Of a DNA stretch of 64,000 nt, positions 1 to 64,000 are shown piece by piece. Source of the DNA: Modicisalibacter xianhensis. GTDB taxonomy: Bacteria > Pseudomonadota > Gammaproteobacteria > Pseudomonadales > Halomonadaceae. The notes under the pieces are model-generated. The model made no database searches. It had not been told where the DNA came from and worked only from the letters and a program-made list of their open reading frames with translations. Each line of letters starts with the position of its first letter. Positions within the stretch are counted from its first letter, which is position 1. The stretch spans positions 1 to 64,000 of the forward strand of contig NZ_FOPY01000007.1 in assembly GCF_900113605.1 (NCBI RefSeq). The letters are read 5' to 3'. A program made the position numbers and the translations under genes.

Positions 1-420
1 GGCCTGAAGGACGGCAAGGGCGACATCCAGGCACTCAACAAGATCGTCAAGACCGTCGGCGATCGCCTGGTCTACGTGGGTGGCGTACCCACCGCGGAAA
101 TCTTCGCCGAGGCGTACCTGTCCATCGGCGTGAACACCTACTCCTCGGCGGTGTTCAACTTCGTGCCGGACATGGCAGTCAAGTTCTACAAGGCGCTGCG
201 CCAGGGCGACTCGGCGACCGTCAAGACGATCACCAACGAGTTCTTCATCCCCTTCGTCAATCTGCGTGACAACAAGAAGGGCTATGCGGTCAGCCTGATC
301 AAGGCCGGCGCCGAGATCATCGGCAAGCCGGCGGGCAGTGTCCGTGCACCGCTGACCATGCCTAGCGAGCAGGAAATCGCCACGCTCAAGCGGCTAGTCG
401 AGAAGGCTGAAACGCTATAA
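1..420 (+). CDS. kdgD: 5-dehydro-4-deoxyglucarate dehydratase, copy 1 (3' part only)
   Basis: The reading frame is open from the first base, so the gene starts before the window; 139 codons of the C-terminal part remain. It belongs to the DHDPS/NAL class I lyase family and would convert 5-keto-4-deoxyglucarate to 2-ketoglutarate semialdehyde, CO2 and water in the cytoplasm. The visible fragment opens with G-L-K-D-G, which contains the Schiff-base lysine as its third residue. It is followed 29 bases later by gudD, whose product is its substrate. The first 180 bases are about 96% identical to the second copy at 6019-6198, then identity falls abruptly; see findings. Confidence 0.92.
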   Translation, partial: GLKDGKGDIQALNKIVKTVGDRLVYVGGVPTAEIFAEAYLSIGVNTYSSAVFNFVPDMAVKFYKALRQGDSATVKTITNEFFIPFVNLRDNKKGYAVSLIKAGAEIIGKPAGSVRAPLTMPSEQEIATLKRLVEKAETL

Positions 421-449
421 CCCCCAGGATTTGCTGACGGAGACTTTCA

Positions 450-1790
450 ATGTCCAGCCATGGCACCCCCACCATCACCGATATGCAAGTCATCCCGGTT
501 GCGGGTCGCGACAGTATGCTGCTCAACATCGGCGGGGCGCACTCGCCCTATTTTACCCGCAATCTGGTCCTGCTGACGGACAGCGCAGGCAATACGGGTG
601 TGGGTGAAGCTCCCGGTGGCGAGACGATACAGAAGTCTCTTGAGCAGGCCCGTCAGTTTGTCGTCGGTCAGCCCATCGGCAAGTTGCGTTCGATGGTGGC
701 CTCGCTGCATACCGCCGGCCGTGGAGCCGACTTCGAAGATTTCGGCAAAGGCTCCTGGACCTTTGAGTTGCGAGTCAACGCGGTAGCGGCGCTGGAAGCG
801 GCGCTGCTCGACCTGCTTGGCAAGTTTTTGGATGTACCGGTAGCCGAGTTGCTGGGGGACGGCAAGCAGCGCGATAGCGTCGAGGTGCTGGGCTACCTGT
901 TCTTTATCGGTGATGGCCATGCCACGCCGCTGGATTATCGCCGCGGTACTACCGGTTTCAGCCATGACTGGTATCGCTTGCGTGACGAGGTGGCGATGAA
1001 CCCTCAGCGCATCGTTGAACTGGCCGAGGCGGCTCAAGATCGCTACGGCTTCAAGGACTTCAAGCTCAAGGGCGGTGCGCTGCCAGGCGAGCAGGAAATC
1101 GAAGCCGTCACGGCATTGCACAAAGCCTTCCCCGAGGCCCGCACCACCATCGATCCCAACGGGGCCTGGTCACTCAATGAAGCGATCCGGCTATGCAAGG
1201 ATCTGCATGGCGTTATTGCTTATGCCGAGGACCCGTGCGGTGCGGAGCAGGGATTCTCCGGTCGAGAGATCCTGGCTGAGTTTCGCCATGCTACCGGTTT
1301 GCCTGTTGCTACCAACATGGTCGCAACCAACTGGCGCGAAATGGCTCACGCGCTAATGCTGCGCTCAGTCGACATCCCGCTTGCCGATCCTCACTTCTGG
1401 ACACTCTCGGGAGCGGTACGGGTATCCCAGCTGTGCCAGGACCACGGCATGACTTGGGGCTCGCACTCCAATAATCACTTCGATATTTCTCTGGCAATGT
1501 TTGCCCAGGTCGGGGCGGCGGCAGTTGGTCGTATCACCGCACTGGACACGCATTGGATCTGGCAGGAGGGCGATGCCCGCCTGACCCACAACCCACCGCA
1601 GATTATCGATGGCAAGGTTGCTGTTACCGATGCTCCGGGACTGGGTGTCGAGATTGACATGGCGGAGGTCGAAAAAGCCAATGCGCTATACCGCAGCCTG
1701 CCCGCCGGTGGGCGCAACGATGCGATGGCAATGCAGCATCTGATCGATGGCTGGACCTTCGATCCGAAGCGCCCGGCACTGGTGCGCTGA
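450..1790 (+). CDS. gudD: Glucarate dehydratase
   Basis: 446 residues, the normal length of D-glucarate dehydratase in the enolase superfamily. It dehydrates D-glucarate (and usually L-idarate) to 5-keto-4-deoxyglucarate, the substrate of the kdgD gene directly upstream. The catalytic set is complete and falls at the classical numbering: K205-x-K207, metal ligands D235, E260 and N289, and the D313/H339 dyad. The start follows a GGAG-containing site (439-442) after a 29-base gap. It sits between kdgD and a TRAP transporter, so one transcript would carry uptake and two consecutive catabolic steps. Cytoplasmic, Mg-dependent. Confidence 0.95.
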
Positions 1791-1794
1791 ACAT

Positions 1795-1840
1795 GCCACG
1801 TTTTGGTGGCTGTCTCACTTAAAACGCCTCGCTACGAGGC
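1795..1840 (+). other. Two small stem-loops in the gudD-dctP leader
   Basis: Two perfect hairpins lie between gudD and dctP: GCCAC/GTGGC at 1795-1810 with a GTTTTG loop, and GCCTCG-CTA-CGAGGC at 1826-1840. Neither is followed by a T-run, so they look like mRNA processing or stability elements rather than terminators. This is inference from base pairing alone. Confidence 0.4.
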
Positions 1841-1883
1841 CTCATTCACTGTTGAAACCACAATAGCGACAAAGGAAACCAAC

Positions 1884-2963
1884 ATGAAGATTCGCACGCT
1901 GACTCATTCCATTGCACTGGCCTCGACTGCCTTGGTCATGGCCGGTACCGCGCAGGCCCAGGAAGAACTGCGCGTACAGACGTCGTTCAACTCTGGCGAT
2001 TATGCCTACCAGTACCTGCAGGAAAACTGGGTGCCCAAGGTCGAGGAAATGACGGGGGGAGACGTGACTCTCAACCTGATGCCGATCGGCAGCGTGGTGC
2101 CCTACAAGGAAACGATCGAGGCAGTGAGCATGGGCCTTCTGGATGGTGACCTGACGGCACCGGCTTATTTCGCCGGTCGTGATCCTGCCTTTGCATTGAT
2201 GGGCGACCTGATCGCCGGTTACGACAAGCCTTCTCAGTTCCTCGACTTCTGTCAGAACGGTGGCGGCGAGGAAGTGCTGCAGAAGGCTATCGACAAAGTG
2301 GCGCCCAATAAGGTGCATGTCGTCGGTTGTGGTCCGTACAAGCGCGAGGCGCTGGTAGCTGCCGTGCCGATCCGCAGTGTCGAGGACCTGAAAGGGCTCA
2401 AGTTCCGTTCGCCGGAAGGCCTGGCTGCCGCAGTTTTCGAACGCGCAGGGGCGACACCGGTCAATATTCCGTTCTCGGAAGTCTACACCTCGCTGCAGCA
2501 GGGCGTGGTAGACGCCGCTGATGCTTCAGCCTACGTCAACAACGATGCCTCGGGTCTGCATGACATCGCCAAGTACCCGATCTATCCAGGCATCCATTCC
2601 ATGTCATCGCAGCAGTTCACGCTCAACCAGAATACCTGGGAGTCGCTGAGCGAAGAGGATCAGAAGGCGCTGAACCAGTGGTTCTATGATGCCTTCAACG
2701 ATCTGGCGGATGCAGTGCATCAGCAGGATGAGAAGCTGGTAGCGCGTGACAAGGCCAAGGGTGACATCACCGTGATCGATTGGCCCCAGGAGGAGCGCGA
2801 TCAGTTCCGCGAGATTGCCCGTGGTGCCTGGGAGGATTTTGCCCAGAAAAGCCCCATCGCTCAGGAAGCGCTCAATGCACATCTCGAGTATATGAAGGCA
2901 CATGGCTTGCTCAAGGGTGATGGTGCCCAATCTCAGGGCGAGGCTTCATCCACACAGGGTTAA
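1884..2963 (+). CDS. dctP: TRAP transporter substrate-binding protein DctP, system 1
   Basis: 359 residues from the ATG at 1884, chosen because AAAGGAAA lies just upstream and because this start gives a clean signal peptide (basic n-region, hydrophobic core, A-Q-A-Q cleavage area near residue 24). An upstream in-frame start at 1803 would put 27 unlikely residues before it. The protein is a periplasmic DctP-family binding protein; the G-L-K-F-R segment corresponds to the conserved region carrying the carboxylate-binding arginine. With gudD and kdgD upstream, the likely ligand is an aldarate such as glucarate, but specificity is inferred from context only. The C-terminus ends in a short Ser/Gln/Gly-rich tail. 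Confidence 0.9.
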   Translation: MKIRTLTHSIALASTALVMAGTAQAQEELRVQTSFNSGDYAYQYLQENWVPKVEEMTGGDVTLNLMPIGSVVPYKETIEAVSMGLLDGDLTAPAYFAGRDPAFALMGDLIAGYDKPSQFLDFCQNGGGEEVLQKAIDKVAPNKVHVVGCGPYKREALVAAVPIRSVEDLKGLKFRSPEGLAAAVFERAGATPVNIPFSEVYTSLQQGVVDAADASAYVNNDASGLHDIAKYPIYPGIHSMSSQQFTLNQNTWESLSEEDQKALNQWFYDAFNDLADAVHQQDEKLVARDKAKGDITVIDWPQEERDQFREIARGAWEDFAQKSPIAQEALNAHLEYMKAHGLLKGDGAQSQGEASSTQG

Positions 2964-2974
2964 TCCCCTTCGTG

Positions 2975-3007
2975 GGCCGCGGCAGTCGGCTGTCGCGGCC
3001 TTTTTTT
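2975..3007 (+). terminator. Intrinsic terminator-like attenuator between dctP and dctQ
   Basis: An 11-bp stem (2975-2985 with 2990-3000, one G-T pair) closes a TCGG tetraloop and is followed by seven Ts. It has the full form of a Rho-independent terminator, yet lies inside the operon, 12 bases after the dctP stop and just before the dctQ ribosome site. Partial read-through would give more binding protein than permease. Confidence 0.85.
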
Positions 3008-3023
3008 ATCCGGAGAGTTACCT

Positions 3024-3575
3024 ATGTCATTCCTCAGCCGTCTTGCGGCCGGCATGGACCGGATCAGTGCTTTCATCGGCTATGCCTGTGCCGTGCTGTT
3101 CTTCGCCTGCATCGTGCTGTCCGCCTTCGAGGTGGTCATGCGCTACGTATTCAATGCGCCCACCCAATGGACTTTCGAAACCGTAATGGCCATCTGCGCG
3201 ACCGGCTGGGTACTGACCAGTGGTTACGTCACCCAGCGCAAGCGTCACATTGCCATCACCATGGTGGAGCTGCTGGTGCCAGCCCATGTCTGGAAGAAGA
3301 TGGAGCTGGTCTCGCTGTTTGTCGCCATCTTTGCCGTCGGGGCTCTGATCTGGGCCGCCTGGGAGCCGGCCATGATGGCTTTTCATAGCCTGGAACGCAG
3401 TGGCAGCTCGTTCAATCCGCCACTACCCGCTTATCTCAAGCCGATACTCGTCGTAGGCGCAGGACTCTACTTGCTGCAACTGCTCGCCAATGTCGTGCAC
3501 TGGTTCGAAGACCGCGCTCGCGAGCGTGATAGCGGGGCCTCGTCTACCACTCCCGCCGAGAAGGATGCCGACTGA
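3024..3575 (+). CDS. dctQ: TRAP transporter small permease DctQ, system 1
   Basis: 183 residues with the four-helix plan of DctQ subunits: helices near residues 15-37, 48-68, 90-112 and 130-152, the last followed by a charged C-terminal tail. DctQ pairs with DctM to form the sodium-coupled membrane unit that accepts ligand from DctP. The start has a GGAGAG site eight bases upstream. Its stop overlaps the start of dctM by one base (TGATG), the usual sign of translational coupling. Function is confident from family and context; substrate is inferred. Confidence 0.88.
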   Translation: MSFLSRLAAGMDRISAFIGYACAVLFFACIVLSAFEVVMRYVFNAPTQWTFETVMAICATGWVLTSGYVTQRKRHIAITMVELLVPAHVWKKMELVSLFVAIFAVGALIWAAWEPAMMAFHSLERSGSSFNPPLPAYLKPILVVGAGLYLLQLLANVVHWFEDRARERDSGASSTTPAEKDAD

Positions 3576-4891
3576 TGGGTATCGAAGTCGTAACATTATT
3601 GATCGTTCTGGCGCTATTGGCGCTGATGGCGTTCGGCATCCCGCTCGGCGTCACCACGCTTGCCGTGTCGGTATGTACTGCGCTGATTTATTACGGCACC
3701 AATGGTCTGTTCCTGGTTGCCTCCAATGTCTATCACGTGCTCGAAAAATATGAGCTCGTCGCCGTTCCTTTCTTCGTGTTCATGGCCAACGTGCTCGAGC
3801 GCTCGGGAATCGCCCATGCACTATTCGACAGCATGTCGATCCTGGGTGGCCGGGCTCGCGGCTCGGTGGCCGTGCAAACCTGTGTGGTGGCCGTCATCTT
3901 GGCTGCCATGAGTGGCATCATGGGCGGTGAGATAGTCATGCTCGGCTTGATTGCCCTGCCGCAGATGTTGCGCCTGGGCTACGATCGCAATCTGTCGATC
4001 GGGATCATTTGTGCGGCAGGCGCCTTGGCCACGCTGATTCCACCGTCCGTGGTCATGATCGTCTATGGCCTGGCCGCCCAGGTATCGATCACTAAACTGT
4101 TTGCGGCTGGTGCCGTCCCTGGCATGGTCCTGGCACTCATCTACATCACCTATATCGTCATTCGCTGCAAGCTCAATCCGGCGCTGGCCCCCATCAACGA
4201 TATTCCCGAGACGGCCTTGCCTTTCCACAAGCGTCTCAAATATCTCAAGGGTGCGATCTTGCCGTTCATTCTGATCGGCTGCGTATTGGGCGCTATCTAC
4301 ACGGGGATTACCACGGTCACCGAAGCTGCAGCGATGGGTGCCGTCGGCGCCATGATCATTGCCGTGATCCTCAAGCAGTTTTCCTATCGCATGATTCGCG
4401 ATGCCATGCGCCAGACTGCACTGACCGTCGGCTCGATCATCTGGCTGGTGCTGGGGGCGGTGAGCCTGGTCGGTATCTATAACCTGATTGGTGGGGTCAG
4501 CTTCCTGACTGGCTTCCTGAAGGGACTCGACATGCACCCTCTGGCGGTCATCGCGGTCATGATGGCCATCGTCATGGTACTGGGGACGTTTCTGGAGTGG
4601 ATTGCGATCATCTTCATTACCGTGCCGATCTTTGCGCCGGTCGTGGTGGGGCTGGGCTATGACCCGGTCTGGTTCGGGGTGCTGTTCGCCATGAACATTC
4701 AGATCTACTACCTGTCTCCGCCGTTCGGCCCGGCCTGCTTCTTCCTCAAGAGCGTTGCGCCCAAGGGCATCGAACTGCAGCACATTTTCAAGGCGGTGCT
4801 ACCGTTCATCGGGCTACAGGTGATCGGCATGGTACTGGTGCTGTTTTTCCCGCAGCTGGCATTGTGGCTGCCTAACCTGATGTTCAACTAA
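3575..4891 (+). CDS. dctM: TRAP transporter large permease DctM, system 1
   Basis: 438 residues, typical of the DctM transport subunit, an inner-membrane protein of about twelve hydrophobic segments that moves the substrate with sodium. Conserved small-residue and proline-rich membrane motifs are present, for example I-P-P-S-V-V-M-I near residue 155 and S-P-P-F-G-P-A near residue 380. Translation is coupled to dctQ. It is followed by a microprotein gene with its own strong ribosome site and then by a terminator, so this operon is kdgD-gudD-dctP-dctQ-dctM-microprotein. Confidence 0.92.
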   Translation: MGIEVVTLLIVLALLALMAFGIPLGVTTLAVSVCTALIYYGTNGLFLVASNVYHVLEKYELVAVPFFVFMANVLERSGIAHALFDSMSILGGRARGSVAVQTCVVAVILAAMSGIMGGEIVMLGLIALPQMLRLGYDRNLSIGIICAAGALATLIPPSVVMIVYGLAAQVSITKLFAAGAVPGMVLALIYITYIVIRCKLNPALAPINDIPETALPFHKRLKYLKGAILPFILIGCVLGAIYTGITTVTEAAAMGAVGAMIIAVILKQFSYRMIRDAMRQTALTVGSIIWLVLGAVSLVGIYNLIGGVSFLTGFLKGLDMHPLAVIAVMMAIVMVLGTFLEWIAIIFITVPIFAPVVVGLGYDPVWFGVLFAMNIQIYYLSPPFGPACFFLKSVAPKGIELQHIFKAVLPFIGLQVIGMVLVLFFPQLALWLPNLMFN

Positions 4892-4910
4892 GTGAGGCGA
4901 GGAGGGAAAC

Positions 4911-5063
4911 ATGCAACCCGATGACAACCACCTGACACGCCAGGATGACGAGTTGACAGTCAGCGACTCACCGGAAGAAGTCAACGAATTCAAGTTTGGC
5001 TATTGGCCGGAGATCGCTGGACTGGCAATGACACTTGCCATCATATGGGTGATTTTCCAGTAG
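4911..5063 (+). CDS. 50-residue single-pass membrane microprotein after dctM
   Basis: A short frame begins 20 bases after the dctM stop, behind the strong site GAGGAGGG. It encodes 50 residues: an acidic soluble N-terminal half (nine Asp/Glu in the first 26 residues), then G-Y-W-P-E-I-A-G and a hydrophobic C-terminal helix of about 16 residues. I do not recognise the family. It lies before the operon terminator, so it should be co-transcribed with the TRAP genes. It could be an accessory or stabilising subunit of the permease. Existence is well supported by ribosome site, placement and composition; function is unknown. Confidence 0.65.
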   Translation: MQPDDNHLTRQDDELTVSDSPEEVNEFKFGYWPEIAGLAMTLAIIWVIFQ

Positions 5064-5139
5064 CTCCATGGAGGCAGGAGGATCCGACGCGGGAGCTTCT
5101 CCGATAGAAAAATTGCACAAAGCCGTTAAAGGCGACCGA

Positions 5140-5168
5140 GCCGATATGGAATTTCCATATCGGCTTTT
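5140..5168 (+). terminator. Terminator of the first aldarate operon
   Basis: A perfect 11-bp inverted repeat (5140-5150 with 5154-5164) around an ATT loop is followed by TTTT. It lies 76 bases after the microprotein stop and closes the kdgD-gudD-dctPQM transcript. Confidence 0.8.
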
Positions 5169-5175
5169 GTATACA
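5168..5175. promoter_or_regulatory. TGTATACA palindrome, possible GntR-type operator
   Basis: TTGTATACAG contains a perfect 8-bp palindrome just downstream of the terminator and about 350 bases before the second kdgD. FadR/UxuR-type regulators often bind sites with a central GTATAC, and a FadR-type regulator ends this operon. No second copy was found in the window, so the assignment is weak. Confidence 0.25.
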
Positions 5176-5520
5176 GTTAATAAAGGGAAGTGGCTTTAAT
5201 TAACGCGTTTTTATTTGATGATTACGCTAAAATAATGAATTCCCCTTTTAAAATAATTGGTTGGTTAGTCCTTGGTTGCCCAAGGTTTGTTTTTTGTTGT
5301 ATTCAGGAAATTTTTTACCAATTCACTAAAAGTTATCCTTCGATATGGGTTCAGTTATTGGGCTTTAGTGTTATCCACCAATGTCGATGTTGTCCATGGA
5401 AGGAGTGGGGGCTAGTTTTTACGACATATGATGTATGACAAATTTTACCTTGCGTTTACGCTTCATGGCGGCGTCTGGAACAAGCGCATACTCATTTCGC
5501 TGAATAAAAAAGGATAAACA
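5169..5520. other. AT-rich intergenic region upstream of the second module
   Basis: About 350 bases of conspicuously low GC compared with the flanking genes. The only long frame, starting at a GTG at 5190 (82 codons), has an improbable composition (rich in Cys, Phe and Trp), a poorly spaced ribosome site and no recognisable similarity, so I do not call it. The stretch probably holds the promoter of kdgD-dctPQM-gci-gli-udh and may be a scar of acquisition. AAAGGA at 5509-5514 is the ribosome site of kdgD. Confidence 0.5.
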
Positions 5521-6438
5521 GTGACCTTCACGAGAGCAGATGTTACCCGCGCCATTGGGGATGGCCTGTTGTCATTTCCCATCACCGACTTCGATGCCAG
5601 CGGCAACTTCGATACCGACAGCTACCGCCAGCGTCTCGAGTGGTTCATCAGTCACGACATCTCGGCCGTGTTCGTGGCCGGCGGGACCGGTGAGTTCTTC
5701 AACCTGACCCTGGACGAGTATCACCAGATCGTTGCTGTGGCCGTCGAGACGGTGGGTGGCAAGCTACCGGTCATCGCCAGCGCCGGGTTGAGCGTGGGCA
5801 GCGGCAAGGCCTTTGCCCTGGCGGCCGAAGAGGCCGGCGCCGACGGCATCCTGCTGATGCCGCCATACCTGACCGAATGCCCGCAGGACGGCTTGGTGGA
5901 CTACGCGCGCCAGATCTGCGATGCCACCAACCTCAACATCATCTACTACAACCGTGGCAACGGCGTGCTCGAGGCCGAGGCTGTGCAGCAGCTTGCCGAC
6001 GCCTGCCCTAACCTGATCGGCCTGAAGGACGGCAAGGGCGACATCCAGGCGCTCAACAGGATCGTCAAGACCGTCGGTGATCGCCTGGTCTACGTGGGTG
6101 GCGTGCCGACCGCGGAAATCTTCGCCGAAGCATACCTGTCCATCGGCGTGAACACCTACTCCTCGGCGGTGTTCAACTTCGTGCCGGACATGGCGGTCAC
6201 GTTCTACCGGGAACTTCGCAACGGGAATAAGGAGGTCGTCAGGAAAATCACTCAGGAGTTCTTCATTCCCTTCATCGATCTTCGCGACAACTGCAAAGGT
6301 TACGCCGTGAGTTTGATCAAGGAGGGCGCCGATATCATCGGTAAACCCGCAGGAAGTGTGCGCTCACCGTTGGTCATGCCAACGCCGGAAGAGCGTCGAC
6401 AACTCGAGAAGCTCATCGCTATCGCTAACCAACTATAA
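5521..6438 (+). CDS. kdgD: 5-dehydro-4-deoxyglucarate dehydratase, copy 2
   Basis: 305 residues, full length for KdgD, with a GTG start behind AAAGGA. The TIM-barrel lyase carries G-G-T-G-E at residues 54-58, the tyrosine pair of Y-Y-N-R-G at 142-143, and the Schiff-base lysine K169 in G-L-K-D-G. It decarboxylates and dehydrates 5-keto-4-deoxyglucarate (the product of Gci) to 2-ketoglutarate semialdehyde. First gene of the second module. The segment at 6019-6198 is nearly identical to the first copy, whereas 6199-6438 is diverged and uses more A/T-rich codons, so the gene is a mosaic. Confidence 0.93.
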   Translation: MTFTRADVTRAIGDGLLSFPITDFDASGNFDTDSYRQRLEWFISHDISAVFVAGGTGEFFNLTLDEYHQIVAVAVETVGGKLPVIASAGLSVGSGKAFALAAEEAGADGILLMPPYLTECPQDGLVDYARQICDATNLNIIYYNRGNGVLEAEAVQQLADACPNLIGLKDGKGDIQALNRIVKTVGDRLVYVGGVPTAEIFAEAYLSIGVNTYSSAVFNFVPDMAVTFYRELRNGNKEVVRKITQEFFIPFIDLRDNCKGYAVSLIKEGADIIGKPAGSVRSPLVMPTPEERRQLEKLIAIANQL

Positions 6439-6470
6439 GCCATACGCCGACTCGTTACTGGAGATACGTC

Positions 6471-7472
6471 ATGAAAAAAACAATGCGCCAGAACCTGACC
6501 ATCGGGATGAAACTAACCGCCATAGCCAGCGCGCTCACCGTCCTTTCGCTACCAGCTCACGCCGAGCAATGGCGAGGCTGGAACATTCACCCACCGGGAT
6601 ACCCGAATTCCATCGCCCTGGAGAGTTTCGCCGAGGCGGTGGCGGACAAGACGGAAGGGCGCATCGAACCCAAGGTCTACCACAACGCGGTACTCGGTGA
6701 TCAGCCCGATGCCATCGAACAGACACGTAACGGGGCGCTGGACTTCGCCAACTTCAACATGGGACCGATGGGGCCGATCGTGCCGGCGACCAACGTGCTG
6801 TCGCTGCCGTTCATCTTCAAGAGTGTCGATGACATGCACCAGGTCATGGACGGCGAGATCGGGCAGCGTTTCGCCGATGCCTTGGCCGAGAAGAACCTGG
6901 TGGCACTGTCCTGGTTCGATTCGGGCGCACGCAGTCTTTACAACACACAGCGTCCCGTGGAAACGCCTGCTGACGTCGAGGGCCTGAAGGTACGGGTCAT
7001 GAACAATGACCTGTACGTCGAGATGATCGATGCGCTGGGCGGCAATGCCACACCGATGTCCTATGGCGAGGTTTATCAGTCACTCAAGACGGGTGTCCTC
7101 GACGGGGCGGAAAATAACTATCCCTCCTATGAATCCAGTAATCACTTCGAGATTGCTCCCTACTACTCGCTGACCGAGCACCTCATTCTCCCCGAGTGCC
7201 TGTGTATCGCCAAGTCGAGCTGGGAATCGCTGTCCGAGGAAGATCAGCAGATCGTTAGCCAGGCAGCGGAGGCTGCAGCAGAGGAACAGCGCCAGCTGTG
7301 GGCCGAGCGTTCCCAGACCAGCCGCGAGAAGGTGCTTTCCGATGGCGTGAAGATCAACGAGGTCGCGGACAAGTCGGCGTTCCAGGAAAAGATGCAGCCC
7401 ATCTATGCGGAGTTCATCAAACAGAATCCGCAGTTGGAATCCCTGGTCAACGACATCCAGGCTGCGCAATAA
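6471..7472 (+). CDS. dctP: TRAP transporter substrate-binding protein DctP, system 2
   Basis: 333 residues with a signal peptide (lysine-rich start, hydrophobic core, A-H-A cleavage near residue 31). The ATG follows GGAG six bases upstream. The G-L-K-V-R-V motif near residue 174 carries the arginine that binds the ligand carboxylate in DctP proteins. The following genes degrade aldaro-lactones and oxidise uronates, so galacturonate/glucuronate or the corresponding aldarates are the expected ligands; this is context-based. The protein is clearly different from DctP of system 1, so the two transporters are not a simple recent duplication. Confidence 0.9.
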   Translation: MKKTMRQNLTIGMKLTAIASALTVLSLPAHAEQWRGWNIHPPGYPNSIALESFAEAVADKTEGRIEPKVYHNAVLGDQPDAIEQTRNGALDFANFNMGPMGPIVPATNVLSLPFIFKSVDDMHQVMDGEIGQRFADALAEKNLVALSWFDSGARSLYNTQRPVETPADVEGLKVRVMNNDLYVEMIDALGGNATPMSYGEVYQSLKTGVLDGAENNYPSYESSNHFEIAPYYSLTEHLILPECLCIAKSSWESLSEEDQQIVSQAAEAAAEEQRQLWAERSQTSREKVLSDGVKINEVADKSAFQEKMQPIYAEFIKQNPQLESLVNDIQAAQ

Positions 7473-7489
7473 CCGCTTGAGAGAAGGGG

Positions 7490-7514
7490 GCGTCCATCCC
7501 CAAGGGATGGACGC
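7490..7514 (+). other. Stem-loop between dctP and dctQ, system 2
   Basis: A perfect 11-bp stem (7490-7500 with 7504-7514) around CAA lies 17 bases after the dctP stop and 18 before the dctQ start. It lacks a clear T-run (TTCGAAAAGG follows), so it looks like a 3'-end protecting hairpin rather than a terminator. It occupies the same place as the attenuator of system 1. Confidence 0.75.
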
Positions 7515-7532
7515 TTCGAAAAGGATGCTGCC

Positions 7533-8075
7533 GTGAGTTCCTATTCCGATCAATTGAGTGACCAGAGCGAAGCGAAGGGCCATGCGCGAACGAAGCTGGA
7601 CAGCATACTGGATGGGCTGGCCCAGCTTTGTATCGTCGTGTCGGGCGTGTTGCTGGTGTTCTTGATCATTTCCTTCGGCTGGCTCGTCTTCGGGCGTTAT
7701 GTCCTGAACGATACGCCGACCTGGGTCGAGCAGACATCGTTGGTCATCGTCGTCTATATCACCTGCCTTGGTGCCGCCGCCGGGGTGCGCAACAACAGCC
7801 ACCTGAGCATCGATTTCGTGCGCGAGGGCTTGCCGGCTCTGCCGCGTGACATCATGCGCTACGTCGCAGACCTGTTCGTCATCGTCTTTGGCGGGTTCAT
7901 GGCCTGGCAGGGCTGGATCATCATGCTGGACAACCTCGAGCGTCCCATTCCCATGATCGGGCTCTCCGAAAGCTGGCGTGCCGCGCCCTTGGTGGTGTGC
8001 GGTGTACTGATCATCCTGTTTTCCAGCGTCAACGTCATCGAACGTGCCCTGGGAACGTCTCGAGGGAGGCCATAA
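7533..8075 (+). CDS. dctQ: TRAP transporter small permease DctQ, system 2
   Basis: 180 residues with a GTG start preceded by AAAAGGA at eight bases. Four hydrophobic segments are visible (about residues 30-55, 65-87, 107-130 and 145-170), as expected for DctQ, after a hydrophilic N-terminus. It forms the membrane complex with DctM encoded two bases further on. Substrate inferred to be a hexuronate or aldarate from the operon. Confidence 0.88.
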   Translation: MSSYSDQLSDQSEAKGHARTKLDSILDGLAQLCIVVSGVLLVFLIISFGWLVFGRYVLNDTPTWVEQTSLVIVVYITCLGAAAGVRNNSHLSIDFVREGLPALPRDIMRYVADLFVIVFGGFMAWQGWIIMLDNLERPIPMIGLSESWRAAPLVVCGVLIILFSSVNVIERALGTSRGRP

Positions 8076-8077
8076 CG

Positions 8078-9358
8078 ATGGGTCTGACTATCCTCTTTGG
8101 CTTGTTCTTTCTGGGCCTCGTCGTCGGCGCGCCGGTAGCCTTTGCCGTCGGCCTGGCGGCCGTGGGGGCTTTTCTTTATGAAGGGCTGCCCCTGTTCGTC
8201 GCCTTTCAGCGCATCCTCTCGGGGATCTCGGTCTTCTCGCTGCTGGCGATTCCGTTCTTCATCTTTGCCGGCGAGCTGATGCTGCATGGCGGGATTTCCG
8301 ATCGCCTGGTCAAGCTGGCCTCCGCAGCGGTAGGCAAGGTCCGGGGTGGCCTCGGCCTGGTCAATGTCAGTTCGTCAATGCTCTTCGGAGGAATTTCCGG
8401 CTCGGCGGTGGCCGATACGTCGGCGCTGGGCTCGATCCTGATTCCCGTGATGAAGGAGAAGGGCTACGACGCCGATTACTCGGTCAATGTGACCGTGACC
8501 TCATCCATCGCCGGTGTGGTCATCCCACCGAGCCACAACATGATCCTGTATGCCGTGGCGGCCGGTGGCGGCATCTCGGTGACCAAGTTGTTCATTGCCG
8601 GGGTCGTACCAGGCATCCTGATGTGCCTGGCGCTGGCCGTGGCGGCCTATCTGGTGGCGGTCAAGCGCGGTTACCAGGGGGAGTCGTTTCCCGGCTGGCA
8701 CGCCTTGATCGTCAGCTTTGCGGCGGCGCTGCCAGGCCTGATGACGGCGGTCATCATTGTCGGTGGGGTGCTGTCGGGCATCCTGACCGTCACCGAGTCC
8801 GGCGCCTTCGGGGCCATCTATGCCATCGTGGTCACGGCGCTGGTCTATCGCCAACTGCGCTGGGAGCCCTTCAAAAAGGCAGTCTACCAGTCGGTGCGCA
8901 CCACAGCGCTGGTGATGATCCTGGTGGGCTGCGCCTCGGCGTTTTCCTACCTGCTGGCGCTGTACAGCGTGCCGGAAATGCTGACCGACGCCTTGCTTCA
9001 GATCTCCGACAATCCGATTGTCATCCTGCTGCTGCTAAACCTGCTGTTGCTGGGGCTGGGCATGGTGATGGACATGGCGGCGCTGATCCTGATTTGTACG
9101 CCGATCTTCTTGCCCATTGCCACGCAGTTCGGCATGGACCCGATCCAGTTCGGCATCATCATGATGATGAACCTGGGGCTTGGCCTGTGCACGCCGCCGG
9201 TCGGTGCCTGCCTGTTCGTCGGCAGCGTGATCGGCAAGATCAAGATCGAGCAGGCGGTGCGTACCATCTGGCCGTTCTACCTGGCCCTGTTCGTGGCCTT
9301 GATGCTGGTGACGTACGTGCCGGCCATCTCGATGACGCTTCCCAACCTGATTGACTAG
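8078..9358 (+). CDS. dctM: TRAP transporter large permease DctM, system 2
   Basis: 426 residues starting at the ATG at 8078, which has GAGGGAGG at a good distance; earlier in-frame codons would overlap dctQ. The protein is a multi-pass DctM permease with the usual motifs G-G-I-S-G-S-A-V-A-D-T-S-A and the I-P-P-S-H-N-M-I loop. It sits two bases after dctQ and six before gci, so uptake and catabolism are one transcription unit. Confidence 0.92.
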   Translation: MGLTILFGLFFLGLVVGAPVAFAVGLAAVGAFLYEGLPLFVAFQRILSGISVFSLLAIPFFIFAGELMLHGGISDRLVKLASAAVGKVRGGLGLVNVSSSMLFGGISGSAVADTSALGSILIPVMKEKGYDADYSVNVTVTSSIAGVVIPPSHNMILYAVAAGGGISVTKLFIAGVVPGILMCLALAVAAYLVAVKRGYQGESFPGWHALIVSFAAALPGLMTAVIIVGGVLSGILTVTESGAFGAIYAIVVTALVYRQLRWEPFKKAVYQSVRTTALVMILVGCASAFSYLLALYSVPEMLTDALLQISDNPIVILLLLNLLLLGLGMVMDMAALILICTPIFLPIATQFGMDPIQFGIIMMMNLGLGLCTPPVGACLFVGSVIGKIKIEQAVRTIWPFYLALFVALMLVTYVPAISMTLPNLID

Positions 9359-9364
9359 GTCGCC

Positions 9365-10501
9365 ATGAAAATCGATACCATCAAGACCCATATCCTCGAT
9401 CATGCCTTGGAGACCGCCTTCGAAAGCGCCTCGATGCGCTTCGAGCGCCGTCAGCACTGCCTGGTCGAGATCACCTGCGACGATGGCACGGTGGGCTGGG
9501 GCGAATGCCTGGGGCCGGCCAGGGCCAACGCCGCCGTCGTCGAGACCTACGCCGCCGGCCTGATTGGCCGCAACCCGCTGGAAACCGAGAAGCTGTGGCT
9601 GGAACTCTACAACCGGCTGCGCGACCAGGGGCAGCGGGGCCTGACGGTCACTGCACTGAGCGGCATCGACATTGCGCTGTGGGACATCAAGGGCAAGCAC
9701 TACGGCGCCTCGGTGTCCGAACTGCTGGGTGGGCGCTTTCGCGACAGCGTGCGCGCCTATGCCACCGGTTCCTTCCGCCGCGAGGGTGTCGATCGTGTCC
9801 GGGACATCGCCGAGGAGGTCGCCGGCTATGCTCGCGAGGGCTTCCATGGCGTGAAGATCAAGATCGGTTTCGATGTCGAGGAAGACCTGCGGGTGATCGC
9901 TGCCGTACGCGAGGCGATCGGCCCCGAACGGCGCCTGATGATCGATGCCAACCACGGCTATGACCTGCTCGAGGCGCTCGAGGTCGGCAAGCGCGCCCAG
10001 GCCTACGGGGTTGACTGGTTCGAGGAGCCGGTCCTGCCCGAGCAGATCGGCACCTACCGCGCCGTGCGCGAGGGCCAGCCATTGCCGGTGGCCAGCGGCG
10101 AGAACTGGCATGGGCGCTATGCCATGCTCGAGCCGCTATCGACACGTGCCGTGGATATCGCCCAGCCCGACGTGTGCGGGGTCGGTGGGCTCACCGAGAT
10201 GCGGCGTGTCGTCGACATGGCGGCGATGTTCGGTATTCGCCTGGTGCCGCACGTGTGGGGGACGGCGGTGTGCATCGCGGCCAGCCTGCAGGTCATGGCG
10301 GCGCTGCCGCCCAACCCGCCGCGGCGCGAGCCCATCGAGCCGATCCTGGAGTTCGACCGGACCCATAATCCCTTCCGCCAGGCTGTGGTCACCACACCGC
10401 TCGAGCATGCTCAGGGTGTCGTCACCATTCCCGACGGCCCGGGCCTGGGCATCGAGATCAATCGCGACGCGTTGCGTCAGTATGCACTGAAGGAGGCATG
10501 A
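9365..10501 (+). CDS. gci: D-galactarolactone cycloisomerase
   Basis: 378 residues, the length of the Agrobacterium enzyme Gci, and very similar to it in the parts I remember (for example F-E-S-A-S-M-R-F near the N-terminus and P-I-E-P-I near residue 328). It is an enolase-superfamily member of the mandelate racemase group, with K164-x-K166, metal ligands D194, E220 and E246, and H296. It opens and dehydrates galactaro- or glucaro-1,4-lactone to 5-keto-4-deoxyglucarate, which KdgD then uses. Its stop overlaps the next start (ATGA). The neighbouring gli and udh genes make this assignment much firmer than family membership alone. Confidence 0.85.
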   Translation: MKIDTIKTHILDHALETAFESASMRFERRQHCLVEITCDDGTVGWGECLGPARANAAVVETYAAGLIGRNPLETEKLWLELYNRLRDQGQRGLTVTALSGIDIALWDIKGKHYGASVSELLGGRFRDSVRAYATGSFRREGVDRVRDIAEEVAGYAREGFHGVKIKIGFDVEEDLRVIAAVREAIGPERRLMIDANHGYDLLEALEVGKRAQAYGVDWFEEPVLPEQIGTYRAVREGQPLPVASGENWHGRYAMLEPLSTRAVDIAQPDVCGVGGLTEMRRVVDMAAMFGIRLVPHVWGTAVCIAASLQVMAALPPNPPRREPIEPILEFDRTHNPFRQAVVTTPLEHAQGVVTIPDGPGLGIEINRDALRQYALKEA

Positions 10502-11367
10502 AGGTGACTGAGATCCCCGCCAACACGCGCCCACTCGATGGACCGGCACCGGCATTGAAGACTCCCCCCGGCGCTACCGATTGCCATATCCATATCTACC
10601 TGCCGGGATTCGATGCCCAACCCGGCGGACCGGCGATACCCGAGTTGGCCACGGTGGAGGATTACCGCCAGGTCCAGCGGCGCCTGGGTCTTGAGCGGGT
10701 CGTCGTCACCCAGCCCAACGCCTACCAGCTCGATAACCGGGCCCTGCTGCAGGCGCTGGATACGTTCGGTACGCAGTCGGCACGCGGCATTGCCGCCGTC
10801 ACCCCGGATACCTCGCCGCGCGAGCTCGAGGACTGGCATGCGCGGGGCGTGCGTGGGGCACGCATCATGCAACTGCCAGGCGGCGCCGTGAAGATCGATC
10901 GCATGCTCGAGGTCGAGCGGGTCATCCGCCCGCTGGGCTGGCACCTGATGGTCCAGTTCAACGGGCGTCACCTCGACGAGTACGTGGACGAGCTTCGCAA
11001 GATCGAAGGCGAGTACATCATCGATCACATCGGCAAGTTCATGGATCCGGTGCCGGCCGACGATGCCCGGGTCGACGAGATCCTGCGCCTGCTCGACAAG
11101 GGCAATGCCTGGTTCAAGATCTGCGCCGGCTACGAGGCCAGTGTCACGGGCGGACCGCGTTATGAGGACATCGGGGCGATTGCCCGGCGCGTCATTGCGC
11201 ATGCCCCCGAGCGCATCCTATGGGGCAGCAACTGGCCGCATGTCGGTGTGCCTCGCTCACAATACCCGGACGATGCGGGACAGCTTGATGTGCTGTTGCA
11301 CTGGGCGTCGCCCGAGGTGCACCAGAAGATTCTCGTCGATAACCCGGCGCGGCTGTATGGCTTCTGA
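10498..11367 (+). CDS. gli: D-galactarolactone isomerase
   Basis: 289 residues of the amidohydrolase superfamily (amidohydrolase 2/Gli group). It shows D-C-H-I-H-I near residue 28, and a G-S-N-W-P-H motif near residue 242. In Agrobacterium the homologous enzyme isomerises galactaro-1,5-lactone, the product of uronate dehydrogenase, to the 1,4-lactone used by Gci. The start overlaps the gci stop by four bases, with AAGGAG immediately upstream. The position between gci and udh supports this role over that of a generic lactonase, although hydrolysis cannot be excluded by sequence. Confidence 0.8.
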   Translation: MKVTEIPANTRPLDGPAPALKTPPGATDCHIHIYLPGFDAQPGGPAIPELATVEDYRQVQRRLGLERVVVTQPNAYQLDNRALLQALDTFGTQSARGIAAVTPDTSPRELEDWHARGVRGARIMQLPGGAVKIDRMLEVERVIRPLGWHLMVQFNGRHLDEYVDELRKIEGEYIIDHIGKFMDPVPADDARVDEILRLLDKGNAWFKICAGYEASVTGGPRYEDIGAIARRVIAHAPERILWGSNWPHVGVPRSQYPDDAGQLDVLLHWASPEVHQKILVDNPARLYGF

Positions 11368-11422
11368 TGTTCAGGTCAGTCACGGCTATCCATAACGCTT
11401 AAAAAGACGCAAGGAGACAGTC

Positions 11423-12226
11423 ATGTTGAACCGCTTGTTGGTCACCGGCGCAGCCGGTGGCGTCGGTCAGGCCATTCGCCCGCACCTGTCACGGCTGGCC
11501 AGGACCGTGCGCCTGTCGGATATCGCCGACCTGGGCGAGGCGGCTCCCCACGAAGAGCTAGTGACATGCGATCTAGCTGATGCCAAGGCCGTGAACGACC
11601 TGATCGCTGGCTGCGATGGCATCATTCACCTGGGGGGCGTTTCGGTCGAAAGGCCTTGGAACAGCATCCTGCAGGCCAATATCATCGGCACCTATAATCT
11701 ATACGAGGCTGCACGCCATCTCGGCAAGCCGCGCATCGTCTTCGCCAGCTCGAACCATACTATTGGCTTCTATGAGCGCACCCAAAGACTCGATACGCTG
11801 GTGCCGCGCCGTCCGGACTCCCTGTATGGCGTCTCCAAGTGCTTCGGCGAGGATCTGGCCAGCCTGTATCACGACAAGTTCGGTATCGAGACCCTGAACG
11901 TGCGGATCGGCTCGTGCTTTCCCAAGCCCAAGGATCGGCGCATGATGGCAACCTGGCTCAGTGTGGAGGACTTCATGAGCCTGATGCAGCGCGCGTTCGC
12001 TGCGCCCAAGCTGGGCTGTACCGTGATCTACGGTGCCTCGGACAACACCGAGAAATGGTGGGACAATGGCGCTTCGTCATTTCTGGGCTGGACTCCCCGA
12101 GACAACTCGGAACCGTGGCGTGACGAGGTCGAGGCCGAAGATACCGGGCTGCATCCCGATGACCCGGCGGTCATCTATCAAGGTGGCAAGTTCGTCACGG
12201 TTGGTCATCCGGACGACGAGGCATAG
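11423..12226 (+). CDS. udh: Uronate dehydrogenase
   Basis: 267 residues of the extended short-chain dehydrogenase family, the size of bacterial uronate dehydrogenase. It has the nucleotide loop G-A-A-G-G-V-G-Q (residues 9-16), an S-S-N-H segment at 109-112 and the catalytic pair Y135/K139 in Y-G-V-S-K. It oxidises galacturonate or glucuronate with NAD to the aldaro-1,5-lactone. The start follows AAGGAG. It supplies the lactone that Gli and Gci process, giving a complete oxidative uronate route in one operon. Confidence 0.9.
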   Translation: MLNRLLVTGAAGGVGQAIRPHLSRLARTVRLSDIADLGEAAPHEELVTCDLADAKAVNDLIAGCDGIIHLGGVSVERPWNSILQANIIGTYNLYEAARHLGKPRIVFASSNHTIGFYERTQRLDTLVPRRPDSLYGVSKCFGEDLASLYHDKFGIETLNVRIGSCFPKPKDRRMMATWLSVEDFMSLMQRAFAAPKLGCTVIYGASDNTEKWWDNGASSFLGWTPRDNSEPWRDEVEAEDTGLHPDDPAVIYQGGKFVTVGHPDDEA

Positions 12227-12265
12227 AGGGAGTGGGTCATCTTGCAGATGGTCTGCGCTGATTTT

Positions 12266-12294
12266 GGCATGTGGTGGTAAGGCCACCACGTGCC
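12266..12294 (+). other. Stem-loop between udh and the regulator gene
   Basis: A 12-bp stem with one wobble pair (12266-12277 with 12283-12294) is followed by no T-run. It may reduce read-through into the regulator gene or protect the 3' end of the catabolic mRNA. Confidence 0.55.
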
Positions 12295-12327
12295 AGTCGA
12301 TGAATGTTCTGGGTAGTGGATACGGCT

Positions 12328-13083
12328 ATGGCAGGTAAATCGGAAAGTCCGACAGCAGTGGCACATTTGAACGTACAGAAACTCTCACGGGAGGGAAGCC
12401 TGTCATTGCACGTGGCCGATCAACTGGAAACCCTGATCACCAGTGGCGGGATCACGGTCGGCCAGAAATTGCCCACCGAAAATGGACTTTGTGAATCGTT
12501 CGGCGTGAGTCGCACGGTCATTCGCGAGGCCATCACCCACCTCAAGTCGCTCGGGTTGGTGGAAACCCGGCGTGGCGTGGGAACGACGGTGATCCGTACT
12601 TCGGCGGTCGAAGCCATGCCGGCGGAGCGGATCAGCCCTACCACGGTCGAAGACATCCTTCACGTGCTCGAACTGCGCTTGAATCTCGAGCCTGCGGCGG
12701 CCGAGCTGGCGGCCCGCCGTCATGATGAGAACGACCGTCGCATTCTTCAGGAAAAACACGACGCTTTCATCCGGGCGCGCGCCGAGAAAACCCAGGCGCG
12801 CACGGAGGATTACGAGTTTCACTACGCCATAGCGGCAGCGACCAAGAACCCGTTCTTCAAGGCGTTCTACGAGCAGTTGAGCCAGAGCGTGATCCCGCGC
12901 GCCAAGCTGATGAGTGTCGAGATCAATACCGCCGCGACGGACAAGTACCTGGCTCGGGTCGAGGAAGAGCACACGTACATTCTCGAGGCGATTCTCGCTC
13001 GTGACCCGGAAACGGCTCGCGAAATGATGTATCAACACCTCAATCGTGCCCGCAACATGTACGCCAAGTTCCAGGAAGCGTGA
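12328..13083 (+). CDS. FadR-family GntR transcriptional regulator (uronate/aldarate operon)
   Basis: 251 residues from the ATG at 12328; an in-frame ATG at 12304 is an alternative and neither has a strong ribosome site. The N-terminal winged helix-turn-helix (residues about 20-85; L-P-T-E-N-G-L-C-E and S-R-T-V-I-R-E-A) is followed by an all-helical FCD ligand domain with E-L-R-L-N-L-E-P and D-Y-E-F-H-Y-A-I-A. FCD regulators usually repress their operon until bound by a carboxylate inducer. As the last gene of the second module it probably controls the uronate genes, with a uronate, aldarate or keto-deoxy intermediate as inducer; the ligand is inferred. Confidence 0.82.
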   Translation: MAGKSESPTAVAHLNVQKLSREGSLSLHVADQLETLITSGGITVGQKLPTENGLCESFGVSRTVIREAITHLKSLGLVETRRGVGTTVIRTSAVEAMPAERISPTTVEDILHVLELRLNLEPAAAELAARRHDENDRRILQEKHDAFIRARAEKTQARTEDYEFHYAIAAATKNPFFKAFYEQLSQSVIPRAKLMSVEINTAATDKYLARVEEEHTYILEAILARDPETAREMMYQHLNRARNMYAKFQEA

Positions 13084-13091
13084 ATTCTCAT

Positions 13092-13111
13092 GCCGGGCGG
13101 TTACGCCCGGC
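13092..13111. terminator. Bidirectional hairpin between convergent genes
   Basis: A perfect 8-bp GC stem (13092-13099 with 13104-13111) around GTTA separates the regulator gene from the convergent permease gene. T-runs are weak on both sides (GGGTTT on the plus side), so efficiency is uncertain. Confidence 0.6.
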
Positions 13112-13119
13112 CGAAGGGT

Positions 13120-14064
13120 TTAGATCAGCCCGCTCAGTGTGAGCAGGAAGACCCCCAGGCTCACCGTGAGCATGCAACTAAACGTGGAAACCACGATGAT
13201 GTTGGCGGCCAGCTTGGTGTTGGCATTGGCGGCCTTGGCCATGACGAAGCTGACGGCAGCGGTCGGGCTGGCCAGGAACAGGAATAGTGTCCCCAGGGCC
13301 GCATCGCGATAGCCCAGCATCAGGGCGCCCGACACGCCCAGGGCCGGCAGCCAGACAGTCTTCCACAGGCTGGCATCGATCGCCAGCCGGCTTCCCGCCT
13401 TGACCGACCTGATCGACAGTGTTCCGCCAATGCAGATCAGTGCCAGTGGCAGCGACATGGAGCCAAAGTATTCGCCCGAGGTCATCAGCCAGGATGGCAG
13501 CGGCACCTGCCAATACGCGACGGGGATGGCCAGCAGAACGCATAGGATCAATGGGTTCCTGGCCAGGTTGCGCAGTATCGAGCCGATATCCGACTGGATG
13601 CTGGGGCTGTAGATGGCCAGCACGATGGCGGACAGGATGTTGTAGATCACGATGATCGCCCCGGCCATGATTCCGCCCAGCGACAGGCCGTAATTGCCAT
13701 ACATGCTGGCGGCAAGCGCCAGACCTACGATGCCGCAATTGCCACGAAAGGCGCCTTGGGTGAAGACGCCGCGCTCCTCGACGGGGCAGCGCCAGAGGGC
13801 CCAGCCCCAGGCAAGAAAGAAGCTCAGCGTCGAATATCCCAGGAAATAGCCGATCAGGTCGGGCTGGATCATGTCCAGGTCGGCCTTGATGATGCTCAGG
13901 AACAGCAATGTCGGCATGGTGGCCTTGAATACCAGCATCGAGGCCGTGGATATGAAATGCGCATCGATCCAACCGATGCGCTTGAGCGCGATACCCAGAA
14001 AGACCATGGCGAACACCGGCAAGGTCACGTCAAGGGTATGCAGGAAGACATCCAGCAGGGCCAT
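13120..14064 (-). CDS. AEC-family permease (auxin efflux carrier/malonate transporter type)
   Basis: 314 residues, about ten hydrophobic segments arranged as two five-helix halves, the normal plan of the AEC family. Motifs such as G-N-C-G-I-V-G-L-A near residue 107 and P-L-A-L-I-C-I-G-G near residue 205 are typical. Members move small organic anions such as malonate or malate; no substrate can be assigned here. The ATG at 14064 follows TAGGAGGT, in which the first three bases are also the stop codon of a 33-residue microprotein gene, so the two are translationally linked. Confidence 0.85.
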   Translation of the reverse strand: MALLDVFLHTLDVTLPVFAMVFLGIALKRIGWIDAHFISTASMLVFKATMPTLLFLSIIKADLDMIQPDLIGYFLGYSTLSFFLAWGWALWRCPVEERGVFTQGAFRGNCGIVGLALAASMYGNYGLSLGGIMAGAIIVIYNILSAIVLAIYSPSIQSDIGSILRNLARNPLILCVLLAIPVAYWQVPLPSWLMTSGEYFGSMSLPLALICIGGTLSIRSVKAGSRLAIDASLWKTVWLPALGVSGALMLGYRDAALGTLFLFLASPTAAVSFVMAKAANANTKLAANIIVVSTFSCMLTVSLGVFLLTLSGLI

Positions 14065-14079
14065 GCGCAGTCGTACCTC

Positions 14080-14181
14080 CTAGCGGACCAGCCAGAAGCC
14101 GACGAGGATGGCGACAATCGCCGTCAGGAAGAACAGACCGTTACGCAGGCGGGTGTCGCGGGGAGGACGGGATTTAGACAC
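14080..14181 (-). CDS. 33-residue single-pass membrane microprotein upstream of the AEC permease
   Basis: A GTG-started frame with AAGG eight bases upstream encodes 33 residues: a basic N-terminus (S-K-S-R-P-P-R-D-T-R-L-R) and one hydrophobic helix, ending W-L-V-R. Its TAG stop is part of the ribosome site of the AEC gene, 15 bases from that start. This arrangement suggests translational coupling or a small partner subunit. I do not recognise a family. Composition, ribosome site and tight linkage support a real gene; function is unknown. Confidence 0.6.
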   Translation of the reverse strand: MSKSRPPRDTRLRNGLFFLTAIVAILVGFWLVR

Positions 14182-14321
14182 GCAAGAAACCTTATATCGT
14201 CAATGGAACGGAAGATTAATACGGGCGTATGATTGGCGGAGCCGCCCAACCATGGTAAACCCGTTAGCCTGCTAGGCCTAGCGTGACGCCAGGCTGTTCA
14301 CTGCCGACGAGGAATGCCGAG

Positions 14322-15209
14322 ATGATCACCGCCACTGAAAAGACGCTGGCCGAAGGCCGCCTTGCCGCCTTGAGTTGGGGACGTGACGAAGCGCCGACTT
14401 GGCTGGCACTGCATGGCTGGCTGGACAATGCGGCGAGTTTCTCGCGGCTGGCGCCCCTGCTGGTAGAGCGGCTAGGCATTCGTGTCGTGGCCATCGACTT
14501 TGCCGGTCACGGCTTGTCGCGACGTCATCCAGACGGTATCGATTATGCTATCTGGGATTATATTCACGATGTGCTCGATGCCCTGACCTCCCTGGGGCTG
14601 GAACGTGCCACATTGCTGGGCCACTCGATGGGCGCCGGGGTGTCCTGTCTGGTAGCGGCCGCCTTGCCCGAACGTGTCGAGCAACTGGTGCTCATCGATG
14701 GCATCGGCACACTGTTCACGCCGGCCGAAGACACAGCAAGCCAGCTTCGCAAGGGCATTCTGGGTCATCGGCGTCGTGCCTCGCCCGCGCCGCGCTATCC
14801 CGATCTCGACACTGCCGTGGCCGCCCGGGTCAGCGGTGGTGTCACGCCGATTGACGCGACCACGGCGGAGCCGCTGGTCAGGCGCAATCTCGACATTGAA
14901 ATGCATGGCGCATGCCGTTTACGCACAGATGGCCGATTATTGCGGCCATCATTGGTGCGCTTCTGCCCGGAACAGGCCCTGGCCCTGTTGGGTGCCGTCG
15001 AAGCGCCGGTGTTGCTGATTGAGGGCGATCGGGGAATCCTGGCCGAGCGCGACTTCGCGCAGCGAGCCCGGTCGACGGTTCGTCACCTGACCCGGCACAT
15101 CCTGCCCGGTGGTCACCATTTGCATCTTGAACCTTCGGCTGTGGTCGCAGTGGCCGATACTATCAGTGAGCAGGTAGGGACGAGACTGGCAGGGGAGACG
15201 TATGGCTAA
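14322..15209 (+). CDS. Alpha/beta hydrolase
   Basis: 295 residues from the ATG at 14322, preferred over the GTG at 14283 because GAGG precedes it. The fold signature is clear: H-G-W-L-D-N-A oxyanion region near residue 31, the nucleophile elbow G-H-S-M-G near residue 105, an acid in L-L-I-E-G-D near residue 245 and the final histidine in G-G-H-H-L-H-L-E. The substrate is unknown; close relatives are annotated as esterases or haloperoxidase-like hydrolases. The 3' end overlaps the following patatin-type gene by eight bases, so two hydrolases are co-translated. Confidence 0.8.
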   Translation: MITATEKTLAEGRLAALSWGRDEAPTWLALHGWLDNAASFSRLAPLLVERLGIRVVAIDFAGHGLSRRHPDGIDYAIWDYIHDVLDALTSLGLERATLLGHSMGAGVSCLVAAALPERVEQLVLIDGIGTLFTPAEDTASQLRKGILGHRRRASPAPRYPDLDTAVAARVSGGVTPIDATTAEPLVRRNLDIEMHGACRLRTDGRLLRPSLVRFCPEQALALLGAVEAPVLLIEGDRGILAERDFAQRARSTVRHLTRHILPGGHHLHLEPSAVVAVADTISEQVGTRLAGETYG

Positions 15210-16233
15210 ACGCATCGCGCTGGTGCTGGGGAGTGGCGGCGCTCGCGGCTATGCTCATATCGGTGTCATCGACGAGGTCGTGGCGCGTGGCTACGAGGTG
15301 ATTGCCATTGCCGGCTGTTCGATGGGCGCTGTCATCGGTGGGGTCTATTCGACCGGCCAACTCGAAAATTATCGCGACTGGGTCTGCCAGCTCGATTACT
15401 TCGATGTGCTCAAACTGGTCGATGTCACTTGGAATGCCATGGGCGCGATGCGCGCCGGCAAGGTCATGAGCAAGCTCAAGGATCTGGTCGGCGACGTGCA
15501 AATCGAGGACCTGCCGGTTCCCTTGACCACGGTGGCCACCGACCTTACCCGACAGCGCGAAGTGTGGTTCCAGAGTGGGCCGCTGTTGCGGGCCATTCGC
15601 GCCTCCATTGCCGTTCCCGGGGTCATCACTCCTCTCAGGATCGGCGACCAGATCCTGGTCGATGGCGGGCTGCTCAATCCGTTGCCGATCGTCCCGACCG
15701 TTTCGGCGCACGCCGATCTGATCCTGGCCGTGAATGCGACGGCACAGAGCCATCAGCCTGTAACGCTCGAAGAGTTACTGCCCCCCGATGAAGCCGCCGA
15801 AGAGCATGCCCGCGAAGCCGAGCTTGAAGCTCAGGGCAAGGGATTCACGGGGTGGGTCGGAGGCATGCGTAACCGGGCGCAACGCATGTTCACTCCCAAC
15901 GAAAATGGCCTGGACAGCGAGGCCGAGACGATGAACGGAGAGATGGATCGTCAACGGGCCACTGAGCGTGCCTGGAGCAAGCTCGACATCATGCTGGCCT
16001 CGTTCGAGATTACCCAGGCCGCTCTGGCAAAATACAAGATTGCCGGTTATCCCCCGGATGTGCTCGTCGACATTCCCAAGACGGTATGCGGTGCCTATGA
16101 ATTTCACCGGGCCGAAGGATTGATCCGCCTGGGGCGGCATCTGACCGCACAGGCCCTGGATCGCTACGAAGGGAAAAACGGTGGTGGTCAGACGATCATC
16201 AGCGAGCCACCGGTCGGCAAACCGGCCAATTGA
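15202..16233 (+). CDS. Patatin-like phospholipase/esterase, RssA type
   Basis: 343 residues with a Ser-Asp dyad: oxyanion loop G-S-G-G-A-R-G at residues 10-16, nucleophile S40 in G-C-S-M-G and D154 in D-G-G. This is the bacterial patatin family (RssA/NTE-like), cytoplasmic or membrane-associated serine esterases acting on phospholipid or lysophospholipid-type esters. The C-terminal 130 residues are charged and look helical. The start lies inside the upstream hydrolase gene, implying coupling. The physiological substrate is not known. Confidence 0.85.
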   Translation: MAKRIALVLGSGGARGYAHIGVIDEVVARGYEVIAIAGCSMGAVIGGVYSTGQLENYRDWVCQLDYFDVLKLVDVTWNAMGAMRAGKVMSKLKDLVGDVQIEDLPVPLTTVATDLTRQREVWFQSGPLLRAIRASIAVPGVITPLRIGDQILVDGGLLNPLPIVPTVSAHADLILAVNATAQSHQPVTLEELLPPDEAAEEHAREAELEAQGKGFTGWVGGMRNRAQRMFTPNENGLDSEAETMNGEMDRQRATERAWSKLDIMLASFEITQAALAKYKIAGYPPDVLVDIPKTVCGAYEFHRAEGLIRLGRHLTAQALDRYEGKNGGGQTIISEPPVGKPAN

Positions 16234-16245
16234 GCGAAGAGTCCT

Positions 16246-16821
16246 TCAGGCTTCACCTCGCCGGCGCAGCAGGACATACACGGCGCCGGTCCCTCCATCG
16301 ACATCGCGAGCCGAGCAGAAGGCTAATACCGTCGGCCATTCGCGCAGCCAGGCATTGACGTGGCTCTTGATCACCGGATGATCGGCCATGCCCGTCCAGG
16401 CCTTGCCGTGCACGACCAGTACACAGCGCATCCGGCTGTCGCGAGCTTCGCGCAGAAACGCTTCCAGTTCATGTCGGGCTTCATCGAGCGTGTAGCCGTG
16501 CAGGTCGAGGCCGGCCTCCCAGTCGATCTGGCCGCGCTTCAGGGCGCTGCGGGTGCGGTAGGGGAGGTCGGGCACCGCGAAATCCAGGGCCTCGCTGGGC
16601 CGGACAGGCTCGACCCGGCCATCGCTGGTGCGACTTGAGGAGGCGTCGGGGGGGGCGGCGGTGGCCGCATTGCGGCGCTGGGTGAGGCGGTCAGTGTCCC
16701 GGCGGGGCCTGCCGGGATCGGCGCGATCGCTGGTCAGTCGCTTGACGCCAGCATCTTCCAGCGCCTGGCGGAACAGGGAGATATCCTCCTCGTCAGGCGC
16801 GTGACGGCGGCGTCGGCTCAT
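16246..16821 (-). CDS. Smr-domain protein
   Basis: 191 residues. The N-terminal half is charged and probably disordered (Arg/Asp/Ser-rich); the C-terminal 90 residues form an Smr domain with D-L-H-G-Y at about residues 108-112 and V-H-G-K near residue 138, the two signature segments. Stand-alone Smr proteins of proteobacteria (YdaL/SmrA type) are associated with nucleic-acid nicking and RNA or DNA quality control. Convergent with the patatin-type gene, with 12 bases between the two stops. Confidence 0.85.
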   Translation of the reverse strand: MSRRRRHAPDEEDISLFRQALEDAGVKRLTSDRADPGRPRRDTDRLTQRRNAATAAPPDASSSRTSDGRVEPVRPSEALDFAVPDLPYRTRSALKRGQIDWEAGLDLHGYTLDEARHELEAFLREARDSRMRCVLVVHGKAWTGMADHPVIKSHVNAWLREWPTVLAFCSARDVDGGTGAVYVLLRRRGEA

Positions 16822-16963
16822 GGCGATTCTCTCGGTCGGGTCGGGTTGAACAAGGCTCCCGGCAGGGAGCGCCCAGTATAGCGGCTTGGCCGTGACTGTG
16901 AACCGTCGCGCTCGGCGGGTACAATCAGCCTTCCATTGTCATTGCCATCAAACAGGACGTCGC

Positions 16964-17932
16964 GTGACCGCACCCCGACTCGCCGCCGTATCCACGCTCA
17001 GCCTCGACGACACGCAGCTCGCCGAGGAGCTGTTGTCCCTGCGCGATTGCCTGCGCTGGGCCACCAGCGAATTTCATACCCATCGCCTGCATTTCGGGCA
17101 TGGCACGGCGAGTGCCTGGGACGAAGCCGTGGCGCTGGTGCTCGGCGCATTGCACCTGCCTTGGGATGTCGACCCTGCCGTCCTCGATGCGCGCCTGCTG
17201 GGCATCGAGCGCCGGCGCATCGTGGCGCTGGTGCGCGAGCGCATCGAGACACGCCGGCCGCTGCCCTACCTGCTCGGTGAGGCTTTCTTCGCTGGCTACC
17301 CCTTCGACGTGGATGAACGCGTACTGATCCCGCGCTCGCCGATCGCCGAGCTGATCGAGCATGATTTCGCCGCCTGGTTCCCCGAGTTACCGCCGGGTCG
17401 TGTACTCGACATGTGCACCGGTTCGGGGTGCATCGGCATTGCCACGGCGCTGCACATGCCGACGACGGAAGTCGACCTGGTGGACATCAGCGCCGAGGCG
17501 CTGGACGTTGCCAAGGCCAACATTACCCGTCATGACGTCGGGGCACGCGTAAGAGCGGTGCTGTCGAACCTGTTCGATGGTGTGGCGGGGCAGCGCTACG
17601 ATCTGATCGTCGTCAACCCGCCCTATGTCGATGCTCGGGACCTGGCCACCATGCCGGCGGAGTTCCGCCACGAGCCTGATCTGGCGCTGGGCGCCGGCAA
17701 GGATGGCCTGGACATCGTACGCCGTCTGTTGCGCGAAGCACGCGGGCATCTCAATGATGATGGCGTGCTGATCGTCGAGGTCGGCAATTCGGACCGTCAC
17801 CTCGAGGCCGCCTTCCCCGAGGTGCCTTTCCTGTGGCTGGAGTTCGAGCGAGGCGGCCATGGCGTCTTCGCCCTGACCGCACGTGAGCTCGACGAGTACG
17901 CCCCTTATTTCACTTCGCCTGAGTCTCATTGA
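16964..17932 (+). CDS. prmB: Ribosomal protein L3 N5-glutamine methyltransferase
   Basis: 322 residues from the GTG at 16964, which has AGGA upstream; the open frame extends to 16886 but the added residues look non-coding. It is a SAM-dependent class I methyltransferase with the SAM loop [10 protein letters not shown] near residue 149 and the substrate-glutamine motif N-P-P-Y near residue 217. A PrmB-type N-terminal helical domain precedes it. The gene lies 10 bases upstream of aroC, the conserved prmB-aroC pair of gammaproteobacteria, which favours PrmB over the related PrmC. Confidence 0.9.
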
Positions 17933-17942
17933 GGATCGCTGC

Positions 17943-19028
17943 ATGTCCGGCAACACCTTCGGCAAGCTGTTCACCGTCACCACCTTCGGCGAAAGCCATG
18001 GTCCTGCCCTGGGCGCGATCGTCGATGGATGCCCCCCTGGACTGCCGCTGACCGAGGCCGACCTGCAGCGCGACCTGGATCGGCGTCGTCCGGGGTCGTC
18101 GCGCTACACCACGCAGCGTCGCGAACCGGACCAGGTCCGTATCCTTTCGGGGGTTTTCGAGGGCGTCACGACAGGCACGCCGATTGGCCTGTTGATCGAG
18201 AACACCGACCAGCGCTCCAAGGATTATTCCAACATCAAGGATCGCTTCCGTCCGGCTCACGCCGACTACACCTACCATCACAAATATGGCCTGCGCGATT
18301 ATCGAGGAGGGGGCCGCTCCAGCGCCCGCGAGACGGCGATGCGCGTCGCCGCCGGGGCGATTGCCAAGAAATACCTGGCCATGCAGGGCATCCAGGTGCG
18401 TGGCTACATGAGCCAGCTCGGTCCCATTGCCATCGACTTCAAGTCCTGGGACGGTGTCGACGACAATCCCTTCTTCTGTCCCGACCCCGACAGGATTGCC
18501 GAGCTGGAAACCTACATGGAGCAGCTGCGCCGCGACCAGGACTCGGTCGGGGCGAAGATCACCGTCGTGGCCGACGGCGTGCCGGTGGGATTGGGCGAGC
18601 CGATCTTCGATCGGCTGGATGCCGAATTGGCCCATGGGTTAATGAGCATCAATGCGGTCAAGGGCGTGGAGATCGGCGATGGCTTTGCCTGCATCGCCCA
18701 GCGCGGCAGCGAGCACCGTGACGAGATGACGCCGGATGGCTTTCTATCCAACCATGCCGGTGGCGTGCTGGGTGGCATCAGCTCCGGCCAACCGCTGATT
18801 GCTCATCTGGCACTCAAGCCGACATCCAGCATTACCCAGTCCGGCCGTTCCATCGATGTCGACGGTAACCCGGTCGAGGTGATCACCAAGGGACGCCACG
18901 ACCCGTGCGTCGGCATTCGCGCCACGCCCATCGCCGAGGCGATGATGGCACTGACCCTGATGGATCACCTGCTGCGCCATCGTGCCCAGAATGCCGATGT
19001 CTCCGTGGCTACGCCACGCCTGAGCTGA
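17943..19028 (+). CDS. aroC: Chorismate synthase
   Basis: 361 residues, the family length. The signature segments G-E-S-H-G (residues 17-21), the D-G-C-P-P-G that follows, and R-S-S-A-R-E-T-A near residue 130 are intact. It converts 5-enolpyruvylshikimate 3-phosphate to chorismate with reduced FMN, the last common step to aromatic amino acids and folate, and so feeds the trp genes found 13 kb downstream. The start is the ATG at 17943 in the prmB-aroC operon. Confidence 0.96.
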
Positions 19029-19051
19029 CCCTGGCGATCGGCCGGCGGGTA

Positions 19052-19585
19052 TTACTGCCCCCGGCCCTCGGCATGCTGCCGTTCTTGGCGAGTGATCTTC
19101 TCGATATCTACCTGCGGATGGTGGCGGTGGATGAGACTCACGACCTCATCTTCCTGACTTTCGGGTATGTCGACCATCATGAGAACGGCACCACGACGGA
19201 TATCGCCGCGAAATTTCTTGACCTTGGCGTCGGGCACGGAGACGCCAATCAACGTGCTCGCCCATAGCCCGAAAAGCCCGCCGAAGATGCCCATGCCGAC
19301 GATCACGCCGGCCATGCCCATGGGTCCGGGAACGGCCAGTATCCACGCGGCTATCGACCCGACGACCAGTCCCAGGGGGGCGCCGATCATGACACCGCGC
19401 CTGGCGGCATCCGCAGTGTCTGTCGTTTGCAGCAGGGTCGCCTTTTTCAGCCCTGTCTCTTGCCATGCCCGAGGGTTGCTGGAAGCCACATGGATGTGAG
19501 CTTGCGTGAGCCCCAGGCTGTTCAACTCCTCGGTGATGTTGGCGGTCGTCTGTGTGTCTGGCGTCAGAAAATAGAGCCGTTGCAT
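19052..19585 (-). CDS. Small membrane protein of unknown function (DUF1269-like)
   Basis: 177 residues from the ATG at 19585, chosen because AAGGAAG precedes it; the frame extends further but without a ribosome site. An N-terminal soluble alpha/beta segment (Q-R-L-Y-F-L-T-P-D) is followed by two glycine-rich membrane helices (about residues 67-90 and 95-118) and a second soluble part ending in an Arg/Glu/His-rich tail. The layout resembles DUF1269-type proteins that may sense or regulate envelope stress; that match is from memory and function is unknown. Convergent with aroC. Confidence 0.6.
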   Translation of the reverse strand: MQRLYFLTPDTQTTANITEELNSLGLTQAHIHVASSNPRAWQETGLKKATLLQTTDTADAARRGVMIGAPLGLVVGSIAAWILAVPGPMGMAGVIVGMGIFGGLFGLWASTLIGVSVPDAKVKKFRGDIRRGAVLMMVDIPESQEDEVVSLIHRHHPQVDIEKITRQERQHAEGRGQ

Positions 19586-19733
19586 GGTGATCTTCCTTGG
19601 TCGTTGTTGTTGGAAAGTGCCTCGTACACGCTCTGAGTCCCAGTGTAGATCGGCCTCGTTCAACGGTTGTCGTGCACCGTAACGAAACACATAGCTGCTA
19701 CACTCAAGACACGTTCACTGATCGAGCCTAGCC

Positions 19734-20081
19734 ATGAAGATTCACGTCGAGTTCGACCTGACTCCCACCGAATTTCGCCAGGCCATGGGCCTGCCCGATG
19801 TCGAGTCCTTCCAGCGCGAGTTGATGTCGCGTATTCAGCAGCAGATGGAAGCTGGTGTGGAAGGCTATGACCCGTGGAGTCTGATGCAACCTTTCATGCA
19901 ACAAGGCTTGACCCAGGGCATGGCCAGCTTCGGCAATTACCAGCAAATGATGCTGGACATGATGCGCAAGGCCGGCACCGGCCATCGTTCGGAGACGAGC
20001 GAGGAAAACGGTGCCAAGGAAACGAACGACAAGCGCCGTTCAAGTGCCTCGGCGACATCGCGCCAGGCGAGAAAGTCCTGA
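19734..20081 (+). CDS. Small protein upstream of the PHA genes (DUF6489-like)
   Basis: 115 residues: an ordered N-terminal part (V-E-F-D-L-T-P-T-E-F-R near the start; methionine- and glutamine-rich helices to about residue 82) and a basic, Ser-rich disordered tail. I recall similar proteins in Halomonas labelled DUF6489, encoded next to phaP and phaC. It may be a granule-associated or regulatory protein, but this is suggested by neighbourhood alone. Ribosome site is weak. Confidence 0.6.
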   Translation: MKIHVEFDLTPTEFRQAMGLPDVESFQRELMSRIQQQMEAGVEGYDPWSLMQPFMQQGLTQGMASFGNYQQMMLDMMRKAGTGHRSETSEENGAKETNDKRRSSASATSRQARKS

Positions 20082-20239
20082 GCGAAGGGGCCGGGAACGC
20101 TGAAGTTGGGCTGATCGTTGCGAGGGTGGGTGGGGCGAATCGCGCTATTGCAACTGTCAGCGAGTGACAGTACTCTTTTTGCAGTGCAGCAAAATGCGTA
20201 TTGTCCAAATCGTGCTTGATCCTCCGGGAGGGATTCGTC

Positions 20240-20707
20240 ATGCAACAGGATCAGTTTTTCAATGCATTCACCGAGCAGACTCGCAACTTCTTCGAGCCCA
20301 TGCGCAAGCTGAATGGCTTGATGCTGGACAACATGGAGAAGATGACCCAGTTCCAGCTGGAGTCAATGAAGCGTTACAGCCAGATGGGCACCGAGCGCCT
20401 GCGGTCTGCCTCCGATATCAAGAGCGCCGATGACATGCGCGATTTTGCCACACGCCAGAGCGAGCTCATGAGCGAGCTGTCCCAGCAGATGATGGACGAT
20501 GCCCGCGCCATGACCGAGCTCAGCCTCGCATTCCGCGAGGAACTGGAAAAGGCATTTTCCGACGTCGGCCGGCAAGCGATGGAGCAAGCCAATGCGGCGA
20601 CCGAGCAGGCCGGGAGTACCGCTAGGTCTGCCGCTGCGTCATCGTCCGGCTCCAGCAAGTCTTCCAGTTCGTCCAACAGCTCGCGTAGCAACAAGAACAA
20701 TAGCTGA
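20240..20707 (+). CDS. phaP: Phasin, polyhydroxyalkanoate granule protein
   Basis: 155 residues with ATG at 20240 after GGGAGGGA. The protein is almost wholly helical and amphipathic, with a phasin core (F-N-A-F-T-E-Q to about residue 125, including the N-M-E-K-M-T-Q-F-Q segment) and a low-complexity Ala/Ser/Asn tail. Phasins coat polyhydroxyalkanoate granules and help the synthase. It is followed 87 bases later by phaC. Confidence 0.88.
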   Translation: MQQDQFFNAFTEQTRNFFEPMRKLNGLMLDNMEKMTQFQLESMKRYSQMGTERLRSASDIKSADDMRDFATRQSELMSELSQQMMDDARAMTELSLAFREELEKAFSDVGRQAMEQANAATEQAGSTARSAAASSSGSSKSSSSSNSSRSNKNNS

Positions 20708-20794
20708 TTCACAAGACCTGCAAGGCCGGCAATGCCGGCCTTGCCTCGTTACGTGGGTATGTCCTGCGTCAGTGGCAGGATATCAGGAGGGGAT

Positions 20795-22714
20795 ATGCAG
20801 TCAGGTTCGCAGTTCGATGTCGGTCCATGGATCAACGAGGAATGGACCGCCAAGCTGGAAATGATCGGGCAGGAATATCAGGCCTTGATGCAGGAGCTCT
20901 TGACACGAGCGCTGCCCGGTGAAGCTGGCTCGACGATCTACGAGGACATGCGCGAGAGCCTGCGCGCAGGTGCCCAGGCGCTGGCCTTCAAGCCCTACGC
21001 GATCTACGGGGCGCACATGCGTCTTGCCCAGGATCAGGCTCGGCTCTGGCAGCAGACACTGCGCGAAGTCGCTGGGGATGGGGAGCCGGATGACCCGATC
21101 ATCGGACCGGAACCATCGGATCGGCGGTTCAAGGACGAGGCCTGGCACAAGGATCCTTATTACCGTTACATCATGCAGCACTACCTGCTGCTGGTGAGAC
21201 TGGTGAACGAGCTCGTCGAGAGCGTCGACAGCCTGCCGGACCAGCAGAAGCGCAGTCTGTCGTTCTATGTTCGCCAGTACGTCAATGCCATGGCACCGAC
21301 CAACTTCGTTACCTCCAATCCCGAAGTGATGCGTCGGACCCTGGAAACCAACGGGCAGAACCTGATCGACGGGTTGAAGCGGCTTCGTGAGGACCTGTCC
21401 AACTCCGCTGGTGGGCTCAACGTGGCGATGACCGACCGGGAAGCGTTTCGTATCGGCGATAACATTGCCGTCACGCCGGGCGCCGTGGTCTATGAGAACG
21501 AATTGATACAGCTGATCCAGTATCAGCCAACCACCGAGCAGGTATTCAAGACGCCGCTACTGGTCGTCCCGCCGTGGATCAACAAGTACTACATCCTTGA
21601 TCTACGCCAGGACAACTCGATGATGAAGTGGCTGGTCGACCAGGGCCACACCGTTTTCCTGATTTCATGGCGCAATCCGGGTGTCGAGCAGCGCGACATC
21701 ACTTGGGCCGATTACATGCAGATGGGGCCGATTGCCGCCATGGAGGCGATCGAGCAGGCGTGCGGCGAGAAGTCGGTCAACCTGCTCAGCTACTGTGTTG
21801 GCGGCACGCTTGCCGCCTCGACAGTGGCCTACCTGACCAGCACCCGGCGTGCCCGCAAGGTGCGCTCGGTCACCTACATGGCCACGTTGCAGGATTTTCG
21901 CGATCCTGGCGAGATCGGGGTGTTCCTCAGCGAGCCGGTCCTGCAGGGGCTCGAGCGGCAGTTGGAGGCCGATGGCTACCTGGATGGACGCGTCATGGCG
22001 TTTTCCTTCAACTTGCTGCGTGAGAACGACCTGTTCTGGTCGTTCTACATCAACAACTATCTCAAGGGCGAAACCCCGGCCGCCTTCGATCTGCTGTACT
22101 GGAATACCGATGGCACCAACCTGCCGGCAGCCACGCATGGCTGGTATCTGCGCAACATGTACCTCGAGAACCGGCTGGTCGAGCCCGGCGGCATCGAACT
22201 CGATGGGGTCAAGATTGACCTGCGCAAGATTTCTACGCCCAGCTACTTCATCTCCACTCGCGAGGACCACATCGCCAAGTGGCAGTCCACGTATTACGGC
22301 ACTCAACTGCCCAAGGGGCCGGTGACTTTCGTGCTGGGCGGCTCGGGACACATTGCCGGCATCGTCAATCCGCCGACACGCACCAAGTACGGCTATTGGA
22401 CCAATGACGAGCTTCCCGATACGCATGAGGCATGGCTGGAGGGCGCGACACAGCACGAAGGTTCGTGGTGGCCACACTGGCAGTCTTGGATGACCGACAA
22501 TGGCTATGTCGACACCGACAAGCAGGTGCCGGCACGCCAGCCCGGCGACGGTGAGTTGAAGATCATCGAGCCGGCTCCTGGGCGCTATGTCAAGCAGACC
22601 ATTCCGGAAGTGCTGGGACTGCTCGAGCGAGCGGCCGAGCATGCCGAGACAGCCGCAGGCGGCGAGGCCGAGGTGGCTGAATCATCCGGGCAGGAGCTTA
22701 GTCAGGAAAAATAG
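20795..22714 (+). CDS. phaC: Class I polyhydroxyalkanoate synthase
   Basis: 639 residues from the ATG at 20795, which follows AGGAGGGG. The alpha/beta-hydrolase catalytic domain begins near residue 250 (P-P-W-I-N-K-Y-Y-I-L-D-L) and carries nucleophile C334 in S-Y-C-V-G-G-T, with the histidine in G-G-S-G-H-I-A-G. The family box is normally G-x-C-x-G; here the first glycine is serine, which I recall being reported for other Halomonas synthases. It polymerises (R)-3-hydroxyacyl-CoA to PHA at the granule surface. The C-terminus has a Glu/Ala-rich extension of about 40 residues. With phaP it accounts for carbon storage. Confidence 0.95.
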   Translation: MQSGSQFDVGPWINEEWTAKLEMIGQEYQALMQELLTRALPGEAGSTIYEDMRESLRAGAQALAFKPYAIYGAHMRLAQDQARLWQQTLREVAGDGEPDDPIIGPEPSDRRFKDEAWHKDPYYRYIMQHYLLLVRLVNELVESVDSLPDQQKRSLSFYVRQYVNAMAPTNFVTSNPEVMRRTLETNGQNLIDGLKRLREDLSNSAGGLNVAMTDREAFRIGDNIAVTPGAVVYENELIQLIQYQPTTEQVFKTPLLVVPPWINKYYILDLRQDNSMMKWLVDQGHTVFLISWRNPGVEQRDITWADYMQMGPIAAMEAIEQACGEKSVNLLSYCVGGTLAASTVAYLTSTRRARKVRSVTYMATLQDFRDPGEIGVFLSEPVLQGLERQLEADGYLDGRVMAFSFNLLRENDLFWSFYINNYLKGETPAAFDLLYWNTDGTNLPAATHGWYLRNMYLENRLVEPGGIELDGVKIDLRKISTPSYFISTREDHIAKWQSTYYGTQLPKGPVTFVLGGSGHIAGIVNPPTRTKYGYWTNDELPDTHEAWLEGATQHEGSWWPHWQSWMTDNGYVDTDKQVPARQPGDGELKIIEPAPGRYVKQTIPEVLGLLERAAEHAETAAGGEAEVAESSGQELSQEK

Positions 22715-22734
22715 TGATCGCTCTTCACTGAACG

Positions 22735-22760
22735 GACCCGCACCCAGGTGCGGGTTTTTT
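22735..22760 (+). terminator. Terminator of phaC
   Basis: ACCCGCAC-CCAG-GTGCGGGT is a perfect stem followed by a T-run, 20 bases after the phaC stop and just before the convergent regulator gene. Confidence 0.88.
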
Positions 22761-22772
22761 CTGGGCAAGCGA

Positions 22773-23648
22773 TTACCGTTCGATGGCGTGGTCCAGCATG
22801 TCCAGCATCGACCGGGCGGCATTGGACAGCGTCCGGCTCTTGTGGACCAGATAACCCAGCGGGCGTTCGATAGGGCGATGGTCGATGGGCAACGCATGAA
22901 TGTCGTCATCGATCAGCGACTCCGGAAGCACGCTCCAGCCCAGCCCGATAGCCACCATCATCTTCAATGTTTCCAGATAATTGGTCGATAGGGCCACATT
23001 GACCTTCAACCCGTCGCGGGCAAAGGTATCGACGACGATGCCGCGGGTGAACGTAAGGTGACCCGGCAGTACGGCATCGTAGGCCGATAGCGCCGACAAC
23101 GGGAGGTCGCCGCGTCCGGCCAGGGGATGGTCCTTGCCACAGACGAAGCGCAGACGGTCGGTCCATACCGGGACGACCAGCAATTGTGGATCGGGCACCG
23201 GTGCCAGGGTGACCACGGCGATTTCCAGTTCGCCATCCAGCACGCCTTGGTAGGCCTGCTCGGAATCCAAAAAGCGCATGTCCATCCGAACCTCGGGGTG
23301 CGCCTGGGTATAGGCTTTCAGGATGGGCGGCAGACGGTGCAAGCCGATGTGATGGCTGGTCGCCATGGTCAAGCTGCCGCCGATACTGCCGGACAGGTTG
23401 GCCAGGGCGCGGCGGCTATCGTCCACCATCACCAGGATTTCCCGGGCGCGCGGCAGCAGTACTCGGCCGGCTTCGGTCAAGCTGACCCGACGGCCAATGC
23501 GATCGAACAGGCGGGCACCAATCTGGTCCTCCAGCGTGGCGATGCGTTTACTGACGGCGGGCTGGGTCAGGTACAGCTGCTCGGCAGCCAGCGAGAAGGA
23601 CCCGTGATCGGCAACGGCCAGAAACGCTTGAAGACTTTGTGTATCCAT
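22773..23648 (-). CDS. LysR-family transcriptional regulator next to leuC
   Basis: 291 residues. The N-terminal winged helix-turn-helix is clear (residues 1-60, with F-L-A-V-A-D-H-G-S-F and Q-P-A-V-S-K-R-I), followed by a two-lobe periplasmic-binding-like effector domain. It is transcribed away from leuC, and the 171 bases between the two starts should contain both promoters. LysR regulators usually control their divergent neighbour, so a role in leuCDB or a linked function is likely; the effector is unknown. Confidence 0.88.
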   Translation of the reverse strand: MDTQSLQAFLAVADHGSFSLAAEQLYLTQPAVSKRIATLEDQIGARLFDRIGRRVSLTEAGRVLLPRAREILVMVDDSRRALANLSGSIGGSLTMATSHHIGLHRLPPILKAYTQAHPEVRMDMRFLDSEQAYQGVLDGELEIAVVTLAPVPDPQLLVVPVWTDRLRFVCGKDHPLAGRGDLPLSALSAYDAVLPGHLTFTRGIVVDTFARDGLKVNVALSTNYLETLKMMVAIGLGWSVLPESLIDDDIHALPIDHRPIERPLGYLVHKSRTLSNAARSMLDMLDHAIER

Positions 23649-23819
23649 TGGGTTTTCCAGACTATGGCAATACTATTATTCCACTTTGGAATTCAAAGGA
23701 TAAAGAACATGAATTGCTTTTATGCGAGGGGCTCCGTAGTCTTTTTCATGTGACGGCGACCGAGAGCGCCGCAATTACCGGACATGACCGAGCTCAGCCG
23801 AGCACGCTGGAGGAAACCC

Positions 23820-25259
23820 ATGGCAGGCCAGACGCTTTACGACAAGTTGTGGTCGCAACATTTGGTCAAGGAGCGCGACGACGGCAGCGCATTGATCTAC
23901 ATCGATCGTCAACTGCTCCACGAGGTGACATCACCTCAGGCCTTCGAGGGACTGCGTCTGGCAGGGCGCAAGCCGTGGCGCCTGGATGCCAACCTGGCCA
24001 CGCCCGACCACAACGTGCCGACCACCGTGAAGGAGCGTGCCGCCGGCAATGCCGGGATTGTCGATCCTGTGTCGCTGATACAGGTCCAGACCCTGGACGA
24101 CAACTGCGAATCGTTCGGCATTGAGGAGTTTCGTATCAACGATGCCCGCCAAGGGATCGTCCATGTCGTCAGTCCCGAGCAGGGTGCGACTCTGCCGGGC
24201 ATGACCGTGGTCTGTGGTGATTCGCATACTGCCACGCACGGAGCCTTCGCGGCGTTGGCTCACGGCATCGGCACGTCCGAGGTCGAACACGTGTTGGCCA
24301 CCCAGTGTCTGATTGCCCAGAAAATGAAGAACATGCGCGTGCGTGTCGAGGGCAAGCTTGGCCTCGGCGTCACGGCCAAGGACATCGTGCTGGCCATCAT
24401 CGGGCGTATCGGCACGGCCGGCGGCACCGGCTATGCCATCGAGTTCGCCGGTAGCGCGATACGCGACCTGTCGATGGAAGGCCGCATGACCATCTGCAAC
24501 ATGGCCATCGAAGCTGGGGCGCGGGTCGGCCTGGTCGGTGTCGACGATACCACTATCGATTACCTGCGCGAGCGTCCGTACGCACCCTCCGCCGAGCAAT
24601 GGGATGCGGCAGTGAACGCCTGGCGCAATCTGGTTTCTGATGATGATGCGGTATTCGACAAGGAGGTAGTGCTCGACGCCGCCGAGATCGCGCCGCAGGT
24701 CACCTGGGGCACCAGCCCCGAAATGGTCGCCTCGGTCGAGGACCTGGTGCCCGACCCGGCCAGCCTCAATGATGACACCGCCAAGCGTGGCGTGGCCCGG
24801 GCGCTGGAATACATGGGGCTCTCGCCCAACCAGAAGATCACCGACATTCGCCTCGACAAGGTGTTCATCGGTTCGTGTACCAATTCGCGCATCGAGGACC
24901 TGCGCGAGGCGGCTAAGGTCGCCAAGGGCAAGAAGGTTGCCGACTCGATCAAGCTGGCGATGGTGGTGCCGGGCTCCGGCCTGGTCAAGCGCCAGGCCGA
25001 GGCCGAGGGGCTCGACAAGGTCTTCATCGAGGCGGGCTTCGAGTGGCGCGAGCCGGGCTGTTCCATGTGTCTGGCGATGAATGCCGACAAGCTCGGTGCC
25101 GGCGAGCACTGCGCCTCGACCTCCAACCGCAACTTCGAAGGGCGTCAGGGCTATGGCGGGCGGACCCATCTGGTCAGCCCGGCCATGGCCGCGGCCGCGG
25201 CGATCGCCGGCCACTTCGTCGACGTGCGTCAGTTCACCCAGCAGCCCCAGGAGGCCTGA
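23820..25259 (+). CDS. leuC: 3-isopropylmalate dehydratase, large subunit
   Basis: 479 residues from the ATG at 23820 after GGAGG. It is an aconitase-family protein; the three [4Fe-4S] cysteines are present in G-S-C-T-N-S-R and C-S-M-C near residues 354 and 414-417. With LeuD it isomerises 2-isopropylmalate to 3-isopropylmalate. Followed three bases later by leuD. Confidence 0.96.
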
Positions 25260-25262
25260 GCC

Positions 25263-25901
25263 ATGCAGAAGTTCACCCAGCACCGGGGTCTGGTGGCGCC
25301 GCTCGATCGGGCCAACGTCGACACCGACCTGATCATTCCCAAGCAGTTTCTGAAGTCGATCAAGCGCACCGGGTTCGGGCCCAACCTGTTCGACGAGTTG
25401 CGCTACCTCGACGAGGGATATCCGGGACAGGATGCCTCGAAGCGCCCGCTGAATCCCGATTTCGTGCTCAACCAGTCGCGTTATCAGGGCGCCAGCGTGC
25501 TGCTGGCAAGGCGCAACTTCGGCTGCGGCAGTTCGCGTGAACATGCGCCCTGGGCGCTCGAGGATTTCGGCTTCCGCGCGGTCATCGCCCCGAGCTTTGC
25601 CGATATCTTTTACAACAACGCGTTCAAGAACGGCATCCTGCTGATTACCTTGGACGAGGCAACGGTCGATAGGCTGTTTCAGGAAACCGAAGCCAACGAA
25701 GGCTATCGTCTCGCCATTGATCTCGAAGCACAGACGGTCACTACGCCCTCCGGCGAGATCATCCGTTTCGAGATCGACGGCTTCCGCAAGCACTGCCTGC
25801 TCAACGGCCTCGACGACATCGGCCTGACGCTGCAGGAAGAGGGCGCCATTCGCGAGTTCGAACAGCGCCATCGCCAGGCACAGCCGTGGCTGTTCCGTTG
25901 A
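25263..25901 (+). CDS. leuD: 3-isopropylmalate dehydratase, small subunit
   Basis: 212 residues, the usual size of the swivelling-domain subunit. The motifs [11 protein letters not shown] near residue 85 and [10 protein letters not shown] near residue 19 are diagnostic. It completes the leuCD enzyme. The gap to leuB is 124 bases and contains a hairpin. Confidence 0.96.
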
Positions 25902-25978
25902 CTGAATAACCACAACGCTGGACGCAAACCAGGGACGCTTCTTCGAAGCCTGCGCAAGGACAGCGCTCCATTCAATAC

Positions 25979-26008
25979 GACCGGGCAGGTGATGCAACCT
26001 GCCGGGTC
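25979..26008 (+). other. Stem-loop in the leuD-leuB gap
   Basis: A 12-bp GC-rich stem with one mismatch (25979-25990 with 25997-26008) around GATGCA lies 17 bases before the leuB start. No T-run follows, so it is more likely a processing or translational element than a terminator. Confidence 0.5.
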
Positions 26009-26025
26009 CTGGCCAGAGTAAGCAC

Positions 26026-27108
26026 ATGAGCCGCAAGATTCTCGTTCTGCCGGGTGACGGTATTGGCCCGGAAATCACCGCTGAGGCGGTCAAGATCCTG
26101 AATGCCTGCCGGGATGCCGGCCTGGATATCACGCTCGAGGAAGGGCTCGTGGGCGGTGCCGGTTTCGAGGCCTTCGGCGAGCCGCTGCCGGCCGAGACGC
26201 TGGACAAGGCCAAGGCCGCCGATGCCATCCTGCTCGGCGCTGTCGGGGGCCCCCAGTGGGACAAGCTGGAAGACATCAGCAAGCGTCCCGAGAAGGGGCT
26301 GCTGGGGCTTCGCAAGAACCTCAACCTGTTCGGCAATCTGCGTCCGGCGCTGCTCTATCCGCAGCTGGCCGAGGCCTCCAGTCTCAAGCCCGAGGTCGTG
26401 TCGGGGCTCGACATCATGATCGTGCGCGAGCTGACGGGAGGTATCTACTTCGGCCAGCCGCGCGGCATCGAGGAGCGCGAGGGACAGCGCGTCGGTTTCA
26501 ATACCTACGTATATTCGGAGTCGGAAATCGAGCGTATCGGGCGTGTTGCCTTCGAGATGGCACGCAAGCGCAATGGCAGGCTGTGCTCGGTCGACAAGGC
26601 CAACGTGCTCGAGGTCACCATGCTGTGGCGCGAGGTCATGGAGCGCCTGGCCGCCGACTATCCGGATGTCGAGCTTTCGCATATGTACGTCGACAATGCT
26701 GCCATGCAGCTGGTGCGGGCACCCAAGCAGTTCGACGTCATCGTCACCGGCAACATGTTCGGTGATATCCTGTCGGATGCAGCGGCCATGTTGACAGGCT
26801 CGATCGGCATGCTGCCGTCGGCGTCGCTCAACGAAAGCGGCCAGGGCATGTACGAGCCCTGTCATGGCAGCGCGCCGGACATCGCCGGCCAGGGATTGGC
26901 GAATCCGCTGGCGACGATTCTTTCCGTGGCGATGATGCTGCGCTATACCCTCAACGAGACTGCGCTGGCCGAACGCATCGAGCGGGCGGTCGGCAGCGTG
27001 CTCGATCAAGGCCTGCGTACGGCGGACATTGCTTACGAGGGAACACGCAAGGTAACCACTGCCGAGATGGGCGACGCCGTACTCGAGGCTTTCCGCGCAC
27101 AGCGCTGA
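26026..27108 (+). CDS. leuB: 3-isopropylmalate dehydrogenase
   Basis: 360 residues. It belongs to the isocitrate/isopropylmalate dehydrogenase family, with L-P-G-D-G-I-G-P-E at residues 7-15, the [10 protein letters not shown] motif near residue 133 and the metal-binding D-A-A-A-M near residue 247. It oxidatively decarboxylates 3-isopropylmalate with NAD to give the leucine precursor. Third gene of leuCDB. Confidence 0.96.
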
Positions 27109-27204
27109 GGCCGCCCAGGCTCGGCTCGATCGCGCCCGTGGCACCCGCGGGCGCACACCGGTAGGCTGACTGCCGGTGACACTTGGAATTCAGGAGGACT
27201 TCAC

Positions 27205-28317
27205 ATGTTGAAAGTCGGTTTTGTCGGTTGGCGTGGCATGGTGGGCTCGGTGCTGATGCATCGCATGCGCTCGGAGAATGATTTCGCCGGCATCGAGCCG
27301 GTGTTCTTCACCACCTCGCAGGTCGGCCAGCCGGGGCCCGACATCGGTGTGGACGTGCCCCCGCTCAAAGACGCCTACGACCAGAACGAGCTCAAGGCGC
27401 TGGATGTCATCGTGACCTGCCAGGGCGGCGGCTACACCGAGGAGGTGTACAAGCCGCTGCGCGAAGCGGGCTGGAAGGGCTACTGGCTGGATGCCGCGAG
27501 CACCCTGCGCATGGCCGATGAGGCGACCATCGTCCTCGATCCGGTCAACCGCCACGTGATCGATGACCAGTTGGCCAAGGGCGCCAAGACCTTCGTCGGC
27601 GGCAACTGTACGGTCAGCCTGATGCTGATGGGCCTGGGCGGCCTGTTCGAGGCCGACCTGGTGGAGTGGATGACCTCCATGACCTACCAGGCCGCTTCCG
27701 GCTCTGGCGCCAAGCACATGCGCGAGCTGCTGACCCAGATGGGTACGCTGCGTGATTGTGTTCAGCAGGAACTGGACGATCCGGCCAGCGCTATACTCGA
27801 TATCGATCGCAAAGTGACCGAATCGATGCGCGGCGACCGCTTCCCCATCGAGAATTTTGGTGCGCCGCTGGCCGGTGGCCTGTTGCCGTGGATCGACAAG
27901 CCGATGGACAACGGCCAGACCCGCGAAGAGTGGAAGGGCGGCGTCGAGACCAACAAGATTCTCGGCCACGGCGCCAACCCGATCCCCATCGATGGGCTCT
28001 GCGTGCGTATCGGCGCAATGCGCTCCCACAGCCAGGCCTTCACCATCAAGCTCAAGAAAGATGTGCCGCTCGACGAGATCGAAGATCGTCTGGCCAAGCA
28101 CAACGAATGGGTCAAGGTCGTGCCCAACGAAAAGGAAGCGACCCTGCGCGATCTCACGCCGGCTGCCGTGTCAGGTACCATGAGCGTGCCGGTGGGCCGG
28201 CTGCGCAAACTGGCGATGGGCGGCGAGTACCTCACCGCCTTTACCGTTGGCGACCAGCTGTTGTGGGGGGCTGCCGAGCCGCTCAAGCGTATGCTGCAGA
28301 TCCTGCGCGAGCAGTAA
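27205..28317 (+). CDS. asd: Aspartate-semialdehyde dehydrogenase
   Basis: 370 residues, the gamma-proteobacterial Asd type. N-terminal G-W-R-G-M-V-G NADP loop (residues 8-14) and the catalytic C135 in G-G-N-C-T-V. It reduces aspartyl phosphate to aspartate semialdehyde for lysine, methionine and threonine. A GGAGG site lies seven bases upstream of the ATG. The leuB-asd-fimV-truA order is shared with Pseudomonas. Confidence 0.96.
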
Positions 28318-28347
28318 TTGACACACGGCCATCACAGCGCCGAATCG

Positions 28348-28374
28348 ACGCCTCCCTTCCGGGAGGCGTTTTTT
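28348..28374 (+). terminator. Terminator of asd
   Basis: A perfect 9-bp stem (28348-28356 with 28361-28369) around TTCC is followed by Ts. Confidence 0.9.
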
Positions 28375-28506
28375 ATGGTGCAAATGATGGGTGTTTACTC
28401 GGCTTTTCGTTTAATGATTCCGCGCCGTTTTATGGTACTTATGTCGGCAATTGACTAATACAAGGTCGTCACAGGCAGCCTGATGACGGCGATCACGGCA
28501 GGGGAC

Positions 28507-30630
28507 ATGATGAGACGCACTGTATCGCTGGCCGCGCTGGTCACGTTGGCGACGGCGAGTCCTGGCTTGCAGGCGCTGGGCCTGGCGGAACCCGAGGTGA
28601 CGTCCAGCCTGAGCGAGCCGTTGCAGGCACGCATGGCGCTTTCCGATCTGCAAGGGCTGGATCCCAGTCACCTTATCGTAAGGCTGGCCGATGCCGAGGC
28701 GTTCGCCCAGGCCGGTCTGCCTCGCAGTGCACTGGCCGAAAGCGTGCAAATGGCGCTTTCCCGGGAGGACGGGCAACTGTCGGTCACGCTGAGTACCGAC
28801 AAGCCGGTCAACGAGCCGTATCTCGACCTGCTGCTCGCGCTGGAATGGCCAAACGGCACGATGCGCCGGCAGGTGACGCTGCTGCTCGATCCGCCGGGTT
28901 ATGCCAGTACGGCAGCCTTGATCGGCAACGAACAGCCACGGTCTGCAGGCACGCCGCGCATGGCCCAGGCGTCCCCGCTGGCATCGGCCTCACCGATACA
29001 AGGCTCGGAAAGCCAGGCTGCCTCTCCGGTGGTGCAATCCCGCCGCATCGAGGTCAGGCCCGGCGACACCCTGTGGGGTATCGCTGCGAGACTCGAACGG
29101 CCTGATGGCGTCGGTGTCGAGCAGGCAATGATGGCCTTGTTCCGTGCCAATCCGGCGGCGTTTTCTGGCGGCAATATCAATAGCCTGCGTGCTGGTGCCA
29201 TGCTCGATAAGCCCTCGGCGCAGCAGTTGCTGGCTGATTCTTCCAGCGAAGCACGACATCAGGTAAGCCAGCAGAACCAAGCCTGGCGATTGCCGGAGCA
29301 CGACGCACCGCTGCCCGAGCCGGAAGCGCCCCGCCTGACATTGCTCAGCGATGCCGAACTGGCCGCTGAAGTCCTCGCAGCCAGTGACGATCCAGCTTCG
29401 CAGCGATTGGCTGACCCGGTTGCGTCCGGTGGTGTGGCAGCTCCTGGTGCCGATGAGCCAAGCCTCGATGCAGCGACGCGTCTGGCGGCGCTGGAAGCCA
29501 ATTGGCAAGCCAGTCGCGAGGCGTTGGCCGAAGTGCGAGACGAGCGTGATCGCTTGCAGGACGAAATGCTCTCCTTGCGTGAGGACATGGCAGCGCTGCG
29601 CGAGTTGCTCAGCCAGTCGCTGGCGGCTGTGCCTGAAGATCAGGCAACAGCCTCCGTGCAGCCCTCTTTTGCCACTGACGCGCAGGCATCGACACCTCAG
29701 GTACTGCCGACGCAGGGGCAAGCGGGCAAGACTGGTCTATGGCAGGGAGTCTGGCAAGGCATTGCCGATCAGGCCGGCCTCATCGGTGGCAGTGCCATTG
29801 CATTGTTGCTGCTGGCCTGGGCAGTCGTACGCCGGCGTAGCCAGCGCGCGCCCGAAGAGGCACTGGACTATGGGTTTCCGCAGGCAATCAGTGAAAGCGG
29901 GGTGCCCGATTTTGTCGAGAAAGTGCCGGCGACGGTGCCTCAGGCTGCGGCAGCGCCCGCGGAAGCCACACCACAGGCGGAAACCATCAACGAGGCCGAT
30001 ATCTTCATTGCCTATGGGCGTTATGAGCAGGCGCGTGACCTGCTCGAGAAGAGCCTGGAGAGCGAACCCGAGCGCCATGACCTGCGACTCAAGCTCCTCT
30101 TCACCTATACCGAGCTGGGCATGCGTGATGCGGCAGAAGGGGAGTCGGCAAGGCTTCTCGAGCACGCCGGGGATAGCTACCGGGCAGAGGTCGAGCAACT
30201 CATGGCACGCTTCGCTGATGACTCCGAGCCGGCATCAGTCGAGCCTTCGCGAGCCTCGGCCGAGCGCGACGACGACCTGGCGCCAGCGTTGGATGATGTC
30301 GCGGAGCAGCTTCAGGACGAGGCGAGTCATGTCGAGGAAGCCGTGGCCTCGGTGGCTGCCGATGTCGAACGAATCATCGATTACGAGCCGCCCAGCCTCG
30401 AGTCCGATCATCCGCCGCGACGTGACGAGCTACAGCAGCCCGGTATCGACTTCCCCGAGTTTCCCGATGCGGGTAATGGGGCATCCTTGCTGGATGACAG
30501 GGGCTCGTCGCCGTCCGAGGTCATGTCCACTGAAGACCAGTGGGATATCGAAGAAGTGGCGTTCGAGCCGTTGAATCTGGATAATGTTCAGCCCGCTACC
30601 GACACCGCGAGAATCAAGCCGGAACGCTGA
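28507..30630 (+). CDS. fimV: FimV-like LysM-domain polar/motility protein
   Basis: 707 residues from the ATG at 28507, preferred because AGGGGA precedes it and a signal peptide begins there. Layout: signal peptide, conserved FimV N-terminal domain with a LysM peptidoglycan-binding segment near residues 180-235 (R-P-G-D-T-L-W-G-I-A), a coiled coil around residues 320-370 (E-R-D-R-L-Q-D-E-M), one membrane helix near residue 425, then a cytoplasmic acidic region with a TPR-like repeat (Y-E-Q-A-R-D-L-L-E-K) . FimV proteins organise cell-pole assembly of type IV pili and chemosensory systems. The C-terminal FimV tail motif is weak here. Confidence 0.85.
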   Translation: MMRRTVSLAALVTLATASPGLQALGLAEPEVTSSLSEPLQARMALSDLQGLDPSHLIVRLADAEAFAQAGLPRSALAESVQMALSREDGQLSVTLSTDKPVNEPYLDLLLALEWPNGTMRRQVTLLLDPPGYASTAALIGNEQPRSAGTPRMAQASPLASASPIQGSESQAASPVVQSRRIEVRPGDTLWGIAARLERPDGVGVEQAMMALFRANPAAFSGGNINSLRAGAMLDKPSAQQLLADSSSEARHQVSQQNQAWRLPEHDAPLPEPEAPRLTLLSDAELAAEVLAASDDPASQRLADPVASGGVAAPGADEPSLDAATRLAALEANWQASREALAEVRDERDRLQDEMLSLREDMAALRELLSQSLAAVPEDQATASVQPSFATDAQASTPQVLPTQGQAGKTGLWQGVWQGIADQAGLIGGSAIALLLLAWAVVRRRSQRAPEEALDYGFPQAISESGVPDFVEKVPATVPQAAAAPAEATPQAETINEADIFIAYGRYEQARDLLEKSLESEPERHDLRLKLLFTYTELGMRDAAEGESARLLEHAGDSYRAEVEQLMARFADDSEPASVEPSRASAERDDDLAPALDDVAEQLQDEASHVEEAVASVAADVERIIDYEPPSLESDHPPRRDELQQPGIDFPEFPDAGNGASLLDDRGSSPSEVMSTEDQWDIEEVAFEPLNLDNVQPATDTARIKPER

Positions 30631-30651
30631 TCGGGCATTGCCCCGGTAGGG

Positions 30652-30668
30652 TCGCCAGATACTGGCGA
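30652..30668 (+). other. Stem-loop just upstream of truA
   Basis: TCGCCAG-ATA-CTGGCGA is a perfect 7-bp hairpin ending 10 bases before the likely truA start, so it would lie in or beside the ribosome-binding area. No T-run follows. Confidence 0.45.
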
Positions 30669-30678
30669 CTAGGCGAGG

Positions 30679-31692
30679 GTGTCGGTCCATCGATTGACTG
30701 CGACTGAGCCGATGCCCCTGTTCGAGCCCCTGGATGACATTTCCCGCCTGACTGGACGCCTGGCGCTGAGCGTGGAGTACGACGGCAGTGCCTATTGCGG
30801 CTGGCAGCGCCTCAAGCATGCTCCCTCTGTACAAGCCTCGCTGGAGGCTGCGCTTGCCAAGGTGGCAGCTACCGATGTGCGTGTGCTCTGCAGCGGACGC
30901 ACCGATACCGGTGTGCACGCCACGCGCCAGATCGTTCACTTCGATGCCCCGGTGGCGCGCACCCAGAAGGCCTGGGTCTTCGGCACCAACGCCAACCTCC
31001 CGCGCGATATTGCCGTGCACTGGGTGGTTCCCGTGGCCGACGATTTTCATGCCCGCTTCAAGGCGCTGGCCCGGCGTTATCGTTACGTCATACTCAACCA
31101 GCCCAGCCGTCCGGTGCTGGAGCGTGCCAACGCCACCTGGTGTCGTGAGCCGCTCGATGCTGAACGCATGCATGCGGCGGCCCAGGCCCTGGTCGGCGAA
31201 CACGACTTTTCCAGCTTTCGCGCCGCAGGCTGCCAGTCCAAGACGCCATGGCGCCATTTGCACTTCATCACGGTCAATCGCTATGGTCCGCTGATCGTCA
31301 TCGACGTGCAGGCTAACGCCTTTCTGCACCATATGATCCGCAACATCGCCGGCGCCCTGGTCGCGGTGGGCAAGGGCGAGCAGGGAGCGGACTACATGGC
31401 ACGACTTCTTGCACTTCGCGACCGTAGCCTGGCCAACGTCACGGCACCGGGATGCGGGTTGCACTTCGTCGATTCGGTCTATGATGAGCGCTTCGGCTTG
31501 CCTCGCGAACCGCTCGGGCCCAACCTGCTGGCTTTCCTGGGGGAGTGGACTGGCGAGCGCTCGCTGCCGGATTGCCCCATGGTGCGTTTCCGCCGCGGCC
31601 AGCCGATAGCTGAACTGGAGAGCAGCCAGGCAGGCGGGGCTGCACACGAGGCACGACAGGTGCATTCATCGAGCCAGGAGGTTCGCGAATGA
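30679..31692 (+). CDS. truA: tRNA pseudouridine synthase A
   Basis: 337 residues from a GTG at 30679 behind AGGCGAGG; an ATG at 30712 would give 326. Both are longer than the usual 260-280, from an N-terminal lead of about 26 residues and a C-terminal tail after residue 300. The catalytic aspartate D76 lies in G-R-T-D-T-G-V-H. The enzyme makes pseudouridine at positions 38-40 of tRNA anticodon arms. The stop overlaps trpF by four bases. Confidence 0.93.
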
Positions 31693-32324
31693 GCCCGGTT
31701 TCTTCCTATCGTACCCGCGTCAAGATTTGCGGCCTGACCCGCGCCGAGGATATCGATGCCGCCGTGGCTGCGGGGGCCGATGCCCTGGGTTTCGTGATGT
31801 GGCCGGGCAGCCCCCGAGCGCTCGACCTCGAACGCCTGGCTGCGTTGACTGCGCGGGTACCGGCCTTCGTGACTCGTGTCGGCTTGTTCGTCGATCAGTC
31901 ACCGGCTTTCATACGGGCCTGTGAGGCACACCTCGATCTGGTGCAGTTTCACGGAGATGAAGCGCCTGCCGAGTGCTGCGAGGCCACACGGCCCTGGGTC
32001 AAGGCGCTACGTATGCGTGACGATATCGACCTGGCAAGGGCGGCACATGACTATGCCGCTGCGCGCGGGCTGTTGCTCGACGCCTACAAGCCGGGCGTGC
32101 CGGGGGGCACAGGCGAGACCTTCGACTGGGGGCGAATCCCCGCAAGTCTGGAAAAACCTGTTATTCTCGCGGGAGGCCTCGACGCATCCAACGTTGGCGA
32201 GGCCGTCCGCATGGTCCATCCCTATGCCGTCGACGTCTCGGGGGGAGTCGAACAGGCCAAGGGCATCAAGGACCCCGACAAGATCCGCGCCTTCGTGCGC
32301 CAAGTATTCCTCGCTCAAGAATGA
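31689..32324 (+). CDS. trpF: Phosphoribosylanthranilate isomerase
   Basis: 211 residues, normal for TrpF. Catalytic C13 in K-I-C-G-L-T near the N-terminus and the aspartate in L-L-D-A-Y near residue 130 are present; the phosphate loop is A-G-G-L near residue 163. It acts in the fourth step of tryptophan synthesis. Starts within truA (ATGA overlap) and precedes trpB, a common arrangement in Pseudomonas relatives. Confidence 0.95.
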
Positions 32325-32352
32325 GCCCCAGTGACCCGATGAGGTGTCTTTC

Positions 32353-33567
<1,215 letters not shown>

Positions 33568-33577
33568 GAGGGCAAGA

Positions 33578-34381
33578 ATGAACCGAATCGACCAACGCTT
33601 CGCCGCCCTCAAGGAGCAGGGCCGCACCGCGCTGATTCCCTATATCACCGCCGGCGATCCATCGCCCGACTACACGGTGTCCTACATGCATGCGCTGGTC
33701 GAGGCTGGCGCCGACGTCATTGAGCTGGGCATCCCGTTCTCGGACCCCATGGCCGACGGGCCGGTGATCCAGAAGGCCTGTGAGCGGGCGCTCAAGCACA
33801 ACACGCGGCTGTCGCATGTCTTCGCCATGGTAAGCGAGTTCCGTCGCCAGGACAGCGATACACCCGTGGTGCTGATGGGCTATCTCAACCCCATCGAGCG
33901 TCTCGGCTACCCGACCTTTGCCAAGCAGGCTGCCGAGGCGGGCGTGGATGGCGTACTCATCGTCGACATGCCGCCCGAGGAAGCGGACGAGATTGCCCCG
34001 CTGCTCAAAGAGCATCACCTGCAATCGATCTTCCTGGTCGCCCCTACCACTTCCGAGGCGCGGGCCGCTACAATATGCGCCCATGGAGAAGGGTACCTGT
34101 ATTACGTTTCGCTCAAGGGCGTGACCGGCGCGGCGAGCCTGGATGTCGCAGCCGTCGACCGGCAGCTGGATGTGCTGCGCAAGCTGACCGGGCTGCCGCT
34201 GTGCGTGGGGTTCGGTATTCGCGATGGGGCATCGGCTGCGGCCGTCGGCAAGGTGGCCGATGGCGTCATCGTCGGCAGCGCCCTGGTCTCGCGCATCGCG
34301 GAAGGTTGCGAGCGTCCCGAGAGTGTCACCGCGGAACTCAAGACGGTACTCGGCGAGATGCGTCAAGCGCTCGATGCCTGA
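33578..34381 (+). CDS. trpA: Tryptophan synthase, alpha subunit
   Basis: 267 residues from the ATG at 33578 (GAGAGGG upstream); the frame extends back into trpB but that part is not coding here. Motifs: P-Y-I-T-A-G-D-P near residue 22, catalytic glutamate and aspartate in E-L-G-I-P-F-S-D-P near residues 49-60, and the G-F-G-I phosphate segment near residue 211. It releases indole from indole-glycerol phosphate and passes it to TrpB. Confidence 0.96.
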
Positions 34382-34407
34382 CGGTACTCGTCAACCTAGA
34401 CATTGTA

Positions 34408-34431
34408 CCCGAGGCACTGGGCCTCGGGTTT
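34408..34431 (+). terminator. Possible weak terminator after trpA
   Basis: CCCGAGGC and GCCTCGGG pair perfectly around ACTGG and are followed by only TTT. It lies between trpA and accD and may separate the trp and accD units, but read-through is likely. Confidence 0.5.
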
Positions 34432-34463
34432 CCTGACAGCAGCAGAACGGAAATCCTCTGACC

Positions 34464-35417
34464 ATGAGCTGGCTAGACAAGATCGTCCCGTCCATGGGCC
34501 GCACCCAGCGCCAGGATCGTCGTACCAGCATCCCCGACGGCCTGTGGCGCAAGTGTCCGAAATGCGACGCGGTGCTCTATCTTCCCGAGCTGGAAAAGCA
34601 CCACAACGTCTGTCCCAAGTGTGATCATCATCTGCGCCTGACGGCGCGCAAACGCCTCGACTGGTTTCTCGATGCCGAAGGGCGCGAGGAACTCGCAGCC
34701 GATCTGCAGCCGGCCGATCGGCTCAAGTTCCGCGACTCCAAGAAGTACAAGGACCGTCTGGCCGCGGCCCAGAAGGAAACCGACGAGAACGACGCGCTGA
34801 TCGCCATGCGTGGCACGCTCGATGGCATGCCCGTGGTTGCCGTGGCCTTCGAGTTCACGTTCATGGGTGGCTCGATGGGGGCCGTGGTCGGCGAGAAGTT
34901 CGTCCGTGCTGCCACCCTGGCTCTTGAAGAGAACATTCCCCTGGTCTGCTTTGCTGCCTCGGGCGGGGCACGCATGCAGGAAGCGCTGTTCTCGTTGATG
35001 CAAATGGCCAAGACCTCGGCGGCACTGGAGCGCCTCAAACAGGCCGGAATTCCCTACATTTCGGTGCTGACCGATCCGGTGTTCGGGGGGGTCTCTGCAT
35101 CGTTGGCCATGCTTGGTGACCTCAACGTGGCCGAGCCCAATGCGCTGATTGGTTTCGCCGGGCCGCGTGTCATCGAGCAGACGGTACGCGAAAAGCTGCC
35201 CGAAGGTTTCCAGCGCAGCGAGTTTCTCCTCGAGCACGGTACCGTGGACATGATCATTCACCGTAGCGAGATGCGCGAGCGGGTGGGCGGCGTGCTGCGC
35301 AAGCTGACTGACTGGACGCCGGACGCCGAACCGGAAGTCGAGCCCGAGGCAGCGCCTGACGAAACGACGGATGAAGCGCTCGTCGACGACGAGCTGCGCG
35401 ATATCGAACGACGCTGA
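34464..35417 (+). CDS. accD: Acetyl-CoA carboxylase carboxyltransferase, beta subunit
   Basis: 317 residues. An N-terminal zinc ribbon with C31, C34, C50 and C53 precedes a crotonase-type carboxyltransferase domain (G-G-S-M-G-A-V-V-G near residue 135; A-S-G-G-A-R-M-Q-E near residue 165). It works with AccA to make malonyl-CoA. The C-terminal 25 residues are an acidic extension. Its stop is immediately followed by the folC start without any gap. Confidence 0.95.
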
Positions 35418-36746
35418 ATGAGCGACCCTGCTTCCCTGACCGATTGGCTGACGCGCCTCGAGCGTCAGCACCCCGTGAGCATCGACCTTGGCCTCGAGCG
35501 TGTGGCCGAGGTCGCGCGCCGTATGGGCCTGATGGATACCCCCCTCACCAAGCGGGTCATCACCGTGGCCGGCACCAATGGCAAGGGTTCCACCGTGGCC
35601 ATGCTCGAATCATTGGCGCGCGCCCATGGTCTGAGCACGGCAACGTACACGTCTCCCCATCTGCTGCGCTACAACGAGCGCCTGCGTCTCGATGGTGTCG
35701 AGGCCGAGGATGATCTGCTGGTAACCGGCTTCGAGCATGTCGAGGCCGCACGCCTCGCTCCCGAGCCGATCAGTCTGACGTATTTCGAGGCTGGAACGCT
35801 GGGTGCATTCTGGGCCATCGTCCAGCGTTGTCCTGACCTGGCGATCCTTGAAGTCGGGCTCGGCGGGCGACTCGACGCGGTCAACGTCATCGACCCCGAC
35901 GTGGCGGTGATTACTACCATCGCCCAGGATCATGCCGCCTTTCTGGGCAACGATCTCGAGCAGATCGGACGTGAGAAGGCTGGCATCATGCGTCGTATGC
36001 GCCCCGTGGTACTGGGTAGCGAGCACTTGCCGGCCAGCGTTCGCCAGGTGGCGTGGACCGTGGGGGCCGGCCTGCATGCACTGGGTGACGACTTTCGTCA
36101 TGGCGACGAGGCGGGGCCGGAAACGACCTGGACCTGGCAGGGGCGGGATGGTCATGGCACCCCGACGACCCTCGCGCAGCTACCCGATCCCGGGCTGCCG
36201 CGCGACAATGCGGCCAGTGCCTTGCAGGCACTCTTTCTGTCCGGTTTGACACTCGATGCCGAGGCCTGCCGGCGTGGCTTTGCCGATGTGCAGTTACCCG
36301 GCCGGATGCAGTGGCTGGGCAACTGGTGTCTCGATGTGGCGCATAACCCGCATGCCGCCCTTTATCTGGCGTCTCGCTTCGCCCAACGGGTGCGTCCAGC
36401 GCGGCGCATCGGGCTGCTCGGCATGCTGGGTGACAAGGATGCCACCGGCGTTGTGGCGGGGCTGGCGTCACAAGTGGACGGCTGGGTCACCGTGAGTCTC
36501 GAGGGCGAACGGGCACGCAACGCCTCCGAACTGGCCGACTTGCTCAAGAGCCAGGCACAGACGGTGCTGCATTGCGCCGAATCGCCAGCGGCCGGTGCCG
36601 AGTGGCTGGCTGGTCACCTGGGAGAGCAGGACGAGGTCCTGGTATGTGGCTCCTTCTTTACCGTTGCCGGGGTTCTCGAGTGGTTTAGTTTGCGCGGCGT
36701 GGATGCGATACGACAGCCATCATCCGCCGCGAGGAGAAATGCATGA
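35418..36746 (+). CDS. folC: Dihydrofolate synthase / folylpolyglutamate synthase
   Basis: 442 residues of the Mur ligase family with the ATP loop G-T-N-G-K-G-S near residue 52 and the D-V-A-H-N-P-H segment near residue 310. It adds glutamate to dihydropteroate and extends folate tails. It starts directly after the accD stop and its stop overlaps the next start by four bases, so accD-folC-dedD-cvpA is one coupled unit. Confidence 0.94.
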   Translation: MSDPASLTDWLTRLERQHPVSIDLGLERVAEVARRMGLMDTPLTKRVITVAGTNGKGSTVAMLESLARAHGLSTATYTSPHLLRYNERLRLDGVEAEDDLLVTGFEHVEAARLAPEPISLTYFEAGTLGAFWAIVQRCPDLAILEVGLGGRLDAVNVIDPDVAVITTIAQDHAAFLGNDLEQIGREKAGIMRRMRPVVLGSEHLPASVRQVAWTVGAGLHALGDDFRHGDEAGPETTWTWQGRDGHGTPTTLAQLPDPGLPRDNAASALQALFLSGLTLDAEACRRGFADVQLPGRMQWLGNWCLDVAHNPHAALYLASRFAQRVRPARRIGLLGMLGDKDATGVVAGLASQVDGWVTVSLEGERARNASELADLLKSQAQTVLHCAESPAAGAEWLAGHLGEQDEVLVCGSFFTVAGVLEWFSLRGVDAIRQPSSAARRNA

Positions 36747-37417
36747 AATACGGAATGCGTGAACGCATCAGCGGTGCGGTGATCCTCGTCGCGCTGGGCG
36801 TGATCTTCATCCCGATGCTGTTTGACGACCCACCCTCCCGCGAGGAGCAGCCCGAACCGGTGTTGACCATTCAGCAGCCGGTCGACGTCGAGCGCGTGCC
36901 GGTGGCCGAACCCGAGAAGCCTTCCAGCCTGGGCCAGATTCAGATGCCCAGCTCTCAGGGAGGCACTCGGGAAACCGCTCCCGCTTCCCCGGCCAATACG
37001 CAGCCCGAGCCGGCACCGACTGCCGCGGCGCCCGAGCCTGAGCCCGCGGAACCGGAGCAGCCGGCCGAGAAGCCGGTGGCCAAACCTGCCACCCGATCAG
37101 ACCCGATTGCCGACCTGGCGCGGCAGTCCGAGCAACGCCAGAGCGAGTCTCAATCCCAGGCGGGCACCAGCACCGTGAGTGAAGGGGATTGGGCAGTCCA
37201 GGTAGGTAGCTTCGGCGAGCCGGGCAACGCGCAGCGCTTGGAAGACAAGCTCGATGGGCAGGGCTTCAATGCCTTTCGTCAGCCGCGCAGCAATAACCTG
37301 ACCACAGTCTATGTGGGGCCATTTGCCAGTTCGGAAGACGGCGAGAAAGCGCGCACGCAGCTAAAGGAAAAGGCCAATATTCAAGGCCTGCTCGTGCGTA
37401 TGAAGGAGGGTGAATGA
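36743..37417 (+). CDS. dedD: SPOR-domain cell-division protein (DedD-like)
   Basis: 224 residues: a short cytoplasmic start, one membrane helix at residues 9-27, a Pro/Glu/Ala-rich linker (about 40-140) and a C-terminal SPOR domain (W-A-V-Q-V-G-S-F near residue 149) that binds denuded septal peptidoglycan. The layout and the folC-dedD-cvpA-purF order match DedD of gammaproteobacteria. Inner membrane, acting in constriction. Confidence 0.88.
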   Translation: MKYGMRERISGAVILVALGVIFIPMLFDDPPSREEQPEPVLTIQQPVDVERVPVAEPEKPSSLGQIQMPSSQGGTRETAPASPANTQPEPAPTAAAPEPEPAEPEQPAEKPVAKPATRSDPIADLARQSEQRQSESQSQAGTSTVSEGDWAVQVGSFGEPGNAQRLEDKLDGQGFNAFRQPRSNNLTTVYVGPFASSEDGEKARTQLKEKANIQGLLVRMKEGE

Positions 37418-37977
37418 CCCTGACCTGGCTGGACTGGGCATTTCTGGCGGTCCTGGCCATGTCGATGCTGGCAGGTTTCATGCGTGGGCTGGTGCGCGAG
37501 GCGCTTGGCCTTGGGGCCTGGATCGCAGCCCTGCTGGCATCACGCTTGTTTGCCCAGCCGGTGGCGGACATGCTGACGGGGTATATCGAACACCCCGATA
37601 TCCGGCTGGTACTGGCGTTCATCCTGGTGATCTTCGTGGTCGTGATGCTGTGCGGCATCGTGATTCGCGTGATGCACGCTGCCATCGAGTGGGTGGGCAT
37701 GGGCTTTTTCAACCGGCTCGCCGGGGCCGGTTTCGGTATACTCCGCGGCGGTGCCATCCTGGTTCTGGCCACAGTGGTCATTTCCCTGACGCCTCTCGTG
37801 CAGTTGCAGGCCTGGCAGCAGGCACAGTTACGCCCGAGTTTCGAGGACCTGCGCGACTGGACGGTTAGCCGTATCGCCGACTGGGAGCAGCGTGATCCCG
37901 AGACTGCGGAAACCCTTCGTTCGCTCTCTTTGCCCGTCGAGATTTCCACTAGCGGCGGGACGAACAGTACACCCTGA
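37414..37977 (+). CDS. cvpA: CvpA family membrane protein
   Basis: 187 residues with four hydrophobic segments (about 1-22, 28-47, 63-85 and 100-125) and a soluble C-terminus. The family was named for colicin V production, and its conserved position upstream of purF is seen here. Exact function is unresolved in the family; envelope homeostasis is the usual suggestion. Start overlaps dedD (ATGA). Confidence 0.9.
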   Translation: MTLTWLDWAFLAVLAMSMLAGFMRGLVREALGLGAWIAALLASRLFAQPVADMLTGYIEHPDIRLVLAFILVIFVVVMLCGIVIRVMHAAIEWVGMGFFNRLAGAGFGILRGGAILVLATVVISLTPLVQLQAWQQAQLRPSFEDLRDWTVSRIADWEQRDPETAETLRSLSLPVEISTSGGTNSTP

Positions 37978-38037
37978 CATTTCCAGCGCATCGAGCCAGT
38001 CTCGATGCCGGTTTCATCGCAAGCGAGGTAAGGCGGA

Positions 38038-39555
38038 ATGTGCGGTATCGTAGGCCTCATGGCCAATCAGCCGGTCAATCAGGCGCTCTATGATGCGCTG
38101 ACGGTGCTCCAGCACCGGGGGCAGGATGCCGCCGGGATGATGACCTGGCATGAGGGACGCTTCCTGCTGCGCAAGAGCAATGGACTGGTGCGCGATGTCT
38201 TTCACACACGCCACATGACGCGTCTCAAGGGCAACCTGGGTATCGGCCATGTGCGTTATCCCACGGCGGGCTCCTCGAGCGAGGCGGAATCCCAGCCGTT
38301 CTATGTCAACTCGCCCTATGGCCTGGCGCTGGCCCACAACGGCAACCTGACCAACTCCGACCAGCTCAAGCAGGAGCTCTACACCAGCGACCTGCGTCAT
38401 ATCAATACCAGCTCGGATTCCGAGGTACTGCTCAACGTCTTCGCTCATGAGCTGGGCAAGCAAGGGCATCACCTGACGCCCGAGGATATCTTCGATGCCG
38501 TGCGTCGCGTGCATCGTCGCTGCCGGGGTGGCTATGCCGCCGTGGCCATGATCAACGGTTTCGGCATGGTCGCATTCCGCGACCCTCAGGGCATTCGCCC
38601 GGTGGTCTTCGGCACGCGCAATACCGAAGACGGGCAGGACGTGATGATCGCCTCCGAGTCGGTGGCACTGGATGTCGGCGGCTTCGAACTGGCTCGCGAC
38701 CTGGCGCCCGGCGAGGCGATCTTCGTCGACATGCGTGGCGAGATCCACACCCAGCAGTGCGCCGACCGGCCGATTCTGGCACCGTGCATCTTCGAGCATG
38801 TCTACCTGGCGCGTCCGGATTCGATCCTGGATGGGGCCTATGTCTACGGTACGCGCATGCAGATGGGGCGCAAGCTCGGTGACCGGATCCTGCGTGAATG
38901 GCCCGAGCAAGACATCGATGTGGTCATTCCCATTCCGGATACCTCGCGCACCTCGGCGCTCGAGCTCGCCCAGCATCTCGGTGTGACCTTCCGCGAAGGG
39001 TTCATGAAGAACCGCTATATCGGGCGGACGTTCATCATGCCCGGCCAGACTCAGCGCAAGAAGTCGGTGCGTCAGAAGCTCAACGCCATCGATATCGAGT
39101 TTGCCGGCAAGAATGTGCTGCTGGTCGATGACTCCATCGTGCGTGGCACCACTTGCAAGCAGATTATCCAGATGGCTCGCGAGGCCGGCGCCAACAAGGT
39201 CTATTTCGCTTCCGCAGCGCCGCCGGTGCGTTATCCTAACGTCTACGGCATCGATATGCCGGTGGCCAAGGAACTGATTGCGCATGGGCGCAGCGAAGCC
39301 GAAGTCGGCGAGTTGATCGGTGCCGACCGGATCTTCTATCAGGACCTTGAGGATCTCAAGGCCGCCTGCCGTGAAGTCAATCCGCAACTGGAACAGTTCG
39401 ACTGTTCGGTATTCGACGGCGAGTACATTACCGGCGATATCGACGACAATTACCTCAATGCCCTCGAGGCGTCGCGCAGCGATGCCGTCAAGCAGAAGTC
39501 AGGCTCGGCACACTCCGTGGTCGACCTGCACAACGATGTCGAGGATCACGACTAG
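38038..39555 (+). CDS. purF: Amidophosphoribosyltransferase
   Basis: 505 residues. The N-terminal nucleophile cysteine directly follows the initiator (M-C-G-I-V-G), giving the Ntn glutaminase domain; the phosphoribosyltransferase domain has the PRPP loop [12 protein letters not shown] near residue 360. It performs the first committed step of purine synthesis. It follows cvpA after 60 bases. Confidence 0.96.
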
Positions 39556-39565
39556 GCAAGATCGG

Positions 39566-39585
39566 CGGCCCGCCAAGTCGGGCCG
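39566..39585 (+). terminator. Hairpin after purF
   Basis: CGGCCCG and CGGGCCG pair perfectly around CCAAGT, 10 bases after the purF stop. The following sequence (TCATTCTGTT) is only moderately T-rich, so it may be a weak terminator or 3' stabiliser ahead of metZ. Confidence 0.55.
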
Positions 39586-39606
39586 TCATTCTGTTAGGAG
39601 CGAGGC

Positions 39607-40809
39607 ATGCAGCACGACGATTTTTCCGCGGACCCGCTCGCCGGGCTGGCACTGGACACGCTGGCGGTGCGCGCCGGCCATGAGCGAACCGCCGAGCAGG
39701 AGCACGGCGAACCCATCTTCACCACGTCCAGCTTCGTCTACGGTAGCGCTGCCGAAGCCGCACGCAAGTTCAGTGGCGAGGAACCGGGCAACATCTATTC
39801 GCGCTTCACCAACCCCACCGTTCGCATCTTCGAAAAGCGCCTGGCAGCGTTGGAAGGTGGCGAACGTTGCGTTGCGACCAGTTCGGGCATGGCAGCCATT
39901 CTCTCCACGGTACTGGCCCTGCTGGAGGCCGGGGACGAGATCGTTGCCTCGCGCTCGCTGTTTGGCTCGACCGTCAGCCTGTTCAACAAGTATTTGGGCA
40001 AGTTCGGCATCACGACGCGCTATGTCGAGTTGGGCAACCTCGAGGCATGGGAAGCAGCCATGACGCCCAATACCAAGCTGCTGTTTGCCGAGACACCATC
40101 CAATCCATTATCCGAGGTGGTGGATATCGAGCAGTTGGCAACCCTGGCCAAGCGCCACGGTGCCTGGCTGGCTATCGACAACTGTTTCCTGACACCGGCG
40201 CTGCAGCGCCCTCTGGATCTTGGTGCCGACCTGGTCATCCATTCGGCGACCAAGTACCTCGACGGCCAGGGCCGGGCCATCGGCGGGGCGATTGTCGGGC
40301 GCGACAAGGAGCTTGAGGAGCTGTTCGGCGTGGTGCGGACCTGCGGTCCCTGCATGAGTCCGTTCAATGCCTGGATCTTCCTCAAAGGGCTCGAAACCTT
40401 GGGACTTCGCATGAAGGCACACTGCGACAATGCGCTGCGCCTGGCCCAGTGGCTCGAGGCACATCCGGCCGTCGAGCGCGTGCACTACAATGGGCTCGAG
40501 AGCCATCCTCAGCATGCCCTGGCCAAGCGTCAGCAGCGCGGTTTCGGAGCGGTGCTGGGCGTGGAGATCAAAGGCGGTCGTGAAGGAGCCTGGTCGGTCA
40601 TCGATGCCACGCGGCTGATGTCGATCACTGGCAACCTGGGCGACGTCAAGACCACGATCACCCATCCAGGGACGACGACTCACGGACGCCTCAACGATGA
40701 GCAGAAAACTGCCGCCGGGATTCGTGAAGGATTGATTCGCATAGCGGTGGGGCTCGAGGACATCGAGGATCTCAAGGCCGACCTGGCTCGGGGGCTGAAT
40801 CTGTTGTGA
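39607..40809 (+). CDS. metZ: O-succinylhomoserine sulfhydrylase
   Basis: 400 residues of the Cys/Met metabolism PLP family, with K216 in S-A-T-K-Y-L-D-G as the Schiff-base residue and S-R-F-T-N-P-T near residue 65. The length and the purF-metZ order match Pseudomonas MetZ, which converts O-succinylhomoserine and sulfide to homocysteine. A cystathionine gamma-synthase role is less likely from context but cannot be excluded by sequence alone. Confidence 0.88.
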   Translation: MQHDDFSADPLAGLALDTLAVRAGHERTAEQEHGEPIFTTSSFVYGSAAEAARKFSGEEPGNIYSRFTNPTVRIFEKRLAALEGGERCVATSSGMAAILSTVLALLEAGDEIVASRSLFGSTVSLFNKYLGKFGITTRYVELGNLEAWEAAMTPNTKLLFAETPSNPLSEVVDIEQLATLAKRHGAWLAIDNCFLTPALQRPLDLGADLVIHSATKYLDGQGRAIGGAIVGRDKELEELFGVVRTCGPCMSPFNAWIFLKGLETLGLRMKAHCDNALRLAQWLEAHPAVERVHYNGLESHPQHALAKRQQRGFGAVLGVEIKGGREGAWSVIDATRLMSITGNLGDVKTTITHPGTTTHGRLNDEQKTAAGIREGLIRIAVGLEDIEDLKADLARGLNLL

Positions 40810-40851
40810 CTCTCGCCGACAGGCTTGTTGTCGGTCAATACCGGACCAGCA

Positions 40852-40888
40852 GGAAATAATAAGCAACTTGTTGCCTGCAATTATTTCC
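40852..40888. repeat. Imperfect long palindrome downstream of metZ
   Basis: GGAAATAAT (40852-40860) pairs with ATTATTTCC (40880-40888), and GCAA/TTGC pairs inside it. No T-run flanks it. It may be an extended hairpin at the end of the metZ transcript or a regulator site for the downstream cytochrome gene. Confidence 0.45.
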
Positions 40889-41010
40889 ATAAAGTGAAAG
40901 TTGTGTTTACCGTTTGCGGGCTGTGCTGTACGCGCAGTGCCTTTATGCTGTCGTCACGACATTGCGGCTCATAGTCTCGCCGCGATACACGCCTGACGAG
41001 GAGAACGGAC

Positions 41011-41571
41011 ATGTGGCGCAACTCGCCCCGCGGCTGGGGACTGACCAGCATCACGCTGCACTGGCTGAGTGCCATCGCGGTGATTGGCTTGTTCGCGCTG
41101 GGCTGGTGGATGACCGGACTCGATTATTATGATGCCTGGTATCATCGTGCGCCCTGGTGGCACAAGTCGGTGGGCATGGTGTTGCTGGGACTGACCCTGG
41201 CCAGGGTCGTGTGGCGGCTCGTGCAGCCCACCCCTGACCTCGATGGGTCGCGTACCGAACGCATGGCTGCCTATCTTGGCCACCTTCTGATCTATCTCGT
41301 GCTATTCGTCGTTCTGATCAGCGGCTACATGATCTCCACGGCGGAAGGCCGAGGAATCGAGGTGTTCGACTGGTTTACCGTTCCCGCGCTGGTTTCCGGC
41401 CTGCCCGATCAGGCCACGGTGGCCGGCGAGGTTCACTGGTACGCTGCCTGGGCGTTGATCATTCTTGCCGTTGGCCATGTACTGGCATCCTTCAAGCACA
41501 TGCTGGTCGACCGCAATGAGGTCATGCGTCGCATGATCGATCCCCGATTGTCTCGTCGGTCACCCCATTAA
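41011..41571 (+). CDS. Cytochrome b561
   Basis: 186 residues with four membrane helices and conserved histidines in the first (L-H-W-L-S near residue 18), second (H-K-S-V-G near residue 51) and fourth helices (V-H-W-Y and G-H-V-L-A-S-F-K-H), the haem b ligands of the bacterial CybB family. It is an inner-membrane electron carrier, often paired with a YceI protein as here (63 bases downstream). Confidence 0.88.
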   Translation: MWRNSPRGWGLTSITLHWLSAIAVIGLFALGWWMTGLDYYDAWYHRAPWWHKSVGMVLLGLTLARVVWRLVQPTPDLDGSRTERMAAYLGHLLIYLVLFVVLISGYMISTAEGRGIEVFDWFTVPALVSGLPDQATVAGEVHWYAAWALIILAVGHVLASFKHMLVDRNEVMRRMIDPRLSRRSPH

Positions 41572-41633
41572 CCCTGTCAACGCCTGACGCCGCGGCGTCG
41601 GCGCTTGCCTGCAATCCGAGAAAGGAGACCCCG

Positions 41634-42224
41634 ATGTTCAAGAAGACCGCAATCGCTGCCGCCCTGGGTGCATCCGCCCTGGTAACGCTGTCCCAGGCCC
41701 AGGCCCAGGCTGCCGAGTACGTCATCGACACCGAAGGCCAGCACGCCTTCGTCCAGTTCAAGATCAGCCATCTGGGCTACTCTTATATTCTGGGCGATTT
41801 CGAGGAGTTCTCGGGCGGTTTCAGTTACGACCCGGAGAACGTGACCGATTCCAGCGTCAACATGACCGTCGACGTCTCCAGCCTGGATACCAACCACGCC
41901 GAGCGTGACAAGCATATTCTCAGCGGCGATTTTCTCGATGCTTCCCAGTATCCCGAAGCGACCTTCGAGTCTACCGGCTTCGAGTCTACCGGCGAAGGCC
42001 AGGGCAAGCTGACCGGGAACCTTACCCTGCATGGTGTGACCAATGAAATCACCATGGACGTGAAGCATATCGGGGGCGGTGAAGATCCGTGGGGGAACTA
42101 TCGTCAAGGCTTCGAGGGTTCGACCATGCTCGACCTGTCGAACTACGACATCGACATGAGCAAGTTCCCGCCGGTGATGCATGAACTCGAGCTGTACGTA
42201 GTATTCGAAGGCATCCGCCAGTAA
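41634..42224 (+). CDS. yceI: YceI family periplasmic lipid-binding protein
   Basis: 196 residues with a signal peptide cleaved near residue 24 (A-Q-A-Q-A-A-E). The mature part is the YceI lipocalin-like beta barrel (Y-V-I-D-T-E-G-Q-H near its start; G-N-L-T-L-H-G-V-T near residue 128), which binds polyprenyl or isoprenoid quinone-type lipids in the periplasm. Cytochrome b561 and YceI are commonly co-encoded and probably serve one redox function. A GAAAGGAG-type site precedes the ATG. Confidence 0.9.
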   Translation: MFKKTAIAAALGASALVTLSQAQAQAAEYVIDTEGQHAFVQFKISHLGYSYILGDFEEFSGGFSYDPENVTDSSVNMTVDVSSLDTNHAERDKHILSGDFLDASQYPEATFESTGFESTGEGQGKLTGNLTLHGVTNEITMDVKHIGGGEDPWGNYRQGFEGSTMLDLSNYDIDMSKFPPVMHELELYVVFEGIRQ

Positions 42225-42243
42225 GGCGGCCGGAATCCAGTCG

Positions 42244-42268
42244 AGGCGCCCTGCGGGGCGCCTTTTTT
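42244..42268 (+). terminator. Terminator of yceI
   Basis: AGGCGCC pairs with GGCGCCT around CTGCGG and is followed by a run of Ts, 20 bases after the yceI stop. Confidence 0.9.
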
Positions 42269-42464
42269 GTCACAGTCTGACTGTCGCGCTAGCAAATTCC
42301 CCTCCCAGCCTCAGCCTGCATGTTCAACGTTTATTATCCCTTTAAACGGTTGTGGTTAGCGCCTTGGAACAACTAAGTTCGAAAGGGCAGTAACCAAAAA
42401 AAACAATTAGGGCTGCCCGGTAACGTAAAAACAACATAATCACGGTTACGTCCAGGAACCATGC

Positions 42465-43601
42465 ATGACTGCTACCGCTGAAGCTGAGCCTGATACGCAG
42501 CAAGACTCTACAAGTACGAACACGTGCTTTGCCCGTTTCATCAATGTCCAGAAAAGCTACGACGGCGAGCAGCTCGTGGTCAAAGGGTTCGACTTGGACA
42601 TTCGAAAGGGCGAGTTCGTCACGTTGCTGGGGCCGTCAGGTTCAGGCAAGACCACCTGCCTGATGATGATGGCGGGCTTTGAAACGCCTACCCACGGCGA
42701 CATCCTACTCAAGGGTGCACCCATCAATGGCTTGCCTCCCCATAAGCGCGGCATTGGCATGGTCTTTCAGAACTATGCTCTGTTTCCGCACATGACGGTG
42801 GCCGAGAACCTGGCGTTTCCTCTGGAGGTTCGTCATCTATCCAAGGCGGAGATACAGCGCAAGGTGGAGAGGGCGCTGGCAATGGTCCGCCTGGAGGGCT
42901 TTGGCGACCGTCGTCCGGCCCAGCTCTCCGGGGGGCAGCAACAGCGCGTTGCACTGGCGAGGGCCTTGGTGTTCGAGCCTGAGCTGGTGTTGATGGACGA
43001 GCCGTTGGGGGCACTCGACAAGAACCTGCGCGAAGAAATGCAGTACGAGATCAAGCGCATCCATGCCGATCTCGGCGTAACCATGCTGTATGTCACCCAT
43101 GACCAGACCGAAGCTCTGACCATGTCGGATCGCATCGCCGTCTTCAATGATGGGGTCGTCCAGCAACTGGCCTCTCCGGAAACGCTTTACGAAGCGCCTG
43201 AAAATGCCTTTGTCGCTTACTTCATCGGCGAGAACAACCGGCTCCAGGGCATCGTTACCGAGTACAGCGAGACTGTCTGCCAAGTTCAACTCGACAATGG
43301 CGACCGTGTGCTGGCCAAGCCTGTTGCCGTGTCAGGGGTGGGCGAGCGTACCACCTTGTCCCTGCGCCCCGAGCGGGTCGCCATCATTCGCGGCGAGTCG
43401 ACCGGATTCGATAACCGTTTTTCCGCCGAAGTGCGTGAGGTCACCTACCTCGGCGACCACCTGCGTACGCGCTTGTCCGTCTGTGGTAGCGACGAGTTCG
43501 TGATCAAGACACCCAACGCGGCGGATCATGCAGCACTGCGCGCCGGGGATGTCATCGATATCGGCTGGACGATGCAGGATTGTCGGGCCCTTGATGCCTG
43601 A
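42465..43601 (+). CDS. Polyamine-type ABC transporter ATP-binding protein (PotA-like)
   Basis: 378 residues. ABC domain with Walker A G-P-S-G-S-G-K-T near residue 51, signature L-S-G-G-Q-Q-Q-R near residue 148 and Walker B L-V-L-M-D-E-P, followed by a C-terminal TOBE domain. The 200 bases upstream are AT-richer and hold two inverted-repeat pairs (GGGCAG with CTGCCC, and GGTAACGT with ACGGTTAC), so the operon promoter and operator are probably there. It powers the permeases encoded at 44,941-47,052. Polyamine import is the family default, but other amines or carboxylates are possible. Confidence 0.88.
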   Translation: MTATAEAEPDTQQDSTSTNTCFARFINVQKSYDGEQLVVKGFDLDIRKGEFVTLLGPSGSGKTTCLMMMAGFETPTHGDILLKGAPINGLPPHKRGIGMVFQNYALFPHMTVAENLAFPLEVRHLSKAEIQRKVERALAMVRLEGFGDRRPAQLSGGQQQRVALARALVFEPELVLMDEPLGALDKNLREEMQYEIKRIHADLGVTMLYVTHDQTEALTMSDRIAVFNDGVVQQLASPETLYEAPENAFVAYFIGENNRLQGIVTEYSETVCQVQLDNGDRVLAKPVAVSGVGERTTLSLRPERVAIIRGESTGFDNRFSAEVREVTYLGDHLRTRLSVCGSDEFVIKTPNAADHAALRAGDVIDIGWTMQDCRALDA

Positions 43602-43697
43602 CCCGATAGACGCGCAGATATTCCTTTCTTTTTGTCAGGCTCGACCAGCCGTTTCACCGGCTTGGTCATTGAATCACAACAACAACTGGAGACTTCC

Positions 43698-44798
43698 ATG
43701 TCCAAGTCATCTTTCATCAAGGGAACGGGTATCACCGTGGTCACCATGTCGGCGCTGGCAGTGGCCGTCAGCGCTCAGGCACAGACCCTGAACATCGTGT
43801 CATGGGGCGGAGCTTACAGCGAAAGCCAGCAGAAAGCCTATCACGAGCCGTGGATGAAGAAATCCGGTGACGAAATCGTCAATATCGACCGAAGCTCCAA
43901 CGCGCTGGCAGGACTGCGCGCACAGACCCAGGCGGGCAACGTGACGTGGGATCTGGTCGACATGTTGCCGGCCGATGCATTGATTGCCTGTGCCGAAGGA
44001 CTTATCGAGCCAATCGACCACGATGCCCTGCTGGCCAAGTCGCCCGACGGAACACCACCCAGCGAGGATTTCATCGAGGGCTCGCTGGATGAATGTTTCA
44101 TTCCCCAGATCGTGTATTCCAATATCGTGGCCTTCAATACCGAGATGTTCCCCGAAGACAAGCAACCCAGCACGATCGCTGATGTCTTCGACGTGGAGAA
44201 CTTCCCGGGCAAGCGCACACTGATGCGCAAGCCCATCAACAACCTCGAATGGGCACTGGTGGCGGATGGCGTGGCACCAGAAGATGTCTACGACGTGCTG
44301 GAGACCGAAGAGGGGATACAGCGTGCCTTTGCCAAGCTGGATACCATCAAGGATCAGGTCATCTGGTGGGAAGAAGGAGCTCAGCCGCCCCAACTGCTGG
44401 CCGATCAGGAAGTGGCCTTCGGCTCGGCATACAACGGCCGCATCTTCAATGCCATGGTCAACGAGGATCAACCGTTCGAGATCATCTGGGATGGCCAGGT
44501 CTTTGAACTGGACGGCTGGGTCGTGCCGGCCGGCAAGCTCGACAAGGTCGAGGACTACCTGTACTACGCTACCGACACGCAGCGCCTGGCCGACCAGGCC
44601 AAGTACATTTCCTACGGGCCGGCGCGGAAGTCCTCGGCGGAAATGGTGTCGACCCATGCTGAAACCGGCATCGCCATGAAGCCGCACATGCCGACCTACG
44701 GTCCCAACTTCGAGACGGCCATTCCCAAGAACAACGAGTTCTGGGCCGATCACAATGACGAGCTGACCCAGCGATTCGACGCATGGCTGGCACAGTGA
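43698..44798 (+). CDS. Polyamine-type ABC transporter substrate-binding protein (PotD/PotF-like)
   Basis: 366 residues from the ATG at 43698 with GGAG upstream; starting there gives a signal peptide ending A-Q-A-Q. The mature protein begins L-N-I-V-S-W-G-G, typical of PotD/PotF-like proteins, and contains the D-L-V-D-M-L-P-A-D segment. Periplasmic. Unlike E. coli potABCD, the binding-protein gene sits second, between the ATPase and permease genes, as in many Halomonas and Pseudomonas operons. Ligand not determinable. Confidence 0.87.
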   Translation: MSKSSFIKGTGITVVTMSALAVAVSAQAQTLNIVSWGGAYSESQQKAYHEPWMKKSGDEIVNIDRSSNALAGLRAQTQAGNVTWDLVDMLPADALIACAEGLIEPIDHDALLAKSPDGTPPSEDFIEGSLDECFIPQIVYSNIVAFNTEMFPEDKQPSTIADVFDVENFPGKRTLMRKPINNLEWALVADGVAPEDVYDVLETEEGIQRAFAKLDTIKDQVIWWEEGAQPPQLLADQEVAFGSAYNGRIFNAMVNEDQPFEIIWDGQVFELDGWVVPAGKLDKVEDYLYYATDTQRLADQAKYISYGPARKSSAEMVSTHAETGIAMKPHMPTYGPNFETAIPKNNEFWADHNDELTQRFDAWLAQ

Positions 44799-44811
44799 GG
44801 ACGTAGCTGAA

Positions 44812-44842
44812 GAATGCCGCGTCGGGTTCCGGGGCGGCATTC
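44812..44842 (+). other. Stem-loop between the binding-protein and permease genes
   Basis: GAATGCCGC (44812-44820) pairs perfectly with GCGGCATTC (44834-44842) around a 13-base loop. It lies 14 bases after the binding-protein stop and 99 before the next start, without a T-run. It matches the position of the two hairpins in the TRAP operons. Confidence 0.7.
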
Positions 44843-44940
44843 TCCGGGTTCGCTCCATGTCAGCCGAGGTTCGCCTGCCGAGTCGCCCTGACTCGGGACG
44901 ACGAGCTCATCTTGAAGAATGGTCGTAGAGAGGCATACGT

Positions 44941-46194
44941 GTGTCCGATTCCCCTTCCACTCCCCTGACTACCGCGGACGGCGTGCCGCTGAAAGTCAGC
45001 CTGCGACGTGCAGTGAGACAATCGAAGCTCAAGGCGCTGCTGTTGGTCGCGCCGTTGCTGCTTTTCCTGATCGTCGCCTTCCTGATGCCCATCGGCGAAA
45101 TGCTATGGCGCAGCATCGACAATCCCGAGGTGTCCTCCTCGTTGCCGCGTACCGTCGTGGCACTGGAACAATGGGATGGCGAGTCGTTGCCGGGAGAGCC
45201 GGTTTACGCCGCGCTGGCAGAAGACCTCAAGGCCGGGCAGAAGGCACGTAGTCTGGGACTGCTGTCGAGTCGGCTCAACTACGAGATGTCGGGAATGCGC
45301 TCGGCGGTGATGGGGACGGCGCGGCGCATCGAACTGATCGAGCCGCCATATCGAGAGGCGCTGATCGACATCAACGATGCCTGGGGCGAAATCGATACCT
45401 GGCGGGTCATCCAGCGCGAGTCATCGCCATATACGCTGTCGTATTACCTGGCCGCCGTAGATCACCAGTATTCGCCGAGTGGCGATATCGTCGCGGTACC
45501 CGATTACCTGCAAATCCACGGTACGCTGTTTTGGCGGACGTTCTGGATGAGTGGCGTCATTACCTTCCTGACGCTGCTGCTGGGATACCCGGTCGCGTTC
45601 CTGCTTGCCAACCTGCCGCTGCGGCACTCCAACCTGTTGATGATCCTTGTGCTGTTGCCATTCTGGACATCGCTGTTGGTGCGTACCACGACCTGGATTG
45701 CCATCCTGCAGTCCCAGGGCGTGCTCAACGACATGATGGTGGCGCTGGGCGTGATCGCGGACGAGGCCCGCTGGCAGATGATCCATAACAAGACCGGCAC
45801 CATCATCGCCATGACCCACATCCTTCTGCCGTTCATGATTTTGCCGCTGTATTCGGTCATGAAGACCATTCCGCCGAGCTACATGCGTGCGGCTCGCTCT
45901 CTGGGCGGGCGCGCCTTCCTGAGTTTCCGGCGGGTATATTTTCCGCTGACCCTTCCCGGCATCGCTGCGGGCGGCATCCTGGTATTCATCCTCTCGATCG
46001 GCTACTACATCACTCCTGCCCTGGTAGGGGGGCAATCGGGACGTTTCATCACCAATTATATCGCCTACCACATGCAGACCTCGCTCAACTGGGGACTAGC
46101 AGCCGCCATCGCGTCGATCCTGCTGTTCGTCGTGATCGTGTTCTATCTGGTCTTCAATCGCCTGGTCGGTGTCGACAAAGTCAAGCTGGGGTAA
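44941..46194 (+). CDS. ABC transporter permease (PotB-like)
   Basis: 417 residues from a GTG at 44941 preceded by GAGAGG. After one N-terminal helix (about 30-55) there is an unusually long periplasmic insertion of roughly 135 residues before the five-helix permease core; the coupling loop with the EAA-like motif is R-A-A-R-S-L-G-G near residue 320. PotB proteins are normally about 290 residues, so the insertion is the distinguishing feature of this subgroup. Forms the channel with the next gene product. Confidence 0.87.
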   Translation: MSDSPSTPLTTADGVPLKVSLRRAVRQSKLKALLLVAPLLLFLIVAFLMPIGEMLWRSIDNPEVSSSLPRTVVALEQWDGESLPGEPVYAALAEDLKAGQKARSLGLLSSRLNYEMSGMRSAVMGTARRIELIEPPYREALIDINDAWGEIDTWRVIQRESSPYTLSYYLAAVDHQYSPSGDIVAVPDYLQIHGTLFWRTFWMSGVITFLTLLLGYPVAFLLANLPLRHSNLLMILVLLPFWTSLLVRTTTWIAILQSQGVLNDMMVALGVIADEARWQMIHNKTGTIIAMTHILLPFMILPLYSVMKTIPPSYMRAARSLGGRAFLSFRRVYFPLTLPGIAAGGILVFILSIGYYITPALVGGQSGRFITNYIAYHMQTSLNWGLAAAIASILLFVVIVFYLVFNRLVGVDKVKLG

Positions 46195-46200
46195 CACGCC

Positions 46201-47052
46201 ATGGCCTTACCTTCCTATGCCACGCGCGGCGAGCGCATCTGGCACTACCTGTTCCTGTCGCTATGTGCGTTGATCTTCCTGTTCCTGATCGGGCCGCTGC
46301 TGGTCATCATTCCGCTGTCGTTCAATGCCGAACCCTACTTCACGTTCTCCAAGGCCATGTTGCAGTTGGACCCTGCAGGATATTCGTTGCGCTGGTACGA
46401 GGAGTTCTTCACGTCGCCGGAATGGCTCAATTCGATCAAGAACAGCTTCATCGTCGGCATTGCCTCGACACTGCTCGCGACCGTTCTGGGCACGATTGCC
46501 GCTCTTGGCCTGTCCAGTCGGCACATGCCAGCCCGTGGTGCCATCATGGCGCTGCTGATTTCACCAATGATCGTACCTTTGATCATCTCGGCGGCTGCCA
46601 TGTTCTTCTTCTTCTCGAAGATCAATCTGGCCCAGACCTACATTGGTGTCGTGCTGGCTCATACTGCGCTGGGCATACCCTTCGTGGTGATCACCGTGAC
46701 GGCGACCCTGTCCAGTTTCGACACGACGCTGATCCGAGCCGCACACAGTCTCGGCGCCAATCCGACGCGTACCTTCTTCAAGGTAATCCTGCCTTTGGTG
46801 ACCCCCGGCGTGGTCTCGGGCGCCTTGTTCGCGTTCATTACCTCGTTCGATGAAGTTGTGGTGGTACTGTTCATCGCAGGCCCGGAACAGCGCACCATGC
46901 CCATTCAAATGTGGTCGGGCATACGCGAGCAGATCAGCCCGACCATTCTGGCGGTGGCCACGCTACTGGTCGTGTTGTCGATATTGCTACTGACCACACT
47001 GGAACTGCTGCGCCGACGCAACGAAAGGCTGCGCGGCGTGACGCCAGGCTAG
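46201..47052 (+). CDS. ABC transporter permease (PotC-like)
   Basis: 283 residues with six membrane segments and the coupling motif R-A-A-H-S-L-G-A-N-P near residue 180. It starts six bases after the preceding permease and completes the potA-potD-potB-potC-type operon. No terminator is evident in the 61 bases to the convergent flavoprotein gene. Confidence 0.88.
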   Translation: MALPSYATRGERIWHYLFLSLCALIFLFLIGPLLVIIPLSFNAEPYFTFSKAMLQLDPAGYSLRWYEEFFTSPEWLNSIKNSFIVGIASTLLATVLGTIAALGLSSRHMPARGAIMALLISPMIVPLIISAAAMFFFFSKINLAQTYIGVVLAHTALGIPFVVITVTATLSSFDTTLIRAAHSLGANPTRTFFKVILPLVTPGVVSGALFAFITSFDEVVVVLFIAGPEQRTMPIQMWSGIREQISPTILAVATLLVVLSILLLTTLELLRRRNERLRGVTPG

Positions 47053-47113
47053 ATAGCGTTTCCAGTCAACGTCCAGCCCGGCCAGGCGTATCCCATTGCA
47101 GTGTTCGAAAACG

Positions 47114-48238
47114 TCATGCCTGGCGGTACTGCTTCATGAAACCATGATCCAGGCGCCGCTTGGCCATCAGCGAAAGGCGACCCGCCCACCATAAAGTGCC
47201 GCGCATGGCCAGGCCGCGCCCGTCGCCGAGATTGAGGATCGACAGGGCATGACGCTGGGGATGGTACGACTCGTAAGGCGATTCCTGGATGCGTGCCAGC
47301 AGATTGTGGAGCAGCACCGGGGCCTGACGAACGCCATAGACGCCCAGCTTGGGGTAGGGTGATTCCTTGAGCCAGGCACAGTCGCCCACGGCAAAGACAC
47401 GGTCATCGTAGGGCGTGTGCAGCGCCGGCGTGATGGCCAGGCCATGATGCGGGTGGTGCTCCAGTCCCAGTTCGCTGACCAGGGTTGGTGCGGCAAGGCC
47501 AGTGGCGACAATGACCTGGTCGGCAGCCAGGTGTGTACCGTCATCGAGCCGTAGTTTGCCCTGGCGATAGGCCAGGGCATTGACGAGAAGCTCGAGCTTG
47601 AGGCCGCGGCGTATCAGCCGCCGTGTGAGCCAGCGGCTGGCACCCGAGGGAGCCTGAGGCAGCAGGCGCTTGTCCGCACTGATCAGGCTGATGTCGAAGG
47701 CACGCCCGTAGCGCTCGCTGAGGCCAAGCAGGTTACAGGCCAACTCGACACCGGTCGGGCCGCCACCGAGGATGGCCAAGCGCGGCAAGATTGCAGAGTC
47801 GGCGAGGTCGGACTCGAGTCGCTGACGAAGTTTCCAGAGCGTCTCTATGGGTTTGGCGGGCCAGACTTCAGCCGCATCCTCGAGCCCGGCGACAGGGGGC
47901 ATGTCGACACGGCTACCCAGGTTGAGCGACAGCAGGTCATAGGGCAGGGTGTCGCCGCTGGCCAGGTGTAGTTGGCGCTCGACACGATCGATGGCGACGA
48001 CCCGATCCTTTACGAAGTGCCCGCCGGATTTTTCGATCAGCGAGCGAGGATCCAGGCGGTCCTCGCTGTCTCGATAGTCCCCTCCCAGCATGCCGGTGGC
48101 CATGCCGGAATACCAGAAATCGCCAGGCGAGATCAGGGTAACGCTGGCTCCCGCCCGTATCAGGATATCGGCTTTCGCGGCGACATGCAGGTGGCTATGC
48201 CCGGCACCGACCAGCACGAGATTGACGATATCGGCCAT
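47114..48238 (-). CDS. FAD-dependent NADH dehydrogenase-like oxidoreductase (NDH-2 type)
   Basis: 374 residues from the ATG at 48238; the ribosome site is not convincing (AAGG abuts the ATG) and starts upstream are worse. FAD loop G-A-G-H-S-H near residue 12, NAD loop L-G-G-G-P-T-G-V-E near residue 161 and the FAD-closing A-V-G-D-C-A-W near residue 285 identify a two-dinucleotide-domain pyridine nucleotide-disulfide oxidoreductase without a redox disulfide. The N-terminal G-H-S-H variant resembles the oxidoreductase part of SelD fusions as well as NDH-2. Membrane-associated quinone reduction is plausible. Confidence 0.8.
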   Translation of the reverse strand: MADIVNLVLVGAGHSHLHVAAKADILIRAGASVTLISPGDFWYSGMATGMLGGDYRDSEDRLDPRSLIEKSGGHFVKDRVVAIDRVERQLHLASGDTLPYDLLSLNLGSRVDMPPVAGLEDAAEVWPAKPIETLWKLRQRLESDLADSAILPRLAILGGGPTGVELACNLLGLSERYGRAFDISLISADKRLLPQAPSGASRWLTRRLIRRGLKLELLVNALAYRQGKLRLDDGTHLAADQVIVATGLAAPTLVSELGLEHHPHHGLAITPALHTPYDDRVFAVGDCAWLKESPYPKLGVYGVRQAPVLLHNLLARIQESPYESYHPQRHALSILNLGDGRGLAMRGTLWWAGRLSLMAKRRLDHGFMKQYRQA

Positions 48239-48423
48239 CCTTGCGGTTCCATTGATAGCGGGTAAATAGTCTAGCATGAGGCGGGTATCACGCGACCGGC
48301 CATCCTGGCCGTTCGCGACTATGCTGAAACGGGCATCCAACCGGGCGTCTGCCGGCCGGGCAGCAAAGCCTCCGACCGGACAAGCCGGCACGCCGACAGC
48401 CAACGATTCAAGGAGCTTTGTTC

Positions 48424-49239
48424 ATGGCACGAACCGATATCTTGCCGAGAATGGGACTGGGAACCTTCCGTCTGAAGGGGCAGGACGCATTCGACTCGGT
48501 GACGTCGGCACTGAAGCTGGGCTATCGGCTCATTGATACTGCCCAGATGTATGGCAACGAGGAGGACGTCGGCAGGGCGATTCGCGAGAGCGGTATCCCG
48601 CGTGACGATATTTTCGTGACCACCAAGGTATGGTGGGATCGCCTTCGGCATGACGACTTGATTGCCTCGCTCGAGGAAAGCAATCGCAAGCTCGGGCTCG
48701 AACAGGTCGATCTGGCCCTGATTCATTGGCCTTCGCCCAACGACGAAATTCCCATGGCGGAATACATCGGGGCCCTGAACGAGGCGCGGGGCAAGGGACT
48801 GGCCACGCGCATCGGCGTATCGAATTTCACCATTGCGCAGGTTGACGAGGCATTGGCTGCTCCCGGAGGCGACCAGCTCGTGACCAACCAGATCGAAGTA
48901 CACCCCTTCCTGGCCAATCACAAGGTGGTCAAGCATTGCCAGGCGCAGGGATTGCAGGTCACCGGGTACATGCCTCTGGCCGTCGGCAAGGTCATGAACG
49001 AGCCGGTACTCAACCAGATCGCTGCCGATCATGACGCTACCCCGGCGCAGATCGCCCTGGCCTGGGTATTGTCTCGTGACATCGTGGTCATTCCTTCATC
49101 GACGAAGCCAAGTCATCAGGAAGCCAACCTCGAGGCTCTGGATATCACGCTGAGTGGTGAGGAGATCGAGCGGATCGGCAAGCTCGATGTCGGCGAAAGG
49201 ATCGCCAATCCCGACTTTGCACCGGCCTGGGACGAGTAG
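48424..49239 (+). CDS. Aldo/keto reductase (DkgB-like)
   Basis: 271 residues from the ATG at 48424 after AAGGAG. The catalytic tetrad is complete: D39, Y43, K68 and H101. The C-terminal NADPH-phosphate site is I-P-S-S-T-K-P near residue 222. The closest recognisable group is 2,5-diketo-D-gluconate/methylglyoxal reductase (DkgB). Probably cytoplasmic aldehyde detoxification; a role in uronate metabolism is not indicated by position. Confidence 0.87.
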   Translation: MARTDILPRMGLGTFRLKGQDAFDSVTSALKLGYRLIDTAQMYGNEEDVGRAIRESGIPRDDIFVTTKVWWDRLRHDDLIASLEESNRKLGLEQVDLALIHWPSPNDEIPMAEYIGALNEARGKGLATRIGVSNFTIAQVDEALAAPGGDQLVTNQIEVHPFLANHKVVKHCQAQGLQVTGYMPLAVGKVMNEPVLNQIAADHDATPAQIALAWVLSRDIVVIPSSTKPSHQEANLEALDITLSGEEIERIGKLDVGERIANPDFAPAWDE

Positions 49240-49356
49240 AGCGTCCACTGGCCTGGCCCGTTGCAGCCGTCGTCGCTGCGCGGGCCCCATTATCACAAAC
49301 GGCGTCCGCTTCTGTATCCTTGCTCGACCACCTGACTCGTTGGCAACGGAGACGCC

Positions 49357-50709
49357 TTGAACCGGACGCATCCTTCTTTACAACGTCAGCTCTGGCAACA
49401 GACCTGGCCCATGGCACTCGGCGTATTTTCCCTGCTGGGATTCCAGCTCGTCGACAGTGCGTTCATTGCCCGGCTAGGGACCGCGCCCCTGGCAGCGCAA
49501 TCGTTTACCTTTCCCATGGCGTTTTTGATCATCGGTGTCCAGGTCGGCATCGGTATCGCCATCGCCGCATTGATCTCCCGTGCCCTGGGCGCAGGTGAAG
49601 AAGCCCGGGCGCGGCGTCTGGGCAGCTTGGTGCTGGTGGGTGGAAGCCTGTTAATCGCTGCGTTGTGTATCGCGCTATGGCTTTGGCAAATGCCCATCTT
49701 TCGCCAGCTTGGCGCGGACGACTCCCTCCTGCCACTGATCCGCCGTTACTGGGGGCCGCAGTTGCTGGCTGCCTGGGTAGGTGCCGTACTCTACTTCGGT
49801 TACAGCCTGTTCCGGGCCCACGGCGATACGCGCCTGCCAGGCAAGTTGATGGTGTTGACCAGTCTGATCAATCTGGCGCTTGATCCACTGTTGATTTTCG
49901 GCCTCGGCGATTGGTCCGGGTTGGGTCTGCCTGGAGCAGCCTGGGCCACAGCCTTGGCGTTTACCCTAGGGCTGGGTGTCCTGGCCTGGCGGCTACGCCA
50001 GACCGACTGGCTGGCAACCGTCGGGCTCATCGACGAGGCCCGTACCTCGACCCGACCGTTCATGGGCATCGCGGGTCCGGCCATGATCAGTCAGTTGATG
50101 CCGCCTCTTGCCGCCATGCTGGCCACGGCCATCGTCGCTGATCTGGGAGAAACGGCGGTTGCGGCCTGGGGGTTGGCCAGTCGGCTCGAGACCGTATCAT
50201 TGATGGTGGTGCTGGCGCTGACCATGTCATTGCCGCCGTGGCTGGGGCGTTGTTATGGCGGGGGTGACTGGCAACAAATTCGTCGTCTCATGACGCTGGC
50301 GACCAAGGTGGTGGTCATCTGGCAGTTGGGGCTTGGTGTGGTGCTGGCACTGCTGGCACCTTGGGTGGCCAGCTTACTGGCGGGCAATCCAGACGTTCGC
50401 GTCGAACTTGCCATGCTTATTTGTGGGCTACTGCCCAGTTATGCGTTGCTGGGCGTCTGCATGCTCGTGGTTTCTGCCTCCAATGCGCTGGGGTGGCCGC
50501 TGCGTGCCATGGTCATGTCCTGCGTACGGCTATTCGTTTGCTATTTGCCCTGTCTCTGGTTGGGAGCGCAGTGGGGTGGGGTGCTGGGAATCGCCATTGG
50601 GGCAGCGGTCGGCAATGCTCTGGCAGGCGCCCTGGCCTGGGGACTGTATAGCCGTTCGCTGGGTAATGCAGGAAAGGTAGAAGCAAACACTGTTTGCATA
50701 AGTAAATAG
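49357..50709 (+). CDS. MATE-family efflux protein (DinF/NorM type)
   Basis: 450 residues from a TTG at 49357 with GGAG seven bases upstream; a start at the next ATG (49410) would cut into helix 1. About twelve membrane helices in two similar halves, with the conserved D-S-A-F-I-A-R-L-G in the first half. These proteins export cationic drugs or metabolites by Na+ or H+ exchange in the inner membrane. The substrate cannot be predicted. Confidence 0.88.
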   Translation: MNRTHPSLQRQLWQQTWPMALGVFSLLGFQLVDSAFIARLGTAPLAAQSFTFPMAFLIIGVQVGIGIAIAALISRALGAGEEARARRLGSLVLVGGSLLIAALCIALWLWQMPIFRQLGADDSLLPLIRRYWGPQLLAAWVGAVLYFGYSLFRAHGDTRLPGKLMVLTSLINLALDPLLIFGLGDWSGLGLPGAAWATALAFTLGLGVLAWRLRQTDWLATVGLIDEARTSTRPFMGIAGPAMISQLMPPLAAMLATAIVADLGETAVAAWGLASRLETVSLMVVLALTMSLPPWLGRCYGGGDWQQIRRLMTLATKVVVIWQLGLGVVLALLAPWVASLLAGNPDVRVELAMLICGLLPSYALLGVCMLVVSASNALGWPLRAMVMSCVRLFVCYLPCLWLGAQWGGVLGIAIGAAVGNALAGALAWGLYSRSLGNAGKVEANTVCISK

Positions 50710-50839
50710 GGGTAAATAATCCAAACAGTCGTGGCCTCGGCCGGTTGCTCGCAGATCTGAGGTGGGCCGCGAGCCGGCCCATTGACCTGAGCGGACTGGA
50801 TATTCGCCATGAACAAGGGTAAAGCGCTTGATAAGGACT

Positions 50840-50869
50840 GCAGCAGGCGGACTTCTGTCGGCCTGCTGC
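50840..50869. other. Stem-loop at the 3' end of terC
   Basis: GCAGCAGGC pairs perfectly with GCCTGCTGC around a 12-base loop, eight bases from the terC stop. T-runs are short on both strands. It could end transcription of the convergent MATE and terC genes. Confidence 0.55.
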
Positions 50870-50877
50870 GTTTGGAA

Positions 50878-51873
50878 TTAGCGCTCGGCGACACGCGCTA
50901 TGCGCGTCCTGAGCAGGCTGGCGACCGTGGTAACGACCAGCGTACCGATGATGATCGTCAATGACAGCCAGATGGGAATCTCCGGAGCCCAGTGAATCGG
51001 CTCGCCACCATTGATAAACGCGATACTATTGGTGTGCAGGGCTTCAAGAACCAGCTTGACGCCGATAAAACCGAGGATTACCGACAGACCCAGGCCCAGA
51101 TAGACCAGGCGATCCAGCAGACCACCCAGCAGGAAGTAGAGCTGTAGCAGGCCGAGCAAGGCGAAGGCATTGGTGGTGAAGACGATATAGGGTTCCTTGG
51201 TCAGGCCGTAGATGGCGGGAATCGAGTCCAGCGCGAACAGCAGATCTGTGAAACCCAGTGCAACTACGACGAAGAACAGCGGCGTAGCCAGGCGCTTGCC
51301 GTCGACACGGGCGAATAACTGGTTGCCATGGTAATCAGTGGTGGCAGGAAACCAGCGATGTGCCCAGCGCTCGATGCGGGTCGGCTGGCTGGGTTCGTCG
51401 ACGTCATGCTTGCCACGAAAATGATCTCTGGCCAAATGTACGGCGGTATACAGCAGGAAGGCACCGAATACGTAGAAGACCCAACTAAATTGGGCGATGG
51501 CGGCAGCACCTAGGGCGATGAAGATACCGCGCATGATCAAGGCAATCGCAATACCGATCAGCAGCACCTTCTGCTGATAGATTCGGGGCACCGCAAAGCG
51601 GGCCATGATAATCACGAACACGAACAGGTTATCGACCGACAGACTCTTTTCGGTGATGAATCCTGCAAAGTACTCGGAGCCGTGCTGAGGCCCCCAGACC
51701 AGCCACAGGCCTACCCCGAACAGCATGGCCAGGGTGATGAAGAACGCGGACCAGCAGGCCGCTTCCTTCATGGTCGGCTCGTGCGGCTTGCGTGCGTGAA
51801 AGGCGAAGTCGAAAATAAACAAGGCAGTAATGGCGGCGATGGTTGCCAGCCACACCCAGACAGGTACGCTCAT
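50878..51873 (-). CDS. TerC-family membrane protein (Alx/YkoY type)
   Basis: 331 residues, nine or so membrane helices, with the family segments S-V-D-N-L-F-V-F near residue 80 and F-A-L-D-S-I-P-A near residue 215 whose acidic residues bind metal. E. coli Alx and Bacillus YkoY/MeeF/MeeY are Mn2+ exporters of this family. The ATG follows CCGGAGAA. The 5' leader resembles a yybP-ykoY riboswitch, which supports a role in manganese homeostasis. Confidence 0.88.
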   Translation of the reverse strand: MSVPVWVWLATIAAITALFIFDFAFHARKPHEPTMKEAACWSAFFITLAMLFGVGLWLVWGPQHGSEYFAGFITEKSLSVDNLFVFVIIMARFAVPRIYQQKVLLIGIAIALIMRGIFIALGAAAIAQFSWVFYVFGAFLLYTAVHLARDHFRGKHDVDEPSQPTRIERWAHRWFPATTDYHGNQLFARVDGKRLATPLFFVVVALGFTDLLFALDSIPAIYGLTKEPYIVFTTNAFALLGLLQLYFLLGGLLDRLVYLGLGLSVILGFIGVKLVLEALHTNSIAFINGGEPIHWAPEIPIWLSLTIIIGTLVVTTVASLLRTRIARVAER

Positions 51874-51894
51874 GGAAGTTCTCCGGTAGACGTG

Positions 51895-52022
51895 ATGTTA
51901 CCGAAAGTCTCTTCCGCATCGACCAGGCGATACCGCTGTCACCGGGACTGTCGTCCGTGCTGACGATGACAGCATTGGCTGGATGCTCAAGTCGGCTCCA
52001 ACCGAGGAATACTCCCTTTCAA
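51895..52022 (-). ncRNA. Likely yybP-ykoY manganese riboswitch in the terC leader
   Basis: Read on the minus strand, the leader has GGGAGTA at 52016-52010 (the family usually begins with GGGGAGUA), a central GTCATCGTCAGC segment, a CCCGGTGAC element and GAAGAGACTTTCGG just before the terC ribosome site. Several helices can be drawn, including CGGTTGGAGCCG. Together with the terC gene downstream, the classic target, this fits the Mn2+-sensing yybP-ykoY class. A covariance-model search would decide it; I cannot run one. Confidence 0.55.
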
Positions 52023-52138
52023 GCCTTTGCATTGTGCGGCGTTGCCGATCTGGACGCAACGGGCGTTTTTCCCATTCTGGTACGCTTTTCTGATGAAAAT
52101 GGCGGCAATGGCTTACACGTAAATTTAACATAGGTGGG

Positions 52139-52154
52139 CTTACAAGAATGTAAG
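52139..52154. promoter_or_regulatory. CTTACA-N4-TGTAAG palindrome
   Basis: A perfect 16-bp dyad in the gap between divergent terC and the gene at 52,344. A further CTTACA lies at 52112-52117, and another at 53093-53098 before the YqhA-family gene. It could be a shared operator of this small group of membrane-protein genes. Confidence 0.35.
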
Positions 52155-52343
52155 GTTGTGCGATATTGGGATTGCTGAGTCAGGAGGGCTCTTCAGGGAG
52201 TACGAGCAGGGACGCTCGCCCAGGGATGGGACTTCTCCAACCTCTGATTTTCCTTGCCCTATCGCATTGCACCGCTCGCTGGCGTACTGGCCATACGAAG
52301 GCCTATGCTAGGAATATTACCAATCGCTCAAGGAGTTGTAGGG

Positions 52344-53012
52344 ATGCGGGGGAGCCGGCCGCACCGATGGATTACTCATGCACTGCAGGCATGTCTCGTC
52401 GTCGAGGCGCTGCTCGCCCTGATGAATCGGCAATGGTATTTGGCTTTCGTCAGTCTATTGGTCGTTCTTATTACCTTCTTTCCTCTCCTGTTCGAACGCC
52501 AGTTTCGAATTCGCACACCTCCTCCATTACAGCTTCTTACCTTCGGTTTCGTGATTGCTGCACTCTTGCTGGGCGAGGGCAGGGGGTTCTATTCACGTTT
52601 CTGGTGGTGGGACATCGCCTTGCATACCGTGGCCGGGGGATTGTTCAGTGCCGTGGGGTTTCTGCTGGCCTATGGTGGCAACGGAATGCGGCGAGTCGAG
52701 GACTCAATCATCAAGCCGGGCTTCATTGCACTGTTTGCGTTGATGTTCTCGCTTGGCATGGGGGTATTCTGGGAGATCTTCGAATTCAGCATGGATAGCC
52801 TGTTCGGCACCCGCATGCAGCGCGCCACGCAGGGCAATTCTTCTGGCCTGACAGATACCATGTGGGATCTGGTCATGAATACTCTGGGAGCCTTGGTCGT
52901 TTCTGCCCTGGGTTGGCGATGCCTGAAGTATGCCGAACAAGGCATCTTTCTGAAGGATTGGATTGATACATTCATCGAGCGCAATCCTCGCTTGTTCAGA
53001 AAGCCGCACTAG
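52344..53012 (+). CDS. Membrane protein of unknown function (DUF2238/YjdF-like)
   Basis: 222 residues from the ATG at 52344, which has AAGGAG at eight bases; longer in-frame starts upstream lack a site. Six hydrophobic segments are visible, with polar or acidic residues inside the membrane (W-W-W-D-I-A-L-H-T near residue 95, F-W-E-I-F-E-F near residue 145, D-T-M-W-D near 178). The pattern resembles DUF2238 membrane proteins. The conserved-looking acidic and histidine residues hint at metal or ion handling, which would suit its place beside terC. Function unknown. Confidence 0.65.
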   Translation: MRGSRPHRWITHALQACLVVEALLALMNRQWYLAFVSLLVVLITFFPLLFERQFRIRTPPPLQLLTFGFVIAALLLGEGRGFYSRFWWWDIALHTVAGGLFSAVGFLLAYGGNGMRRVEDSIIKPGFIALFALMFSLGMGVFWEIFEFSMDSLFGTRMQRATQGNSSGLTDTMWDLVMNTLGALVVSALGWRCLKYAEQGIFLKDWIDTFIERNPRLFRKPH

Positions 53013-53116
53013 CTCGCCCAAAGGCATGGGTTGGTGATACTCGTCGAGGCCAATAGGCACGGGCCATGTCGTTGTGCTTTAGTGGTGACATTCTTACATC
53101 AATGCAGTGAGGCACC

Positions 53117-53674
53117 ATGTCCGACCCGGTCAAGCCATCCCTTTCCGAAAAATCGACACAGAGCAGGCTGGAGCGTCGTTGGGAACGCTTTTTATGGAAT
53201 TCCCGTCTCCTGGTCATGGCGGCAGTCATTCCCAGCCTGATTGGCGCCCTGGTGCTGTTCATCATCGGTACGCTCGATATCTTTGGCATCGTCATCGATG
53301 CCATTGCGTACTATCTGCTGGGTAGCGAGCAAGATATTCACGAAACGGTCGTGCCCAGCATTGTCATGGCCGTGGACATCTATCTCATCGCCATTGTGTT
53401 GCTGATCTTCGGGCTCGGCGTCTATCGTCTTTTCGTTTCGCCCATCGAGCAGGCCGAGGATTACGCGCCACGGCATCCTTTCAACGTCGAATCGTTCGAC
53501 CAACTGAAAGACAAGATTGCCCGTGTGGTCATCCTGGCCGTGATCATTGAGTTCTTTCGAGCCGTGGTGGATATCCGGTTTCAGACGCCTCTCGATGCGA
53601 TCTACCTCGCCCTGTCGGTGCTTGCTCTGGCCGTTGCGATCTATCTGATGAGCCTGACCCACAAAGGCGAATGA
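53117..53674 (+). CDS. YqhA-family (UPF0114) membrane protein
   Basis: 185 residues: a charged N-terminus, then membrane helices near residues 32-55, 62-80, 90-112, 140-158 and 162-180. The motifs S-R-L-L-V-M-A-A-V-I-P and Y-L-I-A-I-V-L-L-I-F-G-L-G-V-Y identify the UPF0114/YqhA family, which has no established function. The upstream gap holds a CTTACA half-site also seen next to terC. Confidence 0.82.
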   Translation: MSDPVKPSLSEKSTQSRLERRWERFLWNSRLLVMAAVIPSLIGALVLFIIGTLDIFGIVIDAIAYYLLGSEQDIHETVVPSIVMAVDIYLIAIVLLIFGLGVYRLFVSPIEQAEDYAPRHPFNVESFDQLKDKIARVVILAVIIEFFRAVVDIRFQTPLDAIYLALSVLALAVAIYLMSLTHKGE

Positions 53675-53796
53675 TTTCGAGGCCAAGCTTATTCGTTAAC
53701 CCCTATGGCCGGTTATTTTCGTGGGGCTCGGCGCTTGGCTTGCAGGACAGTATCGAGGTGCGCCACGGAGCCTGCCCATGAGCCGGCTCTTTTGTA

Positions 53797-53960
53797 TAAA
53801 AAAACCCGGCGATACGCCGGGAGAGGAACGAGAACGAGACTGCTTGGGACATCAACATAAGCATGGGCATTACTGAGGTAAAAACATGCATGATTAAAAT
53901 CTAGCGGAACCAGCAAGAAGCGAATCGATTTTTTCGTAATTTAAGGTGGTTTTTTGTTAT
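53797..53960 (-). ncRNA. Possible minus-strand small RNA or leader with terminator
   Basis: A textbook minus-strand terminator lies at 53821-53798: a perfect 7-bp stem CCCGGCG/CGCCGGG with a 3-base loop and seven Ts. There is no minus-strand gene that it could end within 800 bases except the tRNA-Leu far upstream, so a short transcript must start in between; TAAAAT near 53960 could be a -10 box. Overlapping short frames run through the terminator and so are not convincing as proteins. The 5' end is a guess. Confidence 0.4.
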
Positions 53961-54342
53961 TTTATTTCTTCCGATGCGGTCGATAAAGATTTGAGTAACG
54001 CGTGGTTCTGGCTCACTCCTGCCGCGCATATGGCTTGGCCCAGCTCACCGAGACGGGCCAATCGCAGCGACACTCAGCCGAAGAACTGGCCGGCATCAAG
54101 CTATAGTTTCGAGCATTGAGATGCCAGATCCCCTTCGGTTAAAAAAGCATGACATAACATGCCTTTTATTGAACCGAGTTGTGATCTACCTTGTCACGGT
54201 GTTTCATACGACGTCTTGTCGTCTCGGTCTGTTTCTGGCGCCGTACCTTCCCTCGCCAAGCCCGACCAGGGATGGGCTCTCGCTCCGACAACTCGTATCT
54301 CCTAGGCTGGCCGACGCAGCCCTGACTCATGCTTACGCATCT
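53961..54342. other. Low-coding gap, possible gene relic
   Basis: Between the terminator and the sRNA control box I see no convincing protein gene. On the plus strand, bases 53999 to 54106 can be read as about 35 codons ending in A-E-E-L-A-G-I-K-L and TAG, with a natural composition; this could be the 3' remnant of a lost gene. The 86-codon plus-strand frame from 54121 has shadow-like composition and no ribosome site. Confidence 0.3.
54166..54330 (-). CDS. Possible small arginine-rich protein (54 residues)
   Basis: A minus-strand frame from ATG 54330 encodes 54 residues, strongly basic (about eleven Arg and four Lys), ending T-R-R-R-M-K-H-R-D-K-V. It is shaped like small ribosome-associated proteins but matches no family I know, and the ribosome site is poor. 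It lies immediately beside the GacA-type box of the sRNA. Listed with low confidence. Confidence 0.22.
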   Translation of the reverse strand: MSQGCVGQPRRYELSEREPIPGRAWRGKVRRQKQTETTRRRMKHRDKVDHNSVQ

Positions 54343-54360
54343 TGTCAGTTATCTCTTATA
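54343..54360 (+). promoter_or_regulatory. GacA-type upstream activating box
   Basis: TGTCAG-TTATCT-CTTATA matches the GacA box TGTAAG-N6-CTTACA at 10 of 12 specified positions with exact spacing. It lies about 55-73 bases before the likely start of the sRNA, where a CATAGT -10-like hexamer stands at 54404-54409. GacA boxes of this kind drive rsmX/Y/Z genes. Confidence 0.65.
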
Positions 54361-54414
54361 AGCTTAACTATCACAGGTTAAATAATCTGTGCTCCAAAGC
54401 AGGCATAGTGACTT

Positions 54415-54556
54415 ACGTAGACACGGAGTTGTCGCAATGGAACCCGGGCAAGGAAGCCTGATGAACCAAGGATGCATGAGCAGGATCGCTCATGGGTGGG
54501 CAGCAGGAAGCATAGCGCCACGCAAAGCCCGGCCTTCACAGGCCGGGCTTTATTAA
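54415..54556 (+). ncRNA. Rsm/CsrB-family regulatory sRNA (CsrA-sequestering)
   Basis: About 140 bases containing six GGA motifs (54425, 54439, 54452, 54470, 54483, 54506), the binding element of CsrA/RsmA. Three sit in hairpin loops: GACA-CGGAGT-TGTC (54420-54433), GGC-AAGGAA-GCC, and the 7-bp stem CATGAGC/GCTCATG with loop AGGATC (54475-54494). The transcript ends in a strong terminator and is preceded by a GacA-type box. Length, motif density, loop placement and promoter all match RsmX/Y/Z-type RNAs that titrate CsrA under GacS/GacA control. The 5' end is estimated. Confidence 0.72.
54524..54556 (+). terminator. Terminator of the Rsm-type sRNA
   Basis: A perfect 11-bp stem (54524-54534 with 54541-54551) around TTCACA, whose 3' arm ends in TTT and is followed by ATT. 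On the minus strand it could also stop read-through from tRNA-Leu. Confidence 0.85.
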
Positions 54557-54641
54557 TTGGAATTCCGGAAATAATTAATGCTCATGCGAGACGGTCTTAG
54601 GGAGAGCTGGCTTGCAACCTATTGATTCGTAAGCATTAAGT

Positions 54642-54726
54642 TGGTGCGGATGGGGAGACTCGAACTCCCACGCCGTGAGGCACTGGAACCTAAATCCAGC
54701 GTGTCTACCAATTCCACCACATCCGC
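54642..54726 (-). tRNA. tRNA-Leu (anticodon UAG)
   Basis: 85 bases on the minus strand, with acceptor GCGGATG pairing CATCCGC, discriminator A and encoded CCA (54644-54642). The anticodon arm CTGGA-TTTAGGT-TCCAG gives anticodon TAG, reading CUA and related leucine codons. The long variable arm is that of a class II tRNA, and the T loop GTTCGAGTC is intact. Confidence 0.97.
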
Positions 54727-54748
54727 ATCAGGGGGCAGGAACCGCCGT

Positions 54749-54776
54749 ATTGTACGGACCGCTTCGCCCAAGTCAA
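54749..54776 (-). promoter_or_regulatory. Sigma70 promoter of tRNA-Leu
   Basis: On the minus strand TTGACT (54776-54771) and TACAAT (54754-54749) are 16 bases apart, about 20 bases before the tRNA 5' end. A GC-rich stretch follows the -10 box, as in stringently controlled promoters. Confidence 0.75.
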
Positions 54777-54783
54777 TCGCTAC

Positions 54784-55491
54784 TTAAAGACCGCTCAAAT
54801 ACTCGGCTGCCTGTGCGGCCTTGGCCTGCAACTCCGACAGGTTCGAAGACTCTGCTGATGTGTCACCCAACCAAGGTATCGCGCCCAGAAAAGGGGCGTC
54901 CAGGCAGCGATGTAGTGTTTCCAGGTTAGCCTCGTATTCGCGCATGTTTGGGTCGATCTGGTTCGCGACCCAGCCCGTGACACGTAACCCCTCGGCACGG
55001 ATAGCCTCCAAGGTCAGCCGGGCGTGACTGATACATCCCAGGCGCATGCCGACAACCAGTATCACCGGCAACTCGAGCCGAACCGCCAAGCCACTGAGGT
55101 CCTCCTCTGCGTTGAGGGGGACGCGCCACCCTCCGGCGCCTTCGATGAGGATGGTGTCCTCGGGCCTCGCATCCAAGATTCTCTGAAGCATGCGCTCGAG
55201 ATCGTCGAGACATACCTGCACCCCTGCGCGCTGCGCGGCGAGGTGGGGGGCAATGGCGGGCTCGAGTGCCACCGGATTCACCGTGGCGTAATCGACCGGG
55301 GGAAAAGACTGCGCCTGGAGTAGCAGGGCATCGATGTTGCGCAGCATGCCACCAACGCGCTCGCAACCCGCGGCGACTGGCTTGAGGCCTAGGGTGGTGC
55401 GGCCCTGACGACGTGCGCTGGCCAGAAGAGCGGCGCTGACGAATGTCTTGCCGGCATCGGTGTCAGTGCCTGTCACGAAATAGCGGCTCAT
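54784..55491 (-). CDS. bioD: Dethiobiotin synthetase
   Basis: 235 residues. The P-loop G-T-D-T-D-A-G-K-T is at residues 8-16 and E-G-A-G-G-W near residue 114 binds the nucleotide and substrate. It forms the ureido ring of dethiobiotin from diaminopelargonate, CO2 and ATP. Last gene of bioBFHCD; three bases separate it from bioC. Confidence 0.95.
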   Translation of the reverse strand: MSRYFVTGTDTDAGKTFVSAALLASARRQGRTTLGLKPVAAGCERVGGMLRNIDALLLQAQSFPPVDYATVNPVALEPAIAPHLAAQRAGVQVCLDDLERMLQRILDARPEDTILIEGAGGWRVPLNAEEDLSGLAVRLELPVILVVGMRLGCISHARLTLEAIRAEGLRVTGWVANQIDPNMREYEANLETLHRCLDAPFLGAIPWLGDTSAESSNLSELQAKAAQAAEYLSGL

Positions 55492-55494
55492 GGC

Positions 55495-56295
55495 TTATCC
55501 GGGCTTGTTGAGTTCGAGGGTCAGGCGTTGGTAGGTGACGGGCAGGCCGGCGGGTTGGCGCAGTGCTTCGTAGCGTTGCCGGGCATGGGCCACATCGCGG
55601 CGTGTCAATACGGGACCGCCGTGGGAGACCTGGGCGCCGATGCCCTTGATCGAGGCCATGACGGCGCTGAGATCCGGATAGTAGAAACTTTCGGCGGCTT
55701 GCTCCAGGCGAATCTCGAAGCCGGCCTGGCGAGCGGCCAGATAGACCTGTCGGGAACTGGCGAAGCGCTCCACGGCAGCAGGCTTGTCTGGATGTGACCA
55801 GGCTTGGATAACCTCCGCCAGGGTCCCCGGAGCCAGAGTATTGATCAAGGCACAACCGCCTGGAGCGAGCACACGATGCAGCTCATCGAAAACCCCTTGC
55901 AGGTCACGGCACCACTGGATTGCCAGGTTGGAAAACACCAGGTCGAGGCTTTGGCTGGTCAGCGGCATTGTCAAGGCGTCTCCACATAGCCATCGGCCCT
56001 GTCCAGCGTGACGGCGGCGGGCTTCTCCGAGCATGCCGAGTGCCAGGTCGAGCCCGATAGCTTGTACCCGGTAGTGATCGGAAAGCCGGGCCGTCCAGTG
56101 CCCGGGGCCACAGCCCAGGTCGAGTACTGTGGTGGCTCGCTCGGGCAGGCGCTGCCAGAGCGCCAGGCCCATGGCATGCTGGGCCTGGGCGCGACTTGTA
56201 TAGGCGGTGGCGGCCCGACTGAAGGCGTGGCTGACGCGACGTCGCCAGGCATGATCATGATGGGCGGGTAGAACCCGTGTACCTTCAACTTGCAT
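55495..56295 (-). CDS. bioC: Malonyl-ACP O-methyltransferase
   Basis: 266 residues from the ATG at 56295, inside the bioH 3' end; the frame stays open far upstream, but that part is antisense-like shadow of bioH. SAM loop D-L-G-C-G-P-G near residue 56 and the N-T-L-A-P-G-T-L segment near residue 150 fit BioC. It methylates malonyl-ACP to start pimeloyl synthesis. It is adjacent to bioH, which later removes the methyl group. Confidence 0.93.
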   Translation of the reverse strand: MQVEGTRVLPAHHDHAWRRRVSHAFSRAATAYTSRAQAQHAMGLALWQRLPERATTVLDLGCGPGHWTARLSDHYRVQAIGLDLALGMLGEARRRHAGQGRWLCGDALTMPLTSQSLDLVFSNLAIQWCRDLQGVFDELHRVLAPGGCALINTLAPGTLAEVIQAWSHPDKPAAVERFASSRQVYLAARQAGFEIRLEQAAESFYYPDLSAVMASIKGIGAQVSHGGPVLTRRDVAHARQRYEALRQPAGLPVTYQRLTLELNKPG

Positions 56296-57031
56296 GGATG
56301 GCTTCCGCCGTGGACCGGCCCACCCCGAAGGCATCCACAAGGCGAGCGAGCTTGCGGGCCAACTCTGCCGGGGCCGAAAGCTGGGGACAATGTCCGCAGT
56401 CAGGCAGGGCGATGGCGGGGTGATAACGTGCCATGGCCGGGACCAGTGGGTCGCTGGCACCATGCAGGTAGATGACGGGGCAAGTGGCCCGGTCCAGCGT
56501 GTCATGCAGGTCGAGACGGGCAAGCTGCTCCAGGCCGCCGGCCAGCGTGGCGGTATCGGCCGGCAATCTATCGCCAAGCAGCGCATCGAGGCAGTGGCGA
56601 GCATGGCGTGGCGAAGGTTCGCCACTGGCTTGCCAGCGTAAGAAGTGCTGCCACGTTCGCTGCGGGTCCCGTGAGAAGGCCCGGCGGAACGTGGCGATTT
56701 CCTGAGAACTAACGCCGCCACGATCGTCGTTCACGAAACGCGGTACGGCACCAAGCATGATTAGGGCTCGCGGGGCGGGCAGGTGGTCCAATAGCGCGCC
56801 GGCCAGCATGCCGCCCAATGACCAGCCGACCCAGATCGCGTCGGCAGGCAGGCTGTCACGCATCGCCTGGGCCAGAGCGTCGAGATCGGTTGGGTTGGCG
56901 AGCCCAGGACGCTGCCCGTAGCCGGGCCAGTCCGGGTGGGAAACGCTCAGGTGGGCGGGCCAGTATGGGGCCAGTCGCTGCCATAGGCGAGTATCGATGC
57001 CCCAGCCGGACAACAGCACGAGCTGTGTCAT
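56285..57031 (-). CDS. bioH: Pimeloyl-ACP methyl ester carboxylesterase
   Basis: 248 residues of the alpha/beta-hydrolase fold with S71 in G-W-S-L-G, an acid in the G-A-S-D-P-L segment near residue 199 and the histidine in D-C-G-H-C-P near residue 220. It demethylates pimeloyl-ACP methyl ester to end the BioC-dependent cycle. Overlaps bioF by four bases and bioC by eleven. Confidence 0.92.
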   Translation of the reverse strand: MTQLVLLSGWGIDTRLWQRLAPYWPAHLSVSHPDWPGYGQRPGLANPTDLDALAQAMRDSLPADAIWVGWSLGGMLAGALLDHLPAPRALIMLGAVPRFVNDDRGGVSSQEIATFRRAFSRDPQRTWQHFLRWQASGEPSPRHARHCLDALLGDRLPADTATLAGGLEQLARLDLHDTLDRATCPVIYLHGASDPLVPAMARYHPAIALPDCGHCPQLSAPAELARKLARLVDAFGVGRSTAEAIHAS

Positions 57032-58215
57032 GATGCCGGCTCCGTGTCGAATGGTGCAGTGATGGCCAGGCGTGCCAGGGCGTCGAGTAGGGCATCGATC
57101 TGCACGTGGGTGTGTGCCGCCGAGAGCGTAATGCGCAGGCGTGCCTGCCCACTGGGTACGGTAGGCTCACGGATGGCGCCAACCAGAAAGCCGCTGTCGC
57201 GCAGGGCATGCCCCCACTGCATGACACGCTGGCTATTGCCCAGCAGGACCGGCTGGATCGGTGTCAGCGATGGCGTGAGTGGCAGCCCGAGCTGGTCGGC
57301 TGAGTTGCGCCAGTAGCGGATGTTGTAGTGCAGGCGTTGTCGGTGTTCGGGCTCTTTTTCGAGGATATCCAGTGCACGCAGGGTGGCACAGGCCACGCCG
57401 GGCGGCTGGGCCGTGGTGTAGATGTAGGGGCGTGCAAACTGGATCAATGCCTCCACAAGGTCGTTGTCGCCAGCGACGAAGGCGCCGGCGCTGCCCATGG
57501 CCTTGCCCAGGGTGCCCATCAGGACCGGTACCTGGTCCGTGCCAAACCGAGGGCCAACGCAACCGCTGCCGTCATCGCCAGTGACCCCGATGCCGTGGGC
57601 ATCGTCGATCATCAGACAGGCATTGAAGCGTTGGCTGGTCTGGACCAGCGCGGCAATATCCGCGATATCGCCATCCATGCTGAACACCCCATCGCTTACC
57701 ACCAGGCGCGGTGCATCGTTGCGTGAGCGCGCCAGCAGGCGCGCCAGGTCGTCAACGTCTCGATGGTGGAAGCGGCGCGATCGGGCGTTGCCGAGTCGGG
57801 CCCCATCAAGCAGGGAAGCATGGTTGAGCCGGTCGTGGAAAATTTGCATGTAGCCGTCGCCGAGCACCTGCAGGACGCTGAGGTTGGCCATGTAACCGGT
57901 GGAGAACAGCAGGGCGCGCGGGCGTCCGGTCAACGAAGCCAGACGCTCTTCGAGGACGTGGTGCGGCTCGAGATGGCCGCTGACCAGATGAGAGGCGCCA
58001 CCTCCGGCACCGTAGCGTCGGGCACCTTCCGCCTGCGCCTCGGCGAGACGTGGATCCCGGGCCAGGCCGAGATAGTCGTTACCGGCGAAATCACAGAGTC
58101 TTTGCCGTCCATCATCGACCCGGTGATCGGGCAGGGGAGCCAGGGCCAGGCGTTGCCGCCATAATCCCCGCTGACGCTGCTGAGCAAGCCGCCGTTCGAG
58201 CTGTTGCTGCCACAT
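57028..58215 (-). CDS. bioF: 8-amino-7-oxononanoate synthase
   Basis: 395 residues of the alpha-oxoamine synthase family. PLP lysine K238 in G-T-L-G-K-A, D204/H207 in D-D-A-H-G, and the G-G-G-A-S-H-L-V-S-G substrate loop near residues 71-80. It joins pimeloyl-ACP with alanine. It starts two bases after the bioB stop. Confidence 0.95.
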   Translation of the reverse strand: MWQQQLERRLAQQRQRGLWRQRLALAPLPDHRVDDGRQRLCDFAGNDYLGLARDPRLAEAQAEGARRYGAGGGASHLVSGHLEPHHVLEERLASLTGRPRALLFSTGYMANLSVLQVLGDGYMQIFHDRLNHASLLDGARLGNARSRRFHHRDVDDLARLLARSRNDAPRLVVSDGVFSMDGDIADIAALVQTSQRFNACLMIDDAHGIGVTGDDGSGCVGPRFGTDQVPVLMGTLGKAMGSAGAFVAGDNDLVEALIQFARPYIYTTAQPPGVACATLRALDILEKEPEHRQRLHYNIRYWRNSADQLGLPLTPSLTPIQPVLLGNSQRVMQWGHALRDSGFLVGAIREPTVPSGQARLRITLSAAHTHVQIDALLDALARLAITAPFDTEPAS

Positions 58216-58217
58216 GG

Positions 58218-59300
58218 TCAGTGCACGCTGGCGGCATCGTAGAACAGGGAGTCGTCTGTCTGGCGACGTGCCATGGCTGCATCCAGGATTGTCTGCTGGG
58301 CGGTATCGTCATGACAGGTTTCGGTGCGTTCGGGATGCAGGCCGAGCCGGGCAAACAATGCACGATCGCGTTCCACCTGAGGATTCTCGGTGGTCAGTAG
58401 CCTGTCGCCATAGAAGATCGAGTTGGCGCCAGCCAGAAAAGCCAGGGCCTGGGTGGCATCGTCCATTTGTTCACGGCCGGCAGACAGGCGAACATGGCTT
58501 TTCGGCATCAGAATACGTGCCACGGCGATGGCGCGAACGAAATCGAGCGGATCGAGGTCATCGACGTTTTCCAATGGGGTACCGGGCACCTTGACCAGCA
58601 TGTTGATCGGCACCGACTCAGGGTGCGGATCGAGACGTGCCAGTTGCTGTAGCAGGCCGGCGCGATCGCGTGGCGCCTCGCCCATGCCGAGAATGCCGCC
58701 ACTACAGACCTTCATCCCGGCCTGGCGGACGTGGCCCAGCGTCTCGAGACGGTCGGCGTAGGTCCGCGTGGTAATGATATCGCCGTAGAATTCGGGCGAG
58801 GTATCCAGGTTGTGGTTGTAGTAATCCAGGCCCGCAGCAGCCAGTCTTTCGGCCTGTGTGCCATCGAGCATGCCCAGCGTCATGCAGGTTTCCAGCCCCA
58901 GCGCCTTGACCCGGCTCACCATTTCCAGGACCACACCGAGGTCGCGCTCACGCGGGCTGCGCCAGGCCGCACCCATGCAGAACCGGCTGGCGCCGGCGTC
59001 CTTGGCGGCACGTGCCTGCTCGACCACCTTGTCGATCTCGAGCAGCTTCTCCTTGTCCAGTCCGGTATTGTAATGCCCTGACTGGGGACAATACTTGCAA
59101 TCCTCGGGGCAGGCCCCGGTCTTGATCGACAGCAACGTCGAGACCTGAACGGCGTTGGCATCGAAGTGCATGCGGTGTACCTGCTGCGCTTGGAACAGCA
59201 GATCATTGAAGGGCAGGGCGAATAGCGCTTCGATCTCGTCGAGCGTCCAGTCGTGGCGCGTTGGGGTAGCGGCATGGGAGAACGAACTGGCCTGGGACAT
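58218..59300 (-). CDS. bioB: Biotin synthase
   Basis: 360 residues from the ATG at 59300; the frame extends to a TTG at 59327 without a ribosome site. The radical-SAM cysteines are C64, C68 and C71 (C-P-E-D-C-K-Y-C). It inserts sulfur into dethiobiotin. It heads the operon bioB-bioF-bioH-bioC-bioD. bioA is not in the window. Confidence 0.95.
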
Positions 59301-59341
59301 GTCGAGTCTCGCTAGGTAGTGAACCAAGGAAGAATGAAAAG

Positions 59342-60091
59342 TTGACTCCGATCATAGAGGTTGCCGAAACCCTGTCAACCAGGGCTTTTGAAAAAGTTGA
59401 CGAGTGGTTGCGCCACTCGCTGCCGGGCCCGTGCAGTTTCTGTCTCTCGCCAGCGTTGCCCGGTCGGGCGTGGTGCCGGTCGTGCCTGGACGCGCTGCCC
59501 TGGAATGTACAGGCCTGCCGCCAGTGTGGCGAGCCTTTGCCGGCCGTCGCCGCAGAGCGCTGCGGGCGCTGTCTCAGCCAGCCGCCAGCCTTCAACTGGA
59601 CGTTTGCAGGGCTGCGCTACGATGCAGAAATCGTCACGCTCATGCACCGGTTCAAATTTTCGGGTAAGCCCCGGGCCGGTGTGGTGCTGGCATCACTCAT
59701 GCTCGAGACGTTGAAGGCGCTTCCGCAGAAGGACATGCCGCAGACGTTGGTCGCGTTGCCTCGCCATCCGAGTCGGGCACGCGAGTTCGGCTTCGACCAG
59801 GCGGCGTGGCTGACCACTTATCTGTCGCGTCACCTGGGCATCGTCGAAGCCAAGGCGCACCGGGTGCGGCACACCCCGACCCAGCGCGGGCTGGATCGTC
59901 GGGCCCGGCAACGTAACCTGCGCAATGCGTTTCGCATCGATGGCCCCTTGACCGGCCGGGTGGCGGTCGTCGATGACATCATGACGACTGGAGCGTCGCT
60001 GGATGAATTGGCTCGCGCCTGTCTAACAGCGGGTGCCGACGAGGTGCTGGCGTGGGCCATCGCCCGCACGCCGCCTGCCACGGCCGGCTGA
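59342..60091 (+). CDS. ComF/GntX-family phosphoribosyltransferase-like protein
   Basis: 249 residues if started at the TTG at 59342. A zinc-binding N-terminus (C-S-F-C, C-R-S-C, C-R-Q-C, C-G-R-C between residues 31 and 82) is followed by a phosphoribosyltransferase-type domain with [13 protein letters not shown] near residue 205. ComF is linked to DNA uptake; E. coli GntX is the same family. Start is uncertain because the bio promoter and operator overlap the first 21 codons, although the residues V-D-E-W-L-R just before the cysteines look coding. Divergent from bioB. Confidence 0.82.
59351..59378 (-). promoter_or_regulatory. Sigma70 promoter of the biotin operon
   Basis: TTGACA (59378-59373) and TATGAT (59356-59351) on the minus strand are 16 bases apart, a near-consensus promoter. 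Transcription would start near 59344, about 44 bases before the bioB ATG. Confidence 0.8.
59372..59403. promoter_or_regulatory. Candidate BirA operator
   Basis: On the minus strand TCGTCAACT and GGTTGACAG stand 14 bases apart and overlap the -35 box of the bioB promoter. The E. coli BirA site is TTGTAAACC and GGTTTACAA with a spacer of about 15, so the halves match at 6 and 7 of 9 positions in the right orientation. Placement on the promoter supports biotin repression; it is a prediction by eye. Confidence 0.5.
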
Positions 60092-60155
60092 TTGCCTGCC
60101 GGTGGGGCCGGGGAGTCTGCTAGCATGGCAGCCATTGACGAACCAAGGAGCCACC

Positions 60156-61148
60156 ATGGCTGCCAACCATCACCCTTTTGAAAGCCTGACGCCACAACGC
60201 ATTGTCGAGGCCGTCGAGGCGCTGGGCATGTGGTTGCCCGGCGAGCCTTTCACGTTGAACAGTTACGAGAACCGTGTCTTTCTGGTCAGTGATGACGAGC
60301 GTCGACGCTGGGTCGTGAAGTTCTATCGACCCGACCGCTGGCGTGAGGCGCAGATTCGCGAGGAGCATACTTTCCTGGCCGAATTGGCGGACGCCGACGT
60401 GCCGGTGGCCGCTCCCTGGCAGAATGCCCAGGGCGAGACCCTGCACGACGCGTACGGATTTCGCTTTGCGCTGTTTCCTCATGTCCCTGGCCAGGCACCG
60501 GAACTGGAAAATCCCGAGCACCTGTATGCCCTGGGTGAACTGATCGGCCGGCTGCATGCCGTGTCCGAGCGTCGCGGTTTCGAGAAGCGTCCACGCCTGG
60601 ACCCGGAAACCCTGGCTGCGCAGAGCCGTGAGCAGGTGCTGGCCGGGGCATGGCTCAACCGTCGGCAGCGCCAGACCTACGCCAGGATCAGCGAGACCCT
60701 GCAATCCCTGTTATCCGAGCGCGCCTGGCCGGCAGGCGTCGAGATCCGTGCCCACGGTGACTGCCACTTGGGCAATATTCTTGGCCGCGACCAGGAATTC
60801 GCGCTGGTCGATTTCGATGACTGCTGCATGGCTCCAGCCGTGCAGGATCTATGGATGCTGCTGACGGCCCAGAACGATCAGGAACTGCACATGCAGTTGA
60901 GTGAACTACTGGAAGGCTATGAGCAGCACCGCGATTTCGACCGGCGTCAGCTCGAATGGATCGAGCCATTGCGAGCACTGAGGCTGATGCGCCACAGTGC
61001 CTGGCTGGTGGCACGCTGGGAAGATCCTGCCTTTCCCCGGGCCTTTCCCTGGGTTGCCAGCGAGGATTACTGGGACCAGCACATTCGTATTCTGGAGCAG
61101 CAGCGTATGATTCTTGATGGTTCGCAGCGCTGGCTCGCCAGCACGTGA
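60156..61148 (+). CDS. srkA: Stress response kinase A
   Basis: 330 residues from the ATG at 60156 with AAGGAG at five bases; E. coli SrkA (YihE) has 328. Choline-kinase-like fold: V-V-K-F-Y-R-P with the ATP lysine near residue 52, catalytic H-G-D-C-H-L-G-N near residue 198 and the metal site L-V-D-F-D-D near residue 216. It is a Ser/Thr kinase that counters MazF- and ROS-linked death in E. coli. Ends at a strong bidirectional hairpin. Confidence 0.92.
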   Translation: MAANHHPFESLTPQRIVEAVEALGMWLPGEPFTLNSYENRVFLVSDDERRRWVVKFYRPDRWREAQIREEHTFLAELADADVPVAAPWQNAQGETLHDAYGFRFALFPHVPGQAPELENPEHLYALGELIGRLHAVSERRGFEKRPRLDPETLAAQSREQVLAGAWLNRRQRQTYARISETLQSLLSERAWPAGVEIRAHGDCHLGNILGRDQEFALVDFDDCCMAPAVQDLWMLLTAQNDQELHMQLSELLEGYEQHRDFDRRQLEWIEPLRALRLMRHSAWLVARWEDPAFPRAFPWVASEDYWDQHIRILEQQRMILDGSQRWLAST

Positions 61149-61172
61149 TAGGCTAGCGAAGGCCAAAACGAA

Positions 61173-61202
61173 GCGGGGCCGCCCTGGTCAGGGCGGCCCC
61201 GC
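61173..61202. terminator. Bidirectional hairpin after srkA
   Basis: A perfect 13-bp GC-rich stem (61173-61185 with 61190-61202) around GGTC, between convergent genes. T-tracts are short on each side (GTCTTTC on plus, TTCGTTTT on minus). Confidence 0.75.
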
Positions 61203-61228
61203 GTCTTTCGGCATGACGCGATACACGC

Positions 61229-61786
61229 TCAGTCGCCGGACTCGGAATTCGTCTCTTGCGGATTGCCGGTCTCTGCCTGCATCCGGCGTTGATTGATTTC
61301 CGCCGATGGGTTGCGCTGTGCATCGATCTGCAAGGCGCGGCCCAGACTTAGCTGGAAGGTGTGATCCGGCACGATCACGGCCCGAGAGCACTGGCCTTCC
61401 TGGCTCTCCTGGCAGACATCCAGGCCGAAGCCGCCTTCACGCTCATAAGCGGCAGCAGACAGCTCACCGCTGTAGATATGCGGTTGGCTGCCTTCGGGCT
61501 CGATGCAGGTTACTGACTCGGTGGTCAGGCGAACACGCTCTTCGGTGAGCTGGGCTCTGGCCGTGATCAGGCAGTACTCGGGCAGATGATGGGCCGCTGT
61601 GGACTGTGTGCGCGACACCGGGCGCAGCAGGACATCATTTCTTTCGGACGACGCACGGTCGAGGGTGACCCGGTCTATCACCTGAACATCGATGCGGGCA
61701 TCGGCAGGCAGGCTCAGCGTGTCCTGCGCCGCCAGCGTCGGCATGGCCATGGCCGTCAGCAGCATATAGACGAAAGGTTTCAGCAT
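61229..61786 (-). CDS. Secreted protein of unknown function
   Basis: 185 residues from the ATG at 61786, which gives a clean signal peptide ending T-L-A-A-Q near residue 20; the frame extends further without support. The mature part has four cysteines (in Y-C-L-I, T-C-I-E, V-C-Q-E and Q-C-S-R), suitable for two disulfides, and a Gln/Asn/Glu-rich tail. I do not recognise a family. Probably periplasmic; no function is suggested by its neighbours srkA and folE. Confidence 0.65.
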   Translation of the reverse strand: MLKPFVYMLLTAMAMPTLAAQDTLSLPADARIDVQVIDRVTLDRASSERNDVLLRPVSRTQSTAAHHLPEYCLITARAQLTEERVRLTTESVTCIEPEGSQPHIYSGELSAAAYEREGGFGLDVCQESQEGQCSRAVIVPDHTFQLSLGRALQIDAQRNPSAEINQRRMQAETGNPQETNSESGD

Positions 61787-62023
61787 GGCTTGGTCTCGAC
61801 AAGCATTAGGGTTCCGTCGTGGGCAGGAACATGACGTCTGCACTCTAGCACAGTGCCGGATGGCTGGCAGCCGCGCCGGCGCGACAGGTTGTCGCGAATC
61901 ACCGGATTAGCGCGTCACTGCGCGAGAGCCAGGAGTGCGGTAGAATCCGCCCGGCAGGGAAACATACCGTGACAATAACACGCACGCACCATGCCCGTGG
62001 GCAACGAGACATAGGTTCAACCG

Positions 62024-62581
62024 ATGACTGAAGAACTTGCCAACCATTACCGGGAGATCATTGCCGGCCTGGGCGAAGACCCTGACCGCGAAGGACTCCG
62101 CGACACGCCCAAGCGCGCCGCCAAGGCGATGCAGTTTCTGACGCGGGGCTACAGCCAGTCTCTCGAATCGCTGGTCAATGGCGCGGTCTTCGCCTCTGAG
62201 ACCGAAGAGATGGTGCTGGTCAAGGACATCGAGCTTTACTCGATGTGTGAACATCACCTGCTGCCTTTCATCGGCAAGTGCCATATCGCCTACATGCCGC
62301 GGGGCAAGGTGCTGGGATTGTCGAAGTTTGCACGTATCGTCGACATGTATGCACGCCGCATGCAGATCCAGGAAAACCTGACTCGGGAAATCGCCGAGGC
62401 GATCCAGCAGGTGACTGGCGCCCATGGTGTGGCTGTGGTGATCGAGGCCAAGCACATGTGCATGATGATGCGTGGCGTCGAGAAGCAGAACTCGAGCATG
62501 ACGACTTCGGTAATGCTGGGTGCCTTCCGCAACAACCAGACGACGCGCCAGGAATTCCTGATGCTGGTCAACGGCCGCTGA
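62024..62581 (+). CDS. folE: GTP cyclohydrolase I
   Basis: 185 residues. Zinc ligands C75 and H78 in C-E-H-H, with the third cysteine in H-M-C-M-M-M-R near residue 146; V-L-G-L-S-K-F-A-R near residue 97 is also diagnostic. It makes dihydroneopterin triphosphate from GTP. folX follows 20 bases later, forming a two-gene pterin unit. Confidence 0.95.
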
Positions 62582-62601
62582 TCGAGACGAGAGGAATCGC
62601 G

Positions 62602-63012
62602 ATGCCCTTGCATGCCCTCAACGATCAGCACCTCGATCACGACCTTGCCACGATCCGTATCAAGAACCTGCGTCTGCGCACGTTCATCGGCATCAAGGAA
62701 GAGGAAATCAAGAATCGTCAGGATGTGATCATCAATGTGGTAATCCGTTACCGTGCCGATCGCGCGGTCCAGTTCAACCACATCGAACAGGCCCTCAACT
62801 ATCGCACCATCTCCAAGCACATCATTTCCCACGTCGAGGACGGTCGGTTCCTGTTGCTGGAGCGGATGACCCGCGAGATTCTCGACATCGTGATGTCCTA
62901 TCCGCAGGTACTGACTGCCCAAGTGGAGATCGACAAGCCGTATGCCCTGCGCTTCGCGGATTCGGTGTCGATCACGCTGTCCGAGACCCGTGGAGACAAT
63001 GCGGCAGTTTGA
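62602..63012 (+). CDS. folX: Dihydroneopterin triphosphate 2'-epimerase
   Basis: 136 residues from the ATG at 62602 after AGAGGA. The stretch [18 protein letters not shown] is nearly the same as in E. coli FolX, and the A-L-N-Y-R-T and L-L-E-R-M-T motifs follow. The tunnelling-fold enzyme epimerises dihydroneopterin triphosphate made by FolE, towards monapterin cofactors. FolB is the related alternative, but the N-terminal similarity favours FolX. Confidence 0.88.
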
Positions 63013-63078
63013 CGGGTTGGTCTTGCACGGATAAACCTCTTAGCATTGGCATGTTGATTCAGCCAGCGGAGAGCGGCC

Positions 63079-63639
63079 TTGGACGGCAAGATCACCGAAT
63101 TCGACGATGATGCACAGCAGGGCATGATCGTGACCCGCGAGGGCCAGTGCTATACCTTCTCGCTAGCCGATTGGCGGGGCCGGGGATTGCCCGGCCCGGA
63201 TATCCTGGTCCGCTTCGACGTGGACGGCTCGAGGGCCGTGCAGGTATTCAACTTGCCTGAAAAGCAGCGTCGGGCGACGATGCGCGTGCCAGCCTCGACG
63301 GCTTCACCTGCCGTCAGCGACGCAGAGCTGTCCGGCGAATACGAGGAAGGCGTCGGTCGTCGCTATTCCGGGTGGGCGCTGGCGGCCATCGTCGTGGCCA
63401 TCCTTGCGCTGTTCTTCGATGTTCTCGCCCCTGTGCTGGGACTGGTGGCCTCCGTGCTTGCCGTCCTGGGATTACGTCATGTACGCCGTCAGCCGCAACG
63501 TTACCGGGGCAGGGGGTTCTGCTGGGCGGCTATCGTGCTGTCGTTGATCGTTGCTACGCTATCCTTGCTGCTGGAACCATTGCCGACAACAACGTTATCC
63601 CTGTCGCCAGCTGTACCCGGCCATGAGCAAGCCGGGTAA
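63079..63639 (+). CDS. OB-like N-terminal domain fused to a two-helix membrane domain
   Basis: 186 residues from a TTG at 63079 with GGAG upstream. Residues 1-58 (D-G-K-I-T-E-F-D-D-D-A-Q-Q-G-M-I near the start; V-R-F-D-V-D) look like a divergent cold-shock/OB fold. A linker follows, then two membrane helices near 98-122 and 134-158 with the pattern of DUF4190 proteins. Similar fusions of a cold-shock-like domain to a membrane segment occur in gammaproteobacteria, function unknown. Confidence 0.65.
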   Translation: MDGKITEFDDDAQQGMIVTREGQCYTFSLADWRGRGLPGPDILVRFDVDGSRAVQVFNLPEKQRRATMRVPASTASPAVSDAELSGEYEEGVGRRYSGWALAAIVVAILALFFDVLAPVLGLVASVLAVLGLRHVRRQPQRYRGRGFCWAAIVLSLIVATLSLLLEPLPTTTLSLSPAVPGHEQAG

Positions 63640-63737
63640 TGCACCGTCCAACGCGGCTGGCGTTCGTCATGCATCGATGAGCGTTAGCCGGCTCCGTGCG
63701 GCAACCATCGTTGTCGCCCTCATGGAAGGAGAACTTC

Positions 63738-64000
63738 ATGGAATCCTTGCAAGACTGCCCACTGTTTCGTCCGTTTGCCTACATCGACGGTAGCTGGGTC
63801 GCGGCAGACAGCGGCGAACAGATCGATGTCCTCAATCCGGCAAATGGCGAGGTCATCGGCCAGGTACCCCGTCTGGGCCGGGCCGAGACCGAGCGTGCCA
63901 TCGAAGCCGCGGAAGCCGCCTTTCCCGCCTGGCGCGCCCTGACCGCCCAGGAGCGCGCGGATATCCTGATGAAATGGCATGACCTGATGCATGAACATCA
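63738..64000 (+). CDS. Aldehyde dehydrogenase, N-terminal part (GabD-like)
   Basis: The first 87 codons are in the window; the gene continues beyond it. The start follows GGAG. Y-I-D-G-S-W-V, V-L-N-P-A-N-G-E-V-I-G and A-F-P-A-W-R-A-L-T are typical of the N-terminus of NAD(P)-dependent succinate-semialdehyde dehydrogenases. 2-ketoglutarate-semialdehyde dehydrogenases belong to the same family, so it could in principle finish the uronate route, but it is 50 kb away from that cluster and the catalytic part is not visible. Confidence 0.85.
   Translation, partial: MESLQDCPLFRPFAYIDGSWVAADSGEQIDVLNPANGEVIGQVPRLGRAETERAIEAAEAAFPAWRALTAQERADILMKWHDLMHEH

Follow-up and report, generated by a model that had tools for sequence, protein, structure and literature searches.

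A predicted Rsm/CsrB-type small RNA of Modicisalibacter xianhensis belongs to a family of related copies with two conserved promoter boxes

Introduction

In the genome of the halophilic bacterium Modicisalibacter xianhensis, the gene of a UPF0114 protein (53117-53674, plus strand) and a tRNA-Leu gene (54642-54726, minus strand) are separated by a gap that raises two connected questions, namely whether it encodes a small RNA (sRNA) sponge for CsrA and, if so, which signals would govern the synthesis of this RNA. The gap lies within a 64-kb stretch of contig NZ_FOPY01000007.1, which is referred to as the window throughout and whose coordinates are used unless a contig is named. The original prediction, made from the sequence of the window, was that of an Rsm/CsrB-type sRNA preceded by a GacA box. 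Here, the unit is described part by part, followed by its relatives within and beyond the genome, its promoter and the regulatory genes in its surroundings.

Organization of the RNA unit in the window

All parts of the unit reside on the plus strand. At its upstream end, a GacA-type box (TGTCAGTTATCTCTTATA, that is TGTCAG-N6-CTTATA; termed box 1) occupies positions 54343-54360 with the spacing originally claimed; nowhere else in the 64 kb are 10 or more of the 12 positions of the GacA box consensus, TGTAAG-N6-CTTACA, matched. Its centre is placed at about -64.5 relative to the predicted transcription start. Box 2 (TATCACAGGTTA, 54369-54380), an imperfect palindrome, is the window copy of the palindrome TAACcTgGGTTA and is centred 23 bp from box 1, at about -41.5. 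The predicted -10 hexamer, CATAGT (54404-54409), was deduced from the anchoring of 55 promoters on box 2, and the window promoter features AG where the extended -10 element of the family has TG. From there, a predicted sRNA of about 140 nt would extend from 54416 to 54558, its putative start falling at 54415-54417.

The first stem-loop of this RNA, SL1 (54420-54433), pairs GACA with TGTC around a CGGAGT loop containing GGA, as judged from sequence and fold, and is separated from SL2 by a further GGA in the context ATGGA (54439-54441). SL2 (54445-54460), likewise recognized from sequence and fold, exposes an AAGGAA loop on a stem of CGGGC and GCCTG that contains the GGC/GCC pairing and includes one G-U pair. 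It is followed by the linker CCAAGGATG (54466-54474), the GGA of which is invariant among 62 sequences while the remainder is strongly conserved, and by SL3 (54475-54494), in which CATGAGC and GCTCATG enclose an AGGATC loop and which is backed by covariation in the same 62 sequences. Folding adds a weak SL4 (54503-54511), a short GC stem with an AGGAA loop, so that the three GGA hairpins originally described are all present along with a short fourth stem. The unit is closed by a terminator hairpin, AAAGCCCGGCCT-TCAC-AGGCCGGGCTTT, and a short T-rich tail (54524-54558; hairpin proper 54524-54551), as indicated by sequence, fold and pairing in 62 sequences. The terminator had been called strong; the hairpin exists, but its strength was not borne out, as a simple terminator scan did not include it among its terminators and the T-tract is short and lies partly within the stem. 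No open reading frame of at least 80 amino acids overlaps 54382-54640, in agreement with a gene-poor gap. Hence, every element named beforehand is confirmed to be present in the window sequence.

The six GGA motifs, starting at 54425, 54439, 54452, 54470, 54483 and 54506, do fall within 84 bases (54425-54508), though such a density is not rare by chance: at least six GGA occurred in 76 of 1000 dinucleotide shuffles of the window RNA, and six in 84 bases were reached from 13 start positions on the plus strand of the window (eight of them within the phaC frame) and from one on the minus strand. GGA density by itself was dropped as evidence because of these 13 plus-strand positions. As to the placement of the motifs, the fold puts four of the six into hairpin loops, an arrangement found in none of 1000 dinucleotide shuffles, and the folding energy corresponds to a z-score of -3.0, with none of 200 shuffles being equally low.

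Conservation of the locus in two relatives

The locus was compared with those of Halomonas sp. McH1-25 (G001) and Modicisalibacter luteus DSM 23508 (G005), both of which carry the same genus label as the window genome (G000). In both relatives, conservation extends from the GacA box through the T-rich tail while the flanks have largely diverged, and over 145 nt of the RNA part, identity amounts to 93.8% and 92.4%, respectively. The UPF0114 gene is the upstream neighbour in both genomes. Downstream, the order UPF0114-sRNA-tRNA-Leu-bioD of the window is retained in G001; in G005 synteny is broken, since neither tRNA-Leu nor bio genes were found in the 6.4 kb that follow. In the same gap, the window also contains a minus-strand terminator (53805-53821; CCCGGCG/CGCCGGG plus T7), which resembles an element in the corresponding gap of G001 and G005 and may mark the end of a minus-strand transcript or short gene.

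A family of related copies

By blastn, six matches were obtained within the genome itself and further ones in relatives, with 7 of 58 genomes containing matches. Two covariance models were subsequently built, R1 from 22 copies (alignment A1) and R2 from 62 copies (alignment A2), and the window copy, which was included in the construction of both, scores 128.4 bits with R1 and 108.4 bits with R2. A1 omits the long double copies L022 and L024 as well as the antisense L023. A2 omits 20 of 55 relatives (15 below 60 bits, two duplicates and three long ones), the G000 copies on contigs C21, C23 and C27, and some strong R1 hits, for example G011:C7:246148, G003:C1:2186778 and G002:C6:14215, along with others in G014, G018, G023 and G025.

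With R2, 14 matches of at least 57 bits were obtained in G000, which represent 13 loci since C27 carries one double RNA. These are C19:334578, C31:84205, C25:54417 (the window copy), C30:6462, C30:5250, C28:66895, C30:7034, C28:327898, C16:219788, C30:8195, C27:19502-19758 (the double RNA), C21:4054 and C23:40198; ten of the 13 match by construction, because they are part of the R2 alignment, and those on C27, C21 and C23 stand outside it. At least six GGA are found at 11 of the 13 loci, the exceptions being C21:4054 with three and C23:40198 with five, and these two copies may be decaying. Four weaker matches of 26-33 bits with 4-8 GGA (C30:227903, C30:124636, C16:122398 and C21:58202) may represent divergent members. 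Within the taxonomic family, 112 of the 201 genomes sampled, from 14 of 24 genera, contain covariance model matches at E<=1e-6, and outside this family R1 matched 9 of 21 genomes at E<=0.01, the best score being 37.3 bits. The window RNA is thus very probably a real member of a set of about a dozen related copies, many of which carry both control sites, and given that so many copies share two such sites, the set of sponge RNAs operated by this branch appears to be unusually large.

Several members of the family, or candidates for it, are organized in unusual ways. Four sRNA copies are packed into 3.1 kb on C30 (L027 5250-8340; G000:C30:5250-8340), interspersed with a Crp-type regulator gene and an SRAP gene; just upstream lie a second SRAP-like frame and a UmuC-like polymerase frame, both recognized by eye, and a Peptidase_S24 gene. 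The double RNA (L031 9002-9259; G000:C27:19501-19758) contains 14 GGA and a single terminator hairpin, scores 35.2 bits with the CsrB model and sits near a resolvase gene on a 22-kb contig. Inspection by eye of another genome revealed a very long CsrB-like stretch of tandem double-hairpin GGA units (L233; G011:C35:28800-30600), which is preceded by a box 2-like site and has apparently grown through local duplication. Finally, the minus strand of C28 contains a candidate for a divergent sRNA (L235; about 148167-148330; only 19.9 bits with the covariance model), whose eighth and last GGA is placed in the loop of a hairpin resembling a terminator.

Across the 62 sequences, all seven pairs of SL3 change on both sides and 95.4% of its cells are paired, the corresponding value for the terminator stem being 90.9%. 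Taken together, SL3 and the terminator comprise 107 double-change cells as opposed to 31 in shuffles, none of 500 of which was as high, and they exceed all 500 shuffles on every measure; in slid controls, pairing dropped to 23-51%. Moreover, 2.94 GGA per RNA are located in hairpin loops, compared with 0.52 in shuffles. In the MAFFT alignment, the 3' arms of SL1 and SL2 shift by one base between subgroups, as seen by eye; these two stems were therefore left out of the covariation count, which was confined to SL3 and the terminator.

Two boxes in the promoters of the family

A de novo motif search in the 62 upstream regions returned TGTcggcnATCTCTTACA, a GacA-type box, followed by the palindrome TAACcTgGGTTA. 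With refitted matrices, which were fitted to the same sequences that they scored, box 1 was detected in 45 of the 62 copies, box 2 in 54 and both in 38, while 16 copies have only box 2, seven only box 1 and one neither; 0.4% (box 1) and 3.8% (box 2) of shuffled upstream regions reached the respective threshold. The centres of the two boxes are 23 bp apart in 29 of the 38 copies with both and 45-46 bp apart in six, with spacings of 6, 22 and 29 bp occurring in one copy each. Where box 1 is distant, as in L010 and L014, a further site with 8 of 12 matches lies between the boxes. Among the ten G000 copies in the set, seven possess both boxes, two only box 1 and one (C31) only box 2. Searching with a joined pattern of box 1 and box 2 was abandoned as too strict, as a single site was found. 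Of the strict palindrome TAACCNNGGTTA, the genome contains two instances, one of which lies at an sRNA copy, which implies that most copies deviate from the strict form.

Anchoring of 55 promoters on box 2 revealed TGnCAnAnT, an extended -10 element, with the hexamer situated 30-35 bases to the right of the dyad. If transcription starts seven bases past the last base of the hexamer, box 2 would be centred at -41.5 and box 1 at -64.5. Both positions, like the putative start itself, depend on the predicted -10 element; given the latter, the box 2 of the family is a two-fold palindrome at the position of a class II activator.

Csr components and Crp/Fnr-type genes in the vicinity of the copies

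The genome encodes CsrA twice, on C37 and at C28:327578, and contains a gacA orthologue above the cut-off of its model as well as a GacS-like kinase, which scores 631 bits and thus stays below the cut-off of 890 of the BarA/GacS model. The second csrA gene and the sRNA at C28:327898 are arranged divergently (L029 5573-6039; G000:C28:327578-328038), and in G001 and G005 two csrA genes are situated beside a related copy in the same divergent arrangement. With respect to targets, three GGA surround the ribosome-binding site of phaC (20778-20796), which makes phaC a possible target of CsrA; the motifs are weak evidence, because ribosome-binding sites often contain GGA.

The palindrome of box 2 resembles operators of the Crp/Fnr superfamily, such as the PrfA box. 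A scan of 20 proteins, mostly neighbours of copies, identified four Crp-type regulators, encoded beside the copies on C31, C30, C28:66895 and C21. No Crp-type regulator was found among the scanned neighbours of the window copy, implying that a factor binding to box 2 at this locus, if there is one, acts in trans. In seven genomes, 16 of 74 HTH_Crp_2 genes lie within 1.5 kb of a copy among the matches listed, compared with 0.58 expected, although the combined proximity P is overstated because orthologous loci are counted more than once. Individually, and again for copies among the matches listed, the counts are 4 of 16 in G000 (0.13 expected), 3 of 10 in G001, 4 of 16 in G005, 3 of 11 in G009, 0 of 7 in G027, 1 of 5 in G035 and 1 of 9 in G003. 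The count comprised copies of at least about 40 bits among the matches listed and Crp-type genes of at least 47 bits, HTH_Crp_2 being the only family considered; 16 of the 24 G000 matches (the eight weaker ones were dropped) and all 58 of the six other genomes were used, distances were measured from the match of the HTH domain, and the weak candidate C16:122398, likewise next to a Crp-type gene, was excluded. By eye, a long GGA-rich RNA with two box 2-like sites was also noticed after a Crp-type-like frame in G008. Judging from the form of the operator and the proximity of the genes, it appears moderately likely that the factor acting at box 2 belongs to the Crp/Fnr superfamily.

Comparison with known RNAs and operators

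In the window, no sRNA family of Rfam was matched at its gathering score. The covariance comparison with the RsmX/Y/Z and CsrB models, which had been suggested as a check, yielded sub-threshold scores at best: in a 1.1-kb search the window copy aligned with the full RsmY model (RF00195) at 26.7 bits (E 3e-4), but this remains below the gathering score of 57, and the match was no longer listed when 18 loci (56 kb) were searched together. CsrB, RsmX and RsmZ likewise had no match at gathering score in the window and were not named among the matches listed for the 1.1-kb search, in which a single lower-scoring member of this clan went unnamed. In the 18-locus search, RsmY reached 21-22 bits at C28:327898, C30:6462 and C19, CsrB 35.2 bits at C27, and two of the weak candidates matched CsrB with 29 and rsmX with 29.5 bits, all of these being below gathering. 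The window RNA resembles RsmY of Pseudomonas, which also has a GacA-type box, in its size, GGA hairpins and terminator, yet differs by the presence of many copies per genome and by the addition of box 2 in 54 of 62 promoters. Compared with CsrB/RsmB (RF00018), the logic of the sponge is alike and the double copy on C27 matches weakly, whereas the window RNA is short and has no match at the gathering score of 71. Box 2 itself is similar to the PrfA box and to class II Crp/Fnr operators, which share a TTAAC-N4-GTTAA-like palindrome near -41.5, but organism and targets are unrelated to those of the PrfA system and the regulator is a candidate only.

Whereas the class as such is known, the number of copies, the additional operator and the linkage to Crp-type genes and csrA set this family apart. 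P. syringae pathovars are reported to possess seven Rsm RNAs, RsmX1-5, RsmY and RsmZ (PMC6715622, PMC7600136), and thus resemble the present genome in having several short, GacA-linked sponge RNAs. This set, the largest that we met in print, compares with 13 loci here, 11 of which have at least six GGA, a further difference being that the copies here share another conserved operator and in some cases lie next to Crp-type or csrA genes. For Halomonas anticariensis, GacS/GacA is known, and a table from 2020 gives the corresponding sRNA as 'Unknown' (PMC7366521). No report of Rsm RNAs in Halomonadaceae appeared in the titles and beginnings of abstracts searched, a survey outside of which most subscription journals and supplements lie, and the main text of the InvenireSRNA paper mentions Halomonas, Chromohalobacter and Halomonadaceae zero times (PMC5568370).

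Weighing of alternative explanations

The original assignment to the Rsm/CsrB class is upheld by the conservation of the unit in two relatives, the weak full-length match to RsmY, the covariation of SL3 and the placement of GGA in loops, and in addition by the GacA-type box that the de novo motif search returned for the family and by the genes for CsrA, GacA and a GacS-like kinase that the genome contains. Two explanations depart from this class. Dispersal over 13 loci with four of them in 3.1 kb on C30, the position of the C27 copy near a resolvase gene and the decayed appearance of two copies (three and five GGA) could suggest an intergenic repeat or the relic of a mobile element instead of regulatory RNAs; compensatory changes in the stems, the retention of GGA in loops, promoter boxes at fixed spacing and a window copy that is syntenic in G001 amid largely diverged flanks render this very improbable. 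Slightly less probable still is a structured leader or another class of sRNA in which GGA serves ribosome binding, an idea that draws on the occurrence of GGA in Shine-Dalgarno sites and on weak matches to rnk_pseudo (24 bits, E 0.16) and Acido-Lenti-1 (22.7 bits, E 0.012). These matches cover mostly the terminator, while the window RNA has a terminator hairpin of its own, is not overlapped by a frame of at least 80 amino acids over 54382-54640 and matches RsmY over the whole model.

A third explanation retains the Rsm-type sponge and concerns box 2, which might merely be a conserved part of the core promoter, such as a substitute for the -35 element or a site of DNA bending, in which case no second regulator would be devoted to it. 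The end of box 2 coincides with the expected beginning of a -35 element, no other conserved -35 hexamer was seen in the 55 promoters, the palindrome is imperfect in the window copy and the strict form TAACCNNGGTTA is confined to the two places mentioned, most copies deviating from it. On the other hand, the box forms a palindrome whose dyad falls on the class II position, occurs without box 1 in 16 of 62 copies while box 1 occurs without it in seven of 62, and Crp-type genes cluster next to the copies. We regard this core-promoter role as possible, if somewhat doubtful. Overall, it is highly likely, as far as sequence comparison can tell, that the feature in the window is an Rsm-type sponge RNA for CsrA equipped with a GacA-type box.

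Proposed mechanism and implications

By analogy with its class, the RNA at 54416-54558 would bind CsrA dimers via the GGA in its hairpin loops and thereby lift CsrA off mRNAs. Phosphorylated GacA at box 1 (about -64) would drive transcription from the extended -10-like promoter, while a second factor, probably a member of the Crp/Fnr superfamily, would act jointly at box 2, at about -41.5 and thus in the class II position, such that GacA and the Crp/Fnr-type factor together would set the amount of the CsrA sponge. Since members of the family differ in carrying box 1, box 2 or both, several signals could feed one CsrA pool. A distributed sponge network is tentatively put forward as a possible model, in which at least a dozen short Rsm RNAs with modular promoters would allow GacA and several Crp/Fnr-type paralogues to pass independent signals to one CsrA pool, some of these paralogues being encoded beside their sRNA, at least one sRNA being divergent from its own csrA paralogue, and the members with only box 2 providing a Gac-independent input into the Csr system.

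For the GacS/GacA system of Halomonas anticariensis, whose sRNA is the missing link in the table cited above, the family supplies candidate sRNAs. It also raises the question of why a bacterium would keep at least 11 sponges for two CsrA proteins, and the modular promoters suggest several input signals, including a Gac-independent one, as the reason. Relatives within Halomonas serve as hosts for the production of PHA, and the control of carbon storage in the present bacterium could have practical use.
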